Part shown: positions 1 to 64,000 of the stretch, in pieces
How the letters are laid out: each line of letters begins with the position of its first letter
How positions within the stretch are numbered: the stretch's first letter is position 1
From: Gemmatimonadaceae bacterium
Lineage (GTDB): Bacteria; Gemmatimonadota; Gemmatimonadetes; Gemmatimonadales; Gemmatimonadaceae
Assembly (NCBI GenBank): GCA_036003045.1
Contig: DASYSS010000057.1
Coordinates: 62,001-126,000 of the forward strand
Direction: 5' to 3'
DNA length: 64,000 nucleotides
Position numbers and translations under genes: made by a program
Notes under the pieces: generated by a model
The model's database searches: none
What the model was told of the DNA's origin: nothing
What the model saw: the letters and a program-made list of their open reading frames with translations, nothing else

Positions 1-1
1 C

Positions 2-964
2 ATCCGCCAAGGCCCGCGATCCGGCGGCACGTCGTTCGTGCTCCTGCACCACCTCATCGGCGCGCGAGCGGGCTCGGTTGGCGCGCGGCCGTGGTGGCGT
101 GACGGGCCGGATGCGTTCATCAGCGCGGTCGCCGACGTCGCACGCGGCAACGACGTTGCCGTCCGCACCGGTGCCGGCGCCGCCACGATCGTCGTGCGCG
201 ACGACGTCGTCACGGGCGTCGTCCTCGACACCGGCGAGGAGATCTCGGCACCGATCGTCGTTTCGACGGCCGATCCGGTGCTCACGTTGCTCGGCTTGGT
301 CGATCCGGTCTGGCTCGATCCCGAATTTCTCCACGCGGTGCGGAACATCAAGCTCCGCGGATGCACTGCGTTCGTGCGTTTCGCCCTCGACCGCCTGCCC
401 GACGTGTCGGGCTTCGACGATTCAACGTCGGCGCTCACCAGCACGATGAGCTTGACGCCGTCGCTCGATGCGCTCGAGCGCGCGTACGACGCGGCGAAGT
501 ACGGCGGCGTTTGCGGCGAGCCGCACATCGAGATCACGGCGCCGACGACGCGCTGGCCGTCGCTCGCTCCCGCCGGACAGCACGTGCTCCTCGCCCGAGT
601 GCACTACGCGCCGTATCAGTTGCGTGATGGTGCGGTGTGGGATGATACGCGTTCGTGCGAGCTCGGCGAGACCGTGATGGGGGCGATCGGCCGCGTCATG
701 CCGGGCTTCGCCGACGCGGTGCTGCATCGAGAGGTCCTCACGCCGCCCGATATCGAGACGCGCTTCGGCGTCACGCACGGCGCGATGACGCACGGCGAGA
801 TGACGCTCGATCAAATTTTGTTCATGCGCCCGGTACCCGGTTGGGGACGCTACTCCATGCCCATCGACGGCCTCTATCTGGCCGGATCCGGGGCGCATCC
901 CGGCCCGGGCGTCCTCGGCGGGGCGGGATGGTTGGCGGCGAAACGGATCCTGAGGGGCAAATGA
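2..964 (+). CDS. Phytoene-desaturase-like FAD oxidoreductase, C-terminal part
   Basis: The gene enters from outside the window; its frame is open from base 2, so only about the last 320 residues are visible and the N-terminal Rossmann FAD motif is missing. The end reads GLYLAGSGAHPGPGVLGGAG, which matches the C-terminal flavin-contact segment of phytoene desaturase/amine-oxidase-type dehydrogenases, and the middle carries an STADP segment typical of the same family. It overlaps the next gene by an ATGA junction, so the two are almost certainly translated together with the Rieske oxygenase. The substrate (carotenoid or another polyprenoid or aromatic) cannot be told from this part. Confidence 0.8.
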   Translation: MRQGPRSGGTSFVLLHHLIGARAGSVGARPWWRDGPDAFISAVADVARGNDVAVRTGAGAATIVVRDDVVTGVVLDTGEEISAPIVVSTADPVLTLLGLVDPVWLDPEFLHAVRNIKLRGCTAFVRFALDRLPDVSGFDDSTSALTSTMSLTPSLDALERAYDAAKYGGVCGEPHIEITAPTTRWPSLAPAGQHVLLARVHYAPYQLRDGAVWDDTRSCELGETVMGAIGRVMPGFADAVLHREVLTPPDIETRFGVTHGAMTHGEMTLDQILFMRPVPGWGRYSMPIDGLYLAGSGAHPGPGVLGGAGWLAAKRILRGK

Positions 965-2079
965 CCACGTATCACCGTACGGTCGAAGCGTACAAGCAGG
1001 GCGCGCATACGATGCCGCGCGAGTATTACACGTCGCCCGACGTCCTCGTCGAGGAGCGCGAGCGTATTTTCGCGCGCCACTGGAACTGCGTCGGCCGAGC
1101 GAGCCGAATCGCGCGGCCGGGTGATTACATCGTGCGCACTGTCGCCGGAGAATCGCTGATCGTCCTTCGCGATCGCGACGGCGAGCTGCGCGCGTTCTTC
1201 AACGTCTGCCGGCACCGTGGTACCCAGATCTGCCGCGAAGCGTCGGGTCAGTTCTCCGAGACGATCCAGTGCCCGTACCATGCGTGGACCTATACGACCG
1301 ATGGACGGCTCATCGGCGCGCCGCATATGCACGAGGTCGAGGGATTCGACAAGCGCGATTTTCCGCTGCACGCGGCGGCCGTGGCTGAATACGGGGGCTT
1401 TCTGTTCGTGAACGTCAGCGACGAACCGCAGCCCTTCGACCAATATTTTGCGCCGATGATGCCTCGGCTCTCGCGCTTTGGTCTCTCCGATCTCGAGGTC
1501 GGTCACAGCGTACGCTACGAGGTGCAGGCGAACTGGAAGCTCGTCTTCCAGAATTACTCGGAGTGCCTGCACTGTCCGATGATTCACCCTGAGTTGTCGG
1601 TCGTCCTGCCGTACCAGAGCGGGGCCAACGATCTGATCGATGGACCGTTCCTCGGCGGATACATGGAAATCAGCGCGCCGCACGAGAGCGCGACACTCAG
1701 CGGCCGAGCCTGCGGACGACCGGTGGCTCCCGCGCTGCCCGAGGCCGATCGGCATCGCGCGTTCTACTACACGCTCATGCCCAACCTGATGCTGAGCATC
1801 CATCCGGACTACGTGAACTACTATCTGCTCACGCCCGACGGTGTCGATCGGACGATCGTCGAATCGGAGTGGATGTTTTCACCGGAGAACAGGCACGACC
1901 CGGACTTCAATCCGGCCGACGCGGTCGCATTTTGGGACGTGACCAACCGGCAGGATTGGGACATCGTCGCCTGGAGTCAAAGGGGAATCGGCTCGCGCCG
2001 ATACGCGCCCGGTCCATATTCGCCACGCGAGAGCATTCCCGCGGCGTGGGATCGTGAGTACCTGCGGTTGATGACGTAG
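961..2079 (+). CDS. Rieske non-heme iron ring-hydroxylating oxygenase, alpha-type subunit
   Basis: The 372-residue protein carries a Rieske [2Fe-2S] motif, Cys83-x-His85 and Cys104-x2-His107, followed by a catalytic domain with the mononuclear iron facial triad His204, His209 and probably Asp333 (NRQDW segment). Proteins of this family use electrons from a separate reductase to insert oxygen into aromatic rings, quaternary amines or lipids. No reductase or beta subunit is adjacent, so it probably forms an alpha-only oligomer. The ATG at 961 sits in the ATGA overlap with the upstream flavoprotein, which points to one operon and a joint oxidative pathway. A short GGACCG/CGGTCC inverted repeat follows the stop codon near 2080-2100. 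Confidence 0.88.
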   Translation: MTTYHRTVEAYKQGAHTMPREYYTSPDVLVEERERIFARHWNCVGRASRIARPGDYIVRTVAGESLIVLRDRDGELRAFFNVCRHRGTQICREASGQFSETIQCPYHAWTYTTDGRLIGAPHMHEVEGFDKRDFPLHAAAVAEYGGFLFVNVSDEPQPFDQYFAPMMPRLSRFGLSDLEVGHSVRYEVQANWKLVFQNYSECLHCPMIHPELSVVLPYQSGANDLIDGPFLGGYMEISAPHESATLSGRACGRPVAPALPEADRHRAFYYTLMPNLMLSIHPDYVNYYLLTPDGVDRTIVESEWMFSPENRHDPDFNPADAVAFWDVTNRQDWDIVAWSQRGIGSRRYAPGPYSPRESIPAAWDREYLRLMT

Positions 2080-2174
2080 GGACCGCCGGGTCGCCGGTCC
2101 ACCGGCTGAAACCCGGGCGAACGGAGTGCGTACGACCTCGGGGGCAGGTCGCGCTCACTCTCGCCGGGACCGAC

Positions 2175-4598
2175 ATGCAATCGCTGCTTCGCGACGTCCG
2201 CTACGGCCTTCGATCGCTGTTGAAAGCTCCGGGTCTCACCGCCGTCGCCGTCCTCGCGCTGACGCTCGGCATCGGGCTCACGACGACGATGTTCAGCATC
2301 GTGTACGGCGCAATGCTCAGAGGGCTGCCGTACGCCGAGGGCGACCGCATCGTCACCCTTCGCCGGGAAAACCCGGCGCGCGGAATCAACCAGTCGGGAA
2401 TCTCGCTGCTCGATTTCGGCGACTACAAGGCGCAACAGCGGTCGTTCTCCGAGCTTGCGGCCGTGACGTCGGGGACGATCTTCGTGAGCGGCGACGAGAA
2501 AGCCGAGCGTTTCGACGGCGCCTGGATAACGTCCAACACGTTGTCGATGACCGGCGTGAAGCCGATTCTTGGACGGCACTTTCGCGCCGGCGAGGATACG
2601 CCGCAGGGCGAGAAGGTGGCGATTCTGGCGTACCGCATGTGGCACGACCGCTACGCGTCGGACGCGAACGTCATCGGACGCATCATCCGCGTGAACGGCG
2701 TGCCGACGACCGTGGTCGGCGTGATGCCCGAGCGGTTCGAGTTCCCGGAGAACGACCAGATCTGGCTCCCGATGCAAACGGATCCGAACGCGACCGATCG
2801 CGAACACAGCCCGCAGTACGAGGTCTTCGCAAAGCTGAAGCCGGGGGTGTCCCTCGATCAGGCAAACGTCGAGGTGGCGACGATCGCCAAGCGGCTTGCG
2901 GCCGCCTATCCGCAGGCCGACGAGGGATTCACGACCACCGCGCGAAACTTCATCGACAGCTACATCGGCAAAGAGCCGCGCCAACTGCTCTGGACGATGC
3001 TCGCGGCGGTCTTCTTCGTGCTGCTCATCGCGTGCGCCAACGTGGCGAATCTTTTGCTCGACCGCGCGGCGCATCGCACGAAAGAAGTCGGCGTGCGCAC
3101 CGCGCTCGGCGCTTCGCGCGGCGCCGTCGTCCGCCAGTTCCTGGCCGAGTCGCTGGTGCTGTCGCTGGCGGCCACCGGTTTCGGCGTCGCCGTCGCGTAT
3201 TTCGGCGTGGACGGATTCAACCGAGCCCTCGCCGCGACGACGCAGGTGCCATCCTTCATCGACATCCGTCTGCATCCGCAGGTCCTGCTGTTCACGATCG
3301 GCGTCGCGGCGCTCACGACGCTCGCCGCCGGCGCCATCCCGGCCTATCAATCGTCGCGCGCGGACATCAACGAGATCCTCAAGGACGATTCCCGCGGCGC
3401 ATCGAGCTTCCGCATCGGCCGCATCAGCAAAGGGCTCGTGATTTTCGAGATCGCGCTGTCGTGCGGGCTGCTCGTCGCCGCGGGCCTCATGATCAAGAGC
3501 GTCGCGCAGTTGCGGAATCTCGATCCCGGGTTCACGACGAAGGACGTGCTGACCGCTCGCGTCGGCTTCCCCGCCGCCTACACCGACACGATCGCGCAGT
3601 GGCGCTTCTTCGACGACGTGCAGCAAAGAGTCGCGGCGTTGCCGGGCGTCGTCTCCGCCTCGGTGAGCTCGGGACTTCCGGCCACGAGACAGGGCTTTGG
3701 AGGCGCGACGTTCGGCCTCGAGGGACAGAGCTACCTCAAAGACAAGGATTATCCGAACGCGCGTTGGTTGTCGGTGACACCCGACTTCTTCAACACGGTG
3801 AAGGCGCCGGTCCTCGACGGCCGCGCGTTCACGATCAGCGACCGCCCCGGCGAGCTTCCTGTTGCGATCGTCAATCGCGAGTTCGTCTCGAAGTTCTTCA
3901 AGAACCAGAGCCCGATCGGCAAACGCATTCGCATCGGAAACTCGACCAGCAAGCAGCCGTGGCTCACCGTCGTGGGTGTCGTCGGCAACATGTTCACCGG
4001 CGACAACGAGCGCCCGATCGTGCCGGCGATCTACCAACCGTTCGCTCAGTCGCGCCAGAATTTCGCCTGGATCTCGCTGCGCACGTCGGGCCCACCGACG
4101 TCGCTCGCCCCGTCGCTCCGCCAAACCGTTGCGTCGGTCAACCCGGACATTCCGCTCTATTGGGTGGACACGTACGAGCACCAGATCGCGCAGCAAGTAT
4201 GGTTCGTCCGCGTGTTCGGGACGATGTTCATGATCTTCGGGTTCGTCGCGCTCTTCCTGGCGTCGGTCGGCCTGTACGCGGTGATGTCGTTCTCGGTGAG
4301 CCGCAGAATCCGCGAAGTCGGTATCCGCATGGCCCTCGGCGCGCGCGCGCGCGACGTCGTGCGCATGATCTTCCGCCAAGGCCTCGTCCAGCTCGTCGTC
4401 GGCATGTCGCTCGGCCTGCTGTTCGCGACCGGGATGGGCCAGCTGCTCAAGGCCATTCTCTTCCAGGTTCAGCCGCGCGACCCGTCGATCTTCGTGGGTG
4501 TCGCGGTCGTGCTGACCCTGGTCGGCTTGATCGCGTGTCTGGTCCCCGCGCTACGCGCGACGCGGGTGGACCCGCTCGTCGCGTTGCGAAGCGAGTAG
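2175..4598 (+). CDS. ADOP-type (MacB/FtsX-like) ABC transporter permease
   Basis: This 807-residue membrane protein has two MacB periplasmic-core/FtsX repeats: an N-terminal helix (about residues 20-45), a periplasmic domain, an FtsX helical bundle (about 270-400), a second periplasmic domain (about 440-640) and a C-terminal FtsX bundle (about 680-800). The opening segment (LLRDVRYGLRSLLKAPG) is characteristic of the duplicated orphan permeases (ADOP) that are abundant in Acidobacteriota and Gemmatimonadota. They are thought to export substrates or move lipoproteins, with an ATPase encoded elsewhere; none is beside this gene. The ATG at 2175 is a good start. The tRNA-Asn unit begins 10 bases after its stop. 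Confidence 0.92.
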   Translation: MQSLLRDVRYGLRSLLKAPGLTAVAVLALTLGIGLTTTMFSIVYGAMLRGLPYAEGDRIVTLRRENPARGINQSGISLLDFGDYKAQQRSFSELAAVTSGTIFVSGDEKAERFDGAWITSNTLSMTGVKPILGRHFRAGEDTPQGEKVAILAYRMWHDRYASDANVIGRIIRVNGVPTTVVGVMPERFEFPENDQIWLPMQTDPNATDREHSPQYEVFAKLKPGVSLDQANVEVATIAKRLAAAYPQADEGFTTTARNFIDSYIGKEPRQLLWTMLAAVFFVLLIACANVANLLLDRAAHRTKEVGVRTALGASRGAVVRQFLAESLVLSLAATGFGVAVAYFGVDGFNRALAATTQVPSFIDIRLHPQVLLFTIGVAALTTLAAGAIPAYQSSRADINEILKDDSRGASSFRIGRISKGLVIFEIALSCGLLVAAGLMIKSVAQLRNLDPGFTTKDVLTARVGFPAAYTDTIAQWRFFDDVQQRVAALPGVVSASVSSGLPATRQGFGGATFGLEGQSYLKDKDYPNARWLSVTPDFFNTVKAPVLDGRAFTISDRPGELPVAIVNREFVSKFFKNQSPIGKRIRIGNSTSKQPWLTVVGVVGNMFTGDNERPIVPAIYQPFAQSRQNFAWISLRTSGPPTSLAPSLRQTVASVNPDIPLYWVDTYEHQIAQQVWFVRVFGTMFMIFGFVALFLASVGLYAVMSFSVSRRIREVGIRMALGARARDVVRMIFRQGLVQLVVGMSLGLLFATGMGQLLKAILFQVQPRDPSIFVGVAVVLTLVGLIACLVPALRATRVDPLVALRSE

Positions 4599-4608
4599 CA
4601 CGATGGCG

Positions 4609-4637
4609 TTGACCGCGCGTGCGACGGTATCTAGCTT
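4609..4637 (+). promoter_or_regulatory. Predicted sigma-70 promoter of the tRNA-Asn leader transcript
   Basis: A TTGACC -35 element (4609-4614) is separated by 17 bases from a TAGCTT -10 element of the TANNNT type (4632-4637). The expected +1 falls at 4644-4645, on or next to the A of the leader ORF start codon, so the message would be leaderless. The 100 bases between the attenuator and the tRNA contain no TA dinucleotide, so they cannot hold a TANNNT -10 box. This makes the present promoter the best source of tRNA-Asn transcription. Confidence 0.6.
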
Positions 4638-4644
4638 GCTTCGC

Positions 4645-4710
4645 ATGGCAAACGGCGCACTGAACCGCAATCGCTCCAATAATCGGAACTCCAACCGGAA
4701 CTCTGGTTAG
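4645..4710 (+). CDS. Asn-rich 21-residue leader peptide upstream of tRNA-Asn
   Basis: An ATG 7 bases after a TANNNT box opens a 21-codon ORF ending in TAG at 4708-4710. Eight codons are Asn (positions 3, 7, 9, 12, 13, 15, 17, 19), four Arg (8, 10, 14, 18) and three Ser (11, 16, 20). Such a run of one codon type immediately before a rho-independent terminator is the hallmark of ribosome-mediated attenuation leaders (his, trp, leu, phe type). The amino acid matches the anticodon of the tRNA gene that follows. The ORF is too short to be a functional enzyme and no Shine-Dalgarno sequence is visible, which fits leaderless initiation. The product is presumably a disposable sensor of charged Asn-tRNA. 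Confidence 0.75.
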   Translation: MANGALNRNRSNNRNSNRNSG

Positions 4711-4771
4711 GGCGCACTCGGCTGTTCAGTGATCGAGAGGCCCGCCAGAAGTCGACATGGCGGGCCTTTTC
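4693..4771 (+). promoter_or_regulatory. Asn-codon attenuator with mutually exclusive hairpins
   Basis: Three pairings compete. A pause hairpin joins AACCGG (4693-4698) to CTGGTT (4703-4708), covering the last Asn codons and the stop. An antiterminator joins TCTGG (4702-4706) plus GGGC (4710-4713) to GCCC (4740-4743) plus CCAGA (4745-4749), nine pairs around a small internal loop. The terminator uses 4738-4747 with 4758-4767. The antiterminator and terminator share 4740-4747, so they cannot coexist. A ribosome stalled on the Asn codons would block the pause hairpin and favour the antiterminator, giving readthrough into tRNA-Asn. Pairings were worked out by eye; the mechanism is inferred by analogy with the trp and his leaders. 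Confidence 0.7.
4738..4771 (+). terminator. Rho-independent terminator of the attenuator
   Basis: A perfect 10-base-pair stem (AGGCCCGCCA with TGGCGGGCCT) closes a 10-base loop and runs into TTTC. It lies 28 bases after the leader stop codon and 100 bases before tRNA-Asn. Confidence 0.85.
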
Positions 4772-4871
4772 GTTGAGGTGGCAGTCTGTGGAAAGATGTG
4801 ACGTTGGAAGCCTCGGCGAGTCTGGACGATCGACAGGGTGGTGTTCGCCGCAAGACGTCAGTTGTCGTCGA

Positions 4872-4944
4872 TGGGGCGTAGGTCAATTGGCAGACCGTCT
4901 GACTGTTAATCAGAAAGTTGGTGGTTCGAGTCCACCCGCCCCAG
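4872..4944 (+). tRNA. tRNA-Asn (anticodon GUU)
   Basis: The 73-base sequence folds into a full cloverleaf: acceptor TGGGGCG with CGCCCCA, D stem GGTC/GACC, anticodon stem TCTGA/TCAGA with loop CTGTTAA (anticodon GTT at 4905-4907), five-base variable loop, T stem GGTGG/CCACC with a TTCGAGT loop, and discriminator G at 4944. No CCA is encoded. It is the only gene between two terminators and is preceded by an Asn-rich leader ORF. Confidence 0.98.
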
Positions 4945-4978
4945 TCAATAGAACATTTTTTGGATGGCACGGTTTGAG

Positions 4979-5015
4979 ACTGCCCGCTGACCCAATCGGC
5001 GGGCAGTTTGTTGTT
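4979..5015 (+). terminator. Terminator of the tRNA-Asn transcript
   Basis: A perfect 9-base-pair stem (ACTGCCCGC with GCGGGCAGT) with an 11-base loop is followed by a T-rich tail (TTGTTGTTTCTTC). It starts 35 bases after the tRNA and closes the unit before the next protein gene. Confidence 0.9.
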
Positions 5016-5132
5016 TCTTCATGACGATGATGTTCAGAGTAAAGCATACTGTGAAGTTTTTTGAATGGCCCGCCGACGTCGTGACCACTAAATTGCCGCG
5101 GAACCATCAAGCTGACCCGTGGAGGACATGGC

Positions 5133-5657
5133 GTGCCCGAATTGAGAACGAGGAGGCTGTTCCTGGTCGGGTTCGTCGGCTTTCTCTTCGCACAGTTCGC
5201 CATCGCCTTTTGGTGGTCCGAACCGTATCCCGCAGTGATCGAGCCGGGCTTCCTCGGGAGTCCGCCGACCACCGGCAGAGCGACCATTCGAGGCTATCGC
5301 GTGGTCGCCAGCGGGCCCGCCGACTCCGCGTTGGTGCTGGGGGCCGACACCTTTTTCGACCGCGTGCCGAGTTCGTATCTGATGTTCGACCTGCCGTTCC
5401 TGCTCGACTCCACGCCTCCGCCGTTTTCGGGCGTGCTTCAGGTTCGCGGCAAGTTGCTCCATCGCGCCAAGCTGCGATCGGATGCCGGCGTGCTCGAGTT
5501 CGATGCGTACGCCGAAGAGCGCTTGTCGGAGCTGACCGGGCGCGCCGACTGGGACAGCCTGCGCATTGAAGAAACGTTGCGCGACGTCGACGCCGAACGG
5601 TTGAATTACGTCGAGCCCCCGCGAGTGCATCGAAGCCGAGAGTTTCATCTCCGGTGA
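5133..5657 (+). CDS. Hypothetical membrane-anchored protein paired with HTTM protein
   Basis: This 174-residue protein has one hydrophobic N-terminal segment (about residues 9-27) followed by a soluble, probably periplasmic domain; I recognise no family. The GTG at 5133 is preceded by GGAGG at 5121-5125, which sets the start. It overlaps the following HTTM-domain gene by GTGA, so the two are translationally coupled. HTTM genes are often paired with small single-pass proteins of this kind, which suggests a two-component membrane complex, but no activity can be assigned. Confidence 0.7.
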   Translation: MPELRTRRLFLVGFVGFLFAQFAIAFWWSEPYPAVIEPGFLGSPPTTGRATIRGYRVVASGPADSALVLGADTFFDRVPSSYLMFDLPFLLDSTPPPFSGVLQVRGKLLHRAKLRSDAGVLEFDAYAEERLSELTGRADWDSLRIEETLRDVDAERLNYVEPPRVHRSREFHLR

Positions 5658-6823
5658 CGGCCGGGCTCTCGACCACGGGCGCTGCCGCCTCGCCCACGGC
5701 CGGCACCGCATCCGCCGGCGGACCTCTCGGCCGCGCGCAGTCCTGGCTCGACCACGAGTATTTCGTCAGCGACGAACAGCTCGGATTCCTCCGCGTGCTG
5801 TATTGCGCGTTCGTCTTGTTCGTGATCGGCCTTCCCACGTTCACGTGGATTGCGAAGACGCCGCAGCTGCTATTCGACCCGCCGCTCCTGAGCCCGGCCG
5901 ACCTGCTCTCGGGGTGGCCGTCGTACGGGTTCTTGTGGACGCTGAGTTTCGCGCTCGTCGTTTGCTTCTTGCTGTTGCTGCTCGGGTTTTTCGTGGCGAC
6001 CGTGTCGGTGTTGACCTCGGTACTGCTGATCGTCGGCTCGAATCTTCAGTTCTCGTTCGGCAAGATCGACCACCACATACTGCTCGCCCTCGGGCCGCTG
6101 GTGATGGCAGGATCGGGATGGGGAAATCGGTTCACGCTCGCGCGCGGCCGGGCGGCGCCAAATCGGTCGGGGGTCTGCCTCGGCCTATTCGCGATCGTCG
6201 TCGGCTTCGCGATGTTCACGGCGGGATTTCAGAAACTGGTCACCGGCTGGCTCGATCCCCGCACGCAGGCGAGCTACGGCCACTTGATTCAGAATTTCTA
6301 CGGCACCTCGAGTGGCGTGCTGCTGGCTCCGTTCGCGATGCACGTACGATCGAAGTTCGTGTGGGAAGGGCTTGACTGGGCGACTGTCGGCTTCGAACTG
6401 TTGTTCCTCGCTGCGGTGATTCGACGGACGTGGTTTCGCGCCTGGATCGTGCTCGCGGTGTTCTTTCACACCGGCACGCTCCTCGTGCTCGACATCGGCT
6501 TCGCGGTCAATTTTTCGGCGTATCTGTTGTTCGCCGACTGGCCGGTTCCGCGATTCAGATTGTCACGACGGAGCGCGTGGCTTGTCGCCGGCTGTGCGTG
6601 CGTCGTCGCGCTCTCGTTTTGGTGGCAGACCACCGCTCCGAACCAGCAGGTCCAGATGGGATCGTCGTTGGCGGGGTACGTCGTGAACCGGGCCGTTGGG
6701 CCGGCGAACGTGAACGGCACGACCGACGAGATCTTGCCCGACATCCTCGCTCTGCTCGCCGTGGCGGGGTTCCTGATTCGTCGCTCGCGGAATCCGGGAC
6801 CCGGCGTTATGGTCTCTGCATGA
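5654..6823 (+). CDS. HTTM-domain (vitamin K carboxylase-like) membrane protein
   Basis: The 389-residue protein has eight or more hydrophobic segments between residues 45 and 385 and resembles the HTTM family, the membrane module shared with vitamin-K-dependent gamma-carboxylase. The GTG start overlaps the stop of the upstream gene. Bacterial HTTM proteins mostly have no known reaction. The C-terminus is followed directly by a fragment related to the next lipoprotein gene, so the 3' end lies at a duplication breakpoint. Confidence 0.75.
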   Translation: MTAGLSTTGAAASPTAGTASAGGPLGRAQSWLDHEYFVSDEQLGFLRVLYCAFVLFVIGLPTFTWIAKTPQLLFDPPLLSPADLLSGWPSYGFLWTLSFALVVCFLLLLLGFFVATVSVLTSVLLIVGSNLQFSFGKIDHHILLALGPLVMAGSGWGNRFTLARGRAAPNRSGVCLGLFAIVVGFAMFTAGFQKLVTGWLDPRTQASYGHLIQNFYGTSSGVLLAPFAMHVRSKFVWEGLDWATVGFELLFLAAVIRRTWFRAWIVLAVFFHTGTLLVLDIGFAVNFSAYLLFADWPVPRFRLSRRSAWLVAGCACVVALSFWWQTTAPNQQVQMGSSLAGYVVNRAVGPANVNGTTDEILPDILALLAVAGFLIRRSRNPGPGVMVSA

Positions 6824-6964
6824 GACCGGAAAACCACCTGCGTGCGGTACACGACGGACTCAAAGGGCAACCAGGTGCGCGCGCAACAACAGACCGAAAC
6901 GACCGAACGCGAGGTGCCGATTACCGGCACTCTGCACCTCGAGACGGTCGCCCATCCCGACTGA
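6824..6964 (+). pseudogene. Remnant of a duplicated lipoprotein gene (C-terminal 46 codons)
   Basis: Reading in frame directly after the HTTM stop, codons 6824-6961 give a segment aligning with the last 45 or so residues of the intact lipoprotein gene that follows: RYTTDSKGNQV here against RYTTDRSGNQV there, then similar EREVP/ERQVP and TLHL/KLHL stretches, ending in TGA at 6962-6964. No start codon or N-terminal part survives. It is best explained as the tail of a tandem paralogue whose front was lost. Confidence 0.7.
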
Positions 6965-6999
6965 CGCCCGTGGGAGGGCGCACTGAATACCCGCCGCTC

Positions 7000-7458
7000 A
7001 TGAGACTCCGTTTCTTCTTCCTCGCCGCGACGGCGCTCGGCGCCTGCACTCACCATGTCGTCAGCGCGCCCGCGGCATCGGTGCGCTTCGGCGTGTATCG
7101 ATTCGCGGAGCATCCCGACGGCATGAAGGACCCGATTCAGGGCCGCGTTCTCGTGAAGGAGGACACCGTGGTGGTCGAAGTGGAGTCGCGGTCGTGCCGC
7201 TACTTTCCGCAGAGCACGCGGCTGGACGTGTTCGTGTACGACTGCGGCGACGTCGGGCTGTCGTTCAACCGGCTCCAGCCGGTCGCGGGCGCCCAGTTTT
7301 CGACTCACAAGACGGTCCTCGACCGCTCGGTGAGCTGCATTCGCTACACGACCGACAGAAGCGGGAATCAAGTGTGCACACAGCAACACACCGAAAACGT
7401 CGAACGCCAGGTGCCGGTCTCCGGCAAGCTGCATCTGGCATATGTCGCGAATCCGTGA
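7000..7458 (+). CDS. Predicted lipoprotein of unknown function
   Basis: The 152-residue product starts with a lipoprotein signal (MRLRFFFLAATALGAC; lipobox cysteine at residue 16), so it should be anchored in the envelope. The rest is a small beta-rich domain with several cysteines, and I do not recognise the family. A C-terminal duplicate fragment of the same gene lies just upstream, showing that the gene was once tandemly duplicated. It converges with the DUF486 gene. Confidence 0.7.
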   Translation: MRLRFFFLAATALGACTHHVVSAPAASVRFGVYRFAEHPDGMKDPIQGRVLVKEDTVVVEVESRSCRYFPQSTRLDVFVYDCGDVGLSFNRLQPVAGAQFSTHKTVLDRSVSCIRYTTDRSGNQVCTQQHTENVERQVPVSGKLHLAYVANP

Positions 7459-7467
7459 GTTTCGCCG

Positions 7468-7812
7468 CTAGCCGCGAAACATGAAGTAGACCGCGCCCAC
7501 CATGCACAGCCCCGCCCAGAGGAAATCGAGCTTGAGCGGCTGGCGCATGTAGAGCACGGCGAACGGCACGAACACGCCGAGCGTGATCACTTCCTGCATG
7601 ATCTTGAGCTGGCCGAGTGTCATCGCGCCGAAACCGATGCGGTTCGCCGGCACCTGAAGAGTGTACTCGAAAAAGGCGATTCCCCAGCTGGCGACGATTG
7701 CCACGAGCAGAGGACGGCTGCCCAGGTTCTTGAGGTGGGCGTACCAGGCAAACGTCATGAACACGTTGGAACCGACGAGCAAGAGCGCGCTGCGGGCGAT
7801 CGTGGGATTCAT
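7468..7812 (-). CDS. DUF486 family small membrane protein (DMT-like)
   Basis: This 114-residue protein has four hydrophobic helices and the family's N-terminal layout, including NVFMTFAWYAHLKN. DUF486 proteins resemble half-size drug/metabolite transporters and probably work as dimers in the inner membrane; no substrate is known. The ATG at 7812 is the natural start. It is divergent from the serine hydrolase gene. Confidence 0.88.
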   Translation of the reverse strand: MNPTIARSALLLVGSNVFMTFAWYAHLKNLGSRPLLVAIVASWGIAFFEYTLQVPANRIGFGAMTLGQLKIMQEVITLGVFVPFAVLYMRQPLKLDFLWAGLCMVGAVYFMFRG

Positions 7813-7937
7813 CGAAGGGTGTGCTGGTCGCGGTAGAAGTCGCGCCTGAAAGATCGAGCGTCGCGCGGATGCACGCCATTCCGGCTACACTTCAATGTCC
7901 CCACCCCCACACCCCCCACCCCGACGAGAGCTCGATC

Positions 7938-9365
7938 ATGGTCTTCCGCGTTGTCCTTCTCGCGCTGGCCGCCGGAGCGGTCGTTGCACCGCCTCCGATG
8001 CACGCTCAAGGCGGATCGCTCGGCGCCCCTTCAGCGACGCGAGCGTTTCCGGCCGACTCGGTCGTGCGGTCGATCATCAAGCAGCGCGTGGACGACAAGC
8101 GCAGCGCCGGAATCGTCGTCGGCATGCTCGACGACGACGGCCGCACACGCGTCGTCGCCTATGGTGATCCGGGCCCCGGGCAGCCGCCGCTCGACGCAAA
8201 TTCCGTCTTCGAGATCGGCTCCATCTCGAAGGTCTTCACGGCGACGGTGCTCGCCGAGCTGGTGAAGGAAGGACGGGTCCACCTCGAGGATCCGATCGAT
8301 AAGTTCCTGCCCGCGTCGGTCCACGTGCCGGAGCGCAACGGGCTGAAGATTACGCTCGGCACACTTTCCGAGCAGAACTCCGGCCTGCCGCGGATGCCCA
8401 ACAACTTCAGGCCCAAGGACCCGAAGAATCCATACGTCGACTACGGCGTGCCCCAACTCTACGACTTCGTCTCGCACTACACGTTGACGCGGGACCCCGG
8501 CGCGCAATTCGAGTACTCGAACCTCGGGGTCGGCCTCCTCGGCCATGTGCTGACGCTCATCACGAGTCAGTCGTACGAGGAGATGGAGCGGGAGCGCGTC
8601 TGGAAGCCGTTGGACATGCGAAACACCGGCGTCGTGCTCACGCCGTGGATGAAAGCACATCTCGCGCTCGGCCACGACGAGCAGGGAGCCGTGACGTCGA
8701 ACTGGGACCTCGACGCGTTGGCTGGGGCCGGCGCGATCCGGTCGACGACGAACGATATGCTCAAGTTCGCCGCGGCGAACGTGCACCCGGAGCGCGGGCC
8801 CCTGGGGCCGACGATGGCGTTCGCGCAGCAGGAGCGCGCTCCAGCGGGCGGTCCGCAACAGAAAATCGGGCTCAACTGGTTGAGCATTCACACGGCATTC
8901 GGCGACACGATCGTCTGGCACAACGGCGGAACGGGCGGTTATCGCACGTTCATAGGCCTCGCGCCCTCACGCCACATGGCGGTCGTGGTGATGTCGAACA
9001 GCGGAGGAGAGGGCGCGGACGACATCGGCATGCATCTGCTCGACCGGGGGATCCCACTGCAGCCGAAGCCGATTCCACCGAAGAAGCGCACCGCGATCGC
9101 CGTGGGCCGCGATGTCCTTCAACGATACGTTGGCACGTATCAGCTCGGACCGCAGTTGGTGCTGGAGGTCACCTTGGCGGACTCGGTGTTACAGGTCCGT
9201 CCGACGGGGCAGAACGTCGCCGACCTGTTCGCCGAGTCGGAGACTGACTTCTTTTTCAAGGTGGTCGACGCACAGATCACCTTCACGCGCGATGCACAAG
9301 GAACCGTCACCGGGCTCGTCCTCCACCAGAACGGCGCCGATCTTGCCGCCAAGCGCATCCGATAG
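7938..9365 (+). CDS. Exported serine hydrolase, class C beta-lactamase fold
   Basis: The 475-residue protein has a signal peptide (residues 1-23, ending AQ) and the three active-site motifs of the AmpC/D,D-peptidase superfamily: Ser95-x-x-Lys98 (SISK), Tyr193-Ser-Asn and His328-Asn-Gly. A C-terminal beta domain follows, as in many beta-lactamase-related esterases and peptidases. It probably acts in the periplasm on a peptide, ester or amide; true beta-lactamase activity cannot be assumed. I chose the ATG at 7938, preceded by GAGAG, because the signal peptide begins there although the frame is open further upstream. Confidence 0.88.
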   Translation: MVFRVVLLALAAGAVVAPPPMHAQGGSLGAPSATRAFPADSVVRSIIKQRVDDKRSAGIVVGMLDDDGRTRVVAYGDPGPGQPPLDANSVFEIGSISKVFTATVLAELVKEGRVHLEDPIDKFLPASVHVPERNGLKITLGTLSEQNSGLPRMPNNFRPKDPKNPYVDYGVPQLYDFVSHYTLTRDPGAQFEYSNLGVGLLGHVLTLITSQSYEEMERERVWKPLDMRNTGVVLTPWMKAHLALGHDEQGAVTSNWDLDALAGAGAIRSTTNDMLKFAAANVHPERGPLGPTMAFAQQERAPAGGPQQKIGLNWLSIHTAFGDTIVWHNGGTGGYRTFIGLAPSRHMAVVVMSNSGGEGADDIGMHLLDRGIPLQPKPIPPKKRTAIAVGRDVLQRYVGTYQLGPQLVLEVTLADSVLQVRPTGQNVADLFAESETDFFFKVVDAQITFTRDAQGTVTGLVLHQNGADLAAKRIR

Positions 9366-9406
9366 TTCGCAGTTCGGAATCTTACCACTTTAGGCGGAGG
9401 CTTCAG

Positions 9407-9829
9407 ATGCGGCGGTTACTCTTGCTGGCGACGCTCCCACTCGCCCTCATGGCATGCGGCAGCGACAACGACAACACGCCGACGATCGTGTCTTTGGCGG
9501 GGACATGGAATCTCACGACGGCGAACGGCGCGGCGCTTCCGTTCACGATCTCGAATACCGGGGGCACGAAGGTCGAGCTCCTGGGCGCGAGCGTCGTGGT
9601 GACGTCAACCGGCACATTCACGGGGACCGAGTCGATTCGAACCACGGTCGGCACGGGAACGCCCACGACGTCGACGCTCCCCTTGGCGGGAACCATCAGC
9701 GCGAGCGGGACACTGGTCACCGTGACGCTCACCGGCTCGACCGCGGTGCAAGGAACGCTCACCGGCACCACGCAGTTCTCGTACAAGGATCCCACGACTC
9801 AAGCGACATTTGTGTTTGTAAAGCAGTAG
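9407..9829 (+). CDS. Small lipoprotein, Thr/Gly-rich beta domain
   Basis: A 140-residue product with a lipoprotein signal (LPLALMACGSDND; lipid cysteine at residue 17) and a Thr-rich repetitive beta-strand domain of about 110 residues. A strong Shine-Dalgarno sequence (GGCGGAGG) precedes the ATG. It lies 41 bases after the serine hydrolase gene and may share its transcript. A strong hairpin terminator follows. Function unknown. Confidence 0.75.
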   Translation: MRRLLLLATLPLALMACGSDNDNTPTIVSLAGTWNLTTANGAALPFTISNTGGTKVELLGASVVVTSTGTFTGTESIRTTVGTGTPTTSTLPLAGTISASGTLVTVTLTGSTAVQGTLTGTTQFSYKDPTTQATFVFVKQ

Positions 9830-9853
9830 ATACGCATTAGTGACATAGGACAC

Positions 9854-9888
9854 AGAGCGTACGCGGCCCTTGCGGCCGCGTACGCTCT
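9854..9888 (+). terminator. Strong 15-base-pair hairpin terminator
   Basis: A perfect 15-base-pair stem (AGAGCGTACGCGGCC with its complement at 9874-9888) closes a five-base loop just after the lipoprotein gene. The tail TTGTGT is only moderately T-rich. Confidence 0.75.
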
Positions 9889-9906
9889 TGTGTACAGTGC
9901 GGCGTG

Positions 9907-10641
9907 ATGCCGCCACGCCGTCGCCCTCCGGGATTGTCGAGGGAACTCACACGCGCCGTCGGTCTTAGCGTCGCGCTCGCCGTGCCGTGCACGGCGCAGG
10001 AGACCGGGGCGGCCTCGAGTGCTCACCGCCACGCGGTCGTTGTATCGGGCGACGCCGGCTCGCTGCCGAATGCGTTCCAGGACCCAGGGTGTGGGGACGT
10101 GACCGGTGATTATGTCCCCGAGGTAGGTGTGGGCGCGTCTGTCATCGATCGTCTTACGTCGAGTTTTTTTCTTGCGGCTGACGTACGGGTGAGCTCCGGG
10201 TTCGTGGCGGTGGGCTGCGAAACGATAATCCCCTCTCCGATCGAAGTAGCACCGGGCATCTGGGAGACTCGCTACGGGTTCCGGCGAGCACCCGGAACCC
10301 CGCAGGTCCCGCTCATACGGAATCTCCTTCGAGCGGGCTTCGAGACGCCGGCCAATTATCCAGCCATCATCCGCGCGGCGCTCGGTGGCGGCTTCATCTG
10401 GAGCAGCCGGTCCGTTCCGATGGCGACCGCGTCGGTCGCCCTCAGCTCGAGCGGTGCTGGGAGACGCCTCTTCGTTGAGGCAGAGCGGGACATCGCATGG
10501 TTTCGCCTTGCCGAAAACCGATCGCAGTTCCGGCAGGACTCGATCGGCGCTCGAACGCCGCTCGCCGACTATGTCGTCACGCGAAAGACTCATCCCGCGT
10601 GGACGACGGTGCGGCTCGGTTTCGAGTGGCCTTGGGCGTGA
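9907..10641 (+). CDS. Exported protein, possible outer-membrane beta barrel
   Basis: The 244-residue protein has a signal-like N-terminus ending in AVPCTAQE and then alternating polar/hydrophobic strands, finishing with an aromatic residue pattern (RLGFEWPWA) seen in small outer-membrane barrels. A GTG directly before the ATG (9904) is an alternative start. No family is recognised. It follows the terminator and so forms its own unit, converging with the small membrane protein gene. Confidence 0.6.
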   Translation: MPPRRRPPGLSRELTRAVGLSVALAVPCTAQETGAASSAHRHAVVVSGDAGSLPNAFQDPGCGDVTGDYVPEVGVGASVIDRLTSSFFLAADVRVSSGFVAVGCETIIPSPIEVAPGIWETRYGFRRAPGTPQVPLIRNLLRAGFETPANYPAIIRAALGGGFIWSSRSVPMATASVALSSSGAGRRLFVEAERDIAWFRLAENRSQFRQDSIGARTPLADYVVTRKTHPAWTTVRLGFEWPWA

Positions 10642-10686
10642 TTCGGGGCGGATTCGAATCGAAATGCCGTTGCGTTGGAGCCGGCC

Positions 10687-10905
10687 TCAGAGCGCCTTGA
10701 GTCTTCCCTCGAAGTAGCCGAGCACCGTCATCACGAGCATCACGCCGGCGAGAACGAACCAGCCTACCGCCAGCAGCCACCGCGGATACTCGCGCACCGG
10801 CAACACGCTCGAAAACAACAACGCGATCCCGATGAGGATCGCGTCGACGAAAACTCCGAGAACGGCTCCGGACGCTGCGCTCCACCAGATGACGGTCGCG
10901 CGCAT
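10687..10905 (-). CDS. Small two-helix membrane protein
   Basis: A 72-residue product with two hydrophobic helices (about residues 10-36 and 42-64). The ATG at 10905 lies 9 bases after the stop of the L,D-transpeptidase gene, so the two are cotranscribed. No known family; it may be an accessory of the envelope enzyme. It lies inside a longer open frame, most of which shadows the transpeptidase gene. Confidence 0.6.
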   Translation of the reverse strand: MRATVIWWSAASGAVLGVFVDAILIGIALLFSSVLPVREYPRWLLAVGWFVLAGVMLVMTVLGYFEGRLKAL

Positions 10906-10913
10906 CGCGGCGG

Positions 10914-11465
10914 TCAGGGCTTGATCTGGATCGGCGCTCCCTTCGGCACGGCGGTGAAGATCTCGTCGATTTCCGCGTCCGTCACCGCGATGCACCCTTC
11001 CGTCCAATCGACATCGGCCTGCGCCGCTCCCACGCTCTTGTAGACCGGCGGCAGCCCGTGGATCATGATGTCGCCGCCCGGCGAGACGCCCATCTTCCTC
11101 GCCTGCTGAACGTGTATGGCATCCGGATACGAGATGTGCAGCGCGAGATGGTATTTGCTCTGACCGTTCTTGTAGTCGACGAAGTAGAGACCTTCGGGAG
11201 TGCGCCCGTCGCCGCGCTTCACTTTGTCGCCGACGGGCTGTCCGCCGAGCGCGATGCGGTACGTGCGGACGGCGATTCCCGTCTGATAGAGCGTAAGAGT
11301 TCGCTTGCCCTTCTCGACGACGATGCTGTCGGCGATGATGTGGCTGCGCACGCCGGTCACGGGCGTGACCTTGACCGTCGGCGTCCCGGATCGCGTGATC
11401 GAAACGGCGGAATCTCCAGCGGGGACGACGAGCGCGGCAGCGAGGCCGACCAGCGGAAGGAGCAT
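10914..11465 (-). CDS. L,D-transpeptidase (YkuD family)
   Basis: This 183-residue secreted protein has a short signal peptide (residues 1-20) and a YkuD catalytic domain with His-Gly (136-137) and the nucleophile motif TEGC (Cys158). Such enzymes form 3-3 cross-links in peptidoglycan or attach proteins to it in the periplasm. It starts a two-gene unit with the small membrane protein downstream. Confidence 0.9.
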   Translation of the reverse strand: MLLPLVGLAAALVVPAGDSAVSITRSGTPTVKVTPVTGVRSHIIADSIVVEKGKRTLTLYQTGIAVRTYRIALGGQPVGDKVKRGDGRTPEGLYFVDYKNGQSKYHLALHISYPDAIHVQQARKMGVSPGGDIMIHGLPPVYKSVGAAQADVDWTEGCIAVTDAEIDEIFTAVPKGAPIQIKP

Positions 11466-11619
11466 GCGACCAATACCTGCGACGGAAGGAACGCGTCCTA
11501 CCTCTGACGCGTGAGATCAGGATTGATGCCCCAATATACGGTGCCGTTCGCCGAACGTTCCAGGGTAGACCCCGGACCTTTGGCCACCGAGCGGACCCGG
11601 CCGCAGGACCCACGGGCGG

Positions 11620-12171
11620 CTACGCGCGTTTCTTGAGCCGCTCGAGGTACGCTTTCCGTGCCTTTGCCACCTTCGGCGCGATCACGATCTGACAGTACGG
11701 TTGGTTGGCGTTGTTCGCGTAGTAATCCTGATGGTATTTCTCGGCCGAGTAGAACGCTGACGCCGGCACCACCTGAGTGACGATCGGATCCGCCCACACA
11801 TGCTCGCGCGTGAGCTCGGCGATCGTCGACTCGGCCGTCTCTTTTTGCTGGCGCGAATGGTAGAGGATGACCGACCGATACTGCGTGCCCACGTCCCCGC
11901 CCTGCCGGTTGAGCGTGGTCGGGTCGTGGATGGTGAAGAACACGCGGAGCAGGTCGCGGTACGAAATCTCCTCCGGGTCGAACGTCACCTGCACGACTTC
12001 GGCGTGGCCGGTGAGACCGGAGCACACGTCGCGGTACGTCGGGTTGAGATAGTCGCCGCCCGCGTAACCCGACTCGACGCGCTCGACGCCGCGCAGCTCG
12101 CGGAAGATGGCGTCGAGGCACCAGAAGCAGCCCCCGCCGAGCGTCGCGACTTCTCGTGTGTGTTCGCTCAT
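11620..12171 (-). CDS. msrA: Peptide methionine (S)-S-oxide reductase
   Basis: The 183-residue protein has the MsrA signature GGGCFWCLD (nucleophile Cys15, with Cys18 in the same motif), the GYAGG motif and the GDVGTQYRS segment that binds methionine sulfoxide. It repairs oxidised methionine using thioredoxin. The length is normal and no MsrB domain is fused. It is transcribed divergently from the RDD-SpoIIM gene. Confidence 0.97.
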   Translation of the reverse strand: MSEHTREVATLGGGCFWCLDAIFRELRGVERVESGYAGGDYLNPTYRDVCSGLTGHAEVVQVTFDPEEISYRDLLRVFFTIHDPTTLNRQGGDVGTQYRSVILYHSRQQKETAESTIAELTREHVWADPIVTQVVPASAFYSAEKYHQDYYANNANQPYCQIVIAPKVAKARKAYLERLKKRA

Positions 12172-12254
12172 GGTTCCTTTCCTCGCTTCCGCAACTTAGA
12201 GGCGGGGGGAATGCCGGGCTTGCCCGCGATCGGCGAGCCGTGCATGCTCCGCGC

Positions 12255-14117
12255 ATGGCTGAGCGACTCGCCGAAACGGTAGACATCGAGACCCCGGAGC
12301 TCGTCGTCGTCAGCTATACGCTGGCAGGCGTCGGTTCGCGCATCGCGGCGGGGTTGATCGATTTATTCGTCTGTGCCGCGCTCCTGTTCGCTGTCATCCT
12401 GCTCGCGGTTTTCGTGGGGTCGCCGGTCAGCCCCGAGGAGCTCGCCCGCGGCAGCACGTCGACGGCGTGGGCCTCGGCAGTCGTTGTGTTCATGCAGTTC
12501 GCCATCCTCTGGGGCTACTACCTGCTGTGCGAGGGCCTGTTCGACGGACGCACGGTCGGCAAGCGGCTGCTCGGACTGCGCGCCGTTCGCGACGGCGGCT
12601 ACTCCGTGGGATTTGCCGCGTCGGCGGTGCGCAATCTCATGCGCATCGTTGACCTGCAGCCGCTCTTCACATACCTCGTTGGGATCGCCGGCATCGCGAT
12701 CTCGAAGTCGGGCAAGCGACTCGGCGACGTCGTCGCGGGAACGATCGTCGTGCGCGAAGCCATGGTGAACCAGCCCATCGCACGCGTCGAGCCGGCGCGA
12801 GACACCGAGCTCGCCGTCGCACCCGCCACCGCGCTGCTCGACGACGCCGAGTACCAGCTGCTCGATCGCTGGGCAGCGCGCCGCGGTGACCTGGATCCCG
12901 ACCGACGCGCGGCGCTGACTCGCCAAGTCGGCGCGCGATTGAAAAACGTCGTCGGCGAAGTGGACGATCGGGAGCTGAGCGGCACGTTGTCGCGACTGCT
13001 GGCGAGCGAACGCCGCGCACGCGAGCGCGGGGTCGCGGCGCGTGGCGCGACGGGCGCCAGCCGAGAGCGCTACGCGATCGTCACCACACGGTCGCCGCGC
13101 TGGATCGCGTTCGCCGCACAGTTGACGGCGGCGCAACGGCGAGGCCTCAAATCGTTCACCGAGGCGCAGGTGAAGGAGTTCGTCGAGGAGTATCGCGCGT
13201 TGTCGACCGACCTCGCACGTTTGCGAACGGCGACGCGCGGGTCGGCGAGCGACGAGCTTTTCTACCTCGGCCGGCTCGTGACCGGCGCGCACAATCTGCT
13301 GTATCGCGATCGGCGCAACACGTTCGGTGAGATCATGCGCTTCATCGCGATCGACGTTCCGACCGAAGTGCGGCGCTCCGTGGTCCCGATCGCGCTCGGC
13401 GCGGCGTTCCTCTTCGGTCCCGCGGCGATCGCGTGGACGGCCGTCATGCGCAATCCCGACATCGCGCCGACGTTCATCCCGACGTCGATGCTCGACCGCG
13501 CCGAGGAAGGCGTCGAGCGCGCGAAGCACCAGGCGGGCTACATCCCCGACCCCGAAGTCTTTCGCCCGCTGATGGCGAGCAAAATCATCGCCAACAACGT
13601 GCAGGTGACGTTCGCCGTCTTCGCGTTCGGCATCACCGCGGGCATCGGTAGCTTGCTGATGCTGGTCCTGAACGGCGTCTCGCTCGGCGGCGTGATGGGG
13701 CTCTATCAGTCGAAGGGGATTCTCACGTTGATCGTCGCCTTCGTCGCGCCGCACGGCGTGCTCGAGCTCTCCGCGATCTGCATCGCCGCCGGCGGCGGCT
13801 TTCTCATCGCCGCCGCCATGCTCATCCCCGGCGACCGCACGCGGCGCCGCGCACTCGTCGAGAACGGCCGCCGCGCCATGAAGCTCATCTCTGCGTCGAC
13901 TCTCTTCCTGATCGTCGCCGGTTCGCTCGAGGGCATGGTGTCACCGATTCCAAACTGGCCGCTCTGGGCCAAGCTCGCGGTGTCCGCCGCTACACTGGTG
14001 CTGATGATCGCGTACCTCACCGGCGGAGCTTCACGGCGGCGCCCGCTCGCGGCGGTCGAGACAACCCCTGCGTTGGTGCCCGACGAAAAGCCGCTGTTGT
14101 CGCTCGCGAGTCGTTGA
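12255..14117 (+). CDS. RDD - SpoIIM (DUF95) fusion membrane protein
   Basis: The 620-residue product joins two membrane modules usually encoded separately. Residues about 15-165 form an RDD domain (Arg/Asp-rich helices, FDGRTVGKRLLGLR); a soluble linker (about 190-370) follows; the C-terminal third is a stage-II-sporulation-M (SpoIIM/DUF95) domain with at least five helices. In many bacteria RDD and SpoIIM genes sit beside MoxR-DUF58 genes, as here, on the convergent strand. The organism shows no sign of sporulation, so the name reflects ancestry only. The ATG at 12255 is where similarity starts. Confidence 0.88.
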   Translation: MAERLAETVDIETPELVVVSYTLAGVGSRIAAGLIDLFVCAALLFAVILLAVFVGSPVSPEELARGSTSTAWASAVVVFMQFAILWGYYLLCEGLFDGRTVGKRLLGLRAVRDGGYSVGFAASAVRNLMRIVDLQPLFTYLVGIAGIAISKSGKRLGDVVAGTIVVREAMVNQPIARVEPARDTELAVAPATALLDDAEYQLLDRWAARRGDLDPDRRAALTRQVGARLKNVVGEVDDRELSGTLSRLLASERRARERGVAARGATGASRERYAIVTTRSPRWIAFAAQLTAAQRRGLKSFTEAQVKEFVEEYRALSTDLARLRTATRGSASDELFYLGRLVTGAHNLLYRDRRNTFGEIMRFIAIDVPTEVRRSVVPIALGAAFLFGPAAIAWTAVMRNPDIAPTFIPTSMLDRAEEGVERAKHQAGYIPDPEVFRPLMASKIIANNVQVTFAVFAFGITAGIGSLLMLVLNGVSLGGVMGLYQSKGILTLIVAFVAPHGVLELSAICIAAGGGFLIAAAMLIPGDRTRRRALVENGRRAMKLISASTLFLIVAGSLEGMVSPIPNWPLWAKLAVSAATLVLMIAYLTGGASRRRPLAAVETTPALVPDEKPLLSLASR

Positions 14118-14134
14118 ACACCGACCGCTTCCGC

Positions 14135-14238
14135 GGCGAGACTTGGGGTGGAACTGTCTTCCGCGGACCAGTGAAGTATTGCCGACACTGCCCGGCAATA
14201 CTTCCTCGGCTCCGCTCCAGACAGTCCCACCCCTCGCC
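14135..14238. other. Long imperfect hairpin element between convergent genes
   Basis: About 35 pairs can form across 104 bases: GGCGA/TCGCC (14135-14139 with 14234-14238), GGGGTGG/CCACCCC, ACTGTCT/AGACAGT, GCGGA/TCCGC and an 11-base-pair tip AAGTATTGCCG (14174-14184) with CGGCAATACTT (14193-14203). No T-run follows on either strand. It could be a structured RNA, a palindromic mobile remnant or a bidirectional transcription stop. Confidence 0.55.
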
Positions 14239-14295
14239 TTCCACTAGACTCACGCCCTTCAGATCTCGCGCTGTGCCTGGCGCTGCCGCCTGACC

Positions 14296-14346
14296 CTGAC
14301 GACTAGAGTGACCGTCCCGCGCAGCGATCTCGTTTAAGCCACTCCG
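14296..14346. repeat. 51-base interspersed repeat, copy 1
   Basis: This stretch matches 35050-35100 at 44 of 51 positions, with a shared core GAGTGAYCGTCCCGCG. Both copies lie between the 3' ends of convergent genes. Confidence 0.7.
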
Positions 14347-14361
14347 CGCTCTTTAACGCAC

Positions 14362-15720
14362 TCACAGCTGCCCTCGCGCCTTGATCTCCAGATATCGATT
14401 GACTACGGTGGCAGCCATGCGCGCCGGGGAGACGTCGAGCACGACGAGGCCGGCGCCGCGCATGCGGGCGAGCGCTTCGTCGCGTTCGCGCACCAGCTCC
14501 TCGGCTGCAGCACTGCGATAGAGCGCGGTCGCGCCTTCGGTGCTCGGCTTGGCCGCGACCATCAATGCTTCGTTTTGAATCGCGACGACGACGAGCAGGT
14601 GGCGCTGGGCCGAGCGGCCAGCGTACGCGATGAAGTTCTTCGCCGAGCGCACGCTCACGACGTCGGTGAAGAAGACCACCAATGCGCGCCGCCGCTGTGA
14701 AGTCGCGAGGACGCGGAAGGCCGATAGGTAGTCCGGCTCGGTGAGCGTTGCTTCGAGTCCGCTCAAGGAGCGGTGCAGCGCGCGCAGGGCGCGGTCGCCG
14801 CGCTGCGGCGGGACCGACGCGCGAATCTGATCGTCGAAGGCGACGAGCCCGACGCGATCGCCGCTCGTCGCCGCCACATCGCTCAACACGAGCGCGGCGG
14901 AGAGCACGTGCTCGAAGCGCGAATAGTGTCCGGCGAGCTGAGTCATCGCGCGTCCGCAGTCGATGAGCGAGAGCACTGTCTGCGATCGCTCGATCGTCTG
15001 TTCGCGGCTGATCAGGCGGCCATGCCGCGCGGTCGCTTTCCAATCGAGCAGGCGCGGATCGTCGCCCGGGACGTAGTCGCGCAGGCCGGCGAACGCGGTG
15101 CCTTCACCGCGCAATTTGAGCGCGCGAACCCCCGCCTCGCTCAGGCGATTCTGGAGCGCGAGGAGTCGAAACCGGCGCACGTTCGTGAGCGACGGGACGA
15201 CCGTGATCGACTCGTCCGTCTTCGGCGGCGTGACGACGATGCGCGCCAGCAAACCGAGCGGAGTGACGATGCGCATCGCGATCGGTCCAAGCGCGTACCG
15301 GCCGCGCGTCTCGCCAACGACGCTCAGCGCGAGCGAACGTTCGTCGAGCGGCGGCACGTCGTGCTCGCCGGCGCCAAGCTCCCCGGAGATTCCTTCGGGA
15401 ATGCGGTCGTACAGCGTCGCACGCGCGGACCACGCCCACGACGAGCGCAGCGTGTAGGTGATGTCGGCGGCGTCGCCGAGTCCCAGCATGTCCGGAGCAC
15501 CGCGCTCGACGACGATAGCGTAGCGGCGCGGCAGGAGCAGGTAGTCGGCAAGCGCTGCGACGGCGATCGCCGCGATCAGCGCGAGCGCGAGCTTCGCGCC
15601 GACGACCGGAACGATCCACGCGACCGCGGCGGCGAGCACGACGCCGGCGAGCCGCCGCGTCGGATAGATCCGCCACCACGGACGTTTCGCCTGCAGGCGC
15701 GCCCACCAACCGGCTGCCAT
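14362..15720 (-). CDS. DUF58 domain protein (von Willebrand-like)
   Basis: The 452-residue protein has two hydrophobic helices near the N-terminus (about residues 25-65) and a C-terminal DUF58 domain with the RDYVPGDDPRLLDWKATAR motif. DUF58 proteins adopt a vWA-like fold and are partners of MoxR AAA+ ATPases, probably in remodelling envelope or metal-dependent complexes. It is the last gene of a five-gene operon; its ATG overlaps the MoxR stop codon (ATGA). Confidence 0.93.
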   Translation of the reverse strand: MAAGWWARLQAKRPWWRIYPTRRLAGVVLAAAVAWIVPVVGAKLALALIAAIAVAALADYLLLPRRYAIVVERGAPDMLGLGDAADITYTLRSSWAWSARATLYDRIPEGISGELGAGEHDVPPLDERSLALSVVGETRGRYALGPIAMRIVTPLGLLARIVVTPPKTDESITVVPSLTNVRRFRLLALQNRLSEAGVRALKLRGEGTAFAGLRDYVPGDDPRLLDWKATARHGRLISREQTIERSQTVLSLIDCGRAMTQLAGHYSRFEHVLSAALVLSDVAATSGDRVGLVAFDDQIRASVPPQRGDRALRALHRSLSGLEATLTEPDYLSAFRVLATSQRRRALVVFFTDVVSVRSAKNFIAYAGRSAQRHLLVVVAIQNEALMVAAKPSTEGATALYRSAAAEELVRERDEALARMRGAGLVVLDVSPARMAATVVNRYLEIKARGQL

Positions 15721-16685
15721 CAGGTCGGCGCGACGACGCGAGTCAGCAGCGTGGAAAGGACTTCGTCGGTCGTCCTTCCTTCGACGCCGAGCTCCGGTGC
15801 GAGGATCACACGATGCCGGAGCACGGACAACGCGCGGGCCTTCACGTCGTCCGGCGTGGCGAAATCGCGGCCGTCCATCACCGCGCCGGCGCGCGACGCC
15901 CGCATCAGCGCCACGCTCGCCCGCGGCGACGCGCCGAGCACGAAACTCGGGTCGTCGCGCGTGGCTCGGGTGATCGACGCGATGTACTCGCGCACTTCGG
16001 GAGCCACGCGAACCTGGTCGACCAGTTGCCTACACTGGCGCGCCTGCTCGGCGGAGAGCACCGGCTCGACGATCGCCATCGCCCCGCCCTTCTCCGGATC
16101 GAATCCCGATTCGTGGATCTCGAGCATCTTCGCTTCGGCCTCGGCCGACGGATACCCGACGACGACCTTCATGAGGAAGCGGTCGAGCTGCGCCTCGGGA
16201 AGCGGGAACGTGCCCTCGTGCTCCACGGGATTCTGCGTCGCCAGCACGGTGAAGAGCTGATCCAAGGGGCGGCTCGTGCCGTCGGCCGTCACCTGGCGCT
16301 CGGCCATCGCCTCGAGCAGCGCCGCCTGCGTTTTCGCCGGCGCGCGGTTGATCTCGTCGGCGAGCAGCAGATCGGTGAATACGGGGCCGGGCTGAAACTC
16401 GAAGCCGCGCACCGGGTCGCGATAGAGCGACACGCCGGTGACGTCGGCCGGCATGAGATCCGGAGTGAACTGGATGCGAGTGAACCGCACGGCGAGCGCG
16501 TTGGCGATCGCGCGTACGAGTAGGGTCTTCGCTGTCCCCGGCACGCCTTCGATCAGCGCGTGGCCGCGAGCGAGGAACGTCGCCAGCACGTCCTCGATCG
16601 CGGCGTCCTGTCCTACGATGCGCGTCGAGACGGCGTCGCACACGCGTTTCGCCAGCTCCGCCCCTTCCTGAACGGTGAGTGTCAT
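15720..16685 (-). CDS. MoxR family AAA+ ATPase
   Basis: This 321-residue ATPase has a Walker A motif (GVPGTAKT), a Walker B/ADEINRAP segment, the sensor motif ATQNPVEHEGTFPLPEAQLDRF typical of MoxR (given here only as a family landmark), and a lid domain. It probably acts as a chaperone with the DUF58 protein. Both ends overlap neighbours by ATGA, showing tight translational coupling. Confidence 0.96.
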   Translation of the reverse strand: MTLTVQEGAELAKRVCDAVSTRIVGQDAAIEDVLATFLARGHALIEGVPGTAKTLLVRAIANALAVRFTRIQFTPDLMPADVTGVSLYRDPVRGFEFQPGPVFTDLLLADEINRAPAKTQAALLEAMAERQVTADGTSRPLDQLFTVLATQNPVEHEGTFPLPEAQLDRFLMKVVVGYPSAEAEAKMLEIHESGFDPEKGGAMAIVEPVLSAEQARQCRQLVDQVRVAPEVREYIASITRATRDDPSFVLGASPRASVALMRASRAGAVMDGRDFATPDDVKARALSVLRHRVILAPELGVEGRTTDEVLSTLLTRVVAPT

Positions 16686-17920
16686 GATCGAGTTGAAGGT
16701 GTCGATTGCAACTGGTCTTCGATGTCCGACAACGCCTTCCCAACCGAAGCGAAGTCGCGCTTGCCGGTATCGCTCGTGCGCGCCCGGTTCACCATCTCCA
16801 CGCGTGGCGCCAACGACGGAATCCTTCGCGCGACCGCGGCGAGAAACGCGGCGTCGTCGGCGGACGCCGGCACGGCGACGATGCCGCGCATTCGTCGCCG
16901 CAGCCCGCTGACGAGCGTCGACGTCGCGGTGCGTGTCGCGCCGACGTCCTCGTACGCGCGCCCCAAGGCCGCCGCGTGCTCGAGCGGCGAACGACGCATG
17001 ATTTGCGTGGCGCTCCTGGGGACCAACGGCCGCGGCGCCATCGCGAACAACAGAAGCAGCCCGGCGACGAGCGCCTGCGCGAGCAGATGCCCGGATGCCG
17101 CGCGCCGTAGATACCCGACCGCCGCTTTGAGACTTCCGCCATGGACGCCGAATCCGTGGTGGAATTCGTCGAAGACGAGGACGGGCGGCGTTCCCGTCGG
17201 CGGACGCGTGTACTCGATGAGCCGCATGGCCGCGATATCCGCCCCCAAGCGGCAGACACGAACCGCCTCGTTGCTGAACACGTCCGACCCTCCGACGATC
17301 GCGACGTGTCCCTTCCCCATCTTCAACCCGACGCCGGACACCGGCCGACCGAACCCGGTGCCGGCGTGAAGCAGCAGTTCCACCGGACCGGGGGCATGAC
17401 GAGTCCACATGATCTCGCGCACCTCGGGGGGGACGACAAAGAAGTCGGCCGTCGAAACTGCGCGGCGCTCGCAGCTGGAATCGACGGCCGCCGTCATGAG
17501 CTGGGCGCGAAATCCTGCGGTCACGCCGAGCGAATCGGCCAGCGCATCGTCGCCGTCGAGCGAGAAAAGCAGCCCGCCGCCTTTGCGCACGTTCTCGAGC
17601 AAATTGTGAATCTCGTGAGCCCCAAGCGGTTCGCTCGGAGCAAGCACGACCTGCACGGTGCGGCTCGTGTCGCCGCGTCGGCGAAGTGAGTCGAGCGTCG
17701 TGATGCGTCGCTGCGTCCGCCAGCCGAAGCGCCCGGACAACTCGTAGACGATTCCCGCGCCGCCGGGCGCGGTCGAGAAGCTGCTCAGCCCACCCGCCGA
17801 CCGTCCGGGCGCCTCGGGCGTGAGCAACGCGATGAAGAGCGTGAGCACCCCGAGCGCGATGGCGATGCTCGCCGCGTTGAACCGGCCGATGTTGGAGCGC
17901 GCCGCCGAGGGAGCGCTCAC
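16682..17920 (-). CDS. DUF4350 domain membrane protein
   Basis: The 412-residue protein has an N-terminal helix (about residues 17-33), a periplasmic DUF4350 domain with the FDEFHHGFG segment (around residue 220), a second helix (about 255-275) and a cytoplasmic tail. DUF4350 proteins accompany MoxR/DUF58 systems and resemble a glutamine-amidotransferase-like fold without a clear reaction. The GTG at 17920 overlaps the stop of the DUF4129 gene, which fixes the start despite a longer open frame. Confidence 0.85.
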   Translation of the reverse strand: MSAPSAARSNIGRFNAASIAIALGVLTLFIALLTPEAPGRSAGGLSSFSTAPGGAGIVYELSGRFGWRTQRRITTLDSLRRRGDTSRTVQVVLAPSEPLGAHEIHNLLENVRKGGGLLFSLDGDDALADSLGVTAGFRAQLMTAAVDSSCERRAVSTADFFVVPPEVREIMWTRHAPGPVELLLHAGTGFGRPVSGVGLKMGKGHVAIVGGSDVFSNEAVRVCRLGADIAAMRLIEYTRPPTGTPPVLVFDEFHHGFGVHGGSLKAAVGYLRRAASGHLLAQALVAGLLLLFAMAPRPLVPRSATQIMRRSPLEHAAALGRAYEDVGATRTATSTLVSGLRRRMRGIVAVPASADDAAFLAAVARRIPSLAPRVEMVNRARTSDTGKRDFASVGKALSDIEDQLQSTPSTRS

Positions 17921-18543
17921 GCGGCGGCGCGACGGGGCACGATGCCTTCGGCGGCGCGAGCCAATCGCACGTAGTCCTCGTGCGTCGGCGCCGTCCATCC
18001 GAACACGCTGCGGTCGAACTGTCGCGCGAACGACCAGAAATCTCCGGCCACGGGCGACTGCCGCTGTCTCAAGTCGCGCGCGTAGTCGCCGCTCGTCTTG
18101 GACGCGTGATACCGCACGGCGCCCATCCGCGTCAACGCGTCGAGCACACCGATGTACACCGCGTGACACGCGCCCACGAAGTCGCCCGCCGCGTCCATCT
18201 CGGCGGCCATCGCCCAATAGTCGCGCCGTTCACCCCCGATCGCGCGCAATCCCACGCCGACGCGCCGGCGAGCCTCGATTTGTTGGGCGATCACGATTCG
18301 GCCGGCGACCGCGAGGACGACGACCACCACCGCGGCGATGAGCAGATACCGCGCGTCGGGCCATGCCTTGATTTGCTCGAGCAGGTCGCGGATCCAGCGA
18401 AACACCGCCAGCAGAATGCGGCCAAGAATGGACTGGCGGACCGGGACGCTGTACGCGCGCTGCCGCACGATGGCAGCCACCGTATCGTGGATCTGTTTCG
18501 CCGTCCACGGACCGGCGACCGCCTGAGGCGGAAGGAGGATCAT
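17917..18543 (-). CDS. DUF4129 domain protein
   Basis: A 208-residue protein with one strong membrane helix (about residues 65-85) and a C-terminal DUF4129 domain containing the TSGDYARDLR segment. This family is a standard member of MoxR-DUF58 clusters. It begins 10 bases after the upstream membrane-protein gene and overlaps the next gene. Confidence 0.85.
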   Translation of the reverse strand: MILLPPQAVAGPWTAKQIHDTVAAIVRQRAYSVPVRQSILGRILLAVFRWIRDLLEQIKAWPDARYLLIAAVVVVVLAVAGRIVIAQQIEARRRVGVGLRAIGGERRDYWAMAAEMDAAGDFVGACHAVYIGVLDALTRMGAVRYHASKTSGDYARDLRQRQSPVAGDFWSFARQFDRSVFGWTAPTHEDYVRLARAAEGIVPRRAAA

Positions 18544-18553
18544 CTGACTTCGG

Positions 18554-19330
18554 TTACGCGACCGGTCCCGCGGTGGGCGACGTATCGGTCACTGCCCCGG
18601 CGAGATATTCGACGTCGAAGCCTTCGTTGCGGATTCGCGTGTCGAAGTAGAGCACCGTCTCTGTGATTCCGAGAATCGGATAGACCACGATCGTGACCGC
18701 CGTGGCGAGAACGCTGGTGATCACTTTGCTGGGCTGCAGGTTGATCAGCATCACGGCGCCGAGGTTCACGATCGTCGAGAGGACCACCACGAGGATCAGC
18801 GTGCCGAGAATGTGCCACTTGTTGCCTCTCGACAACCTGCCCGATCGTCCGAGTGCGTCAAACGCGCCTTTGTCCTCGAGCACAACGGCCTGTCTCACCG
18901 CGAAGAAGTACGTGGCGAGGAAGATCCCGGGAACGATCAGGAACATGAACCCGACGCCGATCAGCGCGAACGCGACGATGGTCGAGACGATGAGCGGGAG
19001 CATGCGCCCCAGCGTGTGGCGCAACGCTTGGGCAACGTCTATCGGCTCGTCGAGGTACACGGCCTTCGCCAGAATCGAAACGGCCCCGCCGGCGAGCCCG
19101 TAGATGATGATCCCGGCGGCCGCCGTGATGAGCAGTACGCGCATGATGCCGGGTGTAAACTGATCCGGCGTCTCGGGAACGTTCAGCGAGAAGATGAGCC
19201 GAAGCGCGAGCCAGGGTACGTAGACGAGCGCCATGGCGACCATGAACGGCACCGGCGCGCGGCGGTACACCTGAAACGCCGCGTCGATCAATTCCGTCGC
19301 CGAGCGGGGGCGCAGAACGAGGTCGGTCAT
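18554..19330 (-). CDS. Multi-pass membrane protein heading the MoxR operon
   Basis: The product (258 residues from the ATG at 19330; an in-frame GTG at 19360 would add 10) has about six membrane helices with the pattern of the glycerophosphodiester-phosphodiesterase-membrane-domain-like family (ATELIDAAFQVYRR opening, VPGIFLATYFF in the middle). It is the first gene of the operon with DUF4129, DUF4350, MoxR and DUF58. A TATAAA-like -10 box lies about 25 bases upstream of the GTG. Specific role unknown. Confidence 0.78.
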   Translation of the reverse strand: MTDLVLRPRSATELIDAAFQVYRRAPVPFMVAMALVYVPWLALRLIFSLNVPETPDQFTPGIMRVLLITAAAGIIIYGLAGGAVSILAKAVYLDEPIDVAQALRHTLGRMLPLIVSTIVAFALIGVGFMFLIVPGIFLATYFFAVRQAVVLEDKGAFDALGRSGRLSRGNKWHILGTLILVVVLSTIVNLGAVMLINLQPSKVITSVLATAVTIVVYPILGITETVLYFDTRIRNEGFDVEYLAGAVTDTSPTAGPVA

Positions 19331-19383
19331 CGGGTGGGCCGGTGGACGGGAGGACGGCACGACGGGAAGGCGTCAGGAGCAAC

Positions 19384-19389
19384 TTTATA
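19384..19389 (-). promoter_or_regulatory. -10 box of the MoxR operon promoter
   Basis: On the minus strand the sequence reads TATAAA, placed to start transcription near 19377, just ahead of the first gene. No good -35 box is visible. The 362 bases between this operon and the sigma factor gene hold this box, an inverted repeat (19438-19456) and the sigma gene's terminator; I see no gene. Confidence 0.45.
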
Positions 19390-19437
19390 ACTTGGGAACA
19401 CCCGACTTGGCGCGCAACAAAGACCGCACACGCGCAA

Positions 19438-19456
19438 GGTCAAAATTGCTTTGACC
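19438..19456. promoter_or_regulatory. Inverted repeat GGTCAAA-N5-TTTGACC
   Basis: A perfect seven-base inverted repeat with a five-base spacer, about 70 bases upstream of the predicted start of the MoxR operon transcript. It has the size of a dimeric regulator site; the regulator is unknown. Confidence 0.4.
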
Positions 19457-19650
19457 ATCGGGCGATTCGGCAACCACCTATTTCGGGGATCGATCGACGC
19501 AGTGCAGCCATGTCTCGTCGTGAATGATTTGAAGCTTGGAGCGAGCTACGACACGATCGCACTCTGGGCGCGAATCAGCACGGAGGGTAATTCTAGAATC
19601 TCGAGATCCAGCCGCGGTAGGCTCGCTCAGAGCCGGCACCGGCGAAACGA

Positions 19651-19689
19651 CGAGCGCCACGAGGGAGGATGACTCCCACGTGGCGCTCG
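19651..19689 (-). terminator. Terminator of the sigma factor gene
   Basis: A long hairpin joins CGAGCGCCACG (19651-19661) to its complement (19679-19689), continues past one A-A mismatch with GGGAG/CTCCC, and ends in a moderate T-rich tail (TCGTTTC) on the minus strand. Confidence 0.75.
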
Positions 19690-19722
19690 CTGTTCGGTGA
19701 CCTGAGATCTGTGACCGGCTCT

Positions 19723-20595
19723 TTACGCAGCCATCCCGTCGCGCAGGACTCCCGCCGTGTCGCTCTCGCGAAGCCGCTTGAGCGCCCGATCGCGGAGCTG
19801 GCGAACCCGCTCACGGGTGACACCGAGCTCGCGTGCGATCTCCTGCAACGTCATCGGACGGTTGCCCTCGAGACCGAAGTACAGGATCAACACCCGGCGG
19901 TCGCGCGGCGGCAGCACGTCGAGCGCGCGGCCGATCGCCTCACGCCGCGAGTCGCTCTCGATGCCGCCCGGAAGCACGTCTTCGTCTTCACCGCGGTCGA
20001 GCACGAGCGTCTCGCCGAGCGTACGACCCGGCTCACCGGAAATGGCCGGCTCGTCGAGCGATCGCGTCGGCTGGAGCAGTGCGACGAGTCCGCGCGTGAC
20101 GTCGAGCGACAGGTCGGCGACGCTGGCGATCTCCTCCTCGTACGGCTCGCGCGACAGGCGCTGGCGGAGCAGTTCCTGAGCGCGCGACACACGCGACAGG
20201 TCCGCCGCGCGGTTGAGGGGCACCTGCACCGTTCGGCTCTGCCGCTGCACGGCGGAGTGAAGCGCCTGCCGGATCCACCACACCGCGTAGCTGATGAAGT
20301 TGACGCCGACGTCCGGATCGTACTTGTCGGCGGCGCGAACAAGACCGGCGTTGGCCTCGCTCACCAGGTCGGCGAGGGGGACACCGCGGTTCTGGTACTG
20401 TTTGGCGACCGAGAACGCGAAACGAAGGTTGGCGCGAATAAGCTCGGAACGGGCGGCATCGCGCTCGGCGTCCGAGGTGGCGCGGCGCATCTGGCGAGCG
20501 AGCTCTTTCTGCTCGTTTGCCTTGAGCACCGGCTCACCCCGCAGCTCTTCTATATAGAGGTCCAGGAGGTCGCGGTCGTTCGTGGTCGGGTACAT
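19723..20595 (-). CDS. RNA polymerase sigma-70 family factor (group 2/3, RpoD/SigA-like)
   Basis: The 290-residue sigma factor lacks region 1.1 but has region 2 (YQNRGVPLADLVSEANAGL and an FISYAVWWIRQ melting motif), region 3 and region 4 (GVTRERVRQLRDRALKRLR). These direct core RNA polymerase to -10 and -35 boxes. The short N-terminus fits an alternative housekeeping-like factor rather than the main RpoD. The ATG at 20595 is preceded by GGAGGTGATT, a near-perfect Shine-Dalgarno sequence, so I reject an in-frame start 57 bases upstream. A GGCGCC-AGAG-GGCGCC hairpin sits just upstream of the ribosome site (20611-20626). Confidence 0.92.
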   Translation of the reverse strand: MYPTTNDRDLLDLYIEELRGEPVLKANEQKELARQMRRATSDAERDAARSELIRANLRFAFSVAKQYQNRGVPLADLVSEANAGLVRAADKYDPDVGVNFISYAVWWIRQALHSAVQRQSRTVQVPLNRAADLSRVSRAQELLRQRLSREPYEEEIASVADLSLDVTRGLVALLQPTRSLDEPAISGEPGRTLGETLVLDRGEDEDVLPGGIESDSRREAIGRALDVLPPRDRRVLILYFGLEGNRPMTLQEIARELGVTRERVRQLRDRALKRLRESDTAGVLRDGMAA

Positions 20596-20725
20596 CTCAG
20601 AATCACCTCCGGCGCCAGAGGGCGCCGAACCTAAAGTCATACAGTAGTACAACCTTACGCGTCGCTAGTTCACCCGCGTGAGCCACTTTTTATCCGCAAA
20701 ATCCGGGATGTGTTGCCCCCCGCGG

Positions 20726-21067
20726 TCAGTCTCGCACTTGTGCAGCCACTCGCCCTTTCGCCGGCTTAGAACGCGCGGAAGCTGGAGCGAGTTCCGCACC
20801 CATCCGCCTGCGCAGCTCGGCCATGTATGCCTCGAACACGTCCGGCCGAGTCCGGTAGTACACAAACTGCCCATCCTTTCGGGACTCCACCAGGCCCGCG
20901 CTCGCTAACTCCTTGAGGTGATGGGAGATAGTTGCCTGCCTGACGGGAAAGCACCCGCACAGCCGCTGGCAGCCGACCTCGGCTTGCTGCGCGATGTGCT
21001 GGAGGATTTCAAACCGCCTGGGATCGGCCAAGGCCTTGGCGATCCGCTGGAACTGCTGGGACTCCAC
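20726..21067 (-). CDS. ArsR/SmtB family transcriptional regulator
   Basis: The 113-residue winged-helix protein has the family recognition region ISHHLKELASAGLVESRKDG. Its alpha-3 position carries RLCGC, resembling the ELCVC metalloid site of ArsR, with another Cys just before, so it may sense arsenite or a soft metal. I prefer the GTG at 21067 because a TATCTATAGAT promoter-like palindrome lies just upstream; an ATG at 21127 would place that palindrome inside the gene. It follows the alpha/beta hydrolase gene on the same strand; no arsenic gene is adjacent. Confidence 0.85.
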   Translation of the reverse strand: MESQQFQRIAKALADPRRFEILQHIAQQAEVGCQRLCGCFPVRQATISHHLKELASAGLVESRKDGQFVYYRTRPDVFEAYMAELRRRMGAELAPASARSKPAKGRVAAQVRD

Positions 21068-21205
21068 TGTCTGCTCAGGCTCCGGAATCGTACGATCTAT
21101 AGATAAGCATCTAATTGTGTCGCGCAAGAGGCGCGCGGGAACGGCAAGGTCGCGTTCGCCGAGTTGGCGGACGCGACCTGCTGTTCGGCCAGCTTTGGAG
21201 GCGGG

Positions 21206-22105
21206 CTAGGCGGCACGGCTGCGTTTCGCTGACGCTACTCGGGCCGAATAGAAGAGCTCGATGTGCTTGGCGACGTAGCCAAGGTGCTCCTCGACCGCGA
21301 AATGACCTGCATCGAGGCGATGCAGCTCGGCGGACGGAAGATCGGCGAGATAGGCATCGCCGCCGGCGGGAGTGAAGAAGATGTCTCCCTGTCCCCAGAA
21401 AATGAGCGTTTCCGGTTGCCGCTCGCGGAGATACGCCTGCCACTTGGGATACAGCGCCACGTTCGTGCGATAGTCGTGGAAGAGGTCGAGGTGCAGTCGC
21501 TCGGCGTGAGGCCGTTGCAGCATGGCGATGTCCGACTCCCACGCGTCGGGGCTGACCCGGTCCGGACGCTTCGCCCCGTGCAGGTAGATCTGCTTGACCG
21601 CCTCGCGCGCCAGTAAGGCGCGGAGCGGGGCTTCCGTCGCCTCGGAGCGATCTGTCCACAGCGCGTGAAGACCGGCCCACGCCGCGCTGAACCCGACTTC
21701 GTATCCGTTCGAGTTCTGAACGATCAGCCACTCGAGCGCGTCGGGGTTGGCGTCCACGAGACGGAACCCAACTGGACCGCCATAATCCTGGACGAACAAT
21801 CCGAACCGGTGAAAACCCTTCAACGCGAGGAATCGGCCGATTACCTGCGCGATCCGGTCGAACGTGTAAGAAAAGATGGCCGGATCGGGGGTGTCGCTCA
21901 GACCGAAGCCCGGATAATCCGGCGCGATGAGATGGAAGCGGTGGCTCAGCGCGCGAATCAGATCGCGGTGCTGGTGCGACGACGACGGAAATCCATGCAG
22001 CAGGACCAACTTGGGATTCGCGCGATCACCGGCTTCGCGGTACGCGACATTCAGATCGTCGACGGCGATGCTGCCGTACTCGACGGGATTGATCTCGTTC
22101 GACAA
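21206..22105 (-). CDS. Alpha/beta hydrolase with Asp nucleophile (dehalogenase/epoxide hydrolase type)
   Basis: The 299-residue protein has the oxyanion segment HGFPSSS and the nucleophile elbow VQDYGGP, where Asp replaces the usual Ser, as in haloalkane dehalogenases and epoxide hydrolases; the catalytic His lies in DAGHFAVEEH. The likely reaction is hydrolytic opening of an epoxide or halide. The start is a TTG at 22105, supported by AGGAG six bases upstream. It lies upstream of arsR on the same strand, 138 bases apart. Confidence 0.87.
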   Translation of the reverse strand: MSNEINPVEYGSIAVDDLNVAYREAGDRANPKLVLLHGFPSSSHQHRDLIRALSHRFHLIAPDYPGFGLSDTPDPAIFSYTFDRIAQVIGRFLALKGFHRFGLFVQDYGGPVGFRLVDANPDALEWLIVQNSNGYEVGFSAAWAGLHALWTDRSEATEAPLRALLAREAVKQIYLHGAKRPDRVSPDAWESDIAMLQRPHAERLHLDLFHDYRTNVALYPKWQAYLRERQPETLIFWGQGDIFFTPAGGDAYLADLPSAELHRLDAGHFAVEEHLGYVAKHIELFYSARVASAKRSRAA

Positions 22106-22158
22106 CGGACGCTCCTGGAGAGTGTGTGTCTCCGTTAGCGTCGCGAATGAGCGAGATC

Positions 22159-22389
22159 TTACCTCGGCTCTTCGGAGGCCCTCTCCCGCACCAGGGCGAG
22201 CAGCCCTTCCATGTCCTCACGACACGCGTCGCAGTTGCGCATGTGCGTCAGGAATTCCTCGAATTGATCCGAGACGGGTTCGCCGCGGCTCACAAGGTCG
22301 CAGTAGGCGTCCATCAACTCGCCGGCTTCGTCGCAGCCGGGGTCATCGCGGTCGCTGCCGAGCAAGCGATCGAGGTCGATGTCGGTCAT
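22159..22389 (-). CDS. Short zinc-finger anti-sigma factor
   Basis: This 76-residue soluble protein holds a zinc-binding anti-sigma motif His-x3-Cys-x2-Cys (HMRNCDAC, residues 49-56) and no membrane helix. Such ZAS proteins bind the neighbouring ECF sigma factor and release it on redox or metal signals. Its ATG overlaps the stop of the sigma gene by ATGA, the usual arrangement for a cognate pair. Confidence 0.85.
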   Translation of the reverse strand: MTDIDLDRLLGSDRDDPGCDEAGELMDAYCDLVSRGEPVSDQFEEFLTHMRNCDACREDMEGLLALVRERASEEPR

Positions 22390-23018
22390 TTGACTGGCCC
22401 TCCATCGTGATGGCCCGACGCCTCGAGCGCACGCCGCAGCTTTGCGCGCGCGTCGTGGAGCGTCTTGTAGATCGCGCCGCGCGTGGTGCCGAGGCGTTCC
22501 GCGAGCACGTCGGTGGGGACTTCGTCCATGGTCACGCTCTGAAAGATGAACCGCTGTCGCTCGGTGAGTTGCTCGTCGATTGCCCGGCGCAATGCCGCCA
22601 GCAACTGTCGCTGCTCGATGCGCTGGAGCGCGGGTGGCGCCGAGTCGGGGAGCCGGTCCCAGATCGAATCGTCGTTCTCCACTCTTCGGTTTCGCCAGGC
22701 AACGCGACGCAGGCGAGACGAGGTCTCCAGGATCGCGAACTTGCATGCCCACGTCGTGAACCTCGCGGTGCCTCGATACGAGTCCAGCTTGGCGAGGATC
22801 GCCATGAGCGCGTCGCTCGCCGCTTCGACGCAGATGTTGTCGAAGTCATCGAGCGCGCGCGCCGGCAGCGTGGGACGCCGGCGGAGCGCTTCGCTCCTCG
22901 TCGCTCGGAGCAGCAGTGCATGCAATCGGGCGACCGCGTCGTCGCGACCTGCGGATTCGGGCCGCAAGGCGCGAATCCACTCTGCCGATTCCTCGTCGAG
23001 AACGAGCGCGTTGGTCAT
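22386..23018 (-). CDS. ECF-type RNA polymerase sigma factor
   Basis: The 210-residue protein has region 2 (FDNICVEAASDALMAILAK to FTTWACKFAILETSSRLRR, given as two landmarks) and region 4 (LAERLGTTRGAIYKTLHDAR), without region 3, the layout of ECF sigma factors. It is cotranscribed with the ZAS anti-sigma gene. Its start lies 103 bases from the divergent response regulator gene, with a perfect 16-base palindrome between them. Confidence 0.9.
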   Translation of the reverse strand: MTNALVLDEESAEWIRALRPESAGRDDAVARLHALLLRATRSEALRRRPTLPARALDDFDNICVEAASDALMAILAKLDSYRGTARFTTWACKFAILETSSRLRRVAWRNRRVENDDSIWDRLPDSAPPALQRIEQRQLLAALRRAIDEQLTERQRFIFQSVTMDEVPTDVLAERLGTTRGAIYKTLHDARAKLRRALEASGHHDGGPVK

Positions 23019-23099
23019 GCGAATGTGGGGCTCAAACTAGTCGCGCCCAATGTGCCGCCGATCACCGAAATCGGCCCGGGACGCTGCGATGCGCCGAAA

Positions 23100-23115
23100 A
23101 TTAGAGCGCTCTAAT
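23100..23115. promoter_or_regulatory. Perfect 16-base palindrome ATTAGAGC-GCTCTAAT
   Basis: The palindrome lies between the divergent ECF sigma and response regulator genes, and a TANNNT element (TAATCT, 23112-23117) overlaps its right half. The position fits an operator that covers the regulator's own promoter. Confidence 0.6.
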
Positions 23116-23121
23116 CTTTCG

Positions 23122-23895
23122 ATGCACTGGCGCCAGCCCGGTCACTCGTTCAGCTTTCGGGGCGTGAACGACCGCCCCTCCCTCCTTCACGTTCTCCTGG
23201 TCGAAGACGAAGATGCGGTGCGCCGGGCCTTTGCCCGTGCCTTGACCGCCGACGGCTTCACCGTGGATGAGACAGATTCAGCCGAATCCGCGCTGGCGCT
23301 GGCGAACCGCACGACGTACGACATCATCGTGCTGGATATGAGCCTGCCCGCGCACGACGGCGTCTGGTTCATCGAGGAGCTCCGCTCACAGGGCTTCGAG
23401 ACGCCGATCATGGTCAGCTCGGGACGCGGCGCCGACGCCGACGTCGAGGGCGCGCTCGACGCGGGCGCCGACGAATACGTGATCAAGCCGGTCTCGGCGA
23501 CGACGTTGTCGGCGCGCGTGCGTGCGCTCGCCCGCCGCGCGGCTCGATCCGCACGCCGCACCGGCGTCGGCGATCTCGAGCTCCACGCGGAATCGCACAC
23601 GGCCTCCGGATCGCTCGGCAGCACAAGCCTCACGGCGAAGGAGTTCGCGCTCCTCAGCCTGTTCGTCGAGCAGCCGCGCCGGCTGTTATCGCGCGACGAT
23701 CTCCTGCAAGCGGTTTGGGGCTATTCGTTCGACCCGGAGACGAGCGTCGTCGACGTCGCCATGCACCGCCTGCGGCAAAAGCTCGCCAAGGTCACGGACC
23801 AGATCGCGATCGAGTCGCGGCGCGGAGCGGGGTTCATGCTCGTGGCCACCTTCGCGGCGACCCCGCCCGGCACGACGCCCTCGAGTCCTGCCTAG
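23122..23895 (+). CDS. OmpR-family response regulator
   Basis: The 257-residue protein has a receiver domain (acidic EDED at 29-31, phosphorylated Asp72, Lys in VIKPVS) and a C-terminal winged-helix DNA-binding domain (LTAKEFAL to RGAGF). No kinase is adjacent. The ATG at 23122 follows a TANNNT box by four bases, so the message may be nearly leaderless; a GTG at 23164 is the alternative, since homology starts around residue 20. The stop overlaps the convergent membrane-protein gene by four bases. Confidence 0.9.
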   Translation: MHWRQPGHSFSFRGVNDRPSLLHVLLVEDEDAVRRAFARALTADGFTVDETDSAESALALANRTTYDIIVLDMSLPAHDGVWFIEELRSQGFETPIMVSSGRGADADVEGALDAGADEYVIKPVSATTLSARVRALARRAARSARRTGVGDLELHAESHTASGSLGSTSLTAKEFALLSLFVEQPRRLLSRDDLLQAVWGYSFDPETSVVDVAMHRLRQKLAKVTDQIAIESRRGAGFMLVATFAATPPGTTPSSPA

Positions 23896-25118
23896 ATCAC
23901 CTTTTCGACGACCTGCCGAATCAGCTCGTCGAGCGGGATCTTGGTCAACGCGAGAGGAATGAAGGGCGCCGCCAGCATGAGCGTGTGGACCAGCAGCGCG
24001 GGAAGGCTCACCGGCAAGAGCCGAACGCTAGTCGCGACCTGGTAGGAGTTCCCGAGGTCCGCCAATGATTGAATGTCGGACGAGCCGAGCAGGCCCGTCT
24101 CTTGTGCGGTGGAGTCGTCCAGCCATTTGCGCCGAAAGCTGTCCACATAGCGCGTTGCAAGACTGCCGTAGTCGACGGCTCCCTTGAGTCGCGCCTGAAC
24201 GAGCCTGAGCGAAAAGAAGGACAACGGCAGGATGGAGAGCAGTGTCAGAAAGATTGGCGCGATCCACATCTGCGCCACGAAGCTGTCGAGACTCGCGCCG
24301 TCGTGCAGGATGCGCCCGCCAATTCTGGCCGCCAGCGCCGTCGTCTGGGCGAGAAAGCCAAGTCCGAGCGCCGCCACGCTCAGCGCGAGGAAACCCAAGC
24401 CGCCGGTCCGATCCGGGTGCAGAGGGTTGAGGTTCAGCTTGAGCCGCGAGACGTGCCAGAGGAACTGGTACCAGACGAGGAGCCGGTAGTACCAGCGAAG
24501 CAAAACGAAACGGAACACGTTGAGGCTCACGAACACGTACCACCAACCGCCGAGCGTCAGAGAAACCGTGCCGTTCGGATGCGCCGAGACATACCAGACG
24601 CCGGAACGCAGCGACCAATTCTGGTGCCAGATCCATCCGGACAGCACCGTGGTCGCAACCGCGAGCGCGATGGCCATGAGCCCGGACGTGCGCATCGCCT
24701 CCGACTGCTCGACCAACGCGCGGAATCGCGGCTCGTCTTCGGAGGCGATGAGCCGGCGCTCGAGGAAGGGCCCAACGATGTAGCGGGAACGGCAGTGAAT
24801 CAGCGGCTCCGCCGCGATCAGCAGCGGAAGAGCGACCAGCAGTCGAACCTGCGCATTGAGATCCTCGAGGAACGGCTCACGAACCGCATCGATCGCACGC
24901 CCTTCGAAGAGGGTGATGAGCAGAAGCGGCGCCCAGGCGACGGCGATGACGACGACGAGGTCATGCCGCAGCCCCGGTCGGCACAGCGAGTGACGCCATT
25001 GGCGGAGTAACCAGATTGCTCCTCCTCGCGAACGGTGTCGCACGGCGGCGAAGCGGCCGTGCGACATACACATCTTCGCCCGACGCGTTCGAACCGGTCC
25101 ATTGGTCGAAGGTGTCAT
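23892..25118 (-). CDS. Multi-pass membrane protein of unknown function
   Basis: The protein (408 residues from the most distal start) has about seven hydrophobic segments between residues 50 and 400. Conserved-looking charged patches (DEPRFRALVEQSEAMR, LNPLHPDRTGG) lie between the helices. I do not recognise it with certainty. The N-terminal 40 residues are unusual, so an internal start is possible. It ends in a four-base convergent overlap with the OmpR-type regulator. Confidence 0.7.
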   Translation of the reverse strand: MTPSTNGPVRTRRAKMCMSHGRFAAVRHRSRGGAIWLLRQWRHSLCRPGLRHDLVVVIAVAWAPLLLITLFEGRAIDAVREPFLEDLNAQVRLLVALPLLIAAEPLIHCRSRYIVGPFLERRLIASEDEPRFRALVEQSEAMRTSGLMAIALAVATTVLSGWIWHQNWSLRSGVWYVSAHPNGTVSLTLGGWWYVFVSLNVFRFVLLRWYYRLLVWYQFLWHVSRLKLNLNPLHPDRTGGLGFLALSVAALGLGFLAQTTALAARIGGRILHDGASLDSFVAQMWIAPIFLTLLSILPLSFFSLRLVQARLKGAVDYGSLATRYVDSFRRKWLDDSTAQETGLLGSSDIQSLADLGNSYQVATSVRLLPVSLPALLVHTLMLAAPFIPLALTKIPLDELIRQVVEKVI

Positions 25119-25212
25119 CGTGCTCGACGGCTACAGTTCACGGCCGCCTACCGGATCAAATCACTCGTCAAAGCCCCACCGCCGGCGGCGCCCAAGGCCG
25201 TTCGCTAGCCGC

Positions 25213-26658
25213 TCACATCGGCACGACGTCGTCCGGCTTCCACGTCTGATCGAAGAACGGCTCGAGCGGACCATAGAAACGGAACAGCACGAACCACCCT
25301 TTGCCCGGACGCGTCTGGATCCAGTTCTTCTCTTTTCCGGGCGGCGCCGCCGGCCCGAAGAAGACGTCGATCGAATCGTCGTCGTTCAGCTTGGGGCCCG
25401 TGTATGTGCTCACCGAGGGAAACGGCTGGTCGTTGCGCAGCAGCGACCGGCTGTCGGCGTCGTAGGCAACCACCGACCAGAAGTTCTTGACCGGAACATC
25501 GGCGGGAAGATGAAGGCGATAGTTCTTTCCGCCGTCGAAGAACGCGCCGGTCGCGTCGCGCGGCGTGAACAGATACTGCGACCCGGAGCCGACGTGCTTC
25601 TCGACCATCGCCGGCGACATTCCGATCGCGATGTAGGCGAAGCTCGCGCGCCGGTCGGTGTTGGTGAACCCCTGGCTGTCGAACTTCGCGCTGCCGCCGA
25701 CGAACGCCCACTCCCAGCGACGGTCCGGATACACGAGACGGGCGTCGTCCTGTGACGCGAAGCTGTTCGTGCGTGCGATCGCTTCGGCGAACTGCGCCGC
25801 TTCGTCGAGCAGCTTGCGCCGCTCGGGGTCGGGCTGGAATGGCTTGCCGTGCTCGATGCCGACCGCGGCGAGCTGGAAGCGATCCTGGTCCGAAAACCGA
25901 TCGGCGGGCTCACGCTCGACGATCCAGGCGAGATCGTCGAAGAAACGCGCGTCGTCGGTGAAGACGGTGTCGATCGGTTGCTGCGACGCATCGACGAACG
26001 CGGTCGGGGTCGGAGCGTCCGCCTTGCTCAGCGGATAGATCTTCGTCGTCTTGATGAGATCGACCGCCGGCAGGGTCTTGCCGTCAACCTGAAAGCCGCG
26101 CACGCCCAGACTCGCGCAGTATGTCGGCGATTTGACGACGATGTAGCCCTCGCGGACGTCATCCCTGTAGTCGGGCGGCAGCACGAGGAACTTGCCTCCC
26201 TTCCCCTTGTCGACTCCGGTCGTGCCGATGTCCGCGAGCGAGTTCTGCCACAGATCGCTGATGACGCCGAGCATCGACGGTGGAACCTCGATGACCACCG
26301 GGCCGTCGCGCTTGAGGTCGAGCGACGCCAGTCCGTAGATCGTCTCGGTGTTTCCGGTCAGGAGCAGCGACGCCGCGTCCATGAGCGTTTCCCAAATCAC
26401 GACCTGGTTCGGCTTCCCCGCGCCGGCCTCGATCACACTCCGCCAGACGTGCAGCCATGAGACCGGCGGCATGTGGACGAGGTACGCTTCCACCGCGCGA
26501 ATGAACACGAGCGAGTTGCGCAGCTGGCTCGCCGCGGGCCCGGCCGGGAAGCTGTTCTGGAACTCGAATGCTCCGAACCGCGTCCTGACCGTTTCCGTAC
26601 CGAACCAGCCGTGTCCCTTCGTCGGCTTGGCCGGAGTCCCTTTCACCTGCGTCGCCAT
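25213..26658 (-). CDS. DUF1254/DUF1214 domain protein 1
   Basis: This 481-residue protein has an N-terminal DUF1254 domain (about 30-180) and a C-terminal DUF1214 domain (about 370-475, with NFWSVVAYDADSRSL and the NWIQTRPGKGWF segment). The family is often next to sulfatases and Rieske or lipid genes but has no known reaction. There is no signal peptide. It lies 23 bases after sulfatase 1 and is surely cotranscribed with it. Confidence 0.88.
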   Translation of the reverse strand: MATQVKGTPAKPTKGHGWFGTETVRTRFGAFEFQNSFPAGPAASQLRNSLVFIRAVEAYLVHMPPVSWLHVWRSVIEAGAGKPNQVVIWETLMDAASLLLTGNTETIYGLASLDLKRDGPVVIEVPPSMLGVISDLWQNSLADIGTTGVDKGKGGKFLVLPPDYRDDVREGYIVVKSPTYCASLGVRGFQVDGKTLPAVDLIKTTKIYPLSKADAPTPTAFVDASQQPIDTVFTDDARFFDDLAWIVEREPADRFSDQDRFQLAAVGIEHGKPFQPDPERRKLLDEAAQFAEAIARTNSFASQDDARLVYPDRRWEWAFVGGSAKFDSQGFTNTDRRASFAYIAIGMSPAMVEKHVGSGSQYLFTPRDATGAFFDGGKNYRLHLPADVPVKNFWSVVAYDADSRSLLRNDQPFPSVSTYTGPKLNDDDSIDVFFGPAAPPGKEKNWIQTRPGKGWFVLFRFYGPLEPFFDQTWKPDDVVPM

Positions 26659-26681
26659 CGACAGCTCCTCCCCTCCCGCCG

Positions 26682-29009
26682 CTAGTCTCGCGCGAACGCG
26701 CCGACCGCTTCTTTCTCCAGGTCCAGGTAGACGTCGTCGCCGACGTCGAACGCGACGCCGAGGATCGTGCCGTCCGTGAACGTGCCTGGTGCCTCGTATT
26801 CATGGCTTACACGGTCTTCGCTGTCGTAGCCGACGCACAATCCGTCGCCGGACAGAGTGAAATGGCCGCTTTGCGTCCGCATCGGTCCTTCGGCGACGAC
26901 TTTGTCGTCGACGTACAGCTGCGTCTTGCCGAGGGACTCACCGTATTTGCCGGACTTCTCTCTCACGAACGCCATGCCCACCGCGTGGTTACCGGGATCC
27001 AGCGGCGGCGACACGAATTTCTGTTCGGGGTGAATGCCGAGAAAGTTGTAGACGTAGTAGAGCCGGCGATCCTTGATGAACAGCGTGTGGCCGCCGAAGC
27101 GCGATCCGTGCGCGAAGATCACGCCGTGCGAGTCCGACGTGAGCTTGACGTCGGCGATGATCTTGTACGATCGGCCGCGAATGTTGACCGCGACGCCCTC
27201 GGGCACGGGCGATGTGCCGGGCAGATAGATGTACCGCGAACGCGGCGGCTCAGGGAGCGGGTGCCGGATCGTGAGCAGCTCGACGGCCGTTCGATCGTCC
27301 AGCGGCAGCACGCAGTTCTTGTCGGCTTCGTCGAACCACGCCTTGATCAGCTCATCGAGCTTTGCCGGGTTCTCTTTGGCGAGATCCTTGGCCTCGGCGC
27401 GGTCGGCGTCGACGTGGAACAGCTCCCACTTGTCCTTGTCGAAGTGCCCGACGCCGCTGATGGGCGCGTGGAGCGCCGCCGCCTTCCAACCGTCTTTCCA
27501 GATTCCTCGAGTGCCGAGCATCGCGTAGTACTGCACTTTCTTCGTCGTCGGGGCGTCGGCGCCGTCGAATGTGTAGCGCATCGACACGCCGTTCAGCGGG
27601 TACTGGTCGACGCCGCGATACACCTTCGGCATCTCGAGACCGACGACGTCGAGAATCGTGGGGACGATGTCGGTCGAGTGGTGATACTGATGCCGCACCT
27701 CCCCCTTGGCCTTGATTCCCTTGGGCCAGTGAATGACGAGCGGGTCGCAGGTGCCGCCGGAGAATTGCGAGTAACGCTTGAACATCTGGAACGGCGTGCT
27801 GAACGCGACTGCCCAACCCGTCGGATAGTGGTTGTACGTCTCCGGGCCGCCGAGCTGGTCGAGGTACTTCATGTTCTCGGCGATGTCGTCCGGGTAGCCG
27901 TTGAAGAATTTGTTCTCGTTCACCGAGCCGTTCGGCGTTCCCTCGCCCGACGCGCCGTTGTCGGCGCAATAGAAGACGACCGTGTTCTCGAGCTGCTTGG
28001 TCTTTTCGAGATACTCGATGATGCGGCCGACCTGAGCGTCGGTGTACTCGGAGAACCCGGCGTAGACCTCGGCCATGCGCGCGAAGAGTGTCTTTTCGTC
28101 CGCGCTGAGCGTGTCCCACGGGCGCACCATGTCGGCCGGCGCGGTGTCGGCGACGTCCTTCGGCAACGGATTGAGCGGCGTGAGCGCGGTGTCCTTGGGC
28201 AGGATGCCTTTCGCGATCATTTGCTGGAGGACATCGTCGCGATAGGCCTCGTACCCGTCGTCGAACTTTCCCTTGTACTTGTCGGCGTACTCTTTGGGAG
28301 AGTGGTGCGGCGCATGGTTCGCGCCGGGACAGAACCACATGAACCACGGTTTCGACGGGTTCGCCGACTGCTGGTCGCGAAGCATCCGGATGGCCTGGTC
28401 CGCGAGATCCTTCGACAGGTGGTAGCCGTGCTCCGGCGTGTCCGGTTGCTCGGTGAAGTGGTTGTCGTCGACGAGCTCGGGATACCAGTTGTTGGTCTCG
28501 CCGCCGAGGAAACCGTAGAAGCGGTCGAAGCCTTTTTGCAGCGGCCATTCGGAGCGACTGCCTCCGCTCGAGATGTCCTCGACCGGCACGTTGTGATTCT
28601 TGCCGAGCCAGAACGTGCTGTAGCCGTTGTCCTGAAGCACTTGCCCGATCGTCGCGCATTCGGCCGGCAGGCGTCCGGCGGCGCCGGGAAATCCGTCGGT
28701 CGCTTCGGTGATCGAGGCGCACCGGTTCACGTTGTGGTTGCGACCGGTGAGGAAGGTCGAACGAGTCGGCGAGCAGAGGGCGGTCGTGTGCCACTGCGAG
28801 TACATCAAACCGTTGTCGGCGAGCTTCTGCAGCGTCGGCATGTTGATGCGTCCGCCGAACGGTGACCACGCAGCGAGCCCGGTGTCGTCGTAGAGAACGA
28901 TCAGAACGTTCGGCGCGCCGCTCGGCGCCTTCTTCAGCTCGTACGGTTTCCAGTCCGGCTTGGAATCGCGAACGTCGAGCTTGATGACGCCTTTGAACGG
29001 CTCGGTCAT
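26682..29009 (-). CDS. Arylsulfatase 1 (formylglycine-dependent)
   Basis: The 775-residue type I sulfatase has metal-binding Asp41-Asp42 and the maturation motif Cys79-Ser-Pro-Thr-Arg83, whose Cys must be oxidised to formylglycine. The C-terminal 200 residues form a beta-rich domain common in large arylsulfatases. It hydrolyses sulfate esters with calcium or magnesium in the site. There is no signal peptide, so it may be cytoplasmic. GAGAGGAG precedes the ATG. The 76 bases upstream hold two adjacent copies of the window's TTGGAC-type operator. A matching FGE gene lies at 47.3 kb. Confidence 0.95.
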   Translation of the reverse strand: MTEPFKGVIKLDVRDSKPDWKPYELKKAPSGAPNVLIVLYDDTGLAAWSPFGGRINMPTLQKLADNGLMYSQWHTTALCSPTRSTFLTGRNHNVNRCASITEATDGFPGAAGRLPAECATIGQVLQDNGYSTFWLGKNHNVPVEDISSGGSRSEWPLQKGFDRFYGFLGGETNNWYPELVDDNHFTEQPDTPEHGYHLSKDLADQAIRMLRDQQSANPSKPWFMWFCPGANHAPHHSPKEYADKYKGKFDDGYEAYRDDVLQQMIAKGILPKDTALTPLNPLPKDVADTAPADMVRPWDTLSADEKTLFARMAEVYAGFSEYTDAQVGRIIEYLEKTKQLENTVVFYCADNGASGEGTPNGSVNENKFFNGYPDDIAENMKYLDQLGGPETYNHYPTGWAVAFSTPFQMFKRYSQFSGGTCDPLVIHWPKGIKAKGEVRHQYHHSTDIVPTILDVVGLEMPKVYRGVDQYPLNGVSMRYTFDGADAPTTKKVQYYAMLGTRGIWKDGWKAAALHAPISGVGHFDKDKWELFHVDADRAEAKDLAKENPAKLDELIKAWFDEADKNCVLPLDDRTAVELLTIRHPLPEPPRSRYIYLPGTSPVPEGVAVNIRGRSYKIIADVKLTSDSHGVIFAHGSRFGGHTLFIKDRRLYYVYNFLGIHPEQKFVSPPLDPGNHAVGMAFVREKSGKYGESLGKTQLYVDDKVVAEGPMRTQSGHFTLSGDGLCVGYDSEDRVSHEYEAPGTFTDGTILGVAFDVGDDVYLDLEKEAVGAFARD

Positions 29010-29048
29010 GCAGTCTCCTCTCGGTTGGCCCGCGCATACTGCCCACGC

Positions 29049-29080
29049 ATGGACCGAAGGTCCATCGGACTTTGGCCCAA
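29049..29080. promoter_or_regulatory. Tandem TTGGAC-type operator upstream of sulfatase 1
   Basis: ATGGACC-GAA-GGTCCAT (29049-29065) abuts TCGGAC-TTTG-GCCCAA (29065-29080). The second fits TTGGAC-N4-GTCCAA at 10 of 12 positions. The pair is 40-71 bases from the sulfatase start codon. Confidence 0.6.
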
Positions 29081-29085
29081 GCGAC

Positions 29086-30039
29086 TCAGCCCGCCGGCTG
29101 CGCCTCGGGGAACGTCCACGTGCCGTGGAGAATCGCCGGGCACGGGCGATACAACCGCACGGTGTAGTTCCACCCGGGCATGATGGGGAGACAGTTCGGC
29201 AGCGCGCCGTCGCATGTGCCGAAGTGCACCGTCACCGATTGATCCTCGTTCCTCTTCGCGGTGAGATTGTTGATCGTATACGCGTCGAACGGGTTCGGCT
29301 CGAAGTAGCCTTGTGCGTTGTAAACGCTGATCGACCAGAATCCGTCCACCGGCACGTCGCGCACGGTGAGTCGGTACGGCGTGACACCGTCGTTTTTCTC
29401 CGGTATCACGTTGAGATACGTCGCGTCGCGCTCCGGATTGCCGCCCCAGGCCATCGCGCTGCCGATCAGATGGCGCACCGGATCGACCTCGGCTCGCGTG
29501 CCAAACATGCGGCGCGAGTCGGCGACGGTCGTTCCCAGGGCCAGCAACGCCTCCCGGACTGTTCTTTCCGTGGTGAGATCCCAGTCGGGGAGCTCGAGCG
29601 ACCCGCGATCGCTCTGGCCGACGAGAATCGCGTCCTGGAGCGCGCGGGCCGCTTTCAGGTCCTCCGCATCGTTCGGGTTCACGAGCGTGCGGACCGCGAT
29701 CATGACGTAGCGCGTGCCAAGCCGGTCTTTCGTATAGGTGTAGCGCCCCTTGCCGTAGACGACGCCGGCGGCGTACTGGTCTTCGTCGATCACCATCATC
29801 GACATGAACCGGGAGCCAGGGTCCGGCAACGTGATCGTCACCGGACCCGCGTCGAGATCGAAGACAGCCGACGAGTACAGCGTGTCCCGGTTCGGGCGCA
29901 CGACCGTTTGATTGTCCACCGGCATCACGTCGCGACGGTGGTGGAATTTCCCGAGGCCGCCGGCCTGTTCCACGGCGCTCGCGAAATACAAGTCTGTTTC
30001 CGCGCGGTTGAAGTTGTCGGCCGTTACGAGGCTGATCAT
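29086..30039 (-). CDS. DUF1254/DUF1214 domain protein 2
   Basis: The 317-residue protein has the DUF1254 opening (VVRPNRDTLYSSAVFDLDAG) and a DUF1214 C-terminus (VDGFWSISVYNAQGYF, then WNYTVRLYRP). It is shorter than the first copy and distinct in sequence. It sits between the two sulfatase genes, 18 bases after sulfatase 2, in the same operon. Role unknown; association with sulfatases suggests a shared substrate. Confidence 0.88.
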   Translation of the reverse strand: MISLVTADNFNRAETDLYFASAVEQAGGLGKFHHRRDVMPVDNQTVVRPNRDTLYSSAVFDLDAGPVTITLPDPGSRFMSMMVIDEDQYAAGVVYGKGRYTYTKDRLGTRYVMIAVRTLVNPNDAEDLKAARALQDAILVGQSDRGSLELPDWDLTTERTVREALLALGTTVADSRRMFGTRAEVDPVRHLIGSAMAWGGNPERDATYLNVIPEKNDGVTPYRLTVRDVPVDGFWSISVYNAQGYFEPNPFDAYTINNLTAKRNEDQSVTVHFGTCDGALPNCLPIMPGWNYTVRLYRPCPAILHGTWTFPEAQPAG

Positions 30040-30057
30040 CGGACGCTCCGTGGACAG

Positions 30058-31599
30058 CTAGCCGGCCTTGGGCATGAGCTTGGCGACGACCTCGTCGAGA
30101 TTGAACGCGGCGGGCTTCGCGCGGATGGGAAACTCCTTGAACGACTCCATCCACTGCGCGGCGATGGCCTGAGCGGGAATCAGCAAGAACGCGCGATCCA
30201 CCATCCACTTGTCGTAGAACAGGGAGCTGTCCTCGCCCGCTTCGAATGGATCTGAGCGCATGTTGTAGAACTTTGGTATGCGCATTGTCGAAAACGGCTC
30301 GCGCCAGACGTCCAGTCCCTGTGCGCGTTGCTCGTCGAACGACGCTTTCCATTGGTGGACGCGGATCGCCAGCAGCTCTCCGTCGTCGCTCCAATAAAGG
30401 AACCCTTCGCGAGGGCAGTTCTCGACCTCGCCCCTCAAGAACGGCAAGAGGTTGTAGCCGTCGAGATGCACCTTGAAGGTTCGTCCGTCGATGGCATATC
30501 CCTTCTTGACCTTTTCGACGAGATCGGGCTCCCCAGCCGCCGCCGCGAACGTGGGGATCATGTCCTGCAGGGAACAGATGTCGTTTATGACTCGGCCCGG
30601 TTTGAGCACACCTGGCCACCGCATCACGAATGGGACGCGCCAGCCGCCCTCGAAGTTGGTGTCCTTCTCGGCGCGGAACGGCGAACAGCCGCCATCCGGC
30701 CACGACATCTTCTCCGCTCCATTGTCCGTCGTGAACACGACGACGGTGTTGTCGGCGACGCCAAGCTCCTCGAGCTTCTGGAGTAGCTGACCGACGTAGC
30801 CGTCGAGCTCCACCATGCCGTCCGGGTAGACTCCCAGGCCCGTCTTCCCCTTGGATGACGGCTTGAGGTGCGTGAAGATGTGCATGCGCGTCGTGTTGAA
30901 GTAGCAGAACCAGGGCGCGCCTTGTTTCGTCTTTCGCTCCATGAAGTCGAGAGCGCTCGCGAGGAACTCCTCGTCGACCGTCTCCATCCGCTTCGTGTCG
31001 AGCGGGCCGGTGTTCTCGATCGTCTGCTTGCCGACTTTGCCGAACTGGGCGTCGATGGTCGTGTCGTCCGTGTCGGTTGCCTTGCAACGGAGCACGCCGC
31101 GCGGTCCGTACTTTTTGCGGAACGCCGGGTCCTTCGGGTAGTCCGGGTTCTCAGGCTCTTGCTCGGCGTTCAAGTGATACAGGTTGCCGAAGAACTCGTC
31201 GAATCCGTGCACCGTCGGCAGATGCTCGTTCCGGTCACCGAGGTGGTTCTTGCCGAACTGTCCCGTGGCGTAGCCGAGATTCTTCAGGAATTGCGCGATC
31301 GTCGGGTCTTCGGCGCTCAGTCCGAGCGTCGCGCCCGGCAGACCCACCTTGGTGAGCCCGGTGCGAATCGGCGACTGGCCGGTGATGAATGCGGCTCTCC
31401 CGGCGGTGCAGCTCTGCTGACCATAAAAGTCCGTGAAGAGCGCGCCTTCCCGCGCGATGCGGTCGATGTTGGGCGTGCGATAACCCATGATGCCGAGATT
31501 GTACGCGCTGACGTTGAACCAGCCGATGTCATCCGACATGATGAACAGAATGTTCGGCTTGTTGGCGGCCGGCGGCGTCTGTTTGGTCTGCGTGGCCAT
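30058..31599 (-). CDS. Arylsulfatase 2 (formylglycine-dependent, CxAxR type)
   Basis: The 513-residue sulfatase has Asp23-Asp24 for metal and the motif Cys64-Thr-Ala-Gly-Arg68. The middle Ala in place of Pro is a known variant of the formylglycine signature. Other landmarks are TDNGAEKMSWPDGG and GKNHLGDRNE. No signal peptide is seen. It is probably the second gene of the operon that starts with the DUF202 protein. Confidence 0.94.
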   Translation of the reverse strand: MATQTKQTPPAANKPNILFIMSDDIGWFNVSAYNLGIMGYRTPNIDRIAREGALFTDFYGQQSCTAGRAAFITGQSPIRTGLTKVGLPGATLGLSAEDPTIAQFLKNLGYATGQFGKNHLGDRNEHLPTVHGFDEFFGNLYHLNAEQEPENPDYPKDPAFRKKYGPRGVLRCKATDTDDTTIDAQFGKVGKQTIENTGPLDTKRMETVDEEFLASALDFMERKTKQGAPWFCYFNTTRMHIFTHLKPSSKGKTGLGVYPDGMVELDGYVGQLLQKLEELGVADNTVVVFTTDNGAEKMSWPDGGCSPFRAEKDTNFEGGWRVPFVMRWPGVLKPGRVINDICSLQDMIPTFAAAAGEPDLVEKVKKGYAIDGRTFKVHLDGYNLLPFLRGEVENCPREGFLYWSDDGELLAIRVHQWKASFDEQRAQGLDVWREPFSTMRIPKFYNMRSDPFEAGEDSSLFYDKWMVDRAFLLIPAQAIAAQWMESFKEFPIRAKPAAFNLDEVVAKLMPKAG

Positions 31600-31661
31600 T
31601 CGGTGTCTCCGGAAGGCAGGTCACTGATTGATTCGTCGATCGAATCGTGCGCGAGCGAGTG

Positions 31662-32144
31662 TCAGCCGAACGGTCCGACGTGGAACGCGAGACTCATCAC
31701 GGCGAGCAGGCCGACGACGAGCAGCAATAGCGCCACGACCAGCGTGTACGACCGAGGAAACCGGCTTTCGCCGTGTACCAAGCCTTCGGCGCGCATCATC
31801 TCACGCTCGGCGCGCAACCCCGCCATGAACGCGAGGTGATAGCCGATTCCGACCACGAGCATCACGAGGCCGAGCACGACCAGCGAGAGGCCGAATCGGC
31901 GCGCCTGCCCGTGGGGGGATCGCGTGATCAACCCAGTCTCCGCCACGTGCTCGAAGAACTGGTAAATCGTGAAGCCGAAGCTGATCAATGACAGCGACGT
32001 TCGAATCACCGACATCAGCGTGCGGTCCGCGCTCATGCGCGTGCGCTGGAACGACATGCCGGTCCGTCGGGCCGAGAGCTCGACCGCCGGGTCGTCGAAG
32101 GAATTCGCGGCCGACTTCGGCGAGGCCGGTTCGTCAGAGGCCAT
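31662..32144 (-). CDS. DUF202/YidH family membrane protein
   Basis: The 160-residue protein has the DUF202 signature (SADRTLMSVIRTSLSLISFGF, seen as landmarks around residues 38-58) and three membrane helices. Inner-membrane proteins of this family have unknown function. It heads the sulfatase operon and is divergent from the BASS-type transporter, with two TTGGAC-type sites in the shared intergenic region. Confidence 0.88.
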   Translation of the reverse strand: MASDEPASPKSAANSFDDPAVELSARRTGMSFQRTRMSADRTLMSVIRTSLSLISFGFTIYQFFEHVAETGLITRSPHGQARRFGLSLVVLGLVMLVVGIGYHLAFMAGLRAEREMMRAEGLVHGESRFPRSYTLVVALLLLVVGLLAVMSLAFHVGPFG

Positions 32145-32208
32145 ACGTCGCTTTCACGATCGAAGCTGGAATGGGCGCAACCTGCGCTCGAGCGCGCGAC
32201 GCACCCCA

Positions 32209-32255
32209 TTGGACTTTCGCCACACGGCGCGGGACCGGATCGGACCAAATGCCAA
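32209..32255. promoter_or_regulatory. Two TTGGAC-type sites between DUF202 and transporter genes
   Basis: TTGGAC-TTTC-GCCACA (32209-32224) and TCGGAC-CAAA-TGCCAA (32240-32255) have one good half-site each and degenerate partners. They lie in the divergent promoter region. Confidence 0.4.
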
Positions 32256-32291
32256 TGGGACCGCTGACGGGCGAGACGTACGCTCGAAGCC

Positions 32292-33251
32292 ATGCTGCAC
32301 GCCATCGTGATCGTGGCGAAGGCCGCGTTCATTCTGCCGATCGTCAAGGTGAGCCTCGCGCTCGCCGTGCTTGCCATCGGACTTCGCTCGAGCGAGGGAG
32401 ACGCCCTCTGGCTTGTTCGTCACCCGGGGTTGCTCGCGCGATCGATCCTGTCGATGAACGTCATCGTCCCGCTCGTCGCGCTCGCGGTCACGCAAGCGCT
32501 CGGCGTTCAGCCGGCGGTCAAAGTCGCGCTGGTCGCGGCGTCCATTTCTCCCGTGCCGCCGATCCTGCCGAACCAGACGGGAAAGGCAGGCGGCGAATCG
32601 GCGTATGCGATCGGATTGCTCACCGTCGTTTCACTCGTCGCCATCGTGCTCGTACCCATCAGCGTCGGGGCGCTCGCCGCGCTACTCGGCGCGTCGGCGC
32701 ATCTCGCCGCCGGCCCTGTTGCGATTCTGATGGGCGAGACCGTGCTCGTGCCGCTTGGCGTCGGACTCGTGCTTCGTCAACTCACGCCCACGTTTGCGGG
32801 ACGCCTCGCCACGCCAGTGAACGTGGTCGCCATGGTCGTGCTCGTGGCGGCGTTCCTGCTCATCCTCTTCGGCGCCTGGCCGGCGATGCGAAGTCTTATC
32901 GGCAACCGAGCGTTGGTGGCTGTTTTGATCGTCACCGCACTCGCGCTCTTTGTCGGCCACGAGCTCGGCGGACCTGTCGACGCGAACCGCCCGGTGCTCG
33001 CCCTCGCCTCGGCGCTGCGTCATCCGGCGGTTGCGATCGCCGTCGGCCTCGCGGCCTTTCCGAGCAGCAAGCTCGTGGCACCGGCGGTCCTCCTTCAATT
33101 CGTCGTGGCAGCCATCGCGGCGAGCCCTTATGTGAGGCGGTTCAAGCGGGTCGCGACGCGGTCGCGACAGATCGCGTTTCGGGATGCGCCGGTGACGCGA
33201 GCGAATCGCAATACGTCGCCGCGATCCAATCGGCCCATGCCACCCGGCTAG
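32292..33251 (+). CDS. Bile acid:sodium symporter (BASS)-like transporter
   Basis: The 319-residue protein has about nine or ten membrane helices and the conserved AASISPVPPILPNQTGKAGGE stretch (a BASS-like proline-rich segment around residue 80), plus a second conserved motif near RHPAVAIAVGLAAFP. It probably moves an organic anion with sodium across the inner membrane. It is divergent from the sulfatase operon, so a sulfated or desulfated anion is a reasonable, untested guess. Confidence 0.72.
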   Translation: MLHAIVIVAKAAFILPIVKVSLALAVLAIGLRSSEGDALWLVRHPGLLARSILSMNVIVPLVALAVTQALGVQPAVKVALVAASISPVPPILPNQTGKAGGESAYAIGLLTVVSLVAIVLVPISVGALAALLGASAHLAAGPVAILMGETVLVPLGVGLVLRQLTPTFAGRLATPVNVVAMVVLVAAFLLILFGAWPAMRSLIGNRALVAVLIVTALALFVGHELGGPVDANRPVLALASALRHPAVAIAVGLAAFPSSKLVAPAVLLQFVVAAIAASPYVRRFKRVATRSRQIAFRDAPVTRANRNTSPRSNRPMPPG

Positions 33252-33287
33252 CCGCGCTGGCCAACGGGACTCGCGCGTACGCCTCCT

Positions 33288-33304
33288 CCAAAGGTCCAAT
33301 TTGG
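33288..33304. promoter_or_regulatory. Half-site GGTCCAA inside CCAAA/TTTGG repeat
   Basis: GGTCCAA (33293-33299) is one half of the TTGGAC palindrome and is flanked by CCAAA and TTTGG. It lies 50 bases upstream of the DUF2092 gene. Confidence 0.3.
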
Positions 33305-33355
33305 CGGCTCTCTGGCCCGCGTGAGTTTCCGAAAGTCACTGATGCAGGAGTTGTA

Positions 33356-34195
33356 ATGAAGCACTCGAGAATTGGTGCGCGCGTCGCCGTCGGCATAGCG
33401 GCGCTCGCCGTGGCGGGGTTATCGCCGAGCCGGGCCGCCGCGCAGGACACCACCTACACGAAACCGGTCGCCGACTCGGCCGCCGGCGACGTCGACCGGA
33501 TCGACAAGGACGCCATCGACGCGCTCGAGAAAATGGGCGCATACCTTCGCACGCTCAAAGCGTTCAGCGTGCACGCCCTGGTCACGACGGAAGACGTCAT
33601 GGAAAACGGGCAGAAGGTCCAGCGCTCTTCGGTTGTCGATCTGACTGCGTCGAGGCCGGATAAGATGCGGGTCGAGATCGCGGATCAACGCCAGCCGCGC
33701 ACCCTGCTCTACGATGGCAAGACCTTCACGATGTGGGCGCCGCGCGTGAAATACTACGCGACGACCAACGCGCCGTCGACGATCATCGCTCTCATCGACA
33801 CGCTCGATGAGAGGTTCGACATCGACGTGCCGGGCGCCGATCTGTTCCGATGGGGAACCGCCGAGTCGGACGTCGCCAACATCACCGACGCGACCGACCT
33901 CGGCCCCGCGGCGATCAACGGCGTGACGTGCGAACAGTACGCCTTCCGGCAGGCGGGATTGGATTGGCAGATCTGGATTCAGCGAGGCGACTTCCCGCTG
34001 CCGCTCAAGCTGGTGCTCACCACGACCACCGACGAGGCGCGACCGCAGCATTCGTCGACCTACACGTGGAACCTCGCACCGTCGTACAACGACAAGGCGT
34101 TCGTCTTCGACCCACCGAGTGACGCCAAGAAGATCACGTTCGCCGACGTCGCCGCGGCCCGCGCCGCGGAAAAGAAAGCCGGGGGGTACAAATGA
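33356..34195 (+). CDS. Exported DUF2092 domain protein
   Basis: The 279-residue protein has a signal peptide (residues 1-30, ending RAAAQ) and a DUF2092 domain (about 60-250), a fold related to outer-membrane lipoprotein carriers (LolA/LppX-like). It is presumably periplasmic. AGGAG lies six bases before the ATG. It overlaps the next gene by ATGA, a pairing seen repeatedly for DUF2092 proteins. Confidence 0.82.
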   Translation: MKHSRIGARVAVGIAALAVAGLSPSRAAAQDTTYTKPVADSAAGDVDRIDKDAIDALEKMGAYLRTLKAFSVHALVTTEDVMENGQKVQRSSVVDLTASRPDKMRVEIADQRQPRTLLYDGKTFTMWAPRVKYYATTNAPSTIIALIDTLDERFDIDVPGADLFRWGTAESDVANITDATDLGPAAINGVTCEQYAFRQAGLDWQIWIQRGDFPLPLKLVLTTTTDEARPQHSSTYTWNLAPSYNDKAFVFDPPSDAKKITFADVAAARAAEKKAGGYK

Positions 34196-34878
34196 GACGA
34201 TTCATCGGACGACTCGTGCTGTCGATGCTCGCGTTGCTGCTCATCGTCGGCCACGCTGACGCGCAGCGTCGCGGCGGCGGCGGACGCCGCGGCGGCGGCG
34301 GGTTCCGCGGCGGTGGCGGCGGATTCCGAGGCGGCGGTTTCTCGCGCGGCGCGGCGCGGTCCAGCGTCACGCGGCCCAGCTTCAACCGGGGCGGGGGCTC
34401 GTTCAACCGCCCGTCGATCAGCCAGCCGATCAACCGCCCGAGCGCGCCGGTCAACAGGCCGAACGTCGGCACGGCCGCTGGTCAGATCGCCAACCGGCCA
34501 GGCAACATCGTCAGTAATCGACCGGGCAACATCGTCAATAATCGACCGGGCAACATCGTCAACAACCGGCCCGGCAACATCATCAACAACCGCCCGATCG
34601 ACATCGGTGACAATGTCGCCGTGATCGGCGGCGGCGGCGGTTGGTACAACGATTGGGACGGCTGCTGCTATTACGGCGGCTGGGGCGCCGCCGCCGCCGG
34701 CTACGCCGCCGGCGCGCTCGCCAGCAGCACGGTCGGCACGGTGGTGTACGACCTGCCGTCAACTACGTGCACCAGCACGGTCGTGAACGGAATCACCTAC
34801 CAGCAGTGCGGCAGCACCTGGTACAAGCCCGAGTTCAACGGCACGGACGTGACGTACGTGGTCGTCAGCCCTCCGTGA
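34192..34878 (+). CDS. Exported Gly-rich protein with NRPGNIV repeats
   Basis: The 228-residue protein has a signal peptide (residues 1-24, ending ADAQ), an Arg/Gly-rich stretch (25-55), a Asn/Pro-rich segment with four eight-residue repeats NRPGNIVN at codons 101-132, a Gly-rich hydrophobic stretch and a C-terminal domain with conserved Cys and Trp (TYQQCGSTWYKP). That C-terminal part resembles small surface domains found with DUF2092 proteins. It is coupled to the upstream gene by ATGA. Confidence 0.78.
   Translation: MRRFIGRLVLSMLALLLIVGHADAQRRGGGGRRGGGGFRGGGGGFRGGGFSRGAARSSVTRPSFNRGGGSFNRPSISQPINRPSAPVNRPNVGTAAGQIANRPGNIVSNRPGNIVNNRPGNIVNNRPGNIINNRPIDIGDNVAVIGGGGGWYNDWDGCCYYGGWGAAAAGYAAGALASSTVGTVVYDLPSTTCTSTVVNGITYQQCGSTWYKPEFNGTDVTYVVVSPP
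34492..34596 (+). repeat. Four 24-base repeats encoding NRPGNIVN
   Basis: Four in-frame 24-base units start at 34492, 34516, 34540 and 34564, followed by a partial unit. The third bases vary, so the peptide is conserved better than the DNA. Confidence 0.85.
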
Positions 34879-34920
34879 CGCACACGATGAGTGCCTAGCG
34901 CGACACGCGTTCGCATCTTC

Positions 34921-35003
34921 GAGCGCACCCTCTTCCGCCGGCGACGTGGACCTCCGCCCGTCTAACCGGTGTCATCATCGAAGAGGGTGCGTTCGCTTTT
35001 TCT
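34921..35003 (+). terminator. Long-loop inverted repeat with T-run
   Basis: GAGCGCACCCTCTTC (34921-34935) pairs with a near-perfect complement at 34980-34994, followed by GCTTTTTCTC. The loop is 44 bases. It probably ends the DUF2092 operon. The rest of the 449-base gap to the next gene holds the second copy of the 51-base repeat and no gene that I can see. Confidence 0.55.
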
Positions 35004-35049
35004 CGGTAGCGCCATGGCGCCGCGCGGAGTGAGTCGCTGTCCCCTGTCG

Positions 35050-35100
35050 CTGACGCCTAGAGTGATCGTCCCGCGGAGCGATCGCGGTCAAGCCGCTCCG
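35050..35100. repeat. 51-base interspersed repeat, copy 2
   Basis: This copy matches 14296-14346 at 44 of 51 positions. Here the right part can fold as CGGAGCG/CGCTCCG, which copy 1 has partly lost. Confidence 0.7.
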
Positions 35101-35327
35101 TGACACGCCGTGAAGGCAGCGACGAGACGGCTCGACGTCTGAAGCGCGAGCCGAGGCGATACTGACTGGCCGTATCGTCAGTGTTGCACGGGTCGGGCGG
35201 AAGACCTCGGGCGGCTCGGCGCGTGACTCCAGCAAACGGTTTGCACGGCGCACGCAAGAGCGGCCGAGAGGTAGAACCAGTCGGTCCTACGCCTCGGCCG
35301 CGGCGCGCTCGTCGATGTCTCAGGCGG

Positions 35328-36863
35328 TCAGGGCGACTTGAGCGGCCTCGAGTCGATGGGCGGCAGGAATGCGGGCGTCACCCGGCCGATGCACGACGTG
35401 GGTGGGTCGGCGTTCGGGTCCCGCAGGAAGGCATCCATGATCAACGCCGCGCATGCCATGGCGAGCGGCCGCGCGAACGCGACGTGGCCGGCGTTGGCGA
35501 AGTGAGCGCGGCGTGCGTGCGACAACGTCTTCGCGGCTTCATCGGCGAGGGCGGCGGGCGTCTGCGCGTCGTAGCCGGACGAGATCAACAGCGTCGGAAT
35601 GTCGCTGCTCACCGGATTGATCGCCTCCGGCCCAGAGAACGGAACGCCGAGCGCGTCGCAGAGCATGCGGGTGCCGGCCTTCGGCTCTCCTTGCGGGCGA
35701 TCGCCGCAGAGGTCGATGTAGTAGATCAACGGCGCGGTTTGGCGCGACGCGGTCTGCAGCGACGGGTCGATCGCCGCCGCGAGGAAGACGCGCAACGCGA
35801 ACTCATCGTGCAGCGTGTCGTCCTGAGCGAGCTCGGTGATGATGCGGGGCACGCTGGCGCGCATGCCCTCGTCGCTCGACGCGACGCCGAGGACGCTCAA
35901 CACCGCCGCGCCGGCGACCTCGATCGTGTGCCACGGATCGGACGCGCCGAACTGCGCCGTCCGGCGGAGCGCGCCGCCGCCGTCGGTCAGCTTGGCGACC
36001 CACTTGGCGAGGTCGCCGTACTGCGCGACGCACACCGAATCGCTGCGGCATTCGTTGATGACCTGAGCCGCGATGGCGCGCCCGGCGGTGGCGACGTACG
36101 TGGAGTCGAGAATCTGCGTCGCGCTCGGGGGCGCGATGCCGTCGAGGATCGACGCTTCCACCATGTCCGGATGACGCCGCATGAAGTGCAGCGATTCGCG
36201 GCTGCCGTACGACGCGCCCAACATGATGACCTTGTTCAAGCCGAGCGCGTGCGCGACGTCGGCGATGTCCTCGACCGCCGGCAGCGTGGTGAAGTTCGCC
36301 GGATCGACGCCGTGCGCGCGGAGCTCGCGTGCTCGTCGCGTGAGCGAGTCGTTGAGCGGTTTGACGGCGAGCGCGCGCCTCGCGCGCGGCTCGAACACGA
36401 CCGTGCCGAGGTCAGGCGAGGCGCGGTCGGGGACGGACGAGTAGCCGCGGTGGTCGAAGGCGATGATGGGATGGTCGCGCAGCAGCGTCTGGCCGGCCGG
36501 CGTCTCGAGCAGGACGCGCTGCGCCGCGTCGATCGACGACTCGCCGGGTCCACCGGGGAGGAAGACCACCGGGTTGCCGTGCGCGCCCGCCATCGAATAG
36601 ACGACGACCGGGAGCACGACGGGGACCAGATGCGAGTCTTTCGGCCGAGCGCGATTCTGCGGAACGGTCACCGTGCCGCAGCGCATCGTGATGCCGCCCG
36701 TCGGCGGCGGGCCGAAGACCGAGTTGCAGGGGAGCTCGACGAATTTCGGTGGTTCGCCGGAGGACTTCGAGCTCTGTGCGTTCGCGACGCTGTGGCCGGC
36801 GAACACGACTCCCGCGAGCAGAGCACACGCGGCAACAAGGTTCTTCTTTCCGCACGACATCAT
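35328..36863 (-). CDS. Exported alpha/beta hydrolase, TAP-like peptidase family
   Basis: The 511-residue protein has a signal peptide (about 1-30), the oxyanion segment FLPGGPGES, a nucleophile elbow GASYGS (Ser in GxSxG), and a C-terminal TAP-like domain with SGYDAQTP (Asp) and NAGHVAF (His). The family includes tripeptidyl aminopeptidases and proline iminopeptidase relatives, acting in the periplasm. A second Met at 36860 is an alternative start. It is divergent from the OmpA gene, with a CGTTGG-A-CCAACG palindrome between them. Confidence 0.88.
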   Translation of the reverse strand: MMSCGKKNLVAACALLAGVVFAGHSVANAQSSKSSGEPPKFVELPCNSVFGPPPTGGITMRCGTVTVPQNRARPKDSHLVPVVLPVVVYSMAGAHGNPVVFLPGGPGESSIDAAQRVLLETPAGQTLLRDHPIIAFDHRGYSSVPDRASPDLGTVVFEPRARRALAVKPLNDSLTRRARELRAHGVDPANFTTLPAVEDIADVAHALGLNKVIMLGASYGSRESLHFMRRHPDMVEASILDGIAPPSATQILDSTYVATAGRAIAAQVINECRSDSVCVAQYGDLAKWVAKLTDGGGALRRTAQFGASDPWHTIEVAGAAVLSVLGVASSDEGMRASVPRIITELAQDDTLHDEFALRVFLAAAIDPSLQTASRQTAPLIYYIDLCGDRPQGEPKAGTRMLCDALGVPFSGPEAINPVSSDIPTLLISSGYDAQTPAALADEAAKTLSHARRAHFANAGHVAFARPLAMACAALIMDAFLRDPNADPPTSCIGRVTPAFLPPIDSRPLKSP

Positions 36864-37002
36864 CCACCTCAGCTGCGTAACAGCGGCGCGACAGCGGAGA
36901 CTGGTGTGTCAGCGCCCCAGCGCCACGATGCGCAACGTCGGTGCGGATTGCGTTCGTCGGCATTGGCCGATGAACCTACGCCGCTTTGTCGTCGGGATTG
37001 AC

Positions 37003-37015
37003 CGTTGGACCAACG
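37003..37015. promoter_or_regulatory. CGTTGG-A-CCAACG palindrome with TTGGAC half-site
   Basis: A perfect 13-base odd palindrome containing TTGGAC, between the divergent peptidase-like and OmpA genes. Only one half fits the TTGGAC-N4-GTCCAA pattern. Confidence 0.35.
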
Positions 37016-37146
37016 CAGGTGATCCGCACCACAACGGCATCGTTCATGAGGATTCAGTGGTTACCCGGGGCGCGTTGCCAGGTCTGGAGCCGCTCGGGCC
37101 ACGCAGTCTACCTCACGCGGATACGTGAGATTCAGGAGTAATTGCT

Positions 37147-38121
37147 ATGACAAGAACGATGATGCTCGACTTGCAGGAATTGCGACGCCCGGCCCGCAAT
37201 GCCGCGCGTCTGCTGGCGCTGCTGTGCGCACTCGCGGCTGCTCCGCGCGTGCATGCGCAGAACGTCTCGACGTCGCGGCCGCAACCGACGCTGAGTTATG
37301 TGCAAGGTTCGGAAGCGAAGATCACCGGCTTCATCATCAACCGAAACGGCGACAGCCTGCTCGTGCGTGACGAGACAACTGACGCGATCAGCCTCGTTAC
37401 GGTCAACGACGACACCAGGATCTCCACGCCGTCGGGCACGTTGGCGCTGGGTCGGCGTCGGCAGGGTGAAGACACGCTCATCCCCGGCCTGAAGGTTCAC
37501 CTGAAGGGAACGGGCGGCATGGGTGGTGAGCTCGTCGCCTCGTCCATCCTCTTCCACGCCAGCGCGCAGAACGTTGCGGAAGGCGTCGCGGCCGGTACGC
37601 TCGACATGCGCGTGTTCATGGACTCGGCGACCGCGGCCAACCGCGACAGCCTCGAGGCCGTGACTCGCCGTGGCCGTGACACGCTCAACGCGCTCATCGA
37701 TCGTGCACGTGGATCGATCGGCACCATCAACGGTCGCATCGACAACCTCGCGAAGTTCGACCTGTCGCAGTCCCGGGCAATCTTCTTCGCCAGCGGCCGC
37801 GCCCAGCTGACTCCTGAAGCCAAGCGCACGCTCGACAACATGATCTCGGCGTGCAAGAGCATGAACACCTGCGTGTTCGAGGTCTCGGGCTTCACGGATT
37901 CTCGCGGCAGCATGTCGCTCAACGAGCGCCTCAGCTATTGGCGTTCGCAGTCGGTCGTGCAGTACCTGACGCAGACCGGCGGCATCGACCTTCGCAACAT
38001 CGCCACTCCGGTCGGCCTCTCGGAAACACAGCCGATTGCTACGAACGCAACATCTAGTGGCCGTGCGCTGAACCGTCGCGTGCAAGTCCGGTTGCTCTTC
38101 AACCGCGCGCTCGCTCAGTGA
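37147..38121 (+). CDS. OmpA-family outer-membrane/peptidoglycan-binding protein
   Basis: The 324-residue protein has a signal peptide (to about residue 38, VHAQ), a beta-rich N-terminal domain (about 45-150), a short helical stretch and a C-terminal OmpA domain (about 210-318) with the SGFTDSRGSMSLNERLS segment that binds diaminopimelate in peptidoglycan. AGGAG lies nine bases before the ATG. A GC-rich hairpin follows. Confidence 0.9.
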   Translation: MTRTMMLDLQELRRPARNAARLLALLCALAAAPRVHAQNVSTSRPQPTLSYVQGSEAKITGFIINRNGDSLLVRDETTDAISLVTVNDDTRISTPSGTLALGRRRQGEDTLIPGLKVHLKGTGGMGGELVASSILFHASAQNVAEGVAAGTLDMRVFMDSATAANRDSLEAVTRRGRDTLNALIDRARGSIGTINGRIDNLAKFDLSQSRAIFFASGRAQLTPEAKRTLDNMISACKSMNTCVFEVSGFTDSRGSMSLNERLSYWRSQSVVQYLTQTGGIDLRNIATPVGLSETQPIATNATSSGRALNRRVQVRLLFNRALAQ

Positions 38122-38195
38122 CGCTTCGTCGAGACCGAGCTCCACACGTACGCTTACGACCCTTCGCGGGTCTGACGCGCACCTCGGACTCGGTC

Positions 38196-38223
38196 CCCCT
38201 CCCGGCCCTCGAGCCGGGAGGGG
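38196..38223 (+). terminator. 11-base-pair GC-rich hairpin terminator
   Basis: CCCCTCCCGGC and its complement (38213-38223) enclose a six-base loop after the OmpA gene. The tail is poor in T, so it may need a factor. Confidence 0.6.
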
Positions 38224-38263
38224 CTTGGGCGTTCTCGCAACGTTCGTCGCCGGCGCCCGCCAA

Positions 38264-38938
38264 GTGATTCGACGTTCTCGCTGGCGGCGCCCTATCGCCA
38301 GGAGCGCCGCGGTGGCGGCCTTCGCGGTGGCCACGTCTTGCTATCACTGGGCCGAGGTCACGACCTCGTGGGGCGCGCCGGGACGGCGTAGGATGCAGTT
38401 CGACAACGTCGTCGCCGTGTTCGCGTCGAGCGACGATCGTCTGCGCATCGCGATGGAGAATCGGATCGTCGCAGAGTTTCCGAGAGGAACGCCTTCGTAT
38501 CGGGCGCTGGCCGCGATCGACCTCGGCGACGCCGCGGCGGTTCGCGCCGTGTTCGACGACGATCAGTTCGACGCCGCGATCATCATGACCGTCGTTCTCG
38601 CCGACCCGCGGCCGACCTCGCTACTGGCCGCTGACCTTCCGAGGTCCCGCCATCCCCTCCCGGCTCGGACGATCCGAGAGCAGTGGGACCGCCTCTGGAA
38701 TCCGCCGTTCGATCCGGCGTCGGTGCCTCCCAAGCGATTGGTAGCGATCGAGGTTCAAGTGTATTCGCTGCGCGACGATCACCTCGTTTGGGCTGGACGC
38801 GGCGACCCCGGCGACGCGAAAGCCATCGCCAAGCTCGGCGACGCCGCGGTTGCCAATCTTTCGCGCGAGCTCGCGCGAGAGGGCATCCTCGCGTACGCTC
38901 TTCCGCCGCACCAGGACGGTTTTCGCGTCGCCGAATGA
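38264..38938 (+). CDS. Predicted lipoprotein of unknown function
   Basis: Starting at the GTG at 38264 gives a 224-residue product with a basic, hydrophobic lipoprotein signal (AAFAVATSC) and a periplasmic domain with an alternating pattern ending in AVANLSRELAREGIL. An upstream in-frame start would overlap the terminator hairpin, so I reject it. It is coupled by ATGA to the porin that follows. Confidence 0.62.
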   Translation: MIRRSRWRRPIARSAAVAAFAVATSCYHWAEVTTSWGAPGRRRMQFDNVVAVFASSDDRLRIAMENRIVAEFPRGTPSYRALAAIDLGDAAAVRAVFDDDQFDAAIIMTVVLADPRPTSLLAADLPRSRHPLPARTIREQWDRLWNPPFDPASVPPKRLVAIEVQVYSLRDDHLVWAGRGDPGDAKAIAKLGDAAVANLSRELAREGILAYALPPHQDGFRVAE

Positions 38939-40149
38939 ACGTCCGGGCAACGCTCATCGGGCTCGGCGCGCTCGGCGTCATGGCCGATGCGTCGCGCGCA
39001 CAAGCAACGGCTACATCCGACACGCTGCCGTGGAACGCCGCCGTCGGCCGCTTCGGCTCGGTGCGGGTAGGATTCGCCTTCTTATATGATGCAGACGCCT
39101 ATCGGCAGTCGGCGGTGAACGAAGCGCAGGTCGGTTCGCTGGCGACGGTCGGCGTGGTCCGCACCGGCCGTCTCATTCTCGACGGGACGTTGGGTTCCGC
39201 CCACCGATGGCGCTACCTGCTGGCAGTCGAGTCCAACAGGCTCGAAGACATCGACCCCCCGGAGTTCACGCTAAAAGATCTCGCGCTCAGCATTCCCGCC
39301 GGCGGGAACGTGTGGATCAGCGTTGGCCGGCAGAAAGAAGGCGCATCTCAAGACATCTATCTCGGGACGCGAACGCAGCCGTACAGCGAACGCTCAGCCG
39401 GCGTCACCGCATTTTTCCCCACGCGCAACGACGGACTTCGCGTGTGGAACAGCGGGTCATTCGCTGCTGACGGCCGCTGGGGCTGGTCGCTCGGCGCGTT
39501 CGACAGCTTTCTGTTCAACGGGGACTCGTTTCGCGCCAACGGCGGCCAGTACGCCGCACGCATCTTCGCGGCGCCGGTCGCGGACGACAAGACCGGTCGC
39601 GTCGCGCAGCTGGCGTTCGATGTCCGCGCGACCGGTGCGCAAGACGGTTTCATCGAGTTCAAGACGAAGCCCGAGGTCGACGCGGCGCCGAACTTCGTCA
39701 ATACGGGGCGAATTCCGGCGTCGAGCGCGACTACGATCGACGTCGAGGCGCTCATGCAGCGACGGTCGCTTTCGTTCGTCGCCGAGCTACTGCCGACGTT
39801 CGTCGCGGGAACGCCGAACGGCACGCTCCACTTCGTCGGGTGGTATGCCGGCGCCAGCTGGCGCTCCGGCGGAACCCCGCGAGCCTACGATGATGAAACC
39901 GGCTCGCTGAGCCGCGTCGAGCTGGAACGGCGGAAGGTCGTTTGCGAACTCGCCGCCCGGTTCAGCAGTGCCGATCTCACGGACAGGTCGGTCGACGGCG
40001 GCGCGCTCGAGCGCGGAACGCTCGCCGTTGCCGTCTACGCGCCGCACGACCTTCGCGTGCTGATCGATTACGGCTTCATGTCGCTCAGCAAGAACGGCGT
40101 CGGGCGCGCGAGCTCGCTCACGGCGCGCGTGCAATGGGAACTGCGCTGA
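38935..40149 (+). CDS. Phosphate-selective-porin (OprP/OprO)-like outer-membrane protein 1
   Basis: The 404-residue protein has a signal peptide (residues 1-22) and repeated beta strands with the family's GVTAFFPTRNDGLRVWNSG and AYAA-type segments, ending in RVQWELR. OprP-like porins form trimeric anion-selective channels. It follows the lipoprotein with an ATGA overlap and precedes the aspA operon by 165 bases. Confidence 0.8.
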   Translation: MNVRATLIGLGALGVMADASRAQATATSDTLPWNAAVGRFGSVRVGFAFLYDADAYRQSAVNEAQVGSLATVGVVRTGRLILDGTLGSAHRWRYLLAVESNRLEDIDPPEFTLKDLALSIPAGGNVWISVGRQKEGASQDIYLGTRTQPYSERSAGVTAFFPTRNDGLRVWNSGSFAADGRWGWSLGAFDSFLFNGDSFRANGGQYAARIFAAPVADDKTGRVAQLAFDVRATGAQDGFIEFKTKPEVDAAPNFVNTGRIPASSATTIDVEALMQRRSLSFVAELLPTFVAGTPNGTLHFVGWYAGASWRSGGTPRAYDDETGSLSRVELERRKVVCELAARFSSADLTDRSVDGGALERGTLAVAVYAPHDLRVLIDYGFMSLSKNGVGRASSLTARVQWELR

Positions 40150-40196
40150 CCCGGCGACGCTGAGCCACGCGTTCGCGGGCGACAGGCATTCACCGG

Positions 40197-40212
40197 TTGG
40201 ACCATCGTCCAC
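40197..40212. promoter_or_regulatory. Palindromic operator TTGGAC-CATC-GTCCAC upstream of aspA
   Basis: Eleven of 12 bases fit TTGGAC-N4-GTCCAA. A TAGGTT -10 candidate lies at 40237-40242, which would put the site about 44 bases upstream of the transcript start, a usual activator position. Confidence 0.7.
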
Positions 40213-40313
40213 TGCGAGTTCGTCGGCGCTAACCCATAGGTTGCGCGACCGCACCCGCCCTACATCGCGCTCACGCGGTACGCGCCGTCAACTCATTTCG
40301 CGAGGCTCCCTGC

Positions 40314-41717
40314 ATGCCCGCTACGAACACTCGCACCGAACACGACCTTCTCGGTGATTTTCAGGTTCCGGCCGACGCGTACTATGGCGTCCAAACCGCG
40401 CGCGCCCTCGAGAATTTCAAGATCACCGATCAACCATTGAGCGTCTTTCCGAACTTCATCAAGGCGCTCGCCATGGTGAAACTCGCGGCGGCGCGGGCGA
40501 ACTTCGAGACTGACGGTTTTTCCAAGGACATACTGACCGCGATCGAAAAGGCCTGCCAGGAAATCATCGACGGCAAGCTCCACGACCAGTTCCAGCTCGA
40601 CATTCTCCAGGGCGGCGCGGGCACGTCGACGAACATGAACGCCAACGAGGTGATCGCGAATCGCGGCCTCGAGCTGATGGGCAAGAAGAAAGGCGAGTAC
40701 AAGTTTCTCGATCCGCACGACCACGTGAACCGGTCGCAGTCGACGAACGACTCGTATCCGACGGCGATGCACATCGGCATGGCGCTCGGCAACGCGCAAG
40801 TGATCGCCGCGTTCGAGCAATTGATCGAGGCGTTCAAAGCGAAGGGACAGGAGTTCAAGGATCTGCTCAAGATGGGGCGGACGCAGCTGCAGGACGCCGT
40901 CCCCATGACGCTCGGTCAGGAGTTCGTCGCTTTCGCGCGTACGCTGGCCGACGAAGTCCGCGCGCTCGAAGCCGTCAAGGTCGTTCTCTGTGAAGTCAGC
41001 ATGGGCGGCACGGCCATCGGCACCGGTCTCAACGCGCCGCCAGGCTACGCGCAGAAGTGCGCCGATCATCTGGCGAAGGTCACTCACCTTCCGGTTCGAC
41101 TCGCCAATGACCTGATCGAGGCAACGCAGGACACGCAGGGTTTCGTGCTCTATTCGTCGGCGCTGAAGAGCCTGGCGATCAAGCTCGCCAAGGTCGGCAA
41201 CGATCTCCGTCTCTTGTCGTCGGGCCCGCGGTGCGGACTGCACGAAATCAACCTTCCGGCGACGCAGCCCGGCTCGTCGATCATGCCGGGTAAGGTGAAT
41301 CCAGTGATTCCCGAGGTGACGAACATGGTCGCCTACCGCGTGATCGGAAACGACCTCGTCGTCACGCTCTCCGCCGAGAACGGGCAGCTGCAGCTGAACG
41401 CGTTCGAGCCGGTGATGGCGGCCTGCATCTTCGAGTCGCAGAAGCTGCTCGTGAACGCGGCGGACACGCTGCGAAAGTTCTGCGTGGAGGGGATCACGGC
41501 CAACAAGGACGTGCTCAAGCACTACATGGATTCGAGCATCGGGACGGTCACGGCGCTCAATCCGGTGATCGGCTACGACAAGGCGACCGAGCTGGCGGCC
41601 GAGGCCTTGGAGTCGGGCGAGGGGATACTCGAGATCGTCCGCGAAAAGCACATCCTCACGGACGCGCAGATCGACGAGATTCTGAGCCCCGCGGCACTGA
41701 CCGGATCGGGACGATAG
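40314..41717 (+). CDS. aspA: Aspartate ammonia-lyase
   Basis: The 467-residue enzyme of the fumarase/aspartase superfamily has the opening TEHDLLGDFQVPADAYYGVQT typical of aspartase (cited as a landmark), the VNRSQSTNDSYPTA substrate segment, and the catalytic loop GSSIMPGKVNP (residues 320-330, with Ser322). It converts L-aspartate to fumarate and ammonia. It starts an operon with an anion transporter, an exported asparaginase and a porin. Class II fumarase is the main alternative; the opening and the operon favour aspartase. Confidence 0.87.
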   Translation: MPATNTRTEHDLLGDFQVPADAYYGVQTARALENFKITDQPLSVFPNFIKALAMVKLAAARANFETDGFSKDILTAIEKACQEIIDGKLHDQFQLDILQGGAGTSTNMNANEVIANRGLELMGKKKGEYKFLDPHDHVNRSQSTNDSYPTAMHIGMALGNAQVIAAFEQLIEAFKAKGQEFKDLLKMGRTQLQDAVPMTLGQEFVAFARTLADEVRALEAVKVVLCEVSMGGTAIGTGLNAPPGYAQKCADHLAKVTHLPVRLANDLIEATQDTQGFVLYSSALKSLAIKLAKVGNDLRLLSSGPRCGLHEINLPATQPGSSIMPGKVNPVIPEVTNMVAYRVIGNDLVVTLSAENGQLQLNAFEPVMAACIFESQKLLVNAADTLRKFCVEGITANKDVLKHYMDSSIGTVTALNPVIGYDKATELAAEALESGEGILEIVREKHILTDAQIDEILSPAALTGSGR

Positions 41718-41738
41718 CGGAGCGACCGGAGACGGGTC

Positions 41739-43226
41739 ATGGCTCTGCCGCTGCGGCGTCCCTCGCCTGAGGAACCGCAATCCACGGCGCCGGCGAGAAC
41801 TCCGCCGGCGCCGGACACACCGGAGCCGCCACAACCCAAGCGTCTCGCGCGTGCCATCTCGTTGGCCATCGCGCTGATCATCTGGTTCATTCCGCCGCCC
41901 GGGGGCTTGTCCGCGCAGGCGTGGCACTTGTTCGCGATCTTCGCGGCGACGATTCTGTCGGTCGTGATCGGCGCGTTCCCGATCCTCACGGCGTCCGTTT
42001 TCGCCGTCGCGGCCTCCGTGCTCACGAGAACGCTCTCGGCCGAGGAGGCCTACGACTCGTTCGCCAACCCGACGATCGTCCTCATCATCGTCGCGTTTCT
42101 CGTCGCGCGCGCAGTGGTGAAGTGCGGACTCGGCCAGCGGCTCGGCTATCGCGCGATCAGTTGGTTCGGCAAGTCCACGCTCGGCCTCTCGTACAGCATT
42201 TTTGGCGTCGATGCGGTCATCTCGCCGGCCTTCCCGAGCAACACCGCTCGGTCCGGCGTTCTCTACCCCCTCGTGTTCTCGATGGCCGAGGCGGCAGGCG
42301 CGACTCCGGATCGGCACGATAGACGACGGCTCGGGCAGTTCTTGATGTTCTCGGGCATGGCAAGCCTATCGCTTTCATCGGCGCTCTGGCTCACCGCCAT
42401 GGCGGGGAATCCCCTCGGCGCCGAGATCGCCAAGAAGAACGGCGTGAACATCGGATTCGGGTCGTGGCTCGTCGCGTCGGCCGTGCCGACGATTCTCGCG
42501 ATGGCTCTCGTCCCGCTGGTGCTGTACAAGATCATCAAGCCCGAGGTGACCGCGATGCCGGAGGCGCCCGCCGACGCCCGGCGGAAGCTGGCGGAGCTCG
42601 GGCCGCTGACGCGCGACCAAAAGATCGTCGGGCTCACGTTCCTCGGCATGGTGGTGCTGTGGGGACTCGCCAGCACGCTTCACATCGATCCGACCGCAGT
42701 CGCGTTCCTCGGACTTGGCGTCATGCTCGCGACGAACGTGCTGACGCTTGGCGACATCGCGCACGAAGGAGATGTCCTCGCGACGTTCATCTGGTTCGCG
42801 TCGCTCTTCACGCTGAGCAGCCAGTTGAACAAGCTCGGCTTCATGGAGTACGTCGGTGACCGACTCGCCACGGCGTTGGGAGGATTTCCGGTCCTCGCCG
42901 CCGCGGTAGTGCTGCTGATCGCCTATGTGCTCTTGCATTACCTGTTCGTGAGCCAGACCGCGCACCTGCTTGCGCTGTTCGGCGTGTTTCTCGGCGTCGG
43001 CGTCAAGCTCGGCGCGTCGCCCTCGATCCTCGCTTTTCAATTGCTCTTCGCAACGAACTATTTCGCGGCGATCACGCCGCAGGCATCGAGCGCGAATCTG
43101 CTCTTCGCGGGGAGCGGATATCTGTCCCAGGGCCAGCTGTATCGCCTGGGAGCGCTGCACACCGCGTTCTGTCTGCTGTTGTACCTGGTCGTGGGCACCG
43201 GGTGGATCTGGCTGGTCGCCCGGTAA
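41739..43226 (+). CDS. DASS-family dicarboxylate/anion transporter
   Basis: The 495-residue protein has a proline-rich N-terminus, about twelve membrane helices, and the DASS landmarks SPAFPSNTARSGV and FVSQTAHLLALFG. The family moves C4-dicarboxylates or citrate. Placed between aspartase and asparaginase, it probably takes up aspartate or exchanges it for fumarate/succinate. It begins 21 bases after aspA. Confidence 0.88.
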   Translation: MALPLRRPSPEEPQSTAPARTPPAPDTPEPPQPKRLARAISLAIALIIWFIPPPGGLSAQAWHLFAIFAATILSVVIGAFPILTASVFAVAASVLTRTLSAEEAYDSFANPTIVLIIVAFLVARAVVKCGLGQRLGYRAISWFGKSTLGLSYSIFGVDAVISPAFPSNTARSGVLYPLVFSMAEAAGATPDRHDRRRLGQFLMFSGMASLSLSSALWLTAMAGNPLGAEIAKKNGVNIGFGSWLVASAVPTILAMALVPLVLYKIIKPEVTAMPEAPADARRKLAELGPLTRDQKIVGLTFLGMVVLWGLASTLHIDPTAVAFLGLGVMLATNVLTLGDIAHEGDVLATFIWFASLFTLSSQLNKLGFMEYVGDRLATALGGFPVLAAAVVLLIAYVLLHYLFVSQTAHLLALFGVFLGVGVKLGASPSILAFQLLFATNYFAAITPQASSANLLFAGSGYLSQGQLYRLGALHTAFCLLLYLVVGTGWIWLVAR

Positions 43227-43263
43227 CGTCGTCGTAAAGAGAGTCTTACCGTCGAGGCGTCAA

Positions 43264-44358
43264 ATGCGGAAAAGGAATCTGGTCCCGATGTTCATGGTGT
43301 TCGTTGCGTCGGCGAGCGTGTACGCACAGGGCGGCACGGCGGGCGGAACGGTGTCCATCGACACGATGTCGTTGCCGAAGGTGGTCGTGCTCGCGACCGG
43401 CGGCACGATCGCGGGCGCGGCGAAGAGCAACGTGACCGCGGGGTATTCGAGCGGCCAGGTGGGCGTCGATGAGCTCCTCGCGGCAGTCCCCGAGGCGAAG
43501 CGCCTCGCGCGGTTGAGCGGCGAGCAGGTCTCGAACATCGGCTCGCAGGACATGAACGACGAAGTCTGGATGAAGCTGGCAACGCGCGTCAACCAGATTC
43601 TCGCCCAGCCGGACGTCAGCGGCGTGGTCATCACGCACGGCACCGACACGATCGAGGAGACCGGGTACTTCCTCAATCTCGTCGTCAAGTCGGCGAAGCC
43701 GGTGGTGCTGACGGCGTCGATGCGGCCGTCGACGGCGCTCTCGGCGGACGGACCGTTGAATTTCTTCAACGCCGTCGCGGTGGCAGCCGACAAACAAGCG
43801 CCAAACCACGGCGTGCTCATCGTCGTCAATGACTGGATTCACGGCGCGGCGTCGCTCACGAAGACGAGCACCACCGCGGTGCAGACGTTCCTGTCGCCGC
43901 TGTCCGGCCTGATCGGCACGGTGAACTACGGCAAGATCGAGTGGTACCGCGGGCCCGTCGGCAAGAATACCGTGAACTCGGAGTTCTCCGTCGACGCGAC
44001 GACGACTTTGCCGCGAGTGGACGTGATCATGGCCACGGAAAACATGGACGGCACGCTGATCAACGCGGCGGCCGCGGCGGGGGCGAAAGGAATCGTGATC
44101 GCCGGCGTCGGCAACGGCAACATGACCAAGGCCGCGCTCGACGCGCTCGCGGCGCAGGCCAAGCGCGGCATCGTGTGCGTCCGCTCGACGCGTGTCACGA
44201 CGGGGGAAGTGGGTCGCAACGTCGAAGTCAAAGACGACAGCCTGCACTTGGTCGCATCGCTCGCCCACAACCCGCAGAAGTCCCGCGTGCTCTTGCGGCT
44301 GGCACTGCTGAAAACGTCAGACCCGATGACGATCCAGCGCTACTTCGACGAATACTGA
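43264..44358 (+). CDS. ansB: Type II (exported) L-asparaginase
   Basis: The 364-residue enzyme has a signal peptide (residues 1-22, ending YAQ) and both catalytic motifs: ATGGTIAG (nucleophile Thr48) and THGTDT (124-129, second catalytic Thr127-Asp128), plus the KPVVLTASMRP segment. It hydrolyses asparagine to aspartate and ammonia in the periplasm. It follows the transporter by 37 bases with GAGG before the ATG. Together with aspA it makes a route from external asparagine to fumarate. Confidence 0.93.
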   Translation: MRKRNLVPMFMVFVASASVYAQGGTAGGTVSIDTMSLPKVVVLATGGTIAGAAKSNVTAGYSSGQVGVDELLAAVPEAKRLARLSGEQVSNIGSQDMNDEVWMKLATRVNQILAQPDVSGVVITHGTDTIEETGYFLNLVVKSAKPVVLTASMRPSTALSADGPLNFFNAVAVAADKQAPNHGVLIVVNDWIHGAASLTKTSTTAVQTFLSPLSGLIGTVNYGKIEWYRGPVGKNTVNSEFSVDATTTLPRVDVIMATENMDGTLINAAAAAGAKGIVIAGVGNGNMTKAALDALAAQAKRGIVCVRSTRVTTGEVGRNVEVKDDSLHLVASLAHNPQKSRVLLRLALLKTSDPMTIQRYFDEY

Positions 44359-44418
44359 CGCAACGGCCGCCGCGGTCGACGGGGGACCGCGGCGCCACTC
44401 ACGCTCTCGAGCATCGCC

Positions 44419-45717
44419 ATGACACTTCCCCGACTTGCGCTCGGAGCCCTCGTCGTTCTCTCGGCGTTCGGAGCACCGCGCGCCGCAACCGGGCAAAAGC
44501 CGGGACAGAGCCGACAGGACTCCACGCGCGACTCGATCCTGTCGGTGGAACTGACCGCCGGCGAGGCGGACAACGAGCCGATGCGCCGGAACCTGTTACG
44601 GCGCCTCGAGTGGAATCTCGGCTTCACGACGATGCACGTCGGCGGCGGGATGCTGTTCGATTGGATCGCCTACTGGCAAGATTCGGCGAGCAAGGAGCAG
44701 TTTCCCAACCTGAATCCCCAATACAAGTTTCGGGATGGGCGCATTCTGTTCGGCGGGCGCTTCAAGACGAAGCGGCCGTTCACCTGGCAGGCGGGCATCA
44801 TGTACGACGTCGCGACGTCGCGCTGGCTCGTCCGCCAGACCGGGTTCATGGTCTCGGTGCCCGAGATCTACAGCCACTTCTTTCTCGGGCGAGCGAAGGA
44901 AGGGTTCAGCCTCAACAAGGTAATGGTCGGGTACGACGGCTGGTCGATGGAGCGTCTGCCCTTCACCGACGCGACCGTTCCGTTGCTGGCGGACGGTGTC
45001 AAATGGCTGTTTTACAACCCGAACAACCACTTGTTCTTCAACCTGGGCGCGTTCATGGACGCGTTCTCCGAAGGTCAGAGCTTTTCGTCGTACAACTATC
45101 AGTTCGTAGCGCGCGCCGGAATCGATCCGCTCGCCGGCGACACGGCCGGCAAGCTGTTGCACCTGGGGATGAACTTCCGCATCGGCGACGCCGACAAAGA
45201 CTCGCTGCGTCTTCGATCCAAGCCCGAGGCGTTCCCGGCGCCCTACTTCATCGACACCGGAAAATTCCCCGCCAGCACCGCGTACGCGTTCGGCCCCGAG
45301 CTCTACTATCGGCTCGGCCGAGTGCTGATGGGCGGCGAATACTACTGGCAGAGGGTTCACTCGCCGCAAAATGGCAATCCGTGGTTTCACGGCGGTGAGG
45401 CCGTCGTGAGTTGGGTCACGACGGGCGAGGCTCGGCCCTTCAACCTCGCGGGCAACTACTTCACGGAAGTCGTCCCGGATAGCACCGTGATCCAGGGCTC
45501 GTCTGGCGCGTGGGCGCCGCTGGTCAAGGTCTCGTACAGCAATTTGACGAACGGTCCGATCCAGGGCGGCATCCTGTGGCGTATCACGCCCATGATCAAC
45601 TGGTACCTCACGGACAACGTTCGGCTCGAGTTCGCGTACGGGTACGCGATTCTGACGCGTTTCGAGCTGCGAGGCGCGACGATGTTCTTCCAGTCGCGGT
45701 TGCAGCTGCGCCTGTGA
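44419..45717 (+). CDS. OprP-like outer-membrane porin 2
   Basis: The 432-residue protein has a signal peptide (about 1-25) and a porin-like barrel with the landmarks AYAFGPELYYRLGRVLMGGEY and a C-terminal strand ending LQLRL. It closes the aspartate/asparagine operon and is the likely outer-membrane entry for asparagine or dicarboxylates. Confidence 0.8.
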   Translation: MTLPRLALGALVVLSAFGAPRAATGQKPGQSRQDSTRDSILSVELTAGEADNEPMRRNLLRRLEWNLGFTTMHVGGGMLFDWIAYWQDSASKEQFPNLNPQYKFRDGRILFGGRFKTKRPFTWQAGIMYDVATSRWLVRQTGFMVSVPEIYSHFFLGRAKEGFSLNKVMVGYDGWSMERLPFTDATVPLLADGVKWLFYNPNNHLFFNLGAFMDAFSEGQSFSSYNYQFVARAGIDPLAGDTAGKLLHLGMNFRIGDADKDSLRLRSKPEAFPAPYFIDTGKFPASTAYAFGPELYYRLGRVLMGGEYYWQRVHSPQNGNPWFHGGEAVVSWVTTGEARPFNLAGNYFTEVVPDSTVIQGSSGAWAPLVKVSYSNLTNGPIQGGILWRITPMINWYLTDNVRLEFAYGYAILTRFELRGATMFFQSRLQLRL

Positions 45718-45757
45718 CCGGCCGCCGATCGACACCTGCCGACGGAAGTCGACTCCC

Positions 45758-46543
45758 GTGGTGACCGCGAACTTTGCTTTGCTGAGCATCGGCCTCGCCG
45801 TCGCGCTGTTCCTCGCGATGATGTTGATGCTCGAGGTCGGCCGGCGGGTCGGCGTGGAACGGACGAAAACGCGGGGGAACAAAGCGCGCGCCGGCGTCGG
45901 CGTCGTCGACGGCTCCGTGTACGGCCTCCTCGCGTTGCTGGCCGGGTTCATGTTTTCCGGCGCCGCGAACCGATTCGACCAGCGTCGCACGTTGGTGGGT
46001 GAGATCGCGAATGCGGCGCAACGAAGTTGGCGACGCGTCGCACTGCTGCCCGACGAATTGCGCTCGCCCGTCCGCGACGCGTTGCGCCGGTACATGGACG
46101 GACTCGTTTCCTACTACACGGGTCCGGTGGCCCCGAGACATCATCTCGAGTTTCCTCCGCAGCTCACGCAAGCGGAAGACAGTCTCTGGTCCCGCTCCGT
46201 CGCCGCCTGCAAGGCGCCGGGCGGCGAACCGGCGCGGATGCTTCTGCTCCCGGCGTTGAGCGAGACATTCGATGCCGTCGAACGCGAGCGTGTCGCCCGG
46301 CGCATCCACCCGTCACCGCTGATCTACGTGATGTTCGGCATTTCAGCGCTCGCGACGGCGCTCTTCGCCGGCTATGGCATGGCGAGCGGTCCCGTGCGCA
46401 ACTGGATGTACACCGTCGGCATCGCGGCGAGCATCTCGATCGCCACGTACGTCATCATCGAGCTCGAGTATCCGCGTTTGGGGCTGGTCCGCGTGAGCGG
46501 GATGGACCAGCTTCTCGTCGAAGCTCGCGACTCGATGAAATAA
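45758..46543 (+). CDS. Bestrophin-like (DUF4239) membrane protein
   Basis: The 261-residue product has N-terminal helices (about 5-25 and 50-70), a soluble middle with conserved charges (FDQRRTLVGEIANA), and two C-terminal helices. It resembles the DUF4239/bestrophin-like family, possibly anion channels. A GTG starts the gene. It lies 40 bases after the porin and may belong to the same transcript. Confidence 0.75.
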   Translation: MVTANFALLSIGLAVALFLAMMLMLEVGRRVGVERTKTRGNKARAGVGVVDGSVYGLLALLAGFMFSGAANRFDQRRTLVGEIANAAQRSWRRVALLPDELRSPVRDALRRYMDGLVSYYTGPVAPRHHLEFPPQLTQAEDSLWSRSVAACKAPGGEPARMLLLPALSETFDAVERERVARRIHPSPLIYVMFGISALATALFAGYGMASGPVRNWMYTVGIAASISIATYVIIELEYPRLGLVRVSGMDQLLVEARDSMK

Positions 46544-46562
46544 CGCGCGGTCGGCGGGAGCT

Positions 46563-46718
46563 TCATCGCTCCAGCCGCGTGACCGATCGCTTCGCTCTGG
46601 CTCGGCGCGCTACTCTCCCTCGCGGTACCAGTTCGTCCAGCCACATTCTGACCGCGATCGCCGCGGCACCGATCATCAAACGACCGATCACTTGCGCGCG
46701 CGTGGGATCGAGCAGCAT
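46563..46718 (-). CDS. Possible small membrane protein (51 residues)
   Basis: A 51-codon ORF with one hydrophobic stretch (GRLMIGAAAIAVRM) and a basic tail. Its ATG lies 70 bases from the strong TTGGAC palindrome, which would then serve both this ORF and the divergent DUF1622 gene. The first half has GC-rich third positions; the second half does not. No homologue can be recognised by eye. Confidence 0.3.
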   Translation of the reverse strand: MLLDPTRAQVIGRLMIGAAAIAVRMWLDELVPRGRVARRARAKRSVTRLER

Positions 46719-46788
46719 TCCAACTCATCCGCAGTGGTTGAACAGGCCCGGCTCACGCAATGAATGCCGATGCCGCGGTACCGAGTCG

Positions 46789-46814
46789 ATTGGACCGAAG
46801 CCCAATGGTCCAAT
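46789..46814. promoter_or_regulatory. Strongest TTGGAC operator: ATTGGACC ... GGTCCAAT
   Basis: A perfect eight-base inverted repeat (46789-46796 and 46807-46814) with a ten-base spacer. Inside it, TTGGAC-CGAA-GCCCAA (46790-46805) fits the short palindrome at 11 of 12 positions. It lies 44 bases upstream of the DUF1622 start. The rest of the 314-base gap may hold one small ORF. Confidence 0.7.
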
Positions 46815-46857
46815 GCGCCATCGCGTTCGAGCCGAAAGGCCGGCAGTCTCCGCGTGT

Positions 46858-47223
46858 ATGGATGTTTACCACGCGCTCCTGAGCGGCGTCGACGCGTTCG
46901 CCGAGTGGACTCGCCTTGGGCTGGAAACGCTGGGGATCGCGACGATCGCCATCGGCGCGGGGGCGGTCGTCGTGCGCATCGCGCGGCAGACGCATACGCA
47001 GCGGCACCTGAGCTTCACCGAGACGCGGTTCATCCTCGCGCGGTATCTCGCGCTCGCACTGGAATTCCAGCTCGCCGCCGACGTGCTCGAGACCGCGATC
47101 CTGCCCGAGTGGACGAAGATCGGGCAGCTGGCCGCGATCGCCGCGATTCGGACCGCGCTCAACTACTTCCTGTCGAAGGAACTGGGAGAAGAGAAGCGGG
47201 AACTCGCGTCGCCTGCATCGTAG
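46858..47223 (+). CDS. DUF1622 family small membrane protein
   Basis: The 121-residue protein has three membrane helices and the family pattern ARYLALALEFQLAADVLET. DUF1622 proteins are small inner-membrane proteins of unknown role. The gene stands alone under the best TTGGAC palindrome in the window and converges with the FGE gene. Confidence 0.87.
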   Translation: MDVYHALLSGVDAFAEWTRLGLETLGIATIAIGAGAVVVRIARQTHTQRHLSFTETRFILARYLALALEFQLAADVLETAILPEWTKIGQLAAIAAIRTALNYFLSKELGEEKRELASPAS

Positions 47224-47257
47224 CGGGGACGACGCGCATCCGACCCAAACCGGCCGC

Positions 47258-48286
47258 TCAGCGTGTCGGCCGTACGATGCAGCGGAACCCGAGGTGCGTG
47301 GTCGACGTGTCGATCGGCTCCGGGAAACGCGCCGCGGGCCGATAGCGTTGGCAATAGTTCGGCGAGCAGAGATGCGACCCGCCCTTCAGCACCTTGCGAG
47401 GAATCCACGTGCCCGGCTGCGAGCGATCCATGCTGTCGAGCATGGTGCCGCCGCGCGGATTGTGTGGCGTGCAGCAATCCGTCTTGTGCGGGTCCGCGTG
47501 CGACGTGCGATACCAGTCGCAGGTCCATTCCCACACGTTGCCGATCATGTCGTACAGCCCGAAGCCGTTCGGCGGAAACGCGCCCACGGGCGACGTCCCT
47601 TCCCATCCGTCCACGAGAGTATTCTCATGCGGAAATCGTCCTTGCCACGTGTTGGCCATCGGACGGCCGTGCGGCATGAGCTCGTCACCCCACGCATACG
47701 TGGCTCCCTCGAGGCCGCCGCGCGCCGCGAACTCCCATTCGGCCTCGGTCGGCAGCGCTTTCCCTTCCCATTTCGCGAACGCTTCCGCGTCGCTGTACGC
47801 CACGTGGACGACCGGATGCTCGTCGAGACCGGCGTTGCTGCTCCCCGGTCCTTGCGGGTGACGCCAGTCCGCGAAGTGGACGAATCGCCACCAGTTGGAG
47901 ATGTCGTTGAGGTGCACCGGATGCTTCGGCCGCACGAACACGAGCGAACCGGGCTTCAACTGCTCGGGCGGCGCCCCCGGATAGTCCCGCGCGTTCGGTG
48001 GCAGTTCAGCGAATGTCGTGTGATGGGTTTCCGCGCAGAAGCGCGCGAAGCGCGCGTTCGTCACCGGTGACCGATCCATCCAGAATCCGTCCACCGCCAC
48101 GCGGTGGACGGGGCGCTCTTCGGGATAGTGGCGATCGGAGCCCATGTCGAATGTGCCGCCGGGGATCCACACCATGTCGGGCGACGGCGCGTCGCCCGGG
48201 GGGGAAGGCGCCTGCGGAACCGTGCTCGGCTCGTGAACGGCCGGCGCGCCTGCTGACATGATCGTGTCTACGTTCGGAAGCGACAT
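47258..48286 (-). CDS. Formylglycine-generating enzyme (sulfatase maturase, SUMF1 family)
   Basis: The 342-residue protein is a full FGE: the MVWIPGGTFDMGS opening, LPTEAEWEFAARGG, GNVWEWTCDW, and the active-site pair in GGSHLCSPNYCQRYRPAAR, Cys307 and Cys312, matching the Cys pair of known FGEs. It oxidises the Cys of CxP/AxR motifs to formylglycine, using copper and oxygen. Many SUMF1 relatives lack these cysteines; this one keeps both, so it can mature the two sulfatases at 26.7-31.6 kb. AGGAGGTGG precedes the ATG. It is the last gene of an operon with a receiver protein and a CobW-like GTPase. Confidence 0.92.
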   Translation of the reverse strand: MSLPNVDTIMSAGAPAVHEPSTVPQAPSPPGDAPSPDMVWIPGGTFDMGSDRHYPEERPVHRVAVDGFWMDRSPVTNARFARFCAETHHTTFAELPPNARDYPGAPPEQLKPGSLVFVRPKHPVHLNDISNWWRFVHFADWRHPQGPGSSNAGLDEHPVVHVAYSDAEAFAKWEGKALPTEAEWEFAARGGLEGATYAWGDELMPHGRPMANTWQGRFPHENTLVDGWEGTSPVGAFPPNGFGLYDMIGNVWEWTCDWYRTSHADPHKTDCCTPHNPRGGTMLDSMDRSQPGTWIPRKVLKGGSHLCSPNYCQRYRPAARFPEPIDTSTTHLGFRCIVRPTR

Positions 48287-48297
48287 GGGTCCACCTC

Positions 48298-48753
48298 CTA
48301 TCCGAGAGAAGCCGCACCCACCCCCGCATCAATTCCCGCCTGCACTTCGGCCAGCACGGCGCGCATCGCCTCGTTCGAGATCGGTTTGACGATGTGACGG
48401 TCGAACCCCGCCGAGCGCGCGCGCTCGACGATGTCTTCCGAGTCCCAACCGGTGAGCGCGATGAGGTACGTGCCACGCGTGGACGACATCGAGCGCAGCT
48501 TTCTCGCGACCGCGAAGCCGTCGAGCAAGGGCAACGACAGATCGATGAGGGCCACGTCCGGCAGAAAGTCCACCGCTGACGAGACGGCCTCGATGCCGCT
48601 CAACGCGGCGCGAACCTGGTATCCTTGCGTCCGCAGCAAGCGTCCCACGCTCACCACGGATTCGACGTGGTCGTCGACGAGCAGCACGCGGAGTCCGCTG
48701 CTCGCGGCTTGCGGCGTCGTGGAATTGTTGGTAGTCGATGCGTCGTCGTTCAT
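48298..48753 (-). CDS. Single-domain response regulator (receiver only)
   Basis: This 151-residue protein has one receiver domain (VDD at 26-28, phosphorylated Asp71, Lys in HIVKPIS) and no output domain. Such proteins pass phosphate on or bind a partner directly. It overlaps the CobW-like gene by ATGA and lies 11 bases before FGE, so it is made together with the maturase. Confidence 0.9.
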   Translation of the reverse strand: MNDDASTTNNSTTPQAASSGLRVLLVDDHVESVVSVGRLLRTQGYQVRAALSGIEAVSSAVDFLPDVALIDLSLPLLDGFAVARKLRSMSSTRGTYLIALTGWDSEDIVERARSAGFDRHIVKPISNEAMRAVLAEVQAGIDAGVGAASLG

Positions 48754-49832
48754 GCGACATCTCCGAGATCCGGCGCTCTAGGTACATCGGCGATCCGTTC
48801 CGCCCTCGAGGCCGGCCGCTGCGCCCGACTGACCATCCCCGCTCCCGCCGCTGCACTGCCGCTGCCTTCGCCGGCGAGCAACAGCCGCGTCGCCGGCGTT
48901 TCATCACCCCATAACGATCCTCGGTCGAGCCGCCAGCGCCGTCCGAGAAAATGAAAGACGTGGCGATGCTGCGGCTCGTCGCGGAGGTATACCGTGCCGT
49001 GTCCGCTCATGACGCGGCCGGTGAGCCGCTGCGCCCACGTGCGAAACTCCCGGCCGTCGATCGGCGCGTCGGCGACGAGACACCACGCGCAATGGTTCTC
49101 GCACGTCCGTGTTCGCGCCGGCCGCGAATTCTGCGGCAGATAGTCGGGCCGCCACTCGGCGAGCACAGCGCGCGCATCGAGCGCCGACGGGTCGGCGGAC
49201 AATCCGAGGAGCAACGGCGGGGCGATGCGCCCATGATCCGACCACACGACGCGCGTGGCCGGCGCCAGCCGCTCGAGCGTGCGCTGTGCCGAGGCGGCGC
49301 GCTCGGCGTCGATGAGGTCGACCTTGTTGAGCAGGACGACGTTCGCGATGGTGGCCTGCTCCTGCAGGTGCGACTCGTCGGTCCCGTCCATGTCGTTCAG
49401 CGCGGGGTTCGACGCATCGACGATCAACACCGCGCCGTTGAGTGAATACCCCGGCATGTAGCCGTATCCCGTCATGCGCCGCAGGTCGGCGAACCCCGCG
49501 CGATCAATGACGACGTGATCGGGCCGGTCGCGCGACGCGCCGAGCGCGGCGAGCGCCGCCGTGCCGTCGTCGTCAGCGCGCACGTATGTGCATCCGTTGT
49601 TGAGCACGACTCTCGGGCCGTCGGAGTCGGCGACGAGCGATGCGTCGATCTCGACGCTCTCTCCCACGATCGCGGCCGTGCGTCGGCCCGCGGTGTGCTC
49701 GAGAAGGTGTCGCACGAGCGACGTCTTCCCCGTACCCGGAGCGCCCCCGACGATGGTCAGGGGAATGTTCTCACGGTGACCAAGAGAAGAACGCGCGCTC
49801 TGCATCTGCGCCTCGGTGAGATCGGGTTGCAT
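48750..49832 (-). CDS. CobW-like (COG0523) GTPase lacking the CxCC motif
   Basis: The 360-residue protein has a P-loop GGAPGTGKTS (29-38), LLNKVDLID (GTP specificity) and a C-terminal CobW domain with GHGTVYLRDEP. The usual zinc-binding GCxCC motif is here NNGCTYVR, with only one Cys (Cys81). COG0523 proteins load metal into client enzymes. Placed in an operon with the metal-dependent FGE, this one could serve it, but the missing cysteines argue for another ligand set. A GTG at 49847 is an alternative start. Confidence 0.83.
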   Translation of the reverse strand: MQPDLTEAQMQSARSSLGHRENIPLTIVGGAPGTGKTSLVRHLLEHTAGRRTAAIVGESVEIDASLVADSDGPRVVLNNGCTYVRADDDGTAALAALGASRDRPDHVVIDRAGFADLRRMTGYGYMPGYSLNGAVLIVDASNPALNDMDGTDESHLQEQATIANVVLLNKVDLIDAERAASAQRTLERLAPATRVVWSDHGRIAPPLLLGLSADPSALDARAVLAEWRPDYLPQNSRPARTRTCENHCAWCLVADAPIDGREFRTWAQRLTGRVMSGHGTVYLRDEPQHRHVFHFLGRRWRLDRGSLWGDETPATRLLLAGEGSGSAAAGAGMVSRAQRPASRAERIADVPRAPDLGDVA

Positions 49833-49873
49833 CGAGTGCGCCCACACGTTGTTTCCGAAACAAACCGCTTCCT

Positions 49874-49891
49874 ATTGGCCAAAGAGCCAAT
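49874..49891. promoter_or_regulatory. Palindrome ATTGGC-CAAAGA-GCCAAT
   Basis: A perfect 18-base inverted repeat in the divergent region between the CobW-FGE operon and a kinase gene. It is a TTGGCC variant of the TTGGAC pattern with the same outer bases and spacing. Confidence 0.5.
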
Positions 49892-49927
49892 GCCTGTGAT
49901 TTCGATTACACAAGAAACTCGTTGGCC

Positions 49928-50641
49928 ATGACGCTCGACGAGACCACCACCCCGAGTAGCGAGCCGGACGCGGCTCACGTCGCGGCTGCACCGTCGCCTC
50001 GCTTCGTTCTCTCCGGCGACTTGGTCGCCGCGGTGACGCACGATCTTCGTCAACCGCTCACCGCCATCGAGATGAATGTCTCGGCGGCGATACAGTTCCT
50101 TCGCCGCCCCGACGCGGCGATCGACGACGCGCTCGACGCGCTGGGCGGAGCGCTCGACCAAGAGCACCGCATGCGCGACGCGGTACAGGTCTTACAAGAT
50201 CTCGCAACGAGGCGCGAGCCTCGACGCGAGGCCTGCGACCTGAGGGCCGCCGTGCGCGACACGATGACGCTCGCATCCGGCGACGCGCTGGCGCGGCACG
50301 TCGCCGTGGAGCTCGACGACGAGCCCACGCTGCCGCCCGTGTCGGGCGACGGTCTGTTCATCCGCCAGGCGCTGCTCAACATCCTCGCCGCCGGCCTCGG
50401 AACGATTCCGCCGGACGCGCCGGCGCCGAACAACGTGCGCATTCTCATTCGCCGTGCGGGCGACCGCGCCGAAGTGTCGGTCACCTGTCCGGGCGTGTTC
50501 GGGTTGTCCGGCGACTCCACGGAATGGGAGCTGAGTCTCGCGCGCTCCGTCATCGCCATCCACGGCGGAACGATGAACGTCCAGCCGCTTCCCGGCGGCG
50601 GGACCATCGTCACGACTACCTGGCCGTTCCATGCAGCGTGA
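49928..50641 (+). CDS. Short histidine kinase without sensor domain
   Basis: The 237-residue kinase starts almost directly with its H-box THDLRQPLTAIE (His38) and ends with a degenerate ATPase domain (VSGDGLFIRQALLNILAAG; SLARSVIAIHGG). The D/G boxes are weak, so it may need a partner. It has no membrane helix. The ATG at 49928 is preferred over an in-frame TTG. The next gene, a FixJ-type regulator, overlaps its end. Confidence 0.83.
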   Translation: MTLDETTTPSSEPDAAHVAAAPSPRFVLSGDLVAAVTHDLRQPLTAIEMNVSAAIQFLRRPDAAIDDALDALGGALDQEHRMRDAVQVLQDLATRREPRREACDLRAAVRDTMTLASGDALARHVAVELDDEPTLPPVSGDGLFIRQALLNILAAGLGTIPPDAPAPNNVRILIRRAGDRAEVSVTCPGVFGLSGDSTEWELSLARSVIAIHGGTMNVQPLPGGGTIVTTTWPFHAA

Positions 50642-51419
50642 TCCGATGCTCGTCGCCGTGATCGACGACGACGAAGCGACCTGTCTCGCAGTCGCGCGGC
50701 TCCTCGCCGCGACGGGACACCGCGTGCGCACGTTCACGACGGCGCGCGACTACCTCGAAGACCTCGACGCCGCGGCCCCGTCGTGCGTGCTCGTCGACAT
50801 CCGCATGCCCGACGTCGACGGCCTCGCGCTCATTCGCGCGATGCGCGACAGCGGCATCGAGGCGCCGACCGTGTTCATGACGGGGAGCGGACACGTGCCG
50901 ACCGCCGTCGAGGCGATGAAGGAAGGCGCGATCGACCTGCTCGCCAAGCCGTTCTCCGCCGAAGAACTCGCCGCCGTGATGGCGCGCGCGGCGGTGTCGT
51001 CGGAGCGCCTCTACGACGAGCGCCGAGCGTCGGCCCTGCGCTGGCGGCAACTCGAGCGCGTCACGCCGCGCGAAGCCGAGGTGTGCGCGCTCGTCGCGTG
51101 CGGCCTGCCGAACAAATCCGTCGCCGTACGCATCGGCACGACTGAGAAAACTGTGAAGGTCCACCGCAGCCGCGTCATGCAGAAGCTGCGCGCCTCGTCG
51201 CTGGCGGCGCTCGTCCGCTTCGTCGACGCGCTGCTCGCGGACCGCGACCGTAACATCGTGCGGCTCGATGGTCTCGAGATGGCGCGCCCTCGCGCCGCCG
51301 ACATCATCATCGCCGTGACGGCGCGCGAGCGCGCCGGCGCGGCGGCCGTGGCTCCGGCGATTCCGTTGGACACGTCGGACGAGTCCGTAGACCATCGGGC
51401 AATGCCTCGCCCTTCATGA
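50631..51419 (+). CDS. FixJ-family response regulator with LuxR-type HTH
   Basis: The 262-residue protein has a receiver (IDDDE at 11-15, phosphorylated Asp56, TGSGHVPTAVEAMKEGA and LAKPFS) and a LuxR-type HTH around 140-200 (LTPREAEVCALVACGLPNKS; TEKTVKVHRSRVMQKL), plus a C-terminal extension of about 50 residues not typical of FixJ. It overlaps the kinase gene by 11 bases. It is one of two candidates for binding the TTGGAC-N4-GTCCAA palindrome. Confidence 0.92.
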   Translation: MQRDPMLVAVIDDDEATCLAVARLLAATGHRVRTFTTARDYLEDLDAAAPSCVLVDIRMPDVDGLALIRAMRDSGIEAPTVFMTGSGHVPTAVEAMKEGAIDLLAKPFSAEELAAVMARAAVSSERLYDERRASALRWRQLERVTPREAEVCALVACGLPNKSVAVRIGTTEKTVKVHRSRVMQKLRASSLAALVRFVDALLADRDRNIVRLDGLEMARPRAADIIIAVTARERAGAAAVAPAIPLDTSDESVDHRAMPRPS

Positions 51420-51458
51420 ACAGTCGTAGGATGGCAGTGGACCCACTGGGAAGGACGG

Positions 51459-52736
51459 ATGCAGCGCGACACGCACGCCCCCCCCGCACCCCCCGCATGG
51501 CCGCTTCCCGCGGCGGAGCTACGCCCCGCGCTCGAACTGGCGCTGACGCTGGCGCGCGCGGACATGACCGTACTGCTGTTGCATGACGAGACGGCCGGAG
51601 CGCTCGTCCCCGCGGCGGCCTACGGCCTCGACGACGACCAAGCCGCACTGATCGGCGCGCACCAGCCCGGCGCCGACGCGTTCAGTCTCGCGTTGTCCGA
51701 GCACCGGCGAGTCGTCGTTCGCGACGCGCTCGACGGCAACGAATCGTTTGGCCCCCTCGCGCACTCGCTGGGCGTTCGCGCCTTCGAGATCGTCCCCCTC
51801 TTTGGGCTCGACGGCCAGACGATCGGCGAGCTCGTGATGATGTTCCGGCAAGCGCGCACGACGAGCAAACGCATGGTGCGCCTCGTCGACCAGTGCGCGC
51901 GGCTCGTCGTCGTCGCCGTGAGCCAAGCACGCGGACGCGCGGACGCCGAGCGAGCCCGCGAGCGCACCGAACAGGCGGGCCGAGCGAAGATTCAGTTCTT
52001 CGCGCGCATGAGTCACGAGCTGCGCACACCGCTGCAGTCGATCGCCGGATACATCGATCTGCTCCGTGTCGGCGCGGCCGATCCGCCGACGCCCGAACAG
52101 GCGCGGCTCCTCGCGCGCGTGCACGACAGCGAGGAGGTGCTCGTCCACGTCATCGACGATCTGATCACGTTCTCGCGTCTCGAGGCCGGGCACGTGTCCT
52201 ACCAGATCGCGCCCGTCTCGGCGGCCGAGGCGATTCGCATCGCCCACTCCGTCGTCGCACCACTCGCCTCGAGCCACAGCGTCTCGCTGGAGACGACGGC
52301 GTGCGCCGGACTGTTCGTGTCGGCCGATGGCGACAAGTTGAAACAGATTCTCGTGAATCTCGCGGCCAACGCCGTGAAGTTCTGCGGCACGGGCGGAGTC
52401 GTTCGCATTTCCTGTCAAAACGACGAGGACTGCGTGCGCTTCGACGTCAGCGACAACGGGCCCGGCATCCCCGGCGATCGGCTGGGCGACATCTTCGAGC
52501 CCTACGTTCAGCTCGCGACGCCGGCCTTCGAGGGATTCGGCGGGACGGGGTTGGGCCTCGCCATCAGCCGAGAATTCGCCACCGGCATGCACGGGCAACT
52601 GACGGTGGCGAGCAACCTGGGACTTGGATCGGTGTTCACGTTGCGGATCCCGAGCGCGGTGTCCATCGCCGCGAGCGCCGCGGCCAACGCGCGCGATGCG
52701 GCGCCGCCGTTGGCGGACAGCAGGCCGGCGGCGTAG
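51459..52736 (+). CDS. GAF-domain hybrid-type histidine kinase (soluble)
   Basis: The 425-residue protein has an N-terminal GAF domain (about 20-155), a linker coiled coil, HisKA (MSHELRTPLQSIAGYIDLL, His186) and a complete HATPase domain (NLAANAVKFCG, DNGPGIPG, GTGLGLAISREF). No membrane helix is present, so it senses a cytoplasmic signal. It is followed by a receiver gene eight bases downstream. Confidence 0.92.
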   Translation: MQRDTHAPPAPPAWPLPAAELRPALELALTLARADMTVLLLHDETAGALVPAAAYGLDDDQAALIGAHQPGADAFSLALSEHRRVVVRDALDGNESFGPLAHSLGVRAFEIVPLFGLDGQTIGELVMMFRQARTTSKRMVRLVDQCARLVVVAVSQARGRADAERARERTEQAGRAKIQFFARMSHELRTPLQSIAGYIDLLRVGAADPPTPEQARLLARVHDSEEVLVHVIDDLITFSRLEAGHVSYQIAPVSAAEAIRIAHSVVAPLASSHSVSLETTACAGLFVSADGDKLKQILVNLAANAVKFCGTGGVVRISCQNDEDCVRFDVSDNGPGIPGDRLGDIFEPYVQLATPAFEGFGGTGLGLAISREFATGMHGQLTVASNLGLGSVFTLRIPSAVSIAASAAANARDAAPPLADSRPAA

Positions 52737-52743
52737 GAATCCG

Positions 52744-53163
52744 ATGGGCGTGTCAGAGCTTCCAGCGCGCCGGCGCTCGCCCTGCACCGTGCTCGTGGTC
52801 GACGACGACGACGTCACGCGCCTCGCCGAGCGCGTCGTCCTCGAGCACTATGGCTTCGTCGTGCGCGAAGCCAGCCGCGGGCTCGAGGCGCTGGCCCTGG
52901 CGCAGATGAGCCGGCCGCGCGTCGTGTTGCTCGACGTAGTCCTCCCCGAGATCGACGGGCCGCAGCTCGCCGAGATGCTGCGGCGCGACCCGGCGATGTG
53001 CGACGCCTCGCTGATCGCCGTCTCCGCGTCCGAGAACGAGGAGGACCGCCGTCGCGCCCTGGACGCCGGGTGCAATGAATTTCATTACAAGCCGATGACG
53101 CCTGCCTCGCTGGCCGACGCGATCATCCGTCAGGCGAGGCGACCGCCGCGCATACGACTTTGA
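52744..53163 (+). CDS. Single-domain response regulator
   Basis: A 139-residue receiver protein (VVDDDD at 18-23, phosphorylated Asp64, Lys in HYKPMT) without output domain. It starts eight bases after the GAF kinase and is probably its phosphate acceptor. Confidence 0.9.
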   Translation: MGVSELPARRRSPCTVLVVDDDDVTRLAERVVLEHYGFVVREASRGLEALALAQMSRPRVVLLDVVLPEIDGPQLAEMLRRDPAMCDASLIAVSASENEEDRRRALDAGCNEFHYKPMTPASLADAIIRQARRPPRIRL

Positions 53164-53196
53164 TCCACTGGAGCCGACGGCCTGGGCGGGGCGATT

Positions 53197-53676
53197 ATGC
53201 CACCCGCCTCAAACCCCCCTCCCATGTCTCTTCCTCTTCGACAGTCCGACCTGGCTCGCCAGAGCTTCCTCAGCGCGACCGCGATGCTGCCGCCGTGCGT
53301 CCTCGTGGTGGACGACCACGAGGAAAGCCGCACCATCGCCCGCCTCGTGCTCGAACGCGCCGGATTTCGAGTGGCCGAGGCATCCACGGGGTCCGAAGGG
53401 CTTCGCCTCGCCGGATTACTCCGGCCGGCGGCCGTTCTCCTCGACCTCATCATGCCGGGACTCGACGGGTGGGAGCTCTCGCGACAACTCCACAAGAATC
53501 CCGCAACGGCGGGAGCGGCGGTTATCGCGTTGACGGCCGTCGCCGTTCCGGAAGATCACGACCGGGCGATTCTCGCCGGCTGTGACGCGGTGCTCACCAA
53601 ACCGGTGCGCCCGATTCGAATCGTCGAGACGGTGCAGCAGTTCGTGAGCCCGACGCGGATCGCAGCGCGCGTCTGA
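53197..53676 (+). CDS. Single-domain response regulator
   Basis: The 159-residue receiver protein has VVDDHEES (37-44), phosphorylated Asp83 and Lys in LTKPVR. An internal Met at 53224 may be the true start, since the first ten residues are Pro-rich. It is the last gene of this plus-strand run and converges with the second FixJ-type gene. Confidence 0.87.
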   Translation: MPPASNPPPMSLPLRQSDLARQSFLSATAMLPPCVLVVDDHEESRTIARLVLERAGFRVAEASTGSEGLRLAGLLRPAAVLLDLIMPGLDGWELSRQLHKNPATAGAAVIALTAVAVPEDHDRAILAGCDAVLTKPVRPIRIVETVQQFVSPTRIAARV

Positions 53677-53712
53677 CCTGCCGGGAGAATCGAGTCACGC
53701 GGCCGCTGACGG

Positions 53713-53768
53713 CGAAGCGCCGTCAGCGAAGCGGCGTCAGCGAAGCGGCGTCAGCGAAGCGCCGTCAG
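53713..53768. repeat. Four tandem 14-base repeats CGAAGCGSCGTCAG
   Basis: Copies run at 53713-53726, 53727-53740, 53741-53754 and 53755-53768. The first copy also makes a 9-base-pair hairpin with CTGACGGCG (53706-53714). The array sits between convergent genes and its last copy includes the stop codon of the FixJ-type gene, so it may act as a two-way terminator. Confidence 0.8.
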
Positions 53769-54448
53769 CCGAATGCCGGAACCGCCTCACGCCGCTCGGT
53801 ATGGAGCTCGCGCTTCTCGCCGCCGTTCAACATGTCGTACATGCGCACGAGATCGGCGATCGATTCGGCCTGCATCTTCGTCATGACGCGCGCGCGGTGC
53901 ACCTTGATCGTCTTCTCCGTCGTGCCCAACGCGGCCGCGATTTGCTTGTTGAGGCGACCGGCGGCGACCCAGGAGAACACTTCGCGCTCGCGGCGCGTCA
54001 GCTTGCCCATCCGCGCGCGAAGCTCGGTGGTCAACGCCTGCTCCTGCCACTGTTGGCGCGCCATGTCCGCCGCGCGGCCGAGCGACGCCAGCAGCACCGG
54101 TTCGTCGCACGGCTTCTCGAGGAAGTCGAGCGCGCCGGCGCGAATCGCCCGCACCGAGGTCGCGACGTCGCCGTGTCCCGAGAGGAACACCGTCGGGATC
54201 TTGATGCCGCGTTCGGTCAGCATCGACTGGAGCGTGAGCCCGTCGGTGCCCGGCATGCGCAGATCGACGAGCAGCATCTGCGGCTGCCACCGCTCGAGCG
54301 ACGAGAGGAACGCGGTGGCCGATGGAAACGTCGTCACGTCGTAACCGCACATCGACAACATTCGCGACAGTGAGCGCAGCACCGTCGCGTCGTCGTCCAC
54401 CAAGGCGATTTGCCACCGTGGGTCGGGACTTTTCGGAATCGCGAGCAT
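53765..54448 (-). CDS. FixJ-family response regulator (StyR/TodT-like)
   Basis: The 227-residue protein has a receiver (VDDD at 17-20, phosphorylated Asp62, FLSGHGDVATSVRAIRAGA, LEKP) and a LuxR-type HTH (LTRREREVFSWVAAGRLNKQ; TEKTIKVHRARVMTKM). It has the plain FixJ/StyR/TodT layout. The ATG at 54448 follows the kinase stop by 11 bases; an in-frame TTG upstream is less likely. It is the partner of the PAS kinase upstream and a prime candidate for binding the TTGGAC palindromes, one of which lies before its own operon. Confidence 0.93.
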   Translation of the reverse strand: MLAIPKSPDPRWQIALVDDDATVLRSLSRMLSMCGYDVTTFPSATAFLSSLERWQPQMLLVDLRMPGTDGLTLQSMLTERGIKIPTVFLSGHGDVATSVRAIRAGALDFLEKPCDEPVLLASLGRAADMARQQWQEQALTTELRARMGKLTRREREVFSWVAAGRLNKQIAAALGTTEKTIKVHRARVMTKMQAESIADLVRMYDMLNGGEKRELHTERREAVPAFG

Positions 54449-54459
54449 CGTCTGGTCCA

Positions 54460-56076
54460 CTAACAAGCCGGCAAGGTCACCCGGAATGCGGCGCCGCGTT
54501 CCTGTGGTGTCTCCAATCGCACCTGACCACCATGAGCTTGCACGATCGCGCGCACGATCGCGAGACCCAGCCCGGTGCCCTGGCGCTTCGTGGTAACAAA
54601 CGGTTCGAACACCCGATCGCGCAAGGGCTCCGGAACCCCGATCCCATTGTCGTGAACCCTGATCTCCACCTCGGACCCCGCGATGCGCCGCGTCGTGACG
54701 CGGACGTTACGTCGTCCGTTCGGTTGTTCGCTCACGGCTTCGATGGCGTTGAGCAGGAGGTTCATCAGTACCTGTTCGAGCTGCGCGCGCCCGCCGGCGA
54801 CGGATCCGGCCCCCGGGTCCAGCTGGAGGTCGATGGCGACCTGTCGAATGATCGCGTCGCTCTTCAACAGCCGCGCGACCTCCGACACGATGTCGTTGAC
54901 GGACACCGGCGCGATGGCCGGGTCGTCGCGGCGGACGATCCCTCGCGTCTGCCGCATCACCTCCGCGGCGCGCGAAGCGGCGTCGAGAATGTCGCGCGCA
55001 ATCGGTTCGAGCTCTTCGTCGCCGGGCCGATTCCGCGCCAAACGGCTGATCGTCGATGCCGCGGTCATGATCACGGTCAGCGGCTGATTGAGATCGTGCG
55101 CAATCGTCGTCGCCAATTCGCCCAGCGTGGCCAAGCGCTGCATGTGCGTGAGATCGTCGAGCCGCCTCGTCAGCGACTCGGCCGCCGCGTGGTCCGTGAT
55201 CTCCTCGTGCATGACGAGCGCGCCGAGCGGCGCTGGCTCGAGGCGCACGGCACGAATACGAAACCAGCGTTCGTCGGACTCCCCGGGTACCGACCAGCTG
55301 TAGTCCACGGAGGCGGTCTCGTCGACGCCCTCCAGGACTCGCCGGATTCCTTCGGCCGCTTCGCCGGCGCGAGCGTTCCCCCACTCTGCCGCACGCTGCG
55401 CGACCTCCAGGTAGCTCGCTCCGAGAAAGGCGTCGTCTCGCCCGAAGCGGCGGCAGAGCTTCACCCACGTGTGGTTGACCTCGATCACGAGGCCGTCGCG
55501 GTCGAGCACACCGGCCGACGAAGGCAGGGCGTTCCACGCGGCCTGGTAGGTTCGTTCCGTCGAGCGGAGCGAGTGCGCCCCGCCCACACGTTTGGTTTCA
55601 GCTTTGCCGGCGACTTCGCCGAGGCCGCGCGCCTCGCGCAGCTGGCGCGTCGTGAGCCCGAGCGCCTCGAGCGCACGGTGTTCGTCGGTCACGTCGAGGT
55701 GCGCCCCGCTCACCGTCCGCCCTTCTTGGTCCGCGCGAAGCACGCTGGTCCGAAGCCAGCGGACGGATCCGCACGCGTCGTAAATGCGATACTCGCAAAA
55801 GGCTCCGCGGTCCGGACGGGCGTCGTGCGCGCGATCGAGGAACAGCCGGAGCCGTCGCCGGTCTCGGTTGTGGGTTCGGTCGAGCCAGAACCCGTCAGCC
55901 CGCCACGCATCGCTCGCGTAGCCGAGCATTCGTACTACGCCCGGATCGATCGATTCGATGGCCCACGTATCGGCACGGGCGGTCCAGAAGACCACACCCA
56001 AGGCATCGATCGCGTCTCGGTTCGCGGCGTACTGAGTGCGCATTGGGGACCGATGGAAATTCGCGCCGTCGCCCAT
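54460..56076 (-). CDS. PAS-domain histidine kinase (FixL-like)
   Basis: The kinase (538 residues from the ATG at 56076) has two PAS regions (about 20-140 and 165-290), an H-box AHDLNQPLTVI (His327) of the FixL/NtrB type and an HATPase domain (LLNAIEAVSEQPNG, DNGIGVPEPL, GTGLGLAIVRAI). It has no membrane helix, so it senses a cytoplasmic signal. Open frame continues to 56175 but crosses an upstream terminator and an operator, so I start later; an ATG at 56043 is another option. Confidence 0.9.
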   Translation of the reverse strand: MGDGANFHRSPMRTQYAANRDAIDALGVVFWTARADTWAIESIDPGVVRMLGYASDAWRADGFWLDRTHNRDRRRLRLFLDRAHDARPDRGAFCEYRIYDACGSVRWLRTSVLRADQEGRTVSGAHLDVTDEHRALEALGLTTRQLREARGLGEVAGKAETKRVGGAHSLRSTERTYQAAWNALPSSAGVLDRDGLVIEVNHTWVKLCRRFGRDDAFLGASYLEVAQRAAEWGNARAGEAAEGIRRVLEGVDETASVDYSWSVPGESDERWFRIRAVRLEPAPLGALVMHEEITDHAAAESLTRRLDDLTHMQRLATLGELATTIAHDLNQPLTVIMTAASTISRLARNRPGDEELEPIARDILDAASRAAEVMRQTRGIVRRDDPAIAPVSVNDIVSEVARLLKSDAIIRQVAIDLQLDPGAGSVAGGRAQLEQVLMNLLLNAIEAVSEQPNGRRNVRVTTRRIAGSEVEIRVHDNGIGVPEPLRDRVFEPFVTTKRQGTGLGLAIVRAIVQAHGGQVRLETPQERGAAFRVTLPAC

Positions 56077-56100
56077 CGCCGGCCGGCCGCAGCAGGCTCC

Positions 56101-56106
56101 AATATA
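56101..56106 (-). promoter_or_regulatory. -10 box TATATT of the PAS kinase-regulator operon
   Basis: On the minus strand TATATT lies 25 bases before the start codon. No -35 box is recognisable, which fits an activator-dependent promoter. The operator at 56151-56166 would be centred about 64 bases upstream of the transcript start. Confidence 0.45.
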
Positions 56107-56150
56107 AGAATGCTCCTGCGCGCACCTAGGGGGCTGGGACCAGCCGGACG

Positions 56151-56166
56151 TTGGACGTTGGTCCAA
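56151..56166. promoter_or_regulatory. Perfect palindrome TTGGAC-GTTG-GTCCAA
   Basis: This is the only site that fits the 12 conserved bases exactly. It lies upstream of the PAS kinase-FixJ operon, suggesting autoregulation. Confidence 0.7.
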
Positions 56167-56173
56167 TAGGCGC

Positions 56174-56212
56174 AAAGGTCGGCGACCCAGGGCGTTGGGG
56201 TCGCCGACCTTT
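56174..56212 (-). terminator. Terminator of the DUF4136 lipoprotein gene
   Basis: AAAGGTCGGCGACCC and its complement form a perfect 15-base-pair stem with a nine-base loop. On the minus strand it ends in TTTG. It separates the lipoprotein from the PAS kinase operon. Confidence 0.8.
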
Positions 56213-56236
56213 GGACGGGAAGACCGGGTATCCGCG

Positions 56237-56950
56237 TTACGGCGCCGGAACCGCCGTCAAATACGGCGAGAGCGCGAACATCTTGTCGATCGCCGTCGTC
56301 ACCGTGAGGGTGGTGATCGACCCGTTGAGCAGTCCGGTCGCGACGCCGGCCCAGGCCGCCTGAATGGTCTCGTTGGCCTGATCGATGCTCGACGTCGGCA
56401 CGATCGTGACGATCAACGTGCCACGGGCAAACGACGTCGCTCCGACGACCGGGGCCCACGGGTAGATGATGCCCCACGCCCCGCTGAACCCAGGTGTAAA
56501 GAAATCGAAAATCGGCGAGAATCCCCAGAAGTTGAACCACGGGAACGTGACGAACGCGTTGAAGTTGTCCGTGGCCGTCGCACCGACGAGCACGACGAAA
56601 TCCGGTGTGACGCCCGGGGTGTTGCTGACGTCCGTGTACCCGCGCGCGAGCAGGTCGGCGCGGACCTGATTCAGCGCCACCGCGTCGAACTGACCCGTCA
56701 CGGGTAGCGGCGTCCCGGTGATCGGAACGAGGTGCGCGACGGTGTCCGGCATGGCGAACGTGTGCAGACTGGCAAAGTTGAAATTTGAATCCTTGAACGT
56801 CGTGACGATGCCCGCTACCGGGGTGATGAGGTTCGTGTTGTCGCTGCACGCGCCGATGCCAGCCAGCACGGCGACGCCGCTCAACAAACCGAGAGTCCGC
56901 CGGAGACCATCCGCGTGGCGCCGCGTCCCCCCCCAAATGCTTCTGACCAT
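56237..56950 (-). CDS. DUF4136 domain lipoprotein
   Basis: The 237-residue product has a lipoprotein signal (VAVLAGIGACSDN) and a DUF4136 domain (KDSNFNFASLHTFAMPDTV opening). Such proteins are envelope-anchored and of unknown function. The ATG at 56950 is set by GGAGGA upstream and by the signal; a longer frame has no basis. It is divergent from the MASE1 kinase, with TTGGAC sites between them. Confidence 0.85.
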   Translation of the reverse strand: MVRSIWGGTRRHADGLRRTLGLLSGVAVLAGIGACSDNTNLITPVAGIVTTFKDSNFNFASLHTFAMPDTVAHLVPITGTPLPVTGQFDAVALNQVRADLLARGYTDVSNTPGVTPDFVVLVGATATDNFNAFVTFPWFNFWGFSPIFDFFTPGFSGAWGIIYPWAPVVGATSFARGTLIVTIVPTSSIDQANETIQAAWAGVATGLLNGSITTLTVTTAIDKMFALSPYLTAVPAP

Positions 56951-57053
56951 GTGCTCCTCCAAAGGTGCTGTCGTGGTTGACTCGCGGCACGCGCCGCACA
57001 TCCACTTTGGCGGGAGTACCTGCGGCGACGTATTGGCTGTTGGCCCGTCGTCC

Positions 57054-57109
57054 TTGGTCCAATGCGCGGCGCCGTCCCCGGTTGTGCCCGGCATTGGACT
57101 AAAGTCCAC
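57054..57109. promoter_or_regulatory. TTGGAC-TAAA-GTCCAC plus TTGG-T-CCAA
   Basis: The first palindrome (57094-57109) fits at 11 of 12 positions; the second (57054-57062) is a compact TTGGTCCAA. They lie between the divergent DUF4136 and MASE1 kinase genes, 81 bases from the kinase start. Confidence 0.65.
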
Positions 57110-57189
57110 TGTGGGCAACCAACCCGGTCGCGCACGCTACACGCCGATTTCCGACGGACGAAATCCGATGGGGTACGCCCGATGAGCCA

Positions 57190-59853
57190 GTGGGGCACGC
57201 CAGCACCGTGACGCGCGAGCGACCGAAGCAACTCGCGCTCATGGCTCTCGTCACGGCGGCGGCGTACTACGCCGCGGCGCGCGTCGGCGTAGCGCTCCGA
57301 CCGGACTCGCAAGCCATCTCGATGCTCTGGCCGCCGAACGCCGTTCTGTTCGGTGCCCTGCTCCTCGCACCGATCGAGTGGTGGGCGACCCTCATCCTCG
57401 CGACGCTGCCACCACAGCTCTTTGGCGAGCTGCAAGGGGGCGTGCCCTTCCGCATGGCGCTGCTGTGGTATCTCAGCAACGCCGCTGAAGCGCTCGTCGG
57501 CGCGGCGTGCATCCGATACCTGATCCCACGACCTGTCCGCTTCGACAGTTTCAAACGCGTTCTCATCTTCGTCGGATTCGGGGCGTTTCTCGCGCCGTTC
57601 CTGACCTCGTTCCTCGACGTCGCGTTCGTCCGCCTCGACGGCTGGCACACCGCCGACGCCGACTACTGGACGATGTGGCGCGCGCGATTCTTCTCGAACG
57701 CGCTGGCCATCCTCACGCTCGTACCCGCGGTCGTACCCTGGGACATCGAAACGTTGAAGGCGTTGCGCGTGATACGGCCGCGACGGATCGCCGAAGCGGC
57801 CGTCCTGGGCGTCGGGCTGCTCCTCGTGTGCACGCTCGTCGTATGGCGCGAACCCGTCTTCCCGCTCACCGCGCACGTGCTTCTGTTCGTGCCGCTGCCA
57901 TTTCTGCTCTGGGCCGCCGTGCGTTTCGGTCCGGGCGGAGCCGGCGCATGCCTGTTGACCTTTTCCGTCCTCACGATCTGGGGCGTCGCTCACGGCGAGG
58001 GTCCCTTCGTCGATCCGCCCGAAGCCGACGATGTTCTTTCCATTCAGCTGTATCTCATCGTCACCTACATCCCGATCATGGTCTTGTCGGCCGTGATTCG
58101 GGAGCGGGCGCACGCCGAGTCGTTGGCTCGGCGCAACGAGCAGCGGTTGAATCTCGTGCTGGGCGCCGCGCAGATGGGCACGTGGGACCTCGACATCTCG
58201 AGCGGGCGCACCACGCTGTGCGGGCGCTCGCGCGAGATCTTCGGGCTCGTCGACGCGCCCTGCGAAATCGGTTGGTCCACCTTCACCGAGTCCCTCGGCG
58301 ACGACGAGCGTGAACGCGTCGAAGCAGCGACGACGCGCGCGATCCAAAACGACGAGCCGTACGAGGTCGAGGTGCAGGTCGCGCCGCCTTCATCCGGCAC
58401 GCGCTGGGTATTGAGCAAAGGAAGCGTCGTCCGCGACTCCGACGGCCGCCCGCTGCGTATGCTCGGCATTCACGTCGACGTCACCGAACGAAAGCAGGCC
58501 GAGGCGGCGCTGCGCGAGGAAGCGACGCTTCGCGCTCTCCGCGAAGAGCTGGAGCAACGCGTCGCCGAGCGGACCGCCGAGCTCTCGCTCATCAATCGCG
58601 TACTGCTCGAGGAGATCGACGTGCGCGAACGGATCGGACGCGCCCTCCGCGCGTCGGAGGAGCGGTTCGCCAAGGCGTTCCGCGCCAGCCCGGACGCGAT
58701 GTCGATCATTCGCCGAGCCGACGCGCGCGTCATCGAGGTCAACGAGCGATGGGTGGCGATGTTCGGCTTCGCGCGCGAAGAGGCGATCGGGCAGACGCTG
58801 CAGTCGCTTGGGATCACGCCGCGTGATTCGAACCATCGAGACGGCCTCGGTCCGCTCTCATCGCCGCAGGGATCGGTTCGCGACGCGGAGGTCGAGCTGC
58901 ACAATCGCCGCGGTGAGGCGCTCTATGCGTTGGTGACCTCGGAAACCGTCGAGGTCGCGGGCGAGCAGTGCCTCATCGCCATGATCAGAGACATCACCGA
59001 ACGGCGCCGCGCCGAGCATGAAGTGGTCGCGCAAAGGCGGCAGCTCGCTCACCTGGGCCGCGTCGCGCTGCTCGGTGAGCTTTCCGGAGCGCTCGCGCAC
59101 GAGCTGAATCAACCGCTGGCGGCGATCCTCGCCAACGCGCGCGCCGGCCAGCGGATGCTGTTCCGCGACGAGCTCGATCGCGTCGAGCTGAGTCGGATTC
59201 TCGAGGACATCGCCGCCGACGACCGACGCGCCGGCAGCGTCATCCATCGTGTGCGCGCCATGCTGCGGCAAGGCGAGACCGAGCCGCAGCGAGTCGTGGC
59301 GAACGATCTCATCGCCGAGGTGCTCGACCTCGCGCACAGTGACCTGATCCAGCGGAGCGTGACCGTCACGACGCGTCTCGATCCATCGCTGCCCTCGGTG
59401 GCGGCGGACCGCGTGCAGCTTCAACAAGTGCTGCTCAACCTCATCGTCAACGCCTGCGACGCGATGAGCGACAATGCGCCGACCGATCGACACATATGGA
59501 TAGCCACCGCCAACGAGGGGGCGGCGGTGCGCGTCTCGGTCTCGGACTGTGGCGCCGGCATCGCGCGGCACCCTGTCGACTCAGTCTTCGAGCCCTTCAT
59601 CACGTCGAAGGCACATGGACTCGGCCTCGGCCTTTCGATTTGCCGGTCGATCGTCGACGGACACGGCGGTCGGATGTGGGCGTCGAACAACGAGGATCGA
59701 GGCGCCACCTTCACGTTCCTGCTCCCGCGAACCGAGGTCGCGCTCGAAGTGCCGCCGGCCTGGCGAGCTCAGGACGGTATCCGTTTCAGCGCCGACCCCC
59801 GGCCTGCGGGTGCCGACCGTTTCGCCGACAGCCCGATCGTTCGCGGTGCGTAG
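57190..59853 (+). CDS. MASE1-PAS-PAS histidine kinase (membrane sensor)
   Basis: The 887-residue kinase has an N-terminal MASE1 membrane domain of seven or eight helices (about 15-310), a PAS domain (about 320-430), a coiled coil, a second PAS (about 495-610), HisKA (AHELNQPLAAILANAR, His637) and HATPase (LIVNACDAMSDN, GLGLGLSICRSI). The HELNQPL H-box is of the FixL/TodS-like class that pairs with FixJ-type regulators. No regulator is cotranscribed. The start is the GTG at 57190; a GTG at 57208 is possible. Confidence 0.92.
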   Translation: MGHASTVTRERPKQLALMALVTAAAYYAAARVGVALRPDSQAISMLWPPNAVLFGALLLAPIEWWATLILATLPPQLFGELQGGVPFRMALLWYLSNAAEALVGAACIRYLIPRPVRFDSFKRVLIFVGFGAFLAPFLTSFLDVAFVRLDGWHTADADYWTMWRARFFSNALAILTLVPAVVPWDIETLKALRVIRPRRIAEAAVLGVGLLLVCTLVVWREPVFPLTAHVLLFVPLPFLLWAAVRFGPGGAGACLLTFSVLTIWGVAHGEGPFVDPPEADDVLSIQLYLIVTYIPIMVLSAVIRERAHAESLARRNEQRLNLVLGAAQMGTWDLDISSGRTTLCGRSREIFGLVDAPCEIGWSTFTESLGDDERERVEAATTRAIQNDEPYEVEVQVAPPSSGTRWVLSKGSVVRDSDGRPLRMLGIHVDVTERKQAEAALREEATLRALREELEQRVAERTAELSLINRVLLEEIDVRERIGRALRASEERFAKAFRASPDAMSIIRRADARVIEVNERWVAMFGFAREEAIGQTLQSLGITPRDSNHRDGLGPLSSPQGSVRDAEVELHNRRGEALYALVTSETVEVAGEQCLIAMIRDITERRRAEHEVVAQRRQLAHLGRVALLGELSGALAHELNQPLAAILANARAGQRMLFRDELDRVELSRILEDIAADDRRAGSVIHRVRAMLRQGETEPQRVVANDLIAEVLDLAHSDLIQRSVTVTTRLDPSLPSVAADRVQLQQVLLNLIVNACDAMSDNAPTDRHIWIATANEGAAVRVSVSDCGAGIARHPVDSVFEPFITSKAHGLGLGLSICRSIVDGHGGRMWASNNEDRGATFTFLLPRTEVALEVPPAWRAQDGIRFSADPRPAGADRFADSPIVRGA

Positions 59854-59958
59854 CCGAAGCGGCGGTCGTCCGCCGGCCCGTTGTATCAATGTGTTCCACG
59901 TTCTCGCCGCGCCCGGAACACCGGGATACGATCACCGCTCATCCTGCACGAGCGGCCC

Positions 59959-60297
59959 GTGTTCGATTTGGCCAGGACGATCCGGTTTGCGATTCCCACC
60001 GAGGTGGCGCGAGCGCTTCCCGTGTGGGACCTGTCGGCTCGCGCGAGAATAGACGGCGAGCTCGGACCGCGACTCGAGTACTTCGAGTATCGCTATCCAC
60101 GTCACGAGGTGGTGCTCACGTGCGCCGCGCCGATGGCGCACTTCGTTCTTCGGCAGCTTCACACGCTTGCCGACCGCGCCGCGATGCAAGACGAGATCAG
60201 TCTCGCGGCCGCGACGGCGGCGGCGATCTCGGCGGCGCAGCGGGCGATCGCCACGCCCGACGCGGCGTCGCGCAGCCTGTCGCCGCGCGTTCCCTAG
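59959..60297 (+). CDS. Hypothetical protein (113 residues)
   Basis: From the GTG at 59959 the product has a small N-terminal domain (TIRFAIPTEVARALPVWDLS) and an Ala-rich C-terminus. The frame is open from 59881, but the upstream part looks non-coding. I do not recognise it. It sits between the MASE1 kinase and the convergent pilin gene. Confidence 0.5.
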   Translation: MFDLARTIRFAIPTEVARALPVWDLSARARIDGELGPRLEYFEYRYPRHEVVLTCAAPMAHFVLRQLHTLADRAAMQDEISLAAATAAAISAAQRAIATPDAASRSLSPRVP

Positions 60298-60319
60298 TGG
60301 GAAACGCTTTATAACGCGG

Positions 60320-60351
60320 AAAACCCGGTGGCGCCTCTCTTCGCCACCGGG
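60320..60351 (-). terminator. Terminator of the pilin gene
   Basis: CCCGGTGGCG and its complement (60342-60351) enclose an eight-base loop, and on the minus strand a TTTT run follows directly. Confidence 0.85.
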
Positions 60352-60392
60352 GTGCTTCCCCGTCCTTCAGATCTGTCGGGCTTGTTTAGCGT

Positions 60393-60779
60393 TTACTGAC
60401 AGGCCGGTTCACCTTCGGACGCGCCCGTCACGACCGGGTTCGTCGTGTTGATACCGACGCCGCACTTGAACGGGCTCGCGATCTGCGAGTGGGTCACCGT
60501 CGCGTACCAGTTGCCCGTGCCCGCCGTGACCGACGGCTGCGAGACCTGATTCGTGCTCTGGAACTTCAGGTTGCCGACGGTCGCCGTGTACTTGGAGCTG
60601 TCGGCGAAGTACGCCTCTTCGGCCGTCACGAGGTTGCGGAGGTCCGACTTCATCGCCGTGATGTACGCCTTCTGCTTCGTGTTCGCGAACTTCGGAATCG
60701 CGATCGCGGCGAGAATGCCGATGATGACCACGACGATGAGGAGCTCGATAAGGGTGAAGCCTTTCCGTACGTTTCGCAT
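60393..60779 (-). CDS. Type IV pilin-like protein
   Basis: The 128-residue protein has a class III prepilin leader (MRNVRKG) cut before FTLIELL, with Glu5 of the mature protein, a long hydrophobic helix, and a small C-terminal domain with a Cys pair near the end. It should be the major or a minor pilin, or a pseudopilin of a secretion system. No pilus assembly genes are near, which is common for pilA in this group. The upstream 260 bases show no other gene. Confidence 0.93.
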   Translation of the reverse strand: MRNVRKGFTLIELLIVVVIIGILAAIAIPKFANTKQKAYITAMKSDLRNLVTAEEAYFADSSKYTATVGNLKFQSTNQVSQPSVTAGTGNWYATVTHSQIASPFKCGVGINTTNPVVTGASEGEPACQ

Positions 60780-61039
60780 GGGGGCCTTGGTGAAGGTGAG
60801 TTGGGGGCCGCCGCAGTGAAAGGCAAAACGAAGACCCGACTCGACGCGACTACTCAACGCTCACGCGGGTCGCGCTTTGCACTGTTTCATCATTCGAATA
60901 TCAGACGGTTTTTGTCGTGCGCTCTGCAACGCACCGCGCACTTCGCGCGTACTGCCGGGCACGAACGGGTCCCGATGTATTTGGAGCCATTGTGCACAGC
61001 GGCATTATCCGGGGGATGGGACCCAACACTGCACGCGCG

Positions 61040-61936
61040 TCAACCGCAGTCGGAGTCGCCGCACTCGTACGGCTTGAAGTCGCACGGCACGTTGGATCCC
61101 GGCGCCGAGCAGGCGCGCGCGCGATCGAGCGCCGCTTCGATGCTCCGAAACCCGATGTCCGGGCTTGGCACTTCGACGTGCCGCCAGTCCCAGGTGCGGT
61201 CCGGTTTTCCTATGATGCGAAACTCGCCGCCGTGATACGCCGCCACCCATTGTCGAAAGGCGATCCACTGTCGTCGCGTGGCGGGCTGTTTCAGCCGTGC
61301 GTCGCCGATCACGATGTCGATCGCCCGCCCGTACGAATGAAGCGACGTGAGTGTGTACGTGCGGTGTCCCTGACGCATCAAGTAGGCTTCACGCACGGGT
61401 GAGCGAAACGTGGCGACGACGTGCAGGTCGAAGCCGGTCGCGCGCGCGTCGGCGAGCATGCGCTCGACGTCACCGCGCACCCTGGGATCGAGGGCCGAGG
61501 TGAGGGTGCTTCCGACGTGCGCCGATTCGGGAAACGCGGCAAGCGGCGTCGATCTGACGCGGCGTTCCGCCTCCTCCCACGACTCGCCGGGCCGTCGCAC
61601 GGAGACGAAGCCGATCCGGTACGAGTTCACCAGGCACGAGGGACACGTCTTGCGCTTCGTGTCGTACTTGAGCACGCCTTCCTGCGATCGGTCGACGAGA
61701 TACAGCCGCGACGGATCTTCGACGCCGTACACGCGCCGCAGCAGCGCGCGTTCGTCCGCGGTGAACGGTCGTGTGGTGTACTGCGGAATGGCCTCGGCGG
61801 AATCGGAGTCCTCGCCTTCACTCTCGGCCAATTGCCCGTTTGCCGGCGGGGAACTACGCCCGCAACCGAGCGCGAATGCAGCGAGCCAAACGTACACGGC
61901 GGCGCGCTGCACGAACTTCGACAGCGCGGATCTCAT
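61040..61936 (-). CDS. M15-type (VanY-like) D-amino-acid peptidase lipoprotein
   Basis: The 298-residue product has a lipoprotein signal (lipobox Cys25) and, in its C-terminal half, the zinc motif of M15 peptidases: His200-x3-Gly-x2-x-Asp207 (HSYGRAID) and His253 in WDWRHVE. It probably trims peptidoglycan cross-bridges or stems in the periplasm. The N-terminal domain (60-150) is unusual and may be a regulatory or binding part. GAGAGG precedes the ATG. Confidence 0.82.
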   Translation of the reverse strand: MRSALSKFVQRAAVYVWLAAFALGCGRSSPPANGQLAESEGEDSDSAEAIPQYTTRPFTADERALLRRVYGVEDPSRLYLVDRSQEGVLKYDTKRKTCPSCLVNSYRIGFVSVRRPGESWEEAERRVRSTPLAAFPESAHVGSTLTSALDPRVRGDVERMLADARATGFDLHVVATFRSPVREAYLMRQGHRTYTLTSLHSYGRAIDIVIGDARLKQPATRRQWIAFRQWVAAYHGGEFRIIGKPDRTWDWRHVEVPSPDIGFRSIEAALDRARACSAPGSNVPCDFKPYECGDSDCG

Positions 61937-62314
61937 GCCCTCTCATAAGGGCAAGGGCGAGGCCCAAGGCGGGGGGCGAGGACCGCGCCTCACCACTCGC
62001 CCAATCGGTTCACCGCAGTTCTGTTGGGCCCGCTTCAGTCAACCGCACCATCGTGCTGCTGTCTGACGACGCGATGGGAAGGAGCGTGCTGAGGTCCGGC
62101 GAGTCGCCGCCGATCATCTTGCCGATTTTGTCCGACCCGGGCGCCGTGCGACGAGAGAAATCTTCACTCTTGATCGCCAGCCCAATGCGACGAATGCGGG
62201 GGGAACGATCCTGCATGCGACACCGTCCGTTGAGGCCGATAATCCTAGGTCAAATTCTGTGCCCCTGCTGTGCTCGGAGTCACGGCGCTCCGCGCGCGCG
62301 CGTCGAGCTGCACG

Positions 62315-63526
62315 TCAGCGCCGCGTAGCCGCCGAAGCTCGTCGCGACATTCGCGACGACGCTCGCGTCGCGGCCAGCTTCCAGAACTGCCGCTCGCCGA
62401 TCACCGTCACCTTGTGCCCCTTCGACGCGAGGCGCCGGACGTTGATCAGCTTCGAGCCCCCGTCCTTTCCGGCGATTTGCAGGGCGTTCGGACGTCCGCG
62501 CACCAACACGTCGGTGCTCTGCCCCGGCTTCGACTGGACGATGGCGCCGGCGCGCTTGGCCGCGGCGATGGCCTCGCGCCTCGGACGCTCGAGGAATCCG
62601 GTGAACGACAGGCGCACGCCCTTGAGACTTTTTATACGACCGAGCCGCGGCTCCTTCGGCCGATGTCGCAGCGCCGCGATCAACTCGCTTGCGGCCTCGT
62701 AGCGGGCGCCGCGCGAGCCGAGGCAGCGGTGAATGACTTCCTTGAGATGGTCACTGCAGGGAAGGCCCCGCACATCCTTGCTGCGCATCGGACTCGTGAT
62801 GTCGCCGCGCAGCAGCATCCCGGCGATGAGGCCGACCTGGTAGACGTCGTCGCGCCGTTGCCACCGGCGAATTCGACCCCACGCGATTTCATTCGGCGCG
62901 TGGAAGACGTTGAACGCGTCGGCGGTGACGCCCCTTCGGCTCAGCTGATGTGTCGCGATGCCGAAGTCGCCGAGCTTGAGCTTTTCGCCCGCGCAGACGA
63001 AGACGTTGAACGGCGTGAGGTCGCGATGCAGCGCCTGACCGCGATGGAGAGCGTCGAGCGCGCTCAAGATCGCGGCGATCTCGCGTCGGACGAAGCGCTC
63101 CGACTGCGCGCCGCGCTGCCCGAGCCAGGCGCCGAGGTCGCCATGCTCGGCGTATTCGAGCGCCAAGCAGTAGCGCACTTCGTCTCCGTCGGCCTCGGCA
63201 AATCGGTCGAAGACGCGAAGCGCGCGGTCCTCGCGGGCGAGGAGGTCGGCGAAATACGCCTCCCGCAGCCAGCCCGACACTCGGTCGCTGATCTTGACGC
63301 AAATCTGGCCCGGTAGCACCGGTCCGCCGATGGTGGTCGCGAGGTACACCTCGCCGAATCCGCCCTTGCCGATGCGCTTGTCGAGCCGGTAGGTGCGTCC
63401 GGATTCCGAGCTGTACGCCGTGCGGTGCGACGCCGCTTCGGGCGGCGGATGCTGAGCCGCGACCGGGGGCGCCGGCCGCGTGTGGTGCCGGGTGACGTGA
63501 GCGCGAAGCGTGACGTTGTCTGCCAT
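62315..63526 (-). CDS. Ser/Thr protein kinase with C-terminal BRCT domain
   Basis: The 403-residue protein is a Hanks-type kinase: P-loop GKGGFGEV (53-60), Lys78, catalytic HRDLTPFN (167-174) and DFG (187-189). It has no membrane helix and no PASTA domain. Residues about 300-384 form a BRCT domain close to that of bacterial DNA ligase LigA (KGVRLSFTGFL, then GSKLINVRRLAS and a terminal Trp). BRCT domains bind DNA ends or phosphopeptides, so the kinase may act at DNA or bind its own phosphorylated targets. The ATG at 63526 is preferred over a longer frame. The 378 bases downstream to 61937 hold no gene I can support. Confidence 0.9.
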   Translation of the reverse strand: MADNVTLRAHVTRHHTRPAPPVAAQHPPPEAASHRTAYSSESGRTYRLDKRIGKGGFGEVYLATTIGGPVLPGQICVKISDRVSGWLREAYFADLLAREDRALRVFDRFAEADGDEVRYCLALEYAEHGDLGAWLGQRGAQSERFVRREIAAILSALDALHRGQALHRDLTPFNVFVCAGEKLKLGDFGIATHQLSRRGVTADAFNVFHAPNEIAWGRIRRWQRRDDVYQVGLIAGMLLRGDITSPMRSKDVRGLPCSDHLKEVIHRCLGSRGARYEAASELIAALRHRPKEPRLGRIKSLKGVRLSFTGFLERPRREAIAAAKRAGAIVQSKPGQSTDVLVRGRPNALQIAGKDGGSKLINVRRLASKGHKVTVIGERQFWKLAATRASSRMSRRASAATRR

Positions 63527-63573
63527 ACGCCAACCGAAATGTATCGCCCGGCAACTGTGGCCGAGATCGCGAA

Positions 63574-64000
63574 TCAGCAGCCGTCCTGCCTGAGCCAGGG
63601 CTCGTCGAGCTTCGCCGGTGTGGCGGCGGCGAGTCGCTTTCGCCACGCGGACACTATGGTAGTGGTCGCCGGCCCGAGGGGCGTGTCCAAGCTGACGTCC
63701 CCGGCCTCGCCGCGCCATAGCGCGCGCACTGCCGCGACGCCTTTCCGACGTTGAAAAAAGTCGACGAGGCTCGCCGCCGTGTAATACGAGGGGAGTTCGG
63801 GCAGCGTATCGAACGCGGCGCTGGTGAGAAGCGACAACGGAGGCGCCGCGCGGTCGCGCACGTAGCCGGCCGCGATCGCGTCGATCGCATGTCCCTGGCA
63901 CGTGCCAGTCGCCCGAGTGGCCAACCCTTCGTCGAGCCACGTTCCGCTTCGCCGGCGCCCCCAACGGTGCGCGGCGTAGGTGTGCGTGAGCATATGACGG
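63574..64000 (-). CDS. Peptidase-MA-like protein, 5' part outside window
   Basis: The gene enters from beyond the window end; the frame is open to base 64000. The visible C-terminal part starts with RHMLTHTYAAHRWG and continues with GTWLDEGLA. This matches the gluzincin helix pair (HExxH...WxxEGLA), but the catalytic Glu is Met here (HMLTH). It may be an inactive relative or use another residue. It lies 47 bases before the BRCT kinase gene on the same strand and is probably cotranscribed with it. Confidence 0.65.
   Translation of the reverse strand, partial: RHMLTHTYAAHRWGRRRSGTWLDEGLATRATGTCQGHAIDAIAAGYVRDRAAPPLSLLTSAAFDTLPELPSYYTAASLVDFFQRRKGVAAVRALWRGEAGDVSLDTPLGPATTTIVSAWRKRLAAATPAKLDEPWLRQDGC

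Follow-up and report, generated by a model that had tools for sequence, protein, structure and literature searches.

A likely Asn-codon leader-peptide attenuator of an accessory tRNA-Asn gene in Gemmatimonadota

Ribosome-mediated attenuators control the enterobacterial trp, his, thr, ilv, leu and pheST operons, and leader-peptide attenuation is textbook material, both in biosynthetic operons and in an operon for a tRNA synthetase. T-box leaders of Firmicutes control genes for aminoacyl-tRNA synthetases and for tRNA-dependent transamidation. Leaderless transcripts and leader peptides of amino acid genes have been discussed for Corynebacterium and Streptomyces (PMC8079986; PMC3890552); the leaderless leader peptides of these bacteria are not known to have targets other than protein genes. 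Here we describe a locus in a 64 kb stretch of DNA (hereafter, the window), which belongs to a genome of 5.4 Mb in 106 contigs. At this locus, a ribosome-mediated transcription attenuator of the classical type very likely has a tRNA-Asn gene as its target. This conclusion rests on comparative sequence evidence; ribosome stalling and read-through are inferred, and there are no expression data.

An initial annotation of the locus had listed a promoter, a 21-codon ORF with eight Asn codons, a terminator, a nine-pair antiterminator, tRNA-Asn(GUU) and a second terminator, and all of these held at the positions it had given. All lie on the forward (+) strand. Downstream of a MacB/FtsX-type permease gene that ends at 4598, there is a sigma-70-type promoter (4609..4637), with a -35 element TTGACC (4609-4614), a 17-nt spacer and a -10 element TAGCTT (4632-4637). 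The ATG of the leader-peptide ORF (4645..4710; MANGALNRNRSNNRNSNRNSG followed by the stop codon), which is probably leaderless, lies 7 nt 3' of the -10 element. Transcription had been proposed to start at this very ATG; the promoter held, whereas the start site itself remains an inference. The eight Asn codons among the 21 are, in order, AAC AAC AAT AAT AAT AAC AAC AAC. This is the highest Asn content among the 828 small ORFs of the 64 kb, the next unrelated ORF having 3/16. When 4599-4871 was shuffled 5000 times with dinucleotides preserved, such an ORF never had more than five Asn codons.

Three RNA segments and a terminator follow from the ORF onwards. Segment 1 (UAAUCGGA, 4680..4687), identified in the minimum-energy fold, spans Asn codons 12-13 plus the following two codons. 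Segment 2 (UCUGGUUAGGGC, 4702..4713) is the 5' side of the antiterminator and overlaps the stop codon, and segment 3 (GCCCGCCAGA, 4740..4749), its 3' side, lies within the 5' arm and loop of the terminator. The attenuator is an intrinsic terminator (GAGAGGCCCGCCA/TGGCGGGCCTTTT, 4735..4770) with a 13-bp stem (arms 4735-4747/4758-4770), a 10-nt loop and a T-run. The nine antiterminator pairs are formed by UCUGG 4702-4706 with CCAGA 4745-4749 and by GGGC 4710-4713 with GCCC 4740-4743. In addition, an 8-bp protector hairpin is predicted between 4680-4687 and 4702-4709 (UAAUCGGA/UCUGGUUA), which goes beyond what the initial annotation had stated. The predicted fold of the full-length leader RNA consists of the protector and the terminator; the antiterminator becomes the predicted fold when segment 1 or the first codons are masked and the 3' arm of the terminator has not yet been made. 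The tRNA-Asn(GUU) gene (4872..4944, UGGGGCG...CCCCAG), of the accessory type II defined below, was identified with ARAGORN and scores 70.5 bits with the Rfam tRNA model; it forms a cloverleaf with a GUU anticodon, is above the family cut-off, and carries U1-A72, G2-C71, G10 and G73. A second terminator-like hairpin (4979..5011; ACTGCCCGC/GCGGGCAGT, then the T-run TTGTTGTTT) marks the putative end of the tRNA transcript.

In the proposed mechanism, RNA polymerase would start at the ATG of the leaderless Asn-rich ORF. With no ribosome on the leader, or with a ribosome that finishes the ORF, segment 3 would stay free and the terminator at 4735-4770 would form, so that transcription yields nothing beyond a short leader RNA; a segment 1 not covered by a ribosome would pair with segment 2 as the protector hairpin. 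A shortage of charged tRNA-Asn would cause the ribosome to stall at the Asn codons, exposing segment 2, which lies at the stop codon; its pairing with segment 3 would block the terminator, allowing the polymerase to enter the tRNA-Asn gene and to end at the second terminator. The product would be an accessory type II tRNA-Asn, additional to a constitutive housekeeping tRNA-Asn. The start site, the stalling and the read-through are all inferred from sequence alone, without transcript, Term-seq or ribosome-profiling data.

Relatives were found via a sequence pattern for the 5' half of the window tRNA. Gemmatimonadota MAGs account for 66/67 of the named relatives; the remaining one is labelled Chloroflexi, but its leader belongs to the same group. 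The leader-bearing genomes with named records are all MAGs. All loci were oriented on their tRNA-Asn. Of the 83 distinct upstream regions in Gemmatimonadota, 45 contain an Asn-rich ORF (~16-30 codons), then a terminator and then tRNA-Asn; the ORF is retained at 44 loci besides the window. The 45 were counted by hand from tables and include L132, which is truncated at a contig end, and L005/L095, in which the stop codon is now TCG. In the latter (G001:C12), an otherwise typical leader has TCG in place of TAG and the frame continues into the terminator, either by sequencing error or by decay.

The leaders form two main groups, g1 and g2, with little nucleotide similarity between them. The g1 peptides are MTNRANNSNNRNNRGCSPTTG-like, mostly with an NRNSxRRSG end before the stop codon, and the g2 peptides are MLTFAVLGSNRNRSLNSNSGGRAA-like up to the stop; single leaders outside these groups are L023, L031, L077, L027 and L130, with two from another family. 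Across the 43 intact leaders, AAY triplets are distributed over frames 0, 1 and 2 as 197:3:1; therefore, translation of the Asn codons is the selected feature. Both Asn synonyms are used, with AAT enriched compared to the CDS of the window (116/197 vs 15/61, p 4e-6). The promoters that precede the ORF in the relatives have a TTGAC- or TTGC-type -35 element, a 17/18-nt spacer and a TANNNT-type -10 element. Given that the start codon is located 5-9 nt beyond the -10 element in 36/43 leaders, the leader RNA is likely to be leaderless, with the start codon at or near +1 and without a Shine-Dalgarno sequence, although this, too, is inferred from sequence alone.

The switch itself is supported by covariation. 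In the g1 alignment of 25 sequences, 92.4% of the terminator cells are paired and two-sided changes occur in 5/9 pairs. The g1 antiterminator joins UCUGGC before the stop codon to GCCAGA in the 5' arm and loop of the terminator; 91.9% of its cells are paired, compared to at most 52% when slid, with two-sided changes in 5/6 pairs, and its covariation score was reached by none of 500 shuffles. Alignment columns 185-187 are common to both helices, and segment 2 lies at the stop codon throughout the g1 set. Among the antiterminator variants are UCUGGU/ACCAGA (L081), CUGAC/GUCAG (L111), GCCGGC/GCCGGC (L015) and CCCGGC/GCCGGG (L127). The g2 leaders usually have a CCGGGGGC-like sequence ahead of the stop codon, complementary to the terminator 5' arm GCCCCCGG; no covariation of the antiterminator was detected in this group because the terminator side is nearly invariant. 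The protector hairpin is pairable in 74.7% of the cells in relatives, against at most 52.8% when slid, and shows no covariation among them. Shuffling of a single 40-nt segment gave only a weak test of the antiterminator per locus (7/41 below 0.05; combined p 5e-5) since GC-rich segments pair by chance. The question of the antiterminator is settled by the alignment-based covariation.

Thus, the proposal of an Asn-codon attenuator over tRNA-Asn is supported by the relatives (45/83 loci, frame-specific Asn selection, covariation of both stems). Lack of conservation of the Asn codons or of both stems had been named beforehand as the result that would refute it, and the idea survived this test.

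The simplest objection is that the parts are unrelated neighbours, i.e., that the terminator ends the permease transcript, the ORF encodes an ordinary small protein or arose by chance, and a separate promoter serves the tRNA. The window alone would allow this, with the permease gene ending just upstream and 101 nt between the terminator and the tRNA. However, the leader unit is kept behind many different upstream genes, with the promoter positioned after that gene and before the ORF. Moreover, in 11 loci (L015, L105, L023, L111, L077, L103, L129, L119, L074, L088 and L031) the end of the terminator stem is only 9-17 nt from the tRNA; a gap of at most 17 nt leaves no room for a promoter and, therefore, the tRNA can be reached only by read-through. 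In the window, the distance is about 100 nt (100 or 101), and the claim that this gap lacks a TA step held: there is none in the 100 nt of 4772-4871. Together with the covariation of the two stems, these observations make the coincidence of unrelated neighbours very unlikely.

A second alternative is an attenuator that senses the tRNA directly or responds to a protein, in the manner of a T-box or an anti-terminator protein, with the ORF incidental. Its genetic output would be the same, a terminator before the gene, and three type II loci (L008, L086, L089) have a promoter-proximal terminator and no Asn ORF. Nevertheless, a sensor that is not translated does not explain the limitation of AAY to one frame, segment 2 is found at the stop codon throughout g1, and no match to the T-box or another Rfam regulatory family was found at the leader at either the gathering or a relaxed threshold. 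We consider this alternative, likewise, very unlikely. In L008, L086 and L089, the promoter is TTGACA-17-TAAGCT, and a terminator-like hairpin (CCCGCGG..CCGNGGG, with a T-run) lies within ~10 nt of the expected +1 and ~30-100 nt upstream of the type II tRNA-Asn; conceivably, these loci have a different attenuator of the same tRNA-Asn.

Returning to the ribosome-mediated attenuator, a census of the window genome and 58 relatives (59 genomes) defines its target. The window genome has two tRNA-Asn(GUU) genes, a canonical one (UCCCCGAUAGCUCAG..., G000:C40), which has no leader, and that of the window (UGGGGCGUAGGUCAAUUGGC...). The initial annotation had considered the tRNA as the leader's only mature product and had missed the leaderless canonical tRNA-Asn elsewhere in the genome. 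Housekeeping, type I tRNA-Asn (UCC.., C2-G71) is present in nearly every genome of the census, none of which has a leader-terminator unit before it. Type II tRNA-Asn (UGGGG.., U1-A72, G2-C71), whole or partial, occurs in 34 of the 50 genomes that are at least 90% complete; the leader is present in 11 of these 34 and in 13/59 genomes overall. About half of the type II genes have no leader and, therefore, the attenuation control is not essential to the type II tRNA. The leader-controlled gene is a dispensable, divergent second tRNA-Asn, not the sole supply of tRNA-Asn. Both types have the same anticodon loop. An origin of type II by remoulding of tRNA-Gln was rejected, as it is not close to the tRNA-Gln of the genome. 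No comparable cognate-rich leader with a terminator precedes the other tRNAs of the window genome (44 examined). ARAGORN also calls a tRNA-Arg in the window (48674-48767, anticodon GCG, 94 nt) that lacks Rfam support and is probably a false call.

A covariance model built from the end of the g1 leader plus the terminator matches before type II tRNA-Asn, with one clear exception in G034. This site (L268:1722-1995; G034:C25 ~68220-68500) is a g1-type UCUGGUUGA...GCCCGCCAGA switch, which scores 46 bits to model R1. It precedes a class I/II aminotransferase gene; a TTGACA promoter is present, but an Asn-rich ORF is not. The attenuator module might serve further amino acids, although this is no more than a possibility. 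Weak matches in G017, G051, G045:C19 and G046 were set aside as resembling ordinary terminators or unrelated sequence.

Two further observations pertain to the type II genes. In several leaderless ones (L009/L087 of G005, L073, L121 and L134), promoter-like sequence is directly followed by the T-rich GTGTTTTGTTTG; these could be deletion derivatives in which the promoter is fused to the old T-run. Furthermore, partial type II 3' halves near the gene, or an interrupted tRNA 3' end, were seen at L201, L219 (G023), L232-L234 (G032) and L015/L212 (G018). The recurring 3' halves would fit integrative elements that use the tRNA gene as an attachment site, which remains a tentative reading. A search of viral contigs with the permease upstream of the window's promoter gave no match.

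What the regulation is for can only be inferred. Inducing a tRNA gene in response to uncharged tRNA increases the charged pool only where the tRNA, rather than asparagine, is limiting, or where Asn is synthesized on the tRNA. Under the same attenuation mechanism, the purpose could be tRNA supply, with type II a reserve for when Asn codons are decoded slowly, a reading that in our judgement might as easily be right as wrong. Conceivable triggers would be a low level of the housekeeping tRNA, rapid growth, or an anticodon nuclease that damages tRNA. In its favor, type II is dispensable and stands beside the constitutive type I, the AsnRS and AsnB homologues of the window genome imply that Asn need not be made on the tRNA, and the bacterial AsnRS determinants (anticodon, G73) are present in type II. 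Against it, a nuclease reading the anticodon loop would cut both types, given their identical loops, and additional uncharged tRNA would be useless if Asn itself limits.

The other purpose is Asn biosynthesis, whereby type II would be the preferred substrate of AspRS and GatCAB, regulated in the manner of a biosynthetic operon; on the present evidence we are inclined to doubt it. U1-A72, found in every type II, is a GatCAB determinant (PMC9976931), and G2-C71 is an identity pair of E. coli tRNA-Asp (PMC6523644); G2 is present in all sampled tRNA-Asp and C2 in all type I tRNA-Asn. The window genome encodes AsnRS, GlnRS, GatB and two AsnB homologues and lacks AsnA. GatB thus occurs alongside GlnRS, as in Bdellovibrio, where AsnRS, GlnRS, one AspRS and GatCAB together can give a tRNA route to Asn (PMC4206432). 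Three near-complete leader-bearing genomes (G006, G011, G041) have GatB and no AsnA or AsnB over the cut-offs, and type II is absent from all of the near-complete genomes in which GatB does not exceed the cut-off (4/4, p 0.008). However, two of these four also lack GlnRS, possibly through an assembly gap, and the remaining 2/2 is not significant; AsnB homologues are above the cut-off in the window genome; the association of the leader with absence of AsnB reaches only p 0.06; and G2-C71 is a GlnRS determinant as well. Also against this purpose, non-discriminating AspRS reportedly carry His at a position that is Leu in the AspRS of the window genome. Both AsnB homologues, however, are grouped with exopolysaccharide-type genes, so it is uncertain whether they are true asparagine synthetases. 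The leader shows no correlation with the presence of GlnRS (p 0.74), and no Asn-rich leaders were found upstream of asnS in the window genome and two relatives, or upstream of its own asnB homologues.

The initial annotation had reasoned that tRNA-Asn would itself be a biosynthetic substrate if Asn is made on the tRNA by GatCAB, and had named asnS, asnA/asnB and gatCAB as the genes to look for. This rationale held in part: with AsnRS, GlnRS, GatB and AsnB homologues all present, it is possible and not established, and it gains some support from the G2-C71 and U1-A72 pairs of the controlled tRNA and from the leader-bearing relatives that lack AsnA and AsnB over the cut-offs. A bolder version, in which type II is a dedicated AspRS/GatCAB substrate, separate from the constitutive tRNA-Asn charged by AsnRS and induced by stalling at Asn codons, can be entertained only as a possibility. 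Under either purpose, the cells of these soil bacteria apparently make more type II tRNA-Asn when charged tRNA-Asn runs short; we regard this as likely, by inference, there being no data on the starvation response.

If so, a conserved attenuator that yields the very tRNA whose charging it senses would make tRNA supply a closed feedback loop and show that codon regulation can act on a single tRNA gene; it would also mean that the phylum maintains two differently controlled tRNA-Asn species that share an anticodon. That no leader attenuation of a tRNA gene is known had been suspected, and the open literature searched, a limited coverage that leaves out most subscription papers, contained no earlier case of a tRNA gene controlled by a leader peptide.

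Compared to the described systems, the locus meets the class features of a trp/his-type attenuator, namely in-frame selection of Asn codons, an intrinsic terminator before the gene, and an exclusive, covarying antiterminator near the stop codon; the protector hairpin stands apart, being predicted in the window and pairable in relatives but without covariation. It shares with the trp, his, thr, ilv, leu and pheST attenuators a leader ORF rich in cognate codons, a stop codon at segment 2, mutually exclusive 2:3/3:4 pairings, with a 1:2 pairing that is only predicted here, and an intrinsic terminator, and differs from them in that the product is a tRNA, not an enzyme, that the amino acid is asparagine, and that the leader is probably leaderless, without a Shine-Dalgarno sequence. 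With T-box leaders it has in common that shortage of charged tRNA acts through the choice between terminator and antiterminator; unlike these, it has no Rfam T-box match and would sense through a translated ORF. Thus, the class of attenuation itself is known, and the novelty lies in the tRNA gene as the target and in the two-tRNA arrangement, which makes a division between translation and on-tRNA asparagine synthesis directly testable.

Follow-up and report, generated by a model that had tools for sequence, protein, structure and literature searches.

A conserved bacterial Ser/Thr kinase with a predicted LigA/RFC1-type BRCT domain, a candidate DNA-end-directed kinase

The window, a stretch of 64,000 nucleotides from the 5.37 Mb genome of a Gemmatimonadaceae bacterium, encodes a protein in which a predicted Hanks-type Ser/Thr kinase is followed by a domain with a modelled BRCT fold. 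The whole architecture is kept in 43 orthologues that are 47–76% identical to the window protein, and therefore the fusion is not due to chance. Kinases and BRCT domains are each well known, whereas their combination and its conservation appear to be new. No description of kinase-BRCT proteins in bacteria was found in the open-access literature, an absence that is not a proof. Kinase-BRCT proteins occur in three phyla of soil bacteria. DNA ligase and clamp loaders hold broken DNA by a BRCT of this type, and the fusion may thus serve to detect DNA damage and relay the signal by phosphorylation.

Domain organization of the kinase-BRCT protein

The gene is an uninterrupted open reading frame with an ATG at position 63526 and a stop codon ending at position 62315 (Table 1). 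The protein starts with a disordered N-terminus, which is followed by the kinase, the BRCT domain, and a basic C-terminal tail. N-terminal residues 1–30 have a pLDDT of approximately 40 in the AlphaFold2 model. The frequency of the majority residue in the alignment of 44 sequences is 0.41 in the N-terminal extension, compared to 0.73 in both the kinase and the BRCT domain. No transmembrane stretch is apparent in the window protein when its sequence is judged by eye.

Table 1. Features of the kinase-BRCT gene and its product, in window coordinates
Feature	Residues	Positions	Strand	Evidence
Kinase-BRCT fusion protein, 403 aa		62315..63526	(-)	Translation, Pfam, NCBIfam, alignment with 43 orthologues
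N-terminal extension, low confidence, poorly conserved	1–38	63413..63526	(-)	pLDDT, residue frequency
Hanks-type kinase domain (predicted)	~45–290	62657..63394	(-)	PF00069 (E 9e-20), conserved catalytic residues, Foldseek best match PknB
BRCT domain (predicted)	~298–385	62372..62635	(-)	NCBIfam, AlphaFold2, Foldseek and VIA-align to LigA/RFC1, residue invariance
Arg-rich C-terminal tail, net charge +6 in the window protein	386–403	62318..62371	(-)	Sequence, computed charge

The Pfam profile PF00069 matches residues 45–245 with a score of 71.5 bits, compared to a cut-off of 31.7 (E 9e-20). The catalytic motifs of the kinase are the G-loop G53–G58, K78, E89, HRD 167–169, N174, and DFG 187–189, each of which is kept in 43 or 44 of the 44 family members. 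Judged by its profile match and its complete catalytic set, the window protein is a Hanks-type Ser/Thr kinase. The best structural match of the predicted kinase fold, identified using Foldseek, is PknB.

The initial annotation described a kinase followed by a LigA-like BRCT domain at residues 300–384. This arrangement is borne out by PF00069, NCBIfam, phmmer, AlphaFold2, Foldseek, and VIA-align, and the boundaries are right to within two residues (298–385 here). Of the checks proposed in the annotation, structure prediction returned the BRCT topology, whereas the Pfam profile PF00533 remained below the threshold when applied to the C-terminus of the window protein alone (E 0.0043, 17.7 bits, cut-off 21.3). 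The gathering score of PF00533 is a threshold of sensitivity and not a biological feature. The profile matches 13 of the 44 family members at E ≤ 0.01, with the best value of 9e-5. The NCBIfam model PRK06195, which represents DnaQ exonucleases that end in a BRCT, matches residues 296–384 (E 1.2e-6). The top phmmer match of the window protein in the PDB is the BRCT of T. thermophilus LigA, and LigA or RFC1 account for nine of the ten matches of the family BRCT profile to all PDB sequences.

The secondary structure elements of the C-terminal domain in the AlphaFold2 model of the full protein are in the order b1-a1-b2-b3-a2-b4-a3. The strands are formed by residues 305–309, 329–331, 340–343, and 374–377, and the helices by residues 316–325, 358–368, and from 378 onwards, with W382 in the last helix. 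The pLDDT is approximately 88–95 over residues 301–340, and the loop 348–356 is weak; the BRCT modelled alone has a mean pLDDT of 75.5. In Foldseek searches, the isolated BRCT model gives E-values of 2e-5 with bacterial LigA, 1.4e-4 with RFC1 on nicked DNA, and 2.5e-4 with the human RFC1 BRCT. In VIA-align, RFC1 is the top match (Z 9.3 over 78 residues at 2.3 Å, with 35% identity), and LigA comes third (Z 8.7). The model thus indicates that the C-terminal domain has a BRCT fold of the LigA/RFC1 subclass. Each kinase-BRCT protein contains one BRCT, and not the tandem of phosphopeptide-binding domains of the BRCA1 type.

Residues T309, G310, R316, and K359 of the BRCT are invariant in all 44 members, down to an identity of 47%. 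T309 and G310 follow strand 1, R316 is part of helix 1, and K359 precedes helix 2. In phmmer and profile alignments, T309-G310 and R316 align with the ITG and the arginine of LigA and RFC1, and K359 is aligned through a GSKL match to LigA. The equivalents in RFC1, which we take to be T415, G416, R423, and K458, presumably bind the 5′ phosphate; given these assumed roles, the family has the conserved phosphate-pocket residues of RFC1/LigA-type BRCTs. R343 and N347 are also invariant. The net charge of the BRCT in the family is +9 to +17, with a median of +13, compared to +2 in LigA from the same genome and +1 in a DnaQ-type exonuclease-BRCT protein.

Distribution and genomic context

Forty-six loci encoding the kinase-BRCT protein were found in approximately 85,000 species genomes, and all belong to Gemmatimonadota, Acidobacteriota, or Eisenbacteria, including one filed as Chloroflexi. 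Only 0.06 changes per site lie between the kinase-BRCT on the Chloroflexi-filed contig (L038) and a nearly identical one from Gemmatimonadota, and this contig is probably mis-binned. Full-length orthologues with 69–76% identity to the window protein are present in eight of 58 other relatives. In samples of near-complete genomes searched with the BRCT profile, 12 of 150 from Gemmatimonadota and eight of 149 from Acidobacteriota carry the strong form, and one of the eight carriers (G326) is divergent. The full-length profile identified the protein in seven of the 47 genomes of an Eisenbacteria sample. The gene is single-copy in the 43 carrier genomes tested, except for two with a split BRCT-profile match. 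In loci L047 and L048, the BRCT match is split across two reading frames, owing to an assembly error or decay.

The tree of the family follows the phyla, with Gemmatimonadota separate from Acidobacteriota plus Eisenbacteria, indicating that the two domains were joined long ago in these groups and not by a recent accident. A mobile origin of the gene was rejected: plasmids and phages yielded no full-length match, viral contigs yielded no relative, and the tree follows the phyla. A genome of 7.5 Mb from the Acidobacteriota sample encodes a divergent kinase-BRCT protein, 41–44% identical to the closest members of the family (L075:6202–7326, +), at a distance of 38 kb from Ku. The BRCT of this protein is above the PF00533 cut-off (22.9 bits), and the equivalents of the T, G, R, and K of the pocket are also readable in it.

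The kinase-BRCT protein co-occurs strongly with Ku at the level of genomes. Ku is present in 12 of 12 Gemmatimonadota carriers compared to 82 of 138 other genomes (Fisher P 0.003), and in seven of eight Acidobacteriota carriers compared to 43 of 141 others (P 0.002), both values being uncorrected for phylogeny and genome size. It was detected in 42 of the 46 genomes from which the loci were fetched; of the four carriers with no detectable Ku, some are partial genomes. In genera g5, g14, and g43, carriers and non-carriers are not cleanly distinguished by Ku. Physical linkage to the Ku-LigD genes of bacterial non-homologous end joining (NHEJ) is not constant and is found in L069 and a few Gemmatimonadota loci. 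In L069, from Eisenbacteria, LigD on the minus strand is followed by Ku, a MerR-TPR gene, and the kinase-BRCT on the plus strand, and the gaps between the last three genes are short, approximately 10 to 105 bases. This operon is not repeated in the further Eisenbacteria loci. The protein encoded between Ku and the kinase-BRCT (L069:6910–7803, +) combines a MerR-type helix-turn-helix with TPR and is a possible regulator or partner.

LigD polymerase or ligase genes are positioned within 8 kb of the kinase-BRCT in Gemmatimonadota loci L030, L035, L037, and L047, and these four of the five NHEJ-linked loci apparently form one clade. Genes for AlkZ-like DNA glycosylases are found within 5 kb in L031, L042, and L045, in differing orientations. 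In a post hoc test based on copy number and genome size, genomes with a nearby ligase number three compared to 0.23 expected, and those with a nearby AlkZ-like gene three compared to 0.04 expected. Most kinase-BRCT copies, including that of the window, have no repair neighbours. Away from the linked loci, the surroundings of the gene are mixed. The initial annotation pointed to the region upstream of the window end as a place to look for repair genes, and none is present at the window copy. Its neighbours are ordinary: a peptidase-like open reading frame (called by eye, with no Pfam match), a TonB-dependent receptor, a VanY/M15-like peptidase, and a pilin-like protein. Elsewhere in the window, sensor histidine kinases and receiver proteins (GAF, PAS, and MASE1 domains) are clustered at positions 51459–59853.

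A conserved operon was rejected after clustering of open reading frames across 52 loci gave no gene family common to most of them. SOS control was likewise rejected, as no LexA-type inverted repeats were found upstream of the kinase-BRCT genes, except for one isolated match in L049. Kinases represent four of the 94 proteins in the neighbour survey. In L077, the gene for another Ser/Thr kinase, larger and of ordinary type, lies near that of the kinase-BRCT (725–3418, -).

Possible function and alternative explanations

The isolated BRCT of RFC1 prefers DNA with a 5′ phosphate, which it binds by its deep groove with a Kd of approximately 10 nM, and yeast Rfc1 lacking the BRCT confers sensitivity to MMS (PMC9293009). 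We give roughly even chances to the explanation that the kinase-BRCT protein is a soluble Ser/Thr kinase recruited by its RFC1/LigA-type BRCT to 5′-phosphorylated DNA ends, nicks, and gaps. In the following scheme, we infer the DNA binding, the DNA-dependent activation, and the substrates of the enzyme. The BRCT would bind 5′-phosphorylated termini at nicks, gaps, or breaks and thereby concentrate the kinase at lesions. Activation between neighbouring lesion-bound copies would be favoured, and the active kinase may phosphorylate nearby repair, end-joining, or cell-cycle proteins. The DNA-damage kinase proposed in the initial annotation gains indirect support from the invariant pocket, the basic charge, the co-occurrence with Ku, and the linkage of some copies to LigD/Ku or AlkZ-like genes, but not from the surroundings of the window copy. 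Its analogy to checkpoint proteins is kept as a hypothesis. A broader reading, which we put forward only tentatively, is that the proteins form a family of DNA-break-sensing kinases in Gemmatimonadota, Acidobacteriota, and Eisenbacteria, in which an end reader and a kinase are combined in one protein with a logic like that of DNA-PK and ATM, and which would act together with Ku/LigD and with alkylation or crosslink repair.

The main alternative is that the BRCT docks a partner protein or a phosphopeptide, such as a ligase, a clamp, RNA polymerase, or an autophosphorylated site, and makes no direct contact with DNA ends. Many BRCTs are protein-interaction modules, and those of the LigA type can dock proteins too. 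Both a phospho-residue and a 5′ phosphate could be accommodated by the T-G-K pocket, and the model also matches the phosphopeptide-binding BRCTs of Rad4 and TopBP1 (Z 7.4–7.9 in VIA-align). The BRCT of RFC1 itself binds proteins as well (PMC9293009). However, the top matches are LigA and RFC1, which are 28–35% identical over the aligned part, compared to 5–20% for the other BRCTs listed by VIA-align. Furthermore, the domain is single and not tandem, and it is far more basic than the BRCTs of the LigA and DnaQ-BRCT proteins compared. We consider docking in place of DNA-end binding unlikely, though a serious contender.

A role in anti-phage defence, in which the kinase would detect the ends of phage DNA or intermediates of repair and then shut down the cell, is disfavoured as improbable. 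The patchy distribution of the protein and its variable neighbours would fit such a role, and the PADLOC kinase models PD-T4-6 and MAD6 match all 44 members. However, these matches cover the generic kinase domain, ordinary kinases nearby are matched with far better E-values, and the score is far under the NCBIfam MADS6 cut-off (58.9 compared to 460 bits). The 25 commonest PADLOC families of the 94 neighbours include no non-kinase defence family. The phylum-wise tree, which speaks against recent transfer, and the lack of full-length plasmid or phage matches point in the same direction. These genomes encode many Hanks kinases of diverse kinds, and the protein could also be an ordinary one engaged in signalling, with a BRCT that persists as a structural remnant and has no ligand. 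This is very improbable, since the BRCT is as conserved as the kinase, and T309, R316, R343, N347, and K359 are invariant and kept between phyla.

Comparison with known kinases and BRCT proteins

The kinase-BRCT protein shares its kinase fold with PknB-type Hanks kinases, but its architecture has no PASTA or membrane part, and its activation segment, as read from the alignment, has the motif N-x-x-x-A-P-x-E instead of the usual GTPxYxAPE. With the BRCTs of RFC1 (p140) and LigA, it has in common the fold, the top sequence and structure matches, and the T-G, R, and K positions. RFC1 and LigA use the BRCT in a clamp loader and a ligase, respectively, whereas in the present family its partner domain is a kinase, and its basic charge is much higher than in the LigA BRCT of the same genome. 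Outside the kinase family, the BRCT closest by sequence is that of DnaQ-type exonuclease-BRCT proteins (PRK06195; L072, L073), which have a similarly long loop before helix 2 and a GHxxxIIxExxF-like ending. In contrast, these proteins have an exonuclease in place of the kinase and a BRCT charge of +1. One Gemmatimonadota genome (G074) has two near-identical genes of this type, located on different contigs (L072:201–1217 and L073:1472–2686). In a genome sampled as Acidobacteriota, parts of which are masked with N, adjoining open reading frames encode a DnaQ-like exonuclease-BRCT and another protein with a BRCT-like end (L074:264–1926, -).

DNA damage signalling by phosphorylation is a hallmark of eukaryotes, and bacteria are thought to depend mainly on RecA/LexA. 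To our knowledge, the small number of damage-linked kinases known in bacteria, RqkA and YabT, have other sensor parts. RqkA of Deinococcus radiodurans is, like the kinase-BRCT protein, a bacterial Ser/Thr kinase; it responds to DNA damage and phosphorylates RecA, PprA, FtsZ, and FtsA, and no BRCT is described for it in the passages cited here (PMC6052341). YabT of Bacillus subtilis is an ssDNA-dependent Ser/Thr kinase that phosphorylates RecA, and the passages cited for it likewise describe no BRCT (PMC4754617). YabT, unlike the kinase-BRCT protein, is expressed at the time of sporulation. We take it to be membrane-anchored, and the sensor part of RqkA is presumably a different domain. Set beside these two enzymes, a conserved kinase with a covalently attached BRCT of the DNA-end type makes damage signalling by phosphorylation in bacteria directly testable.
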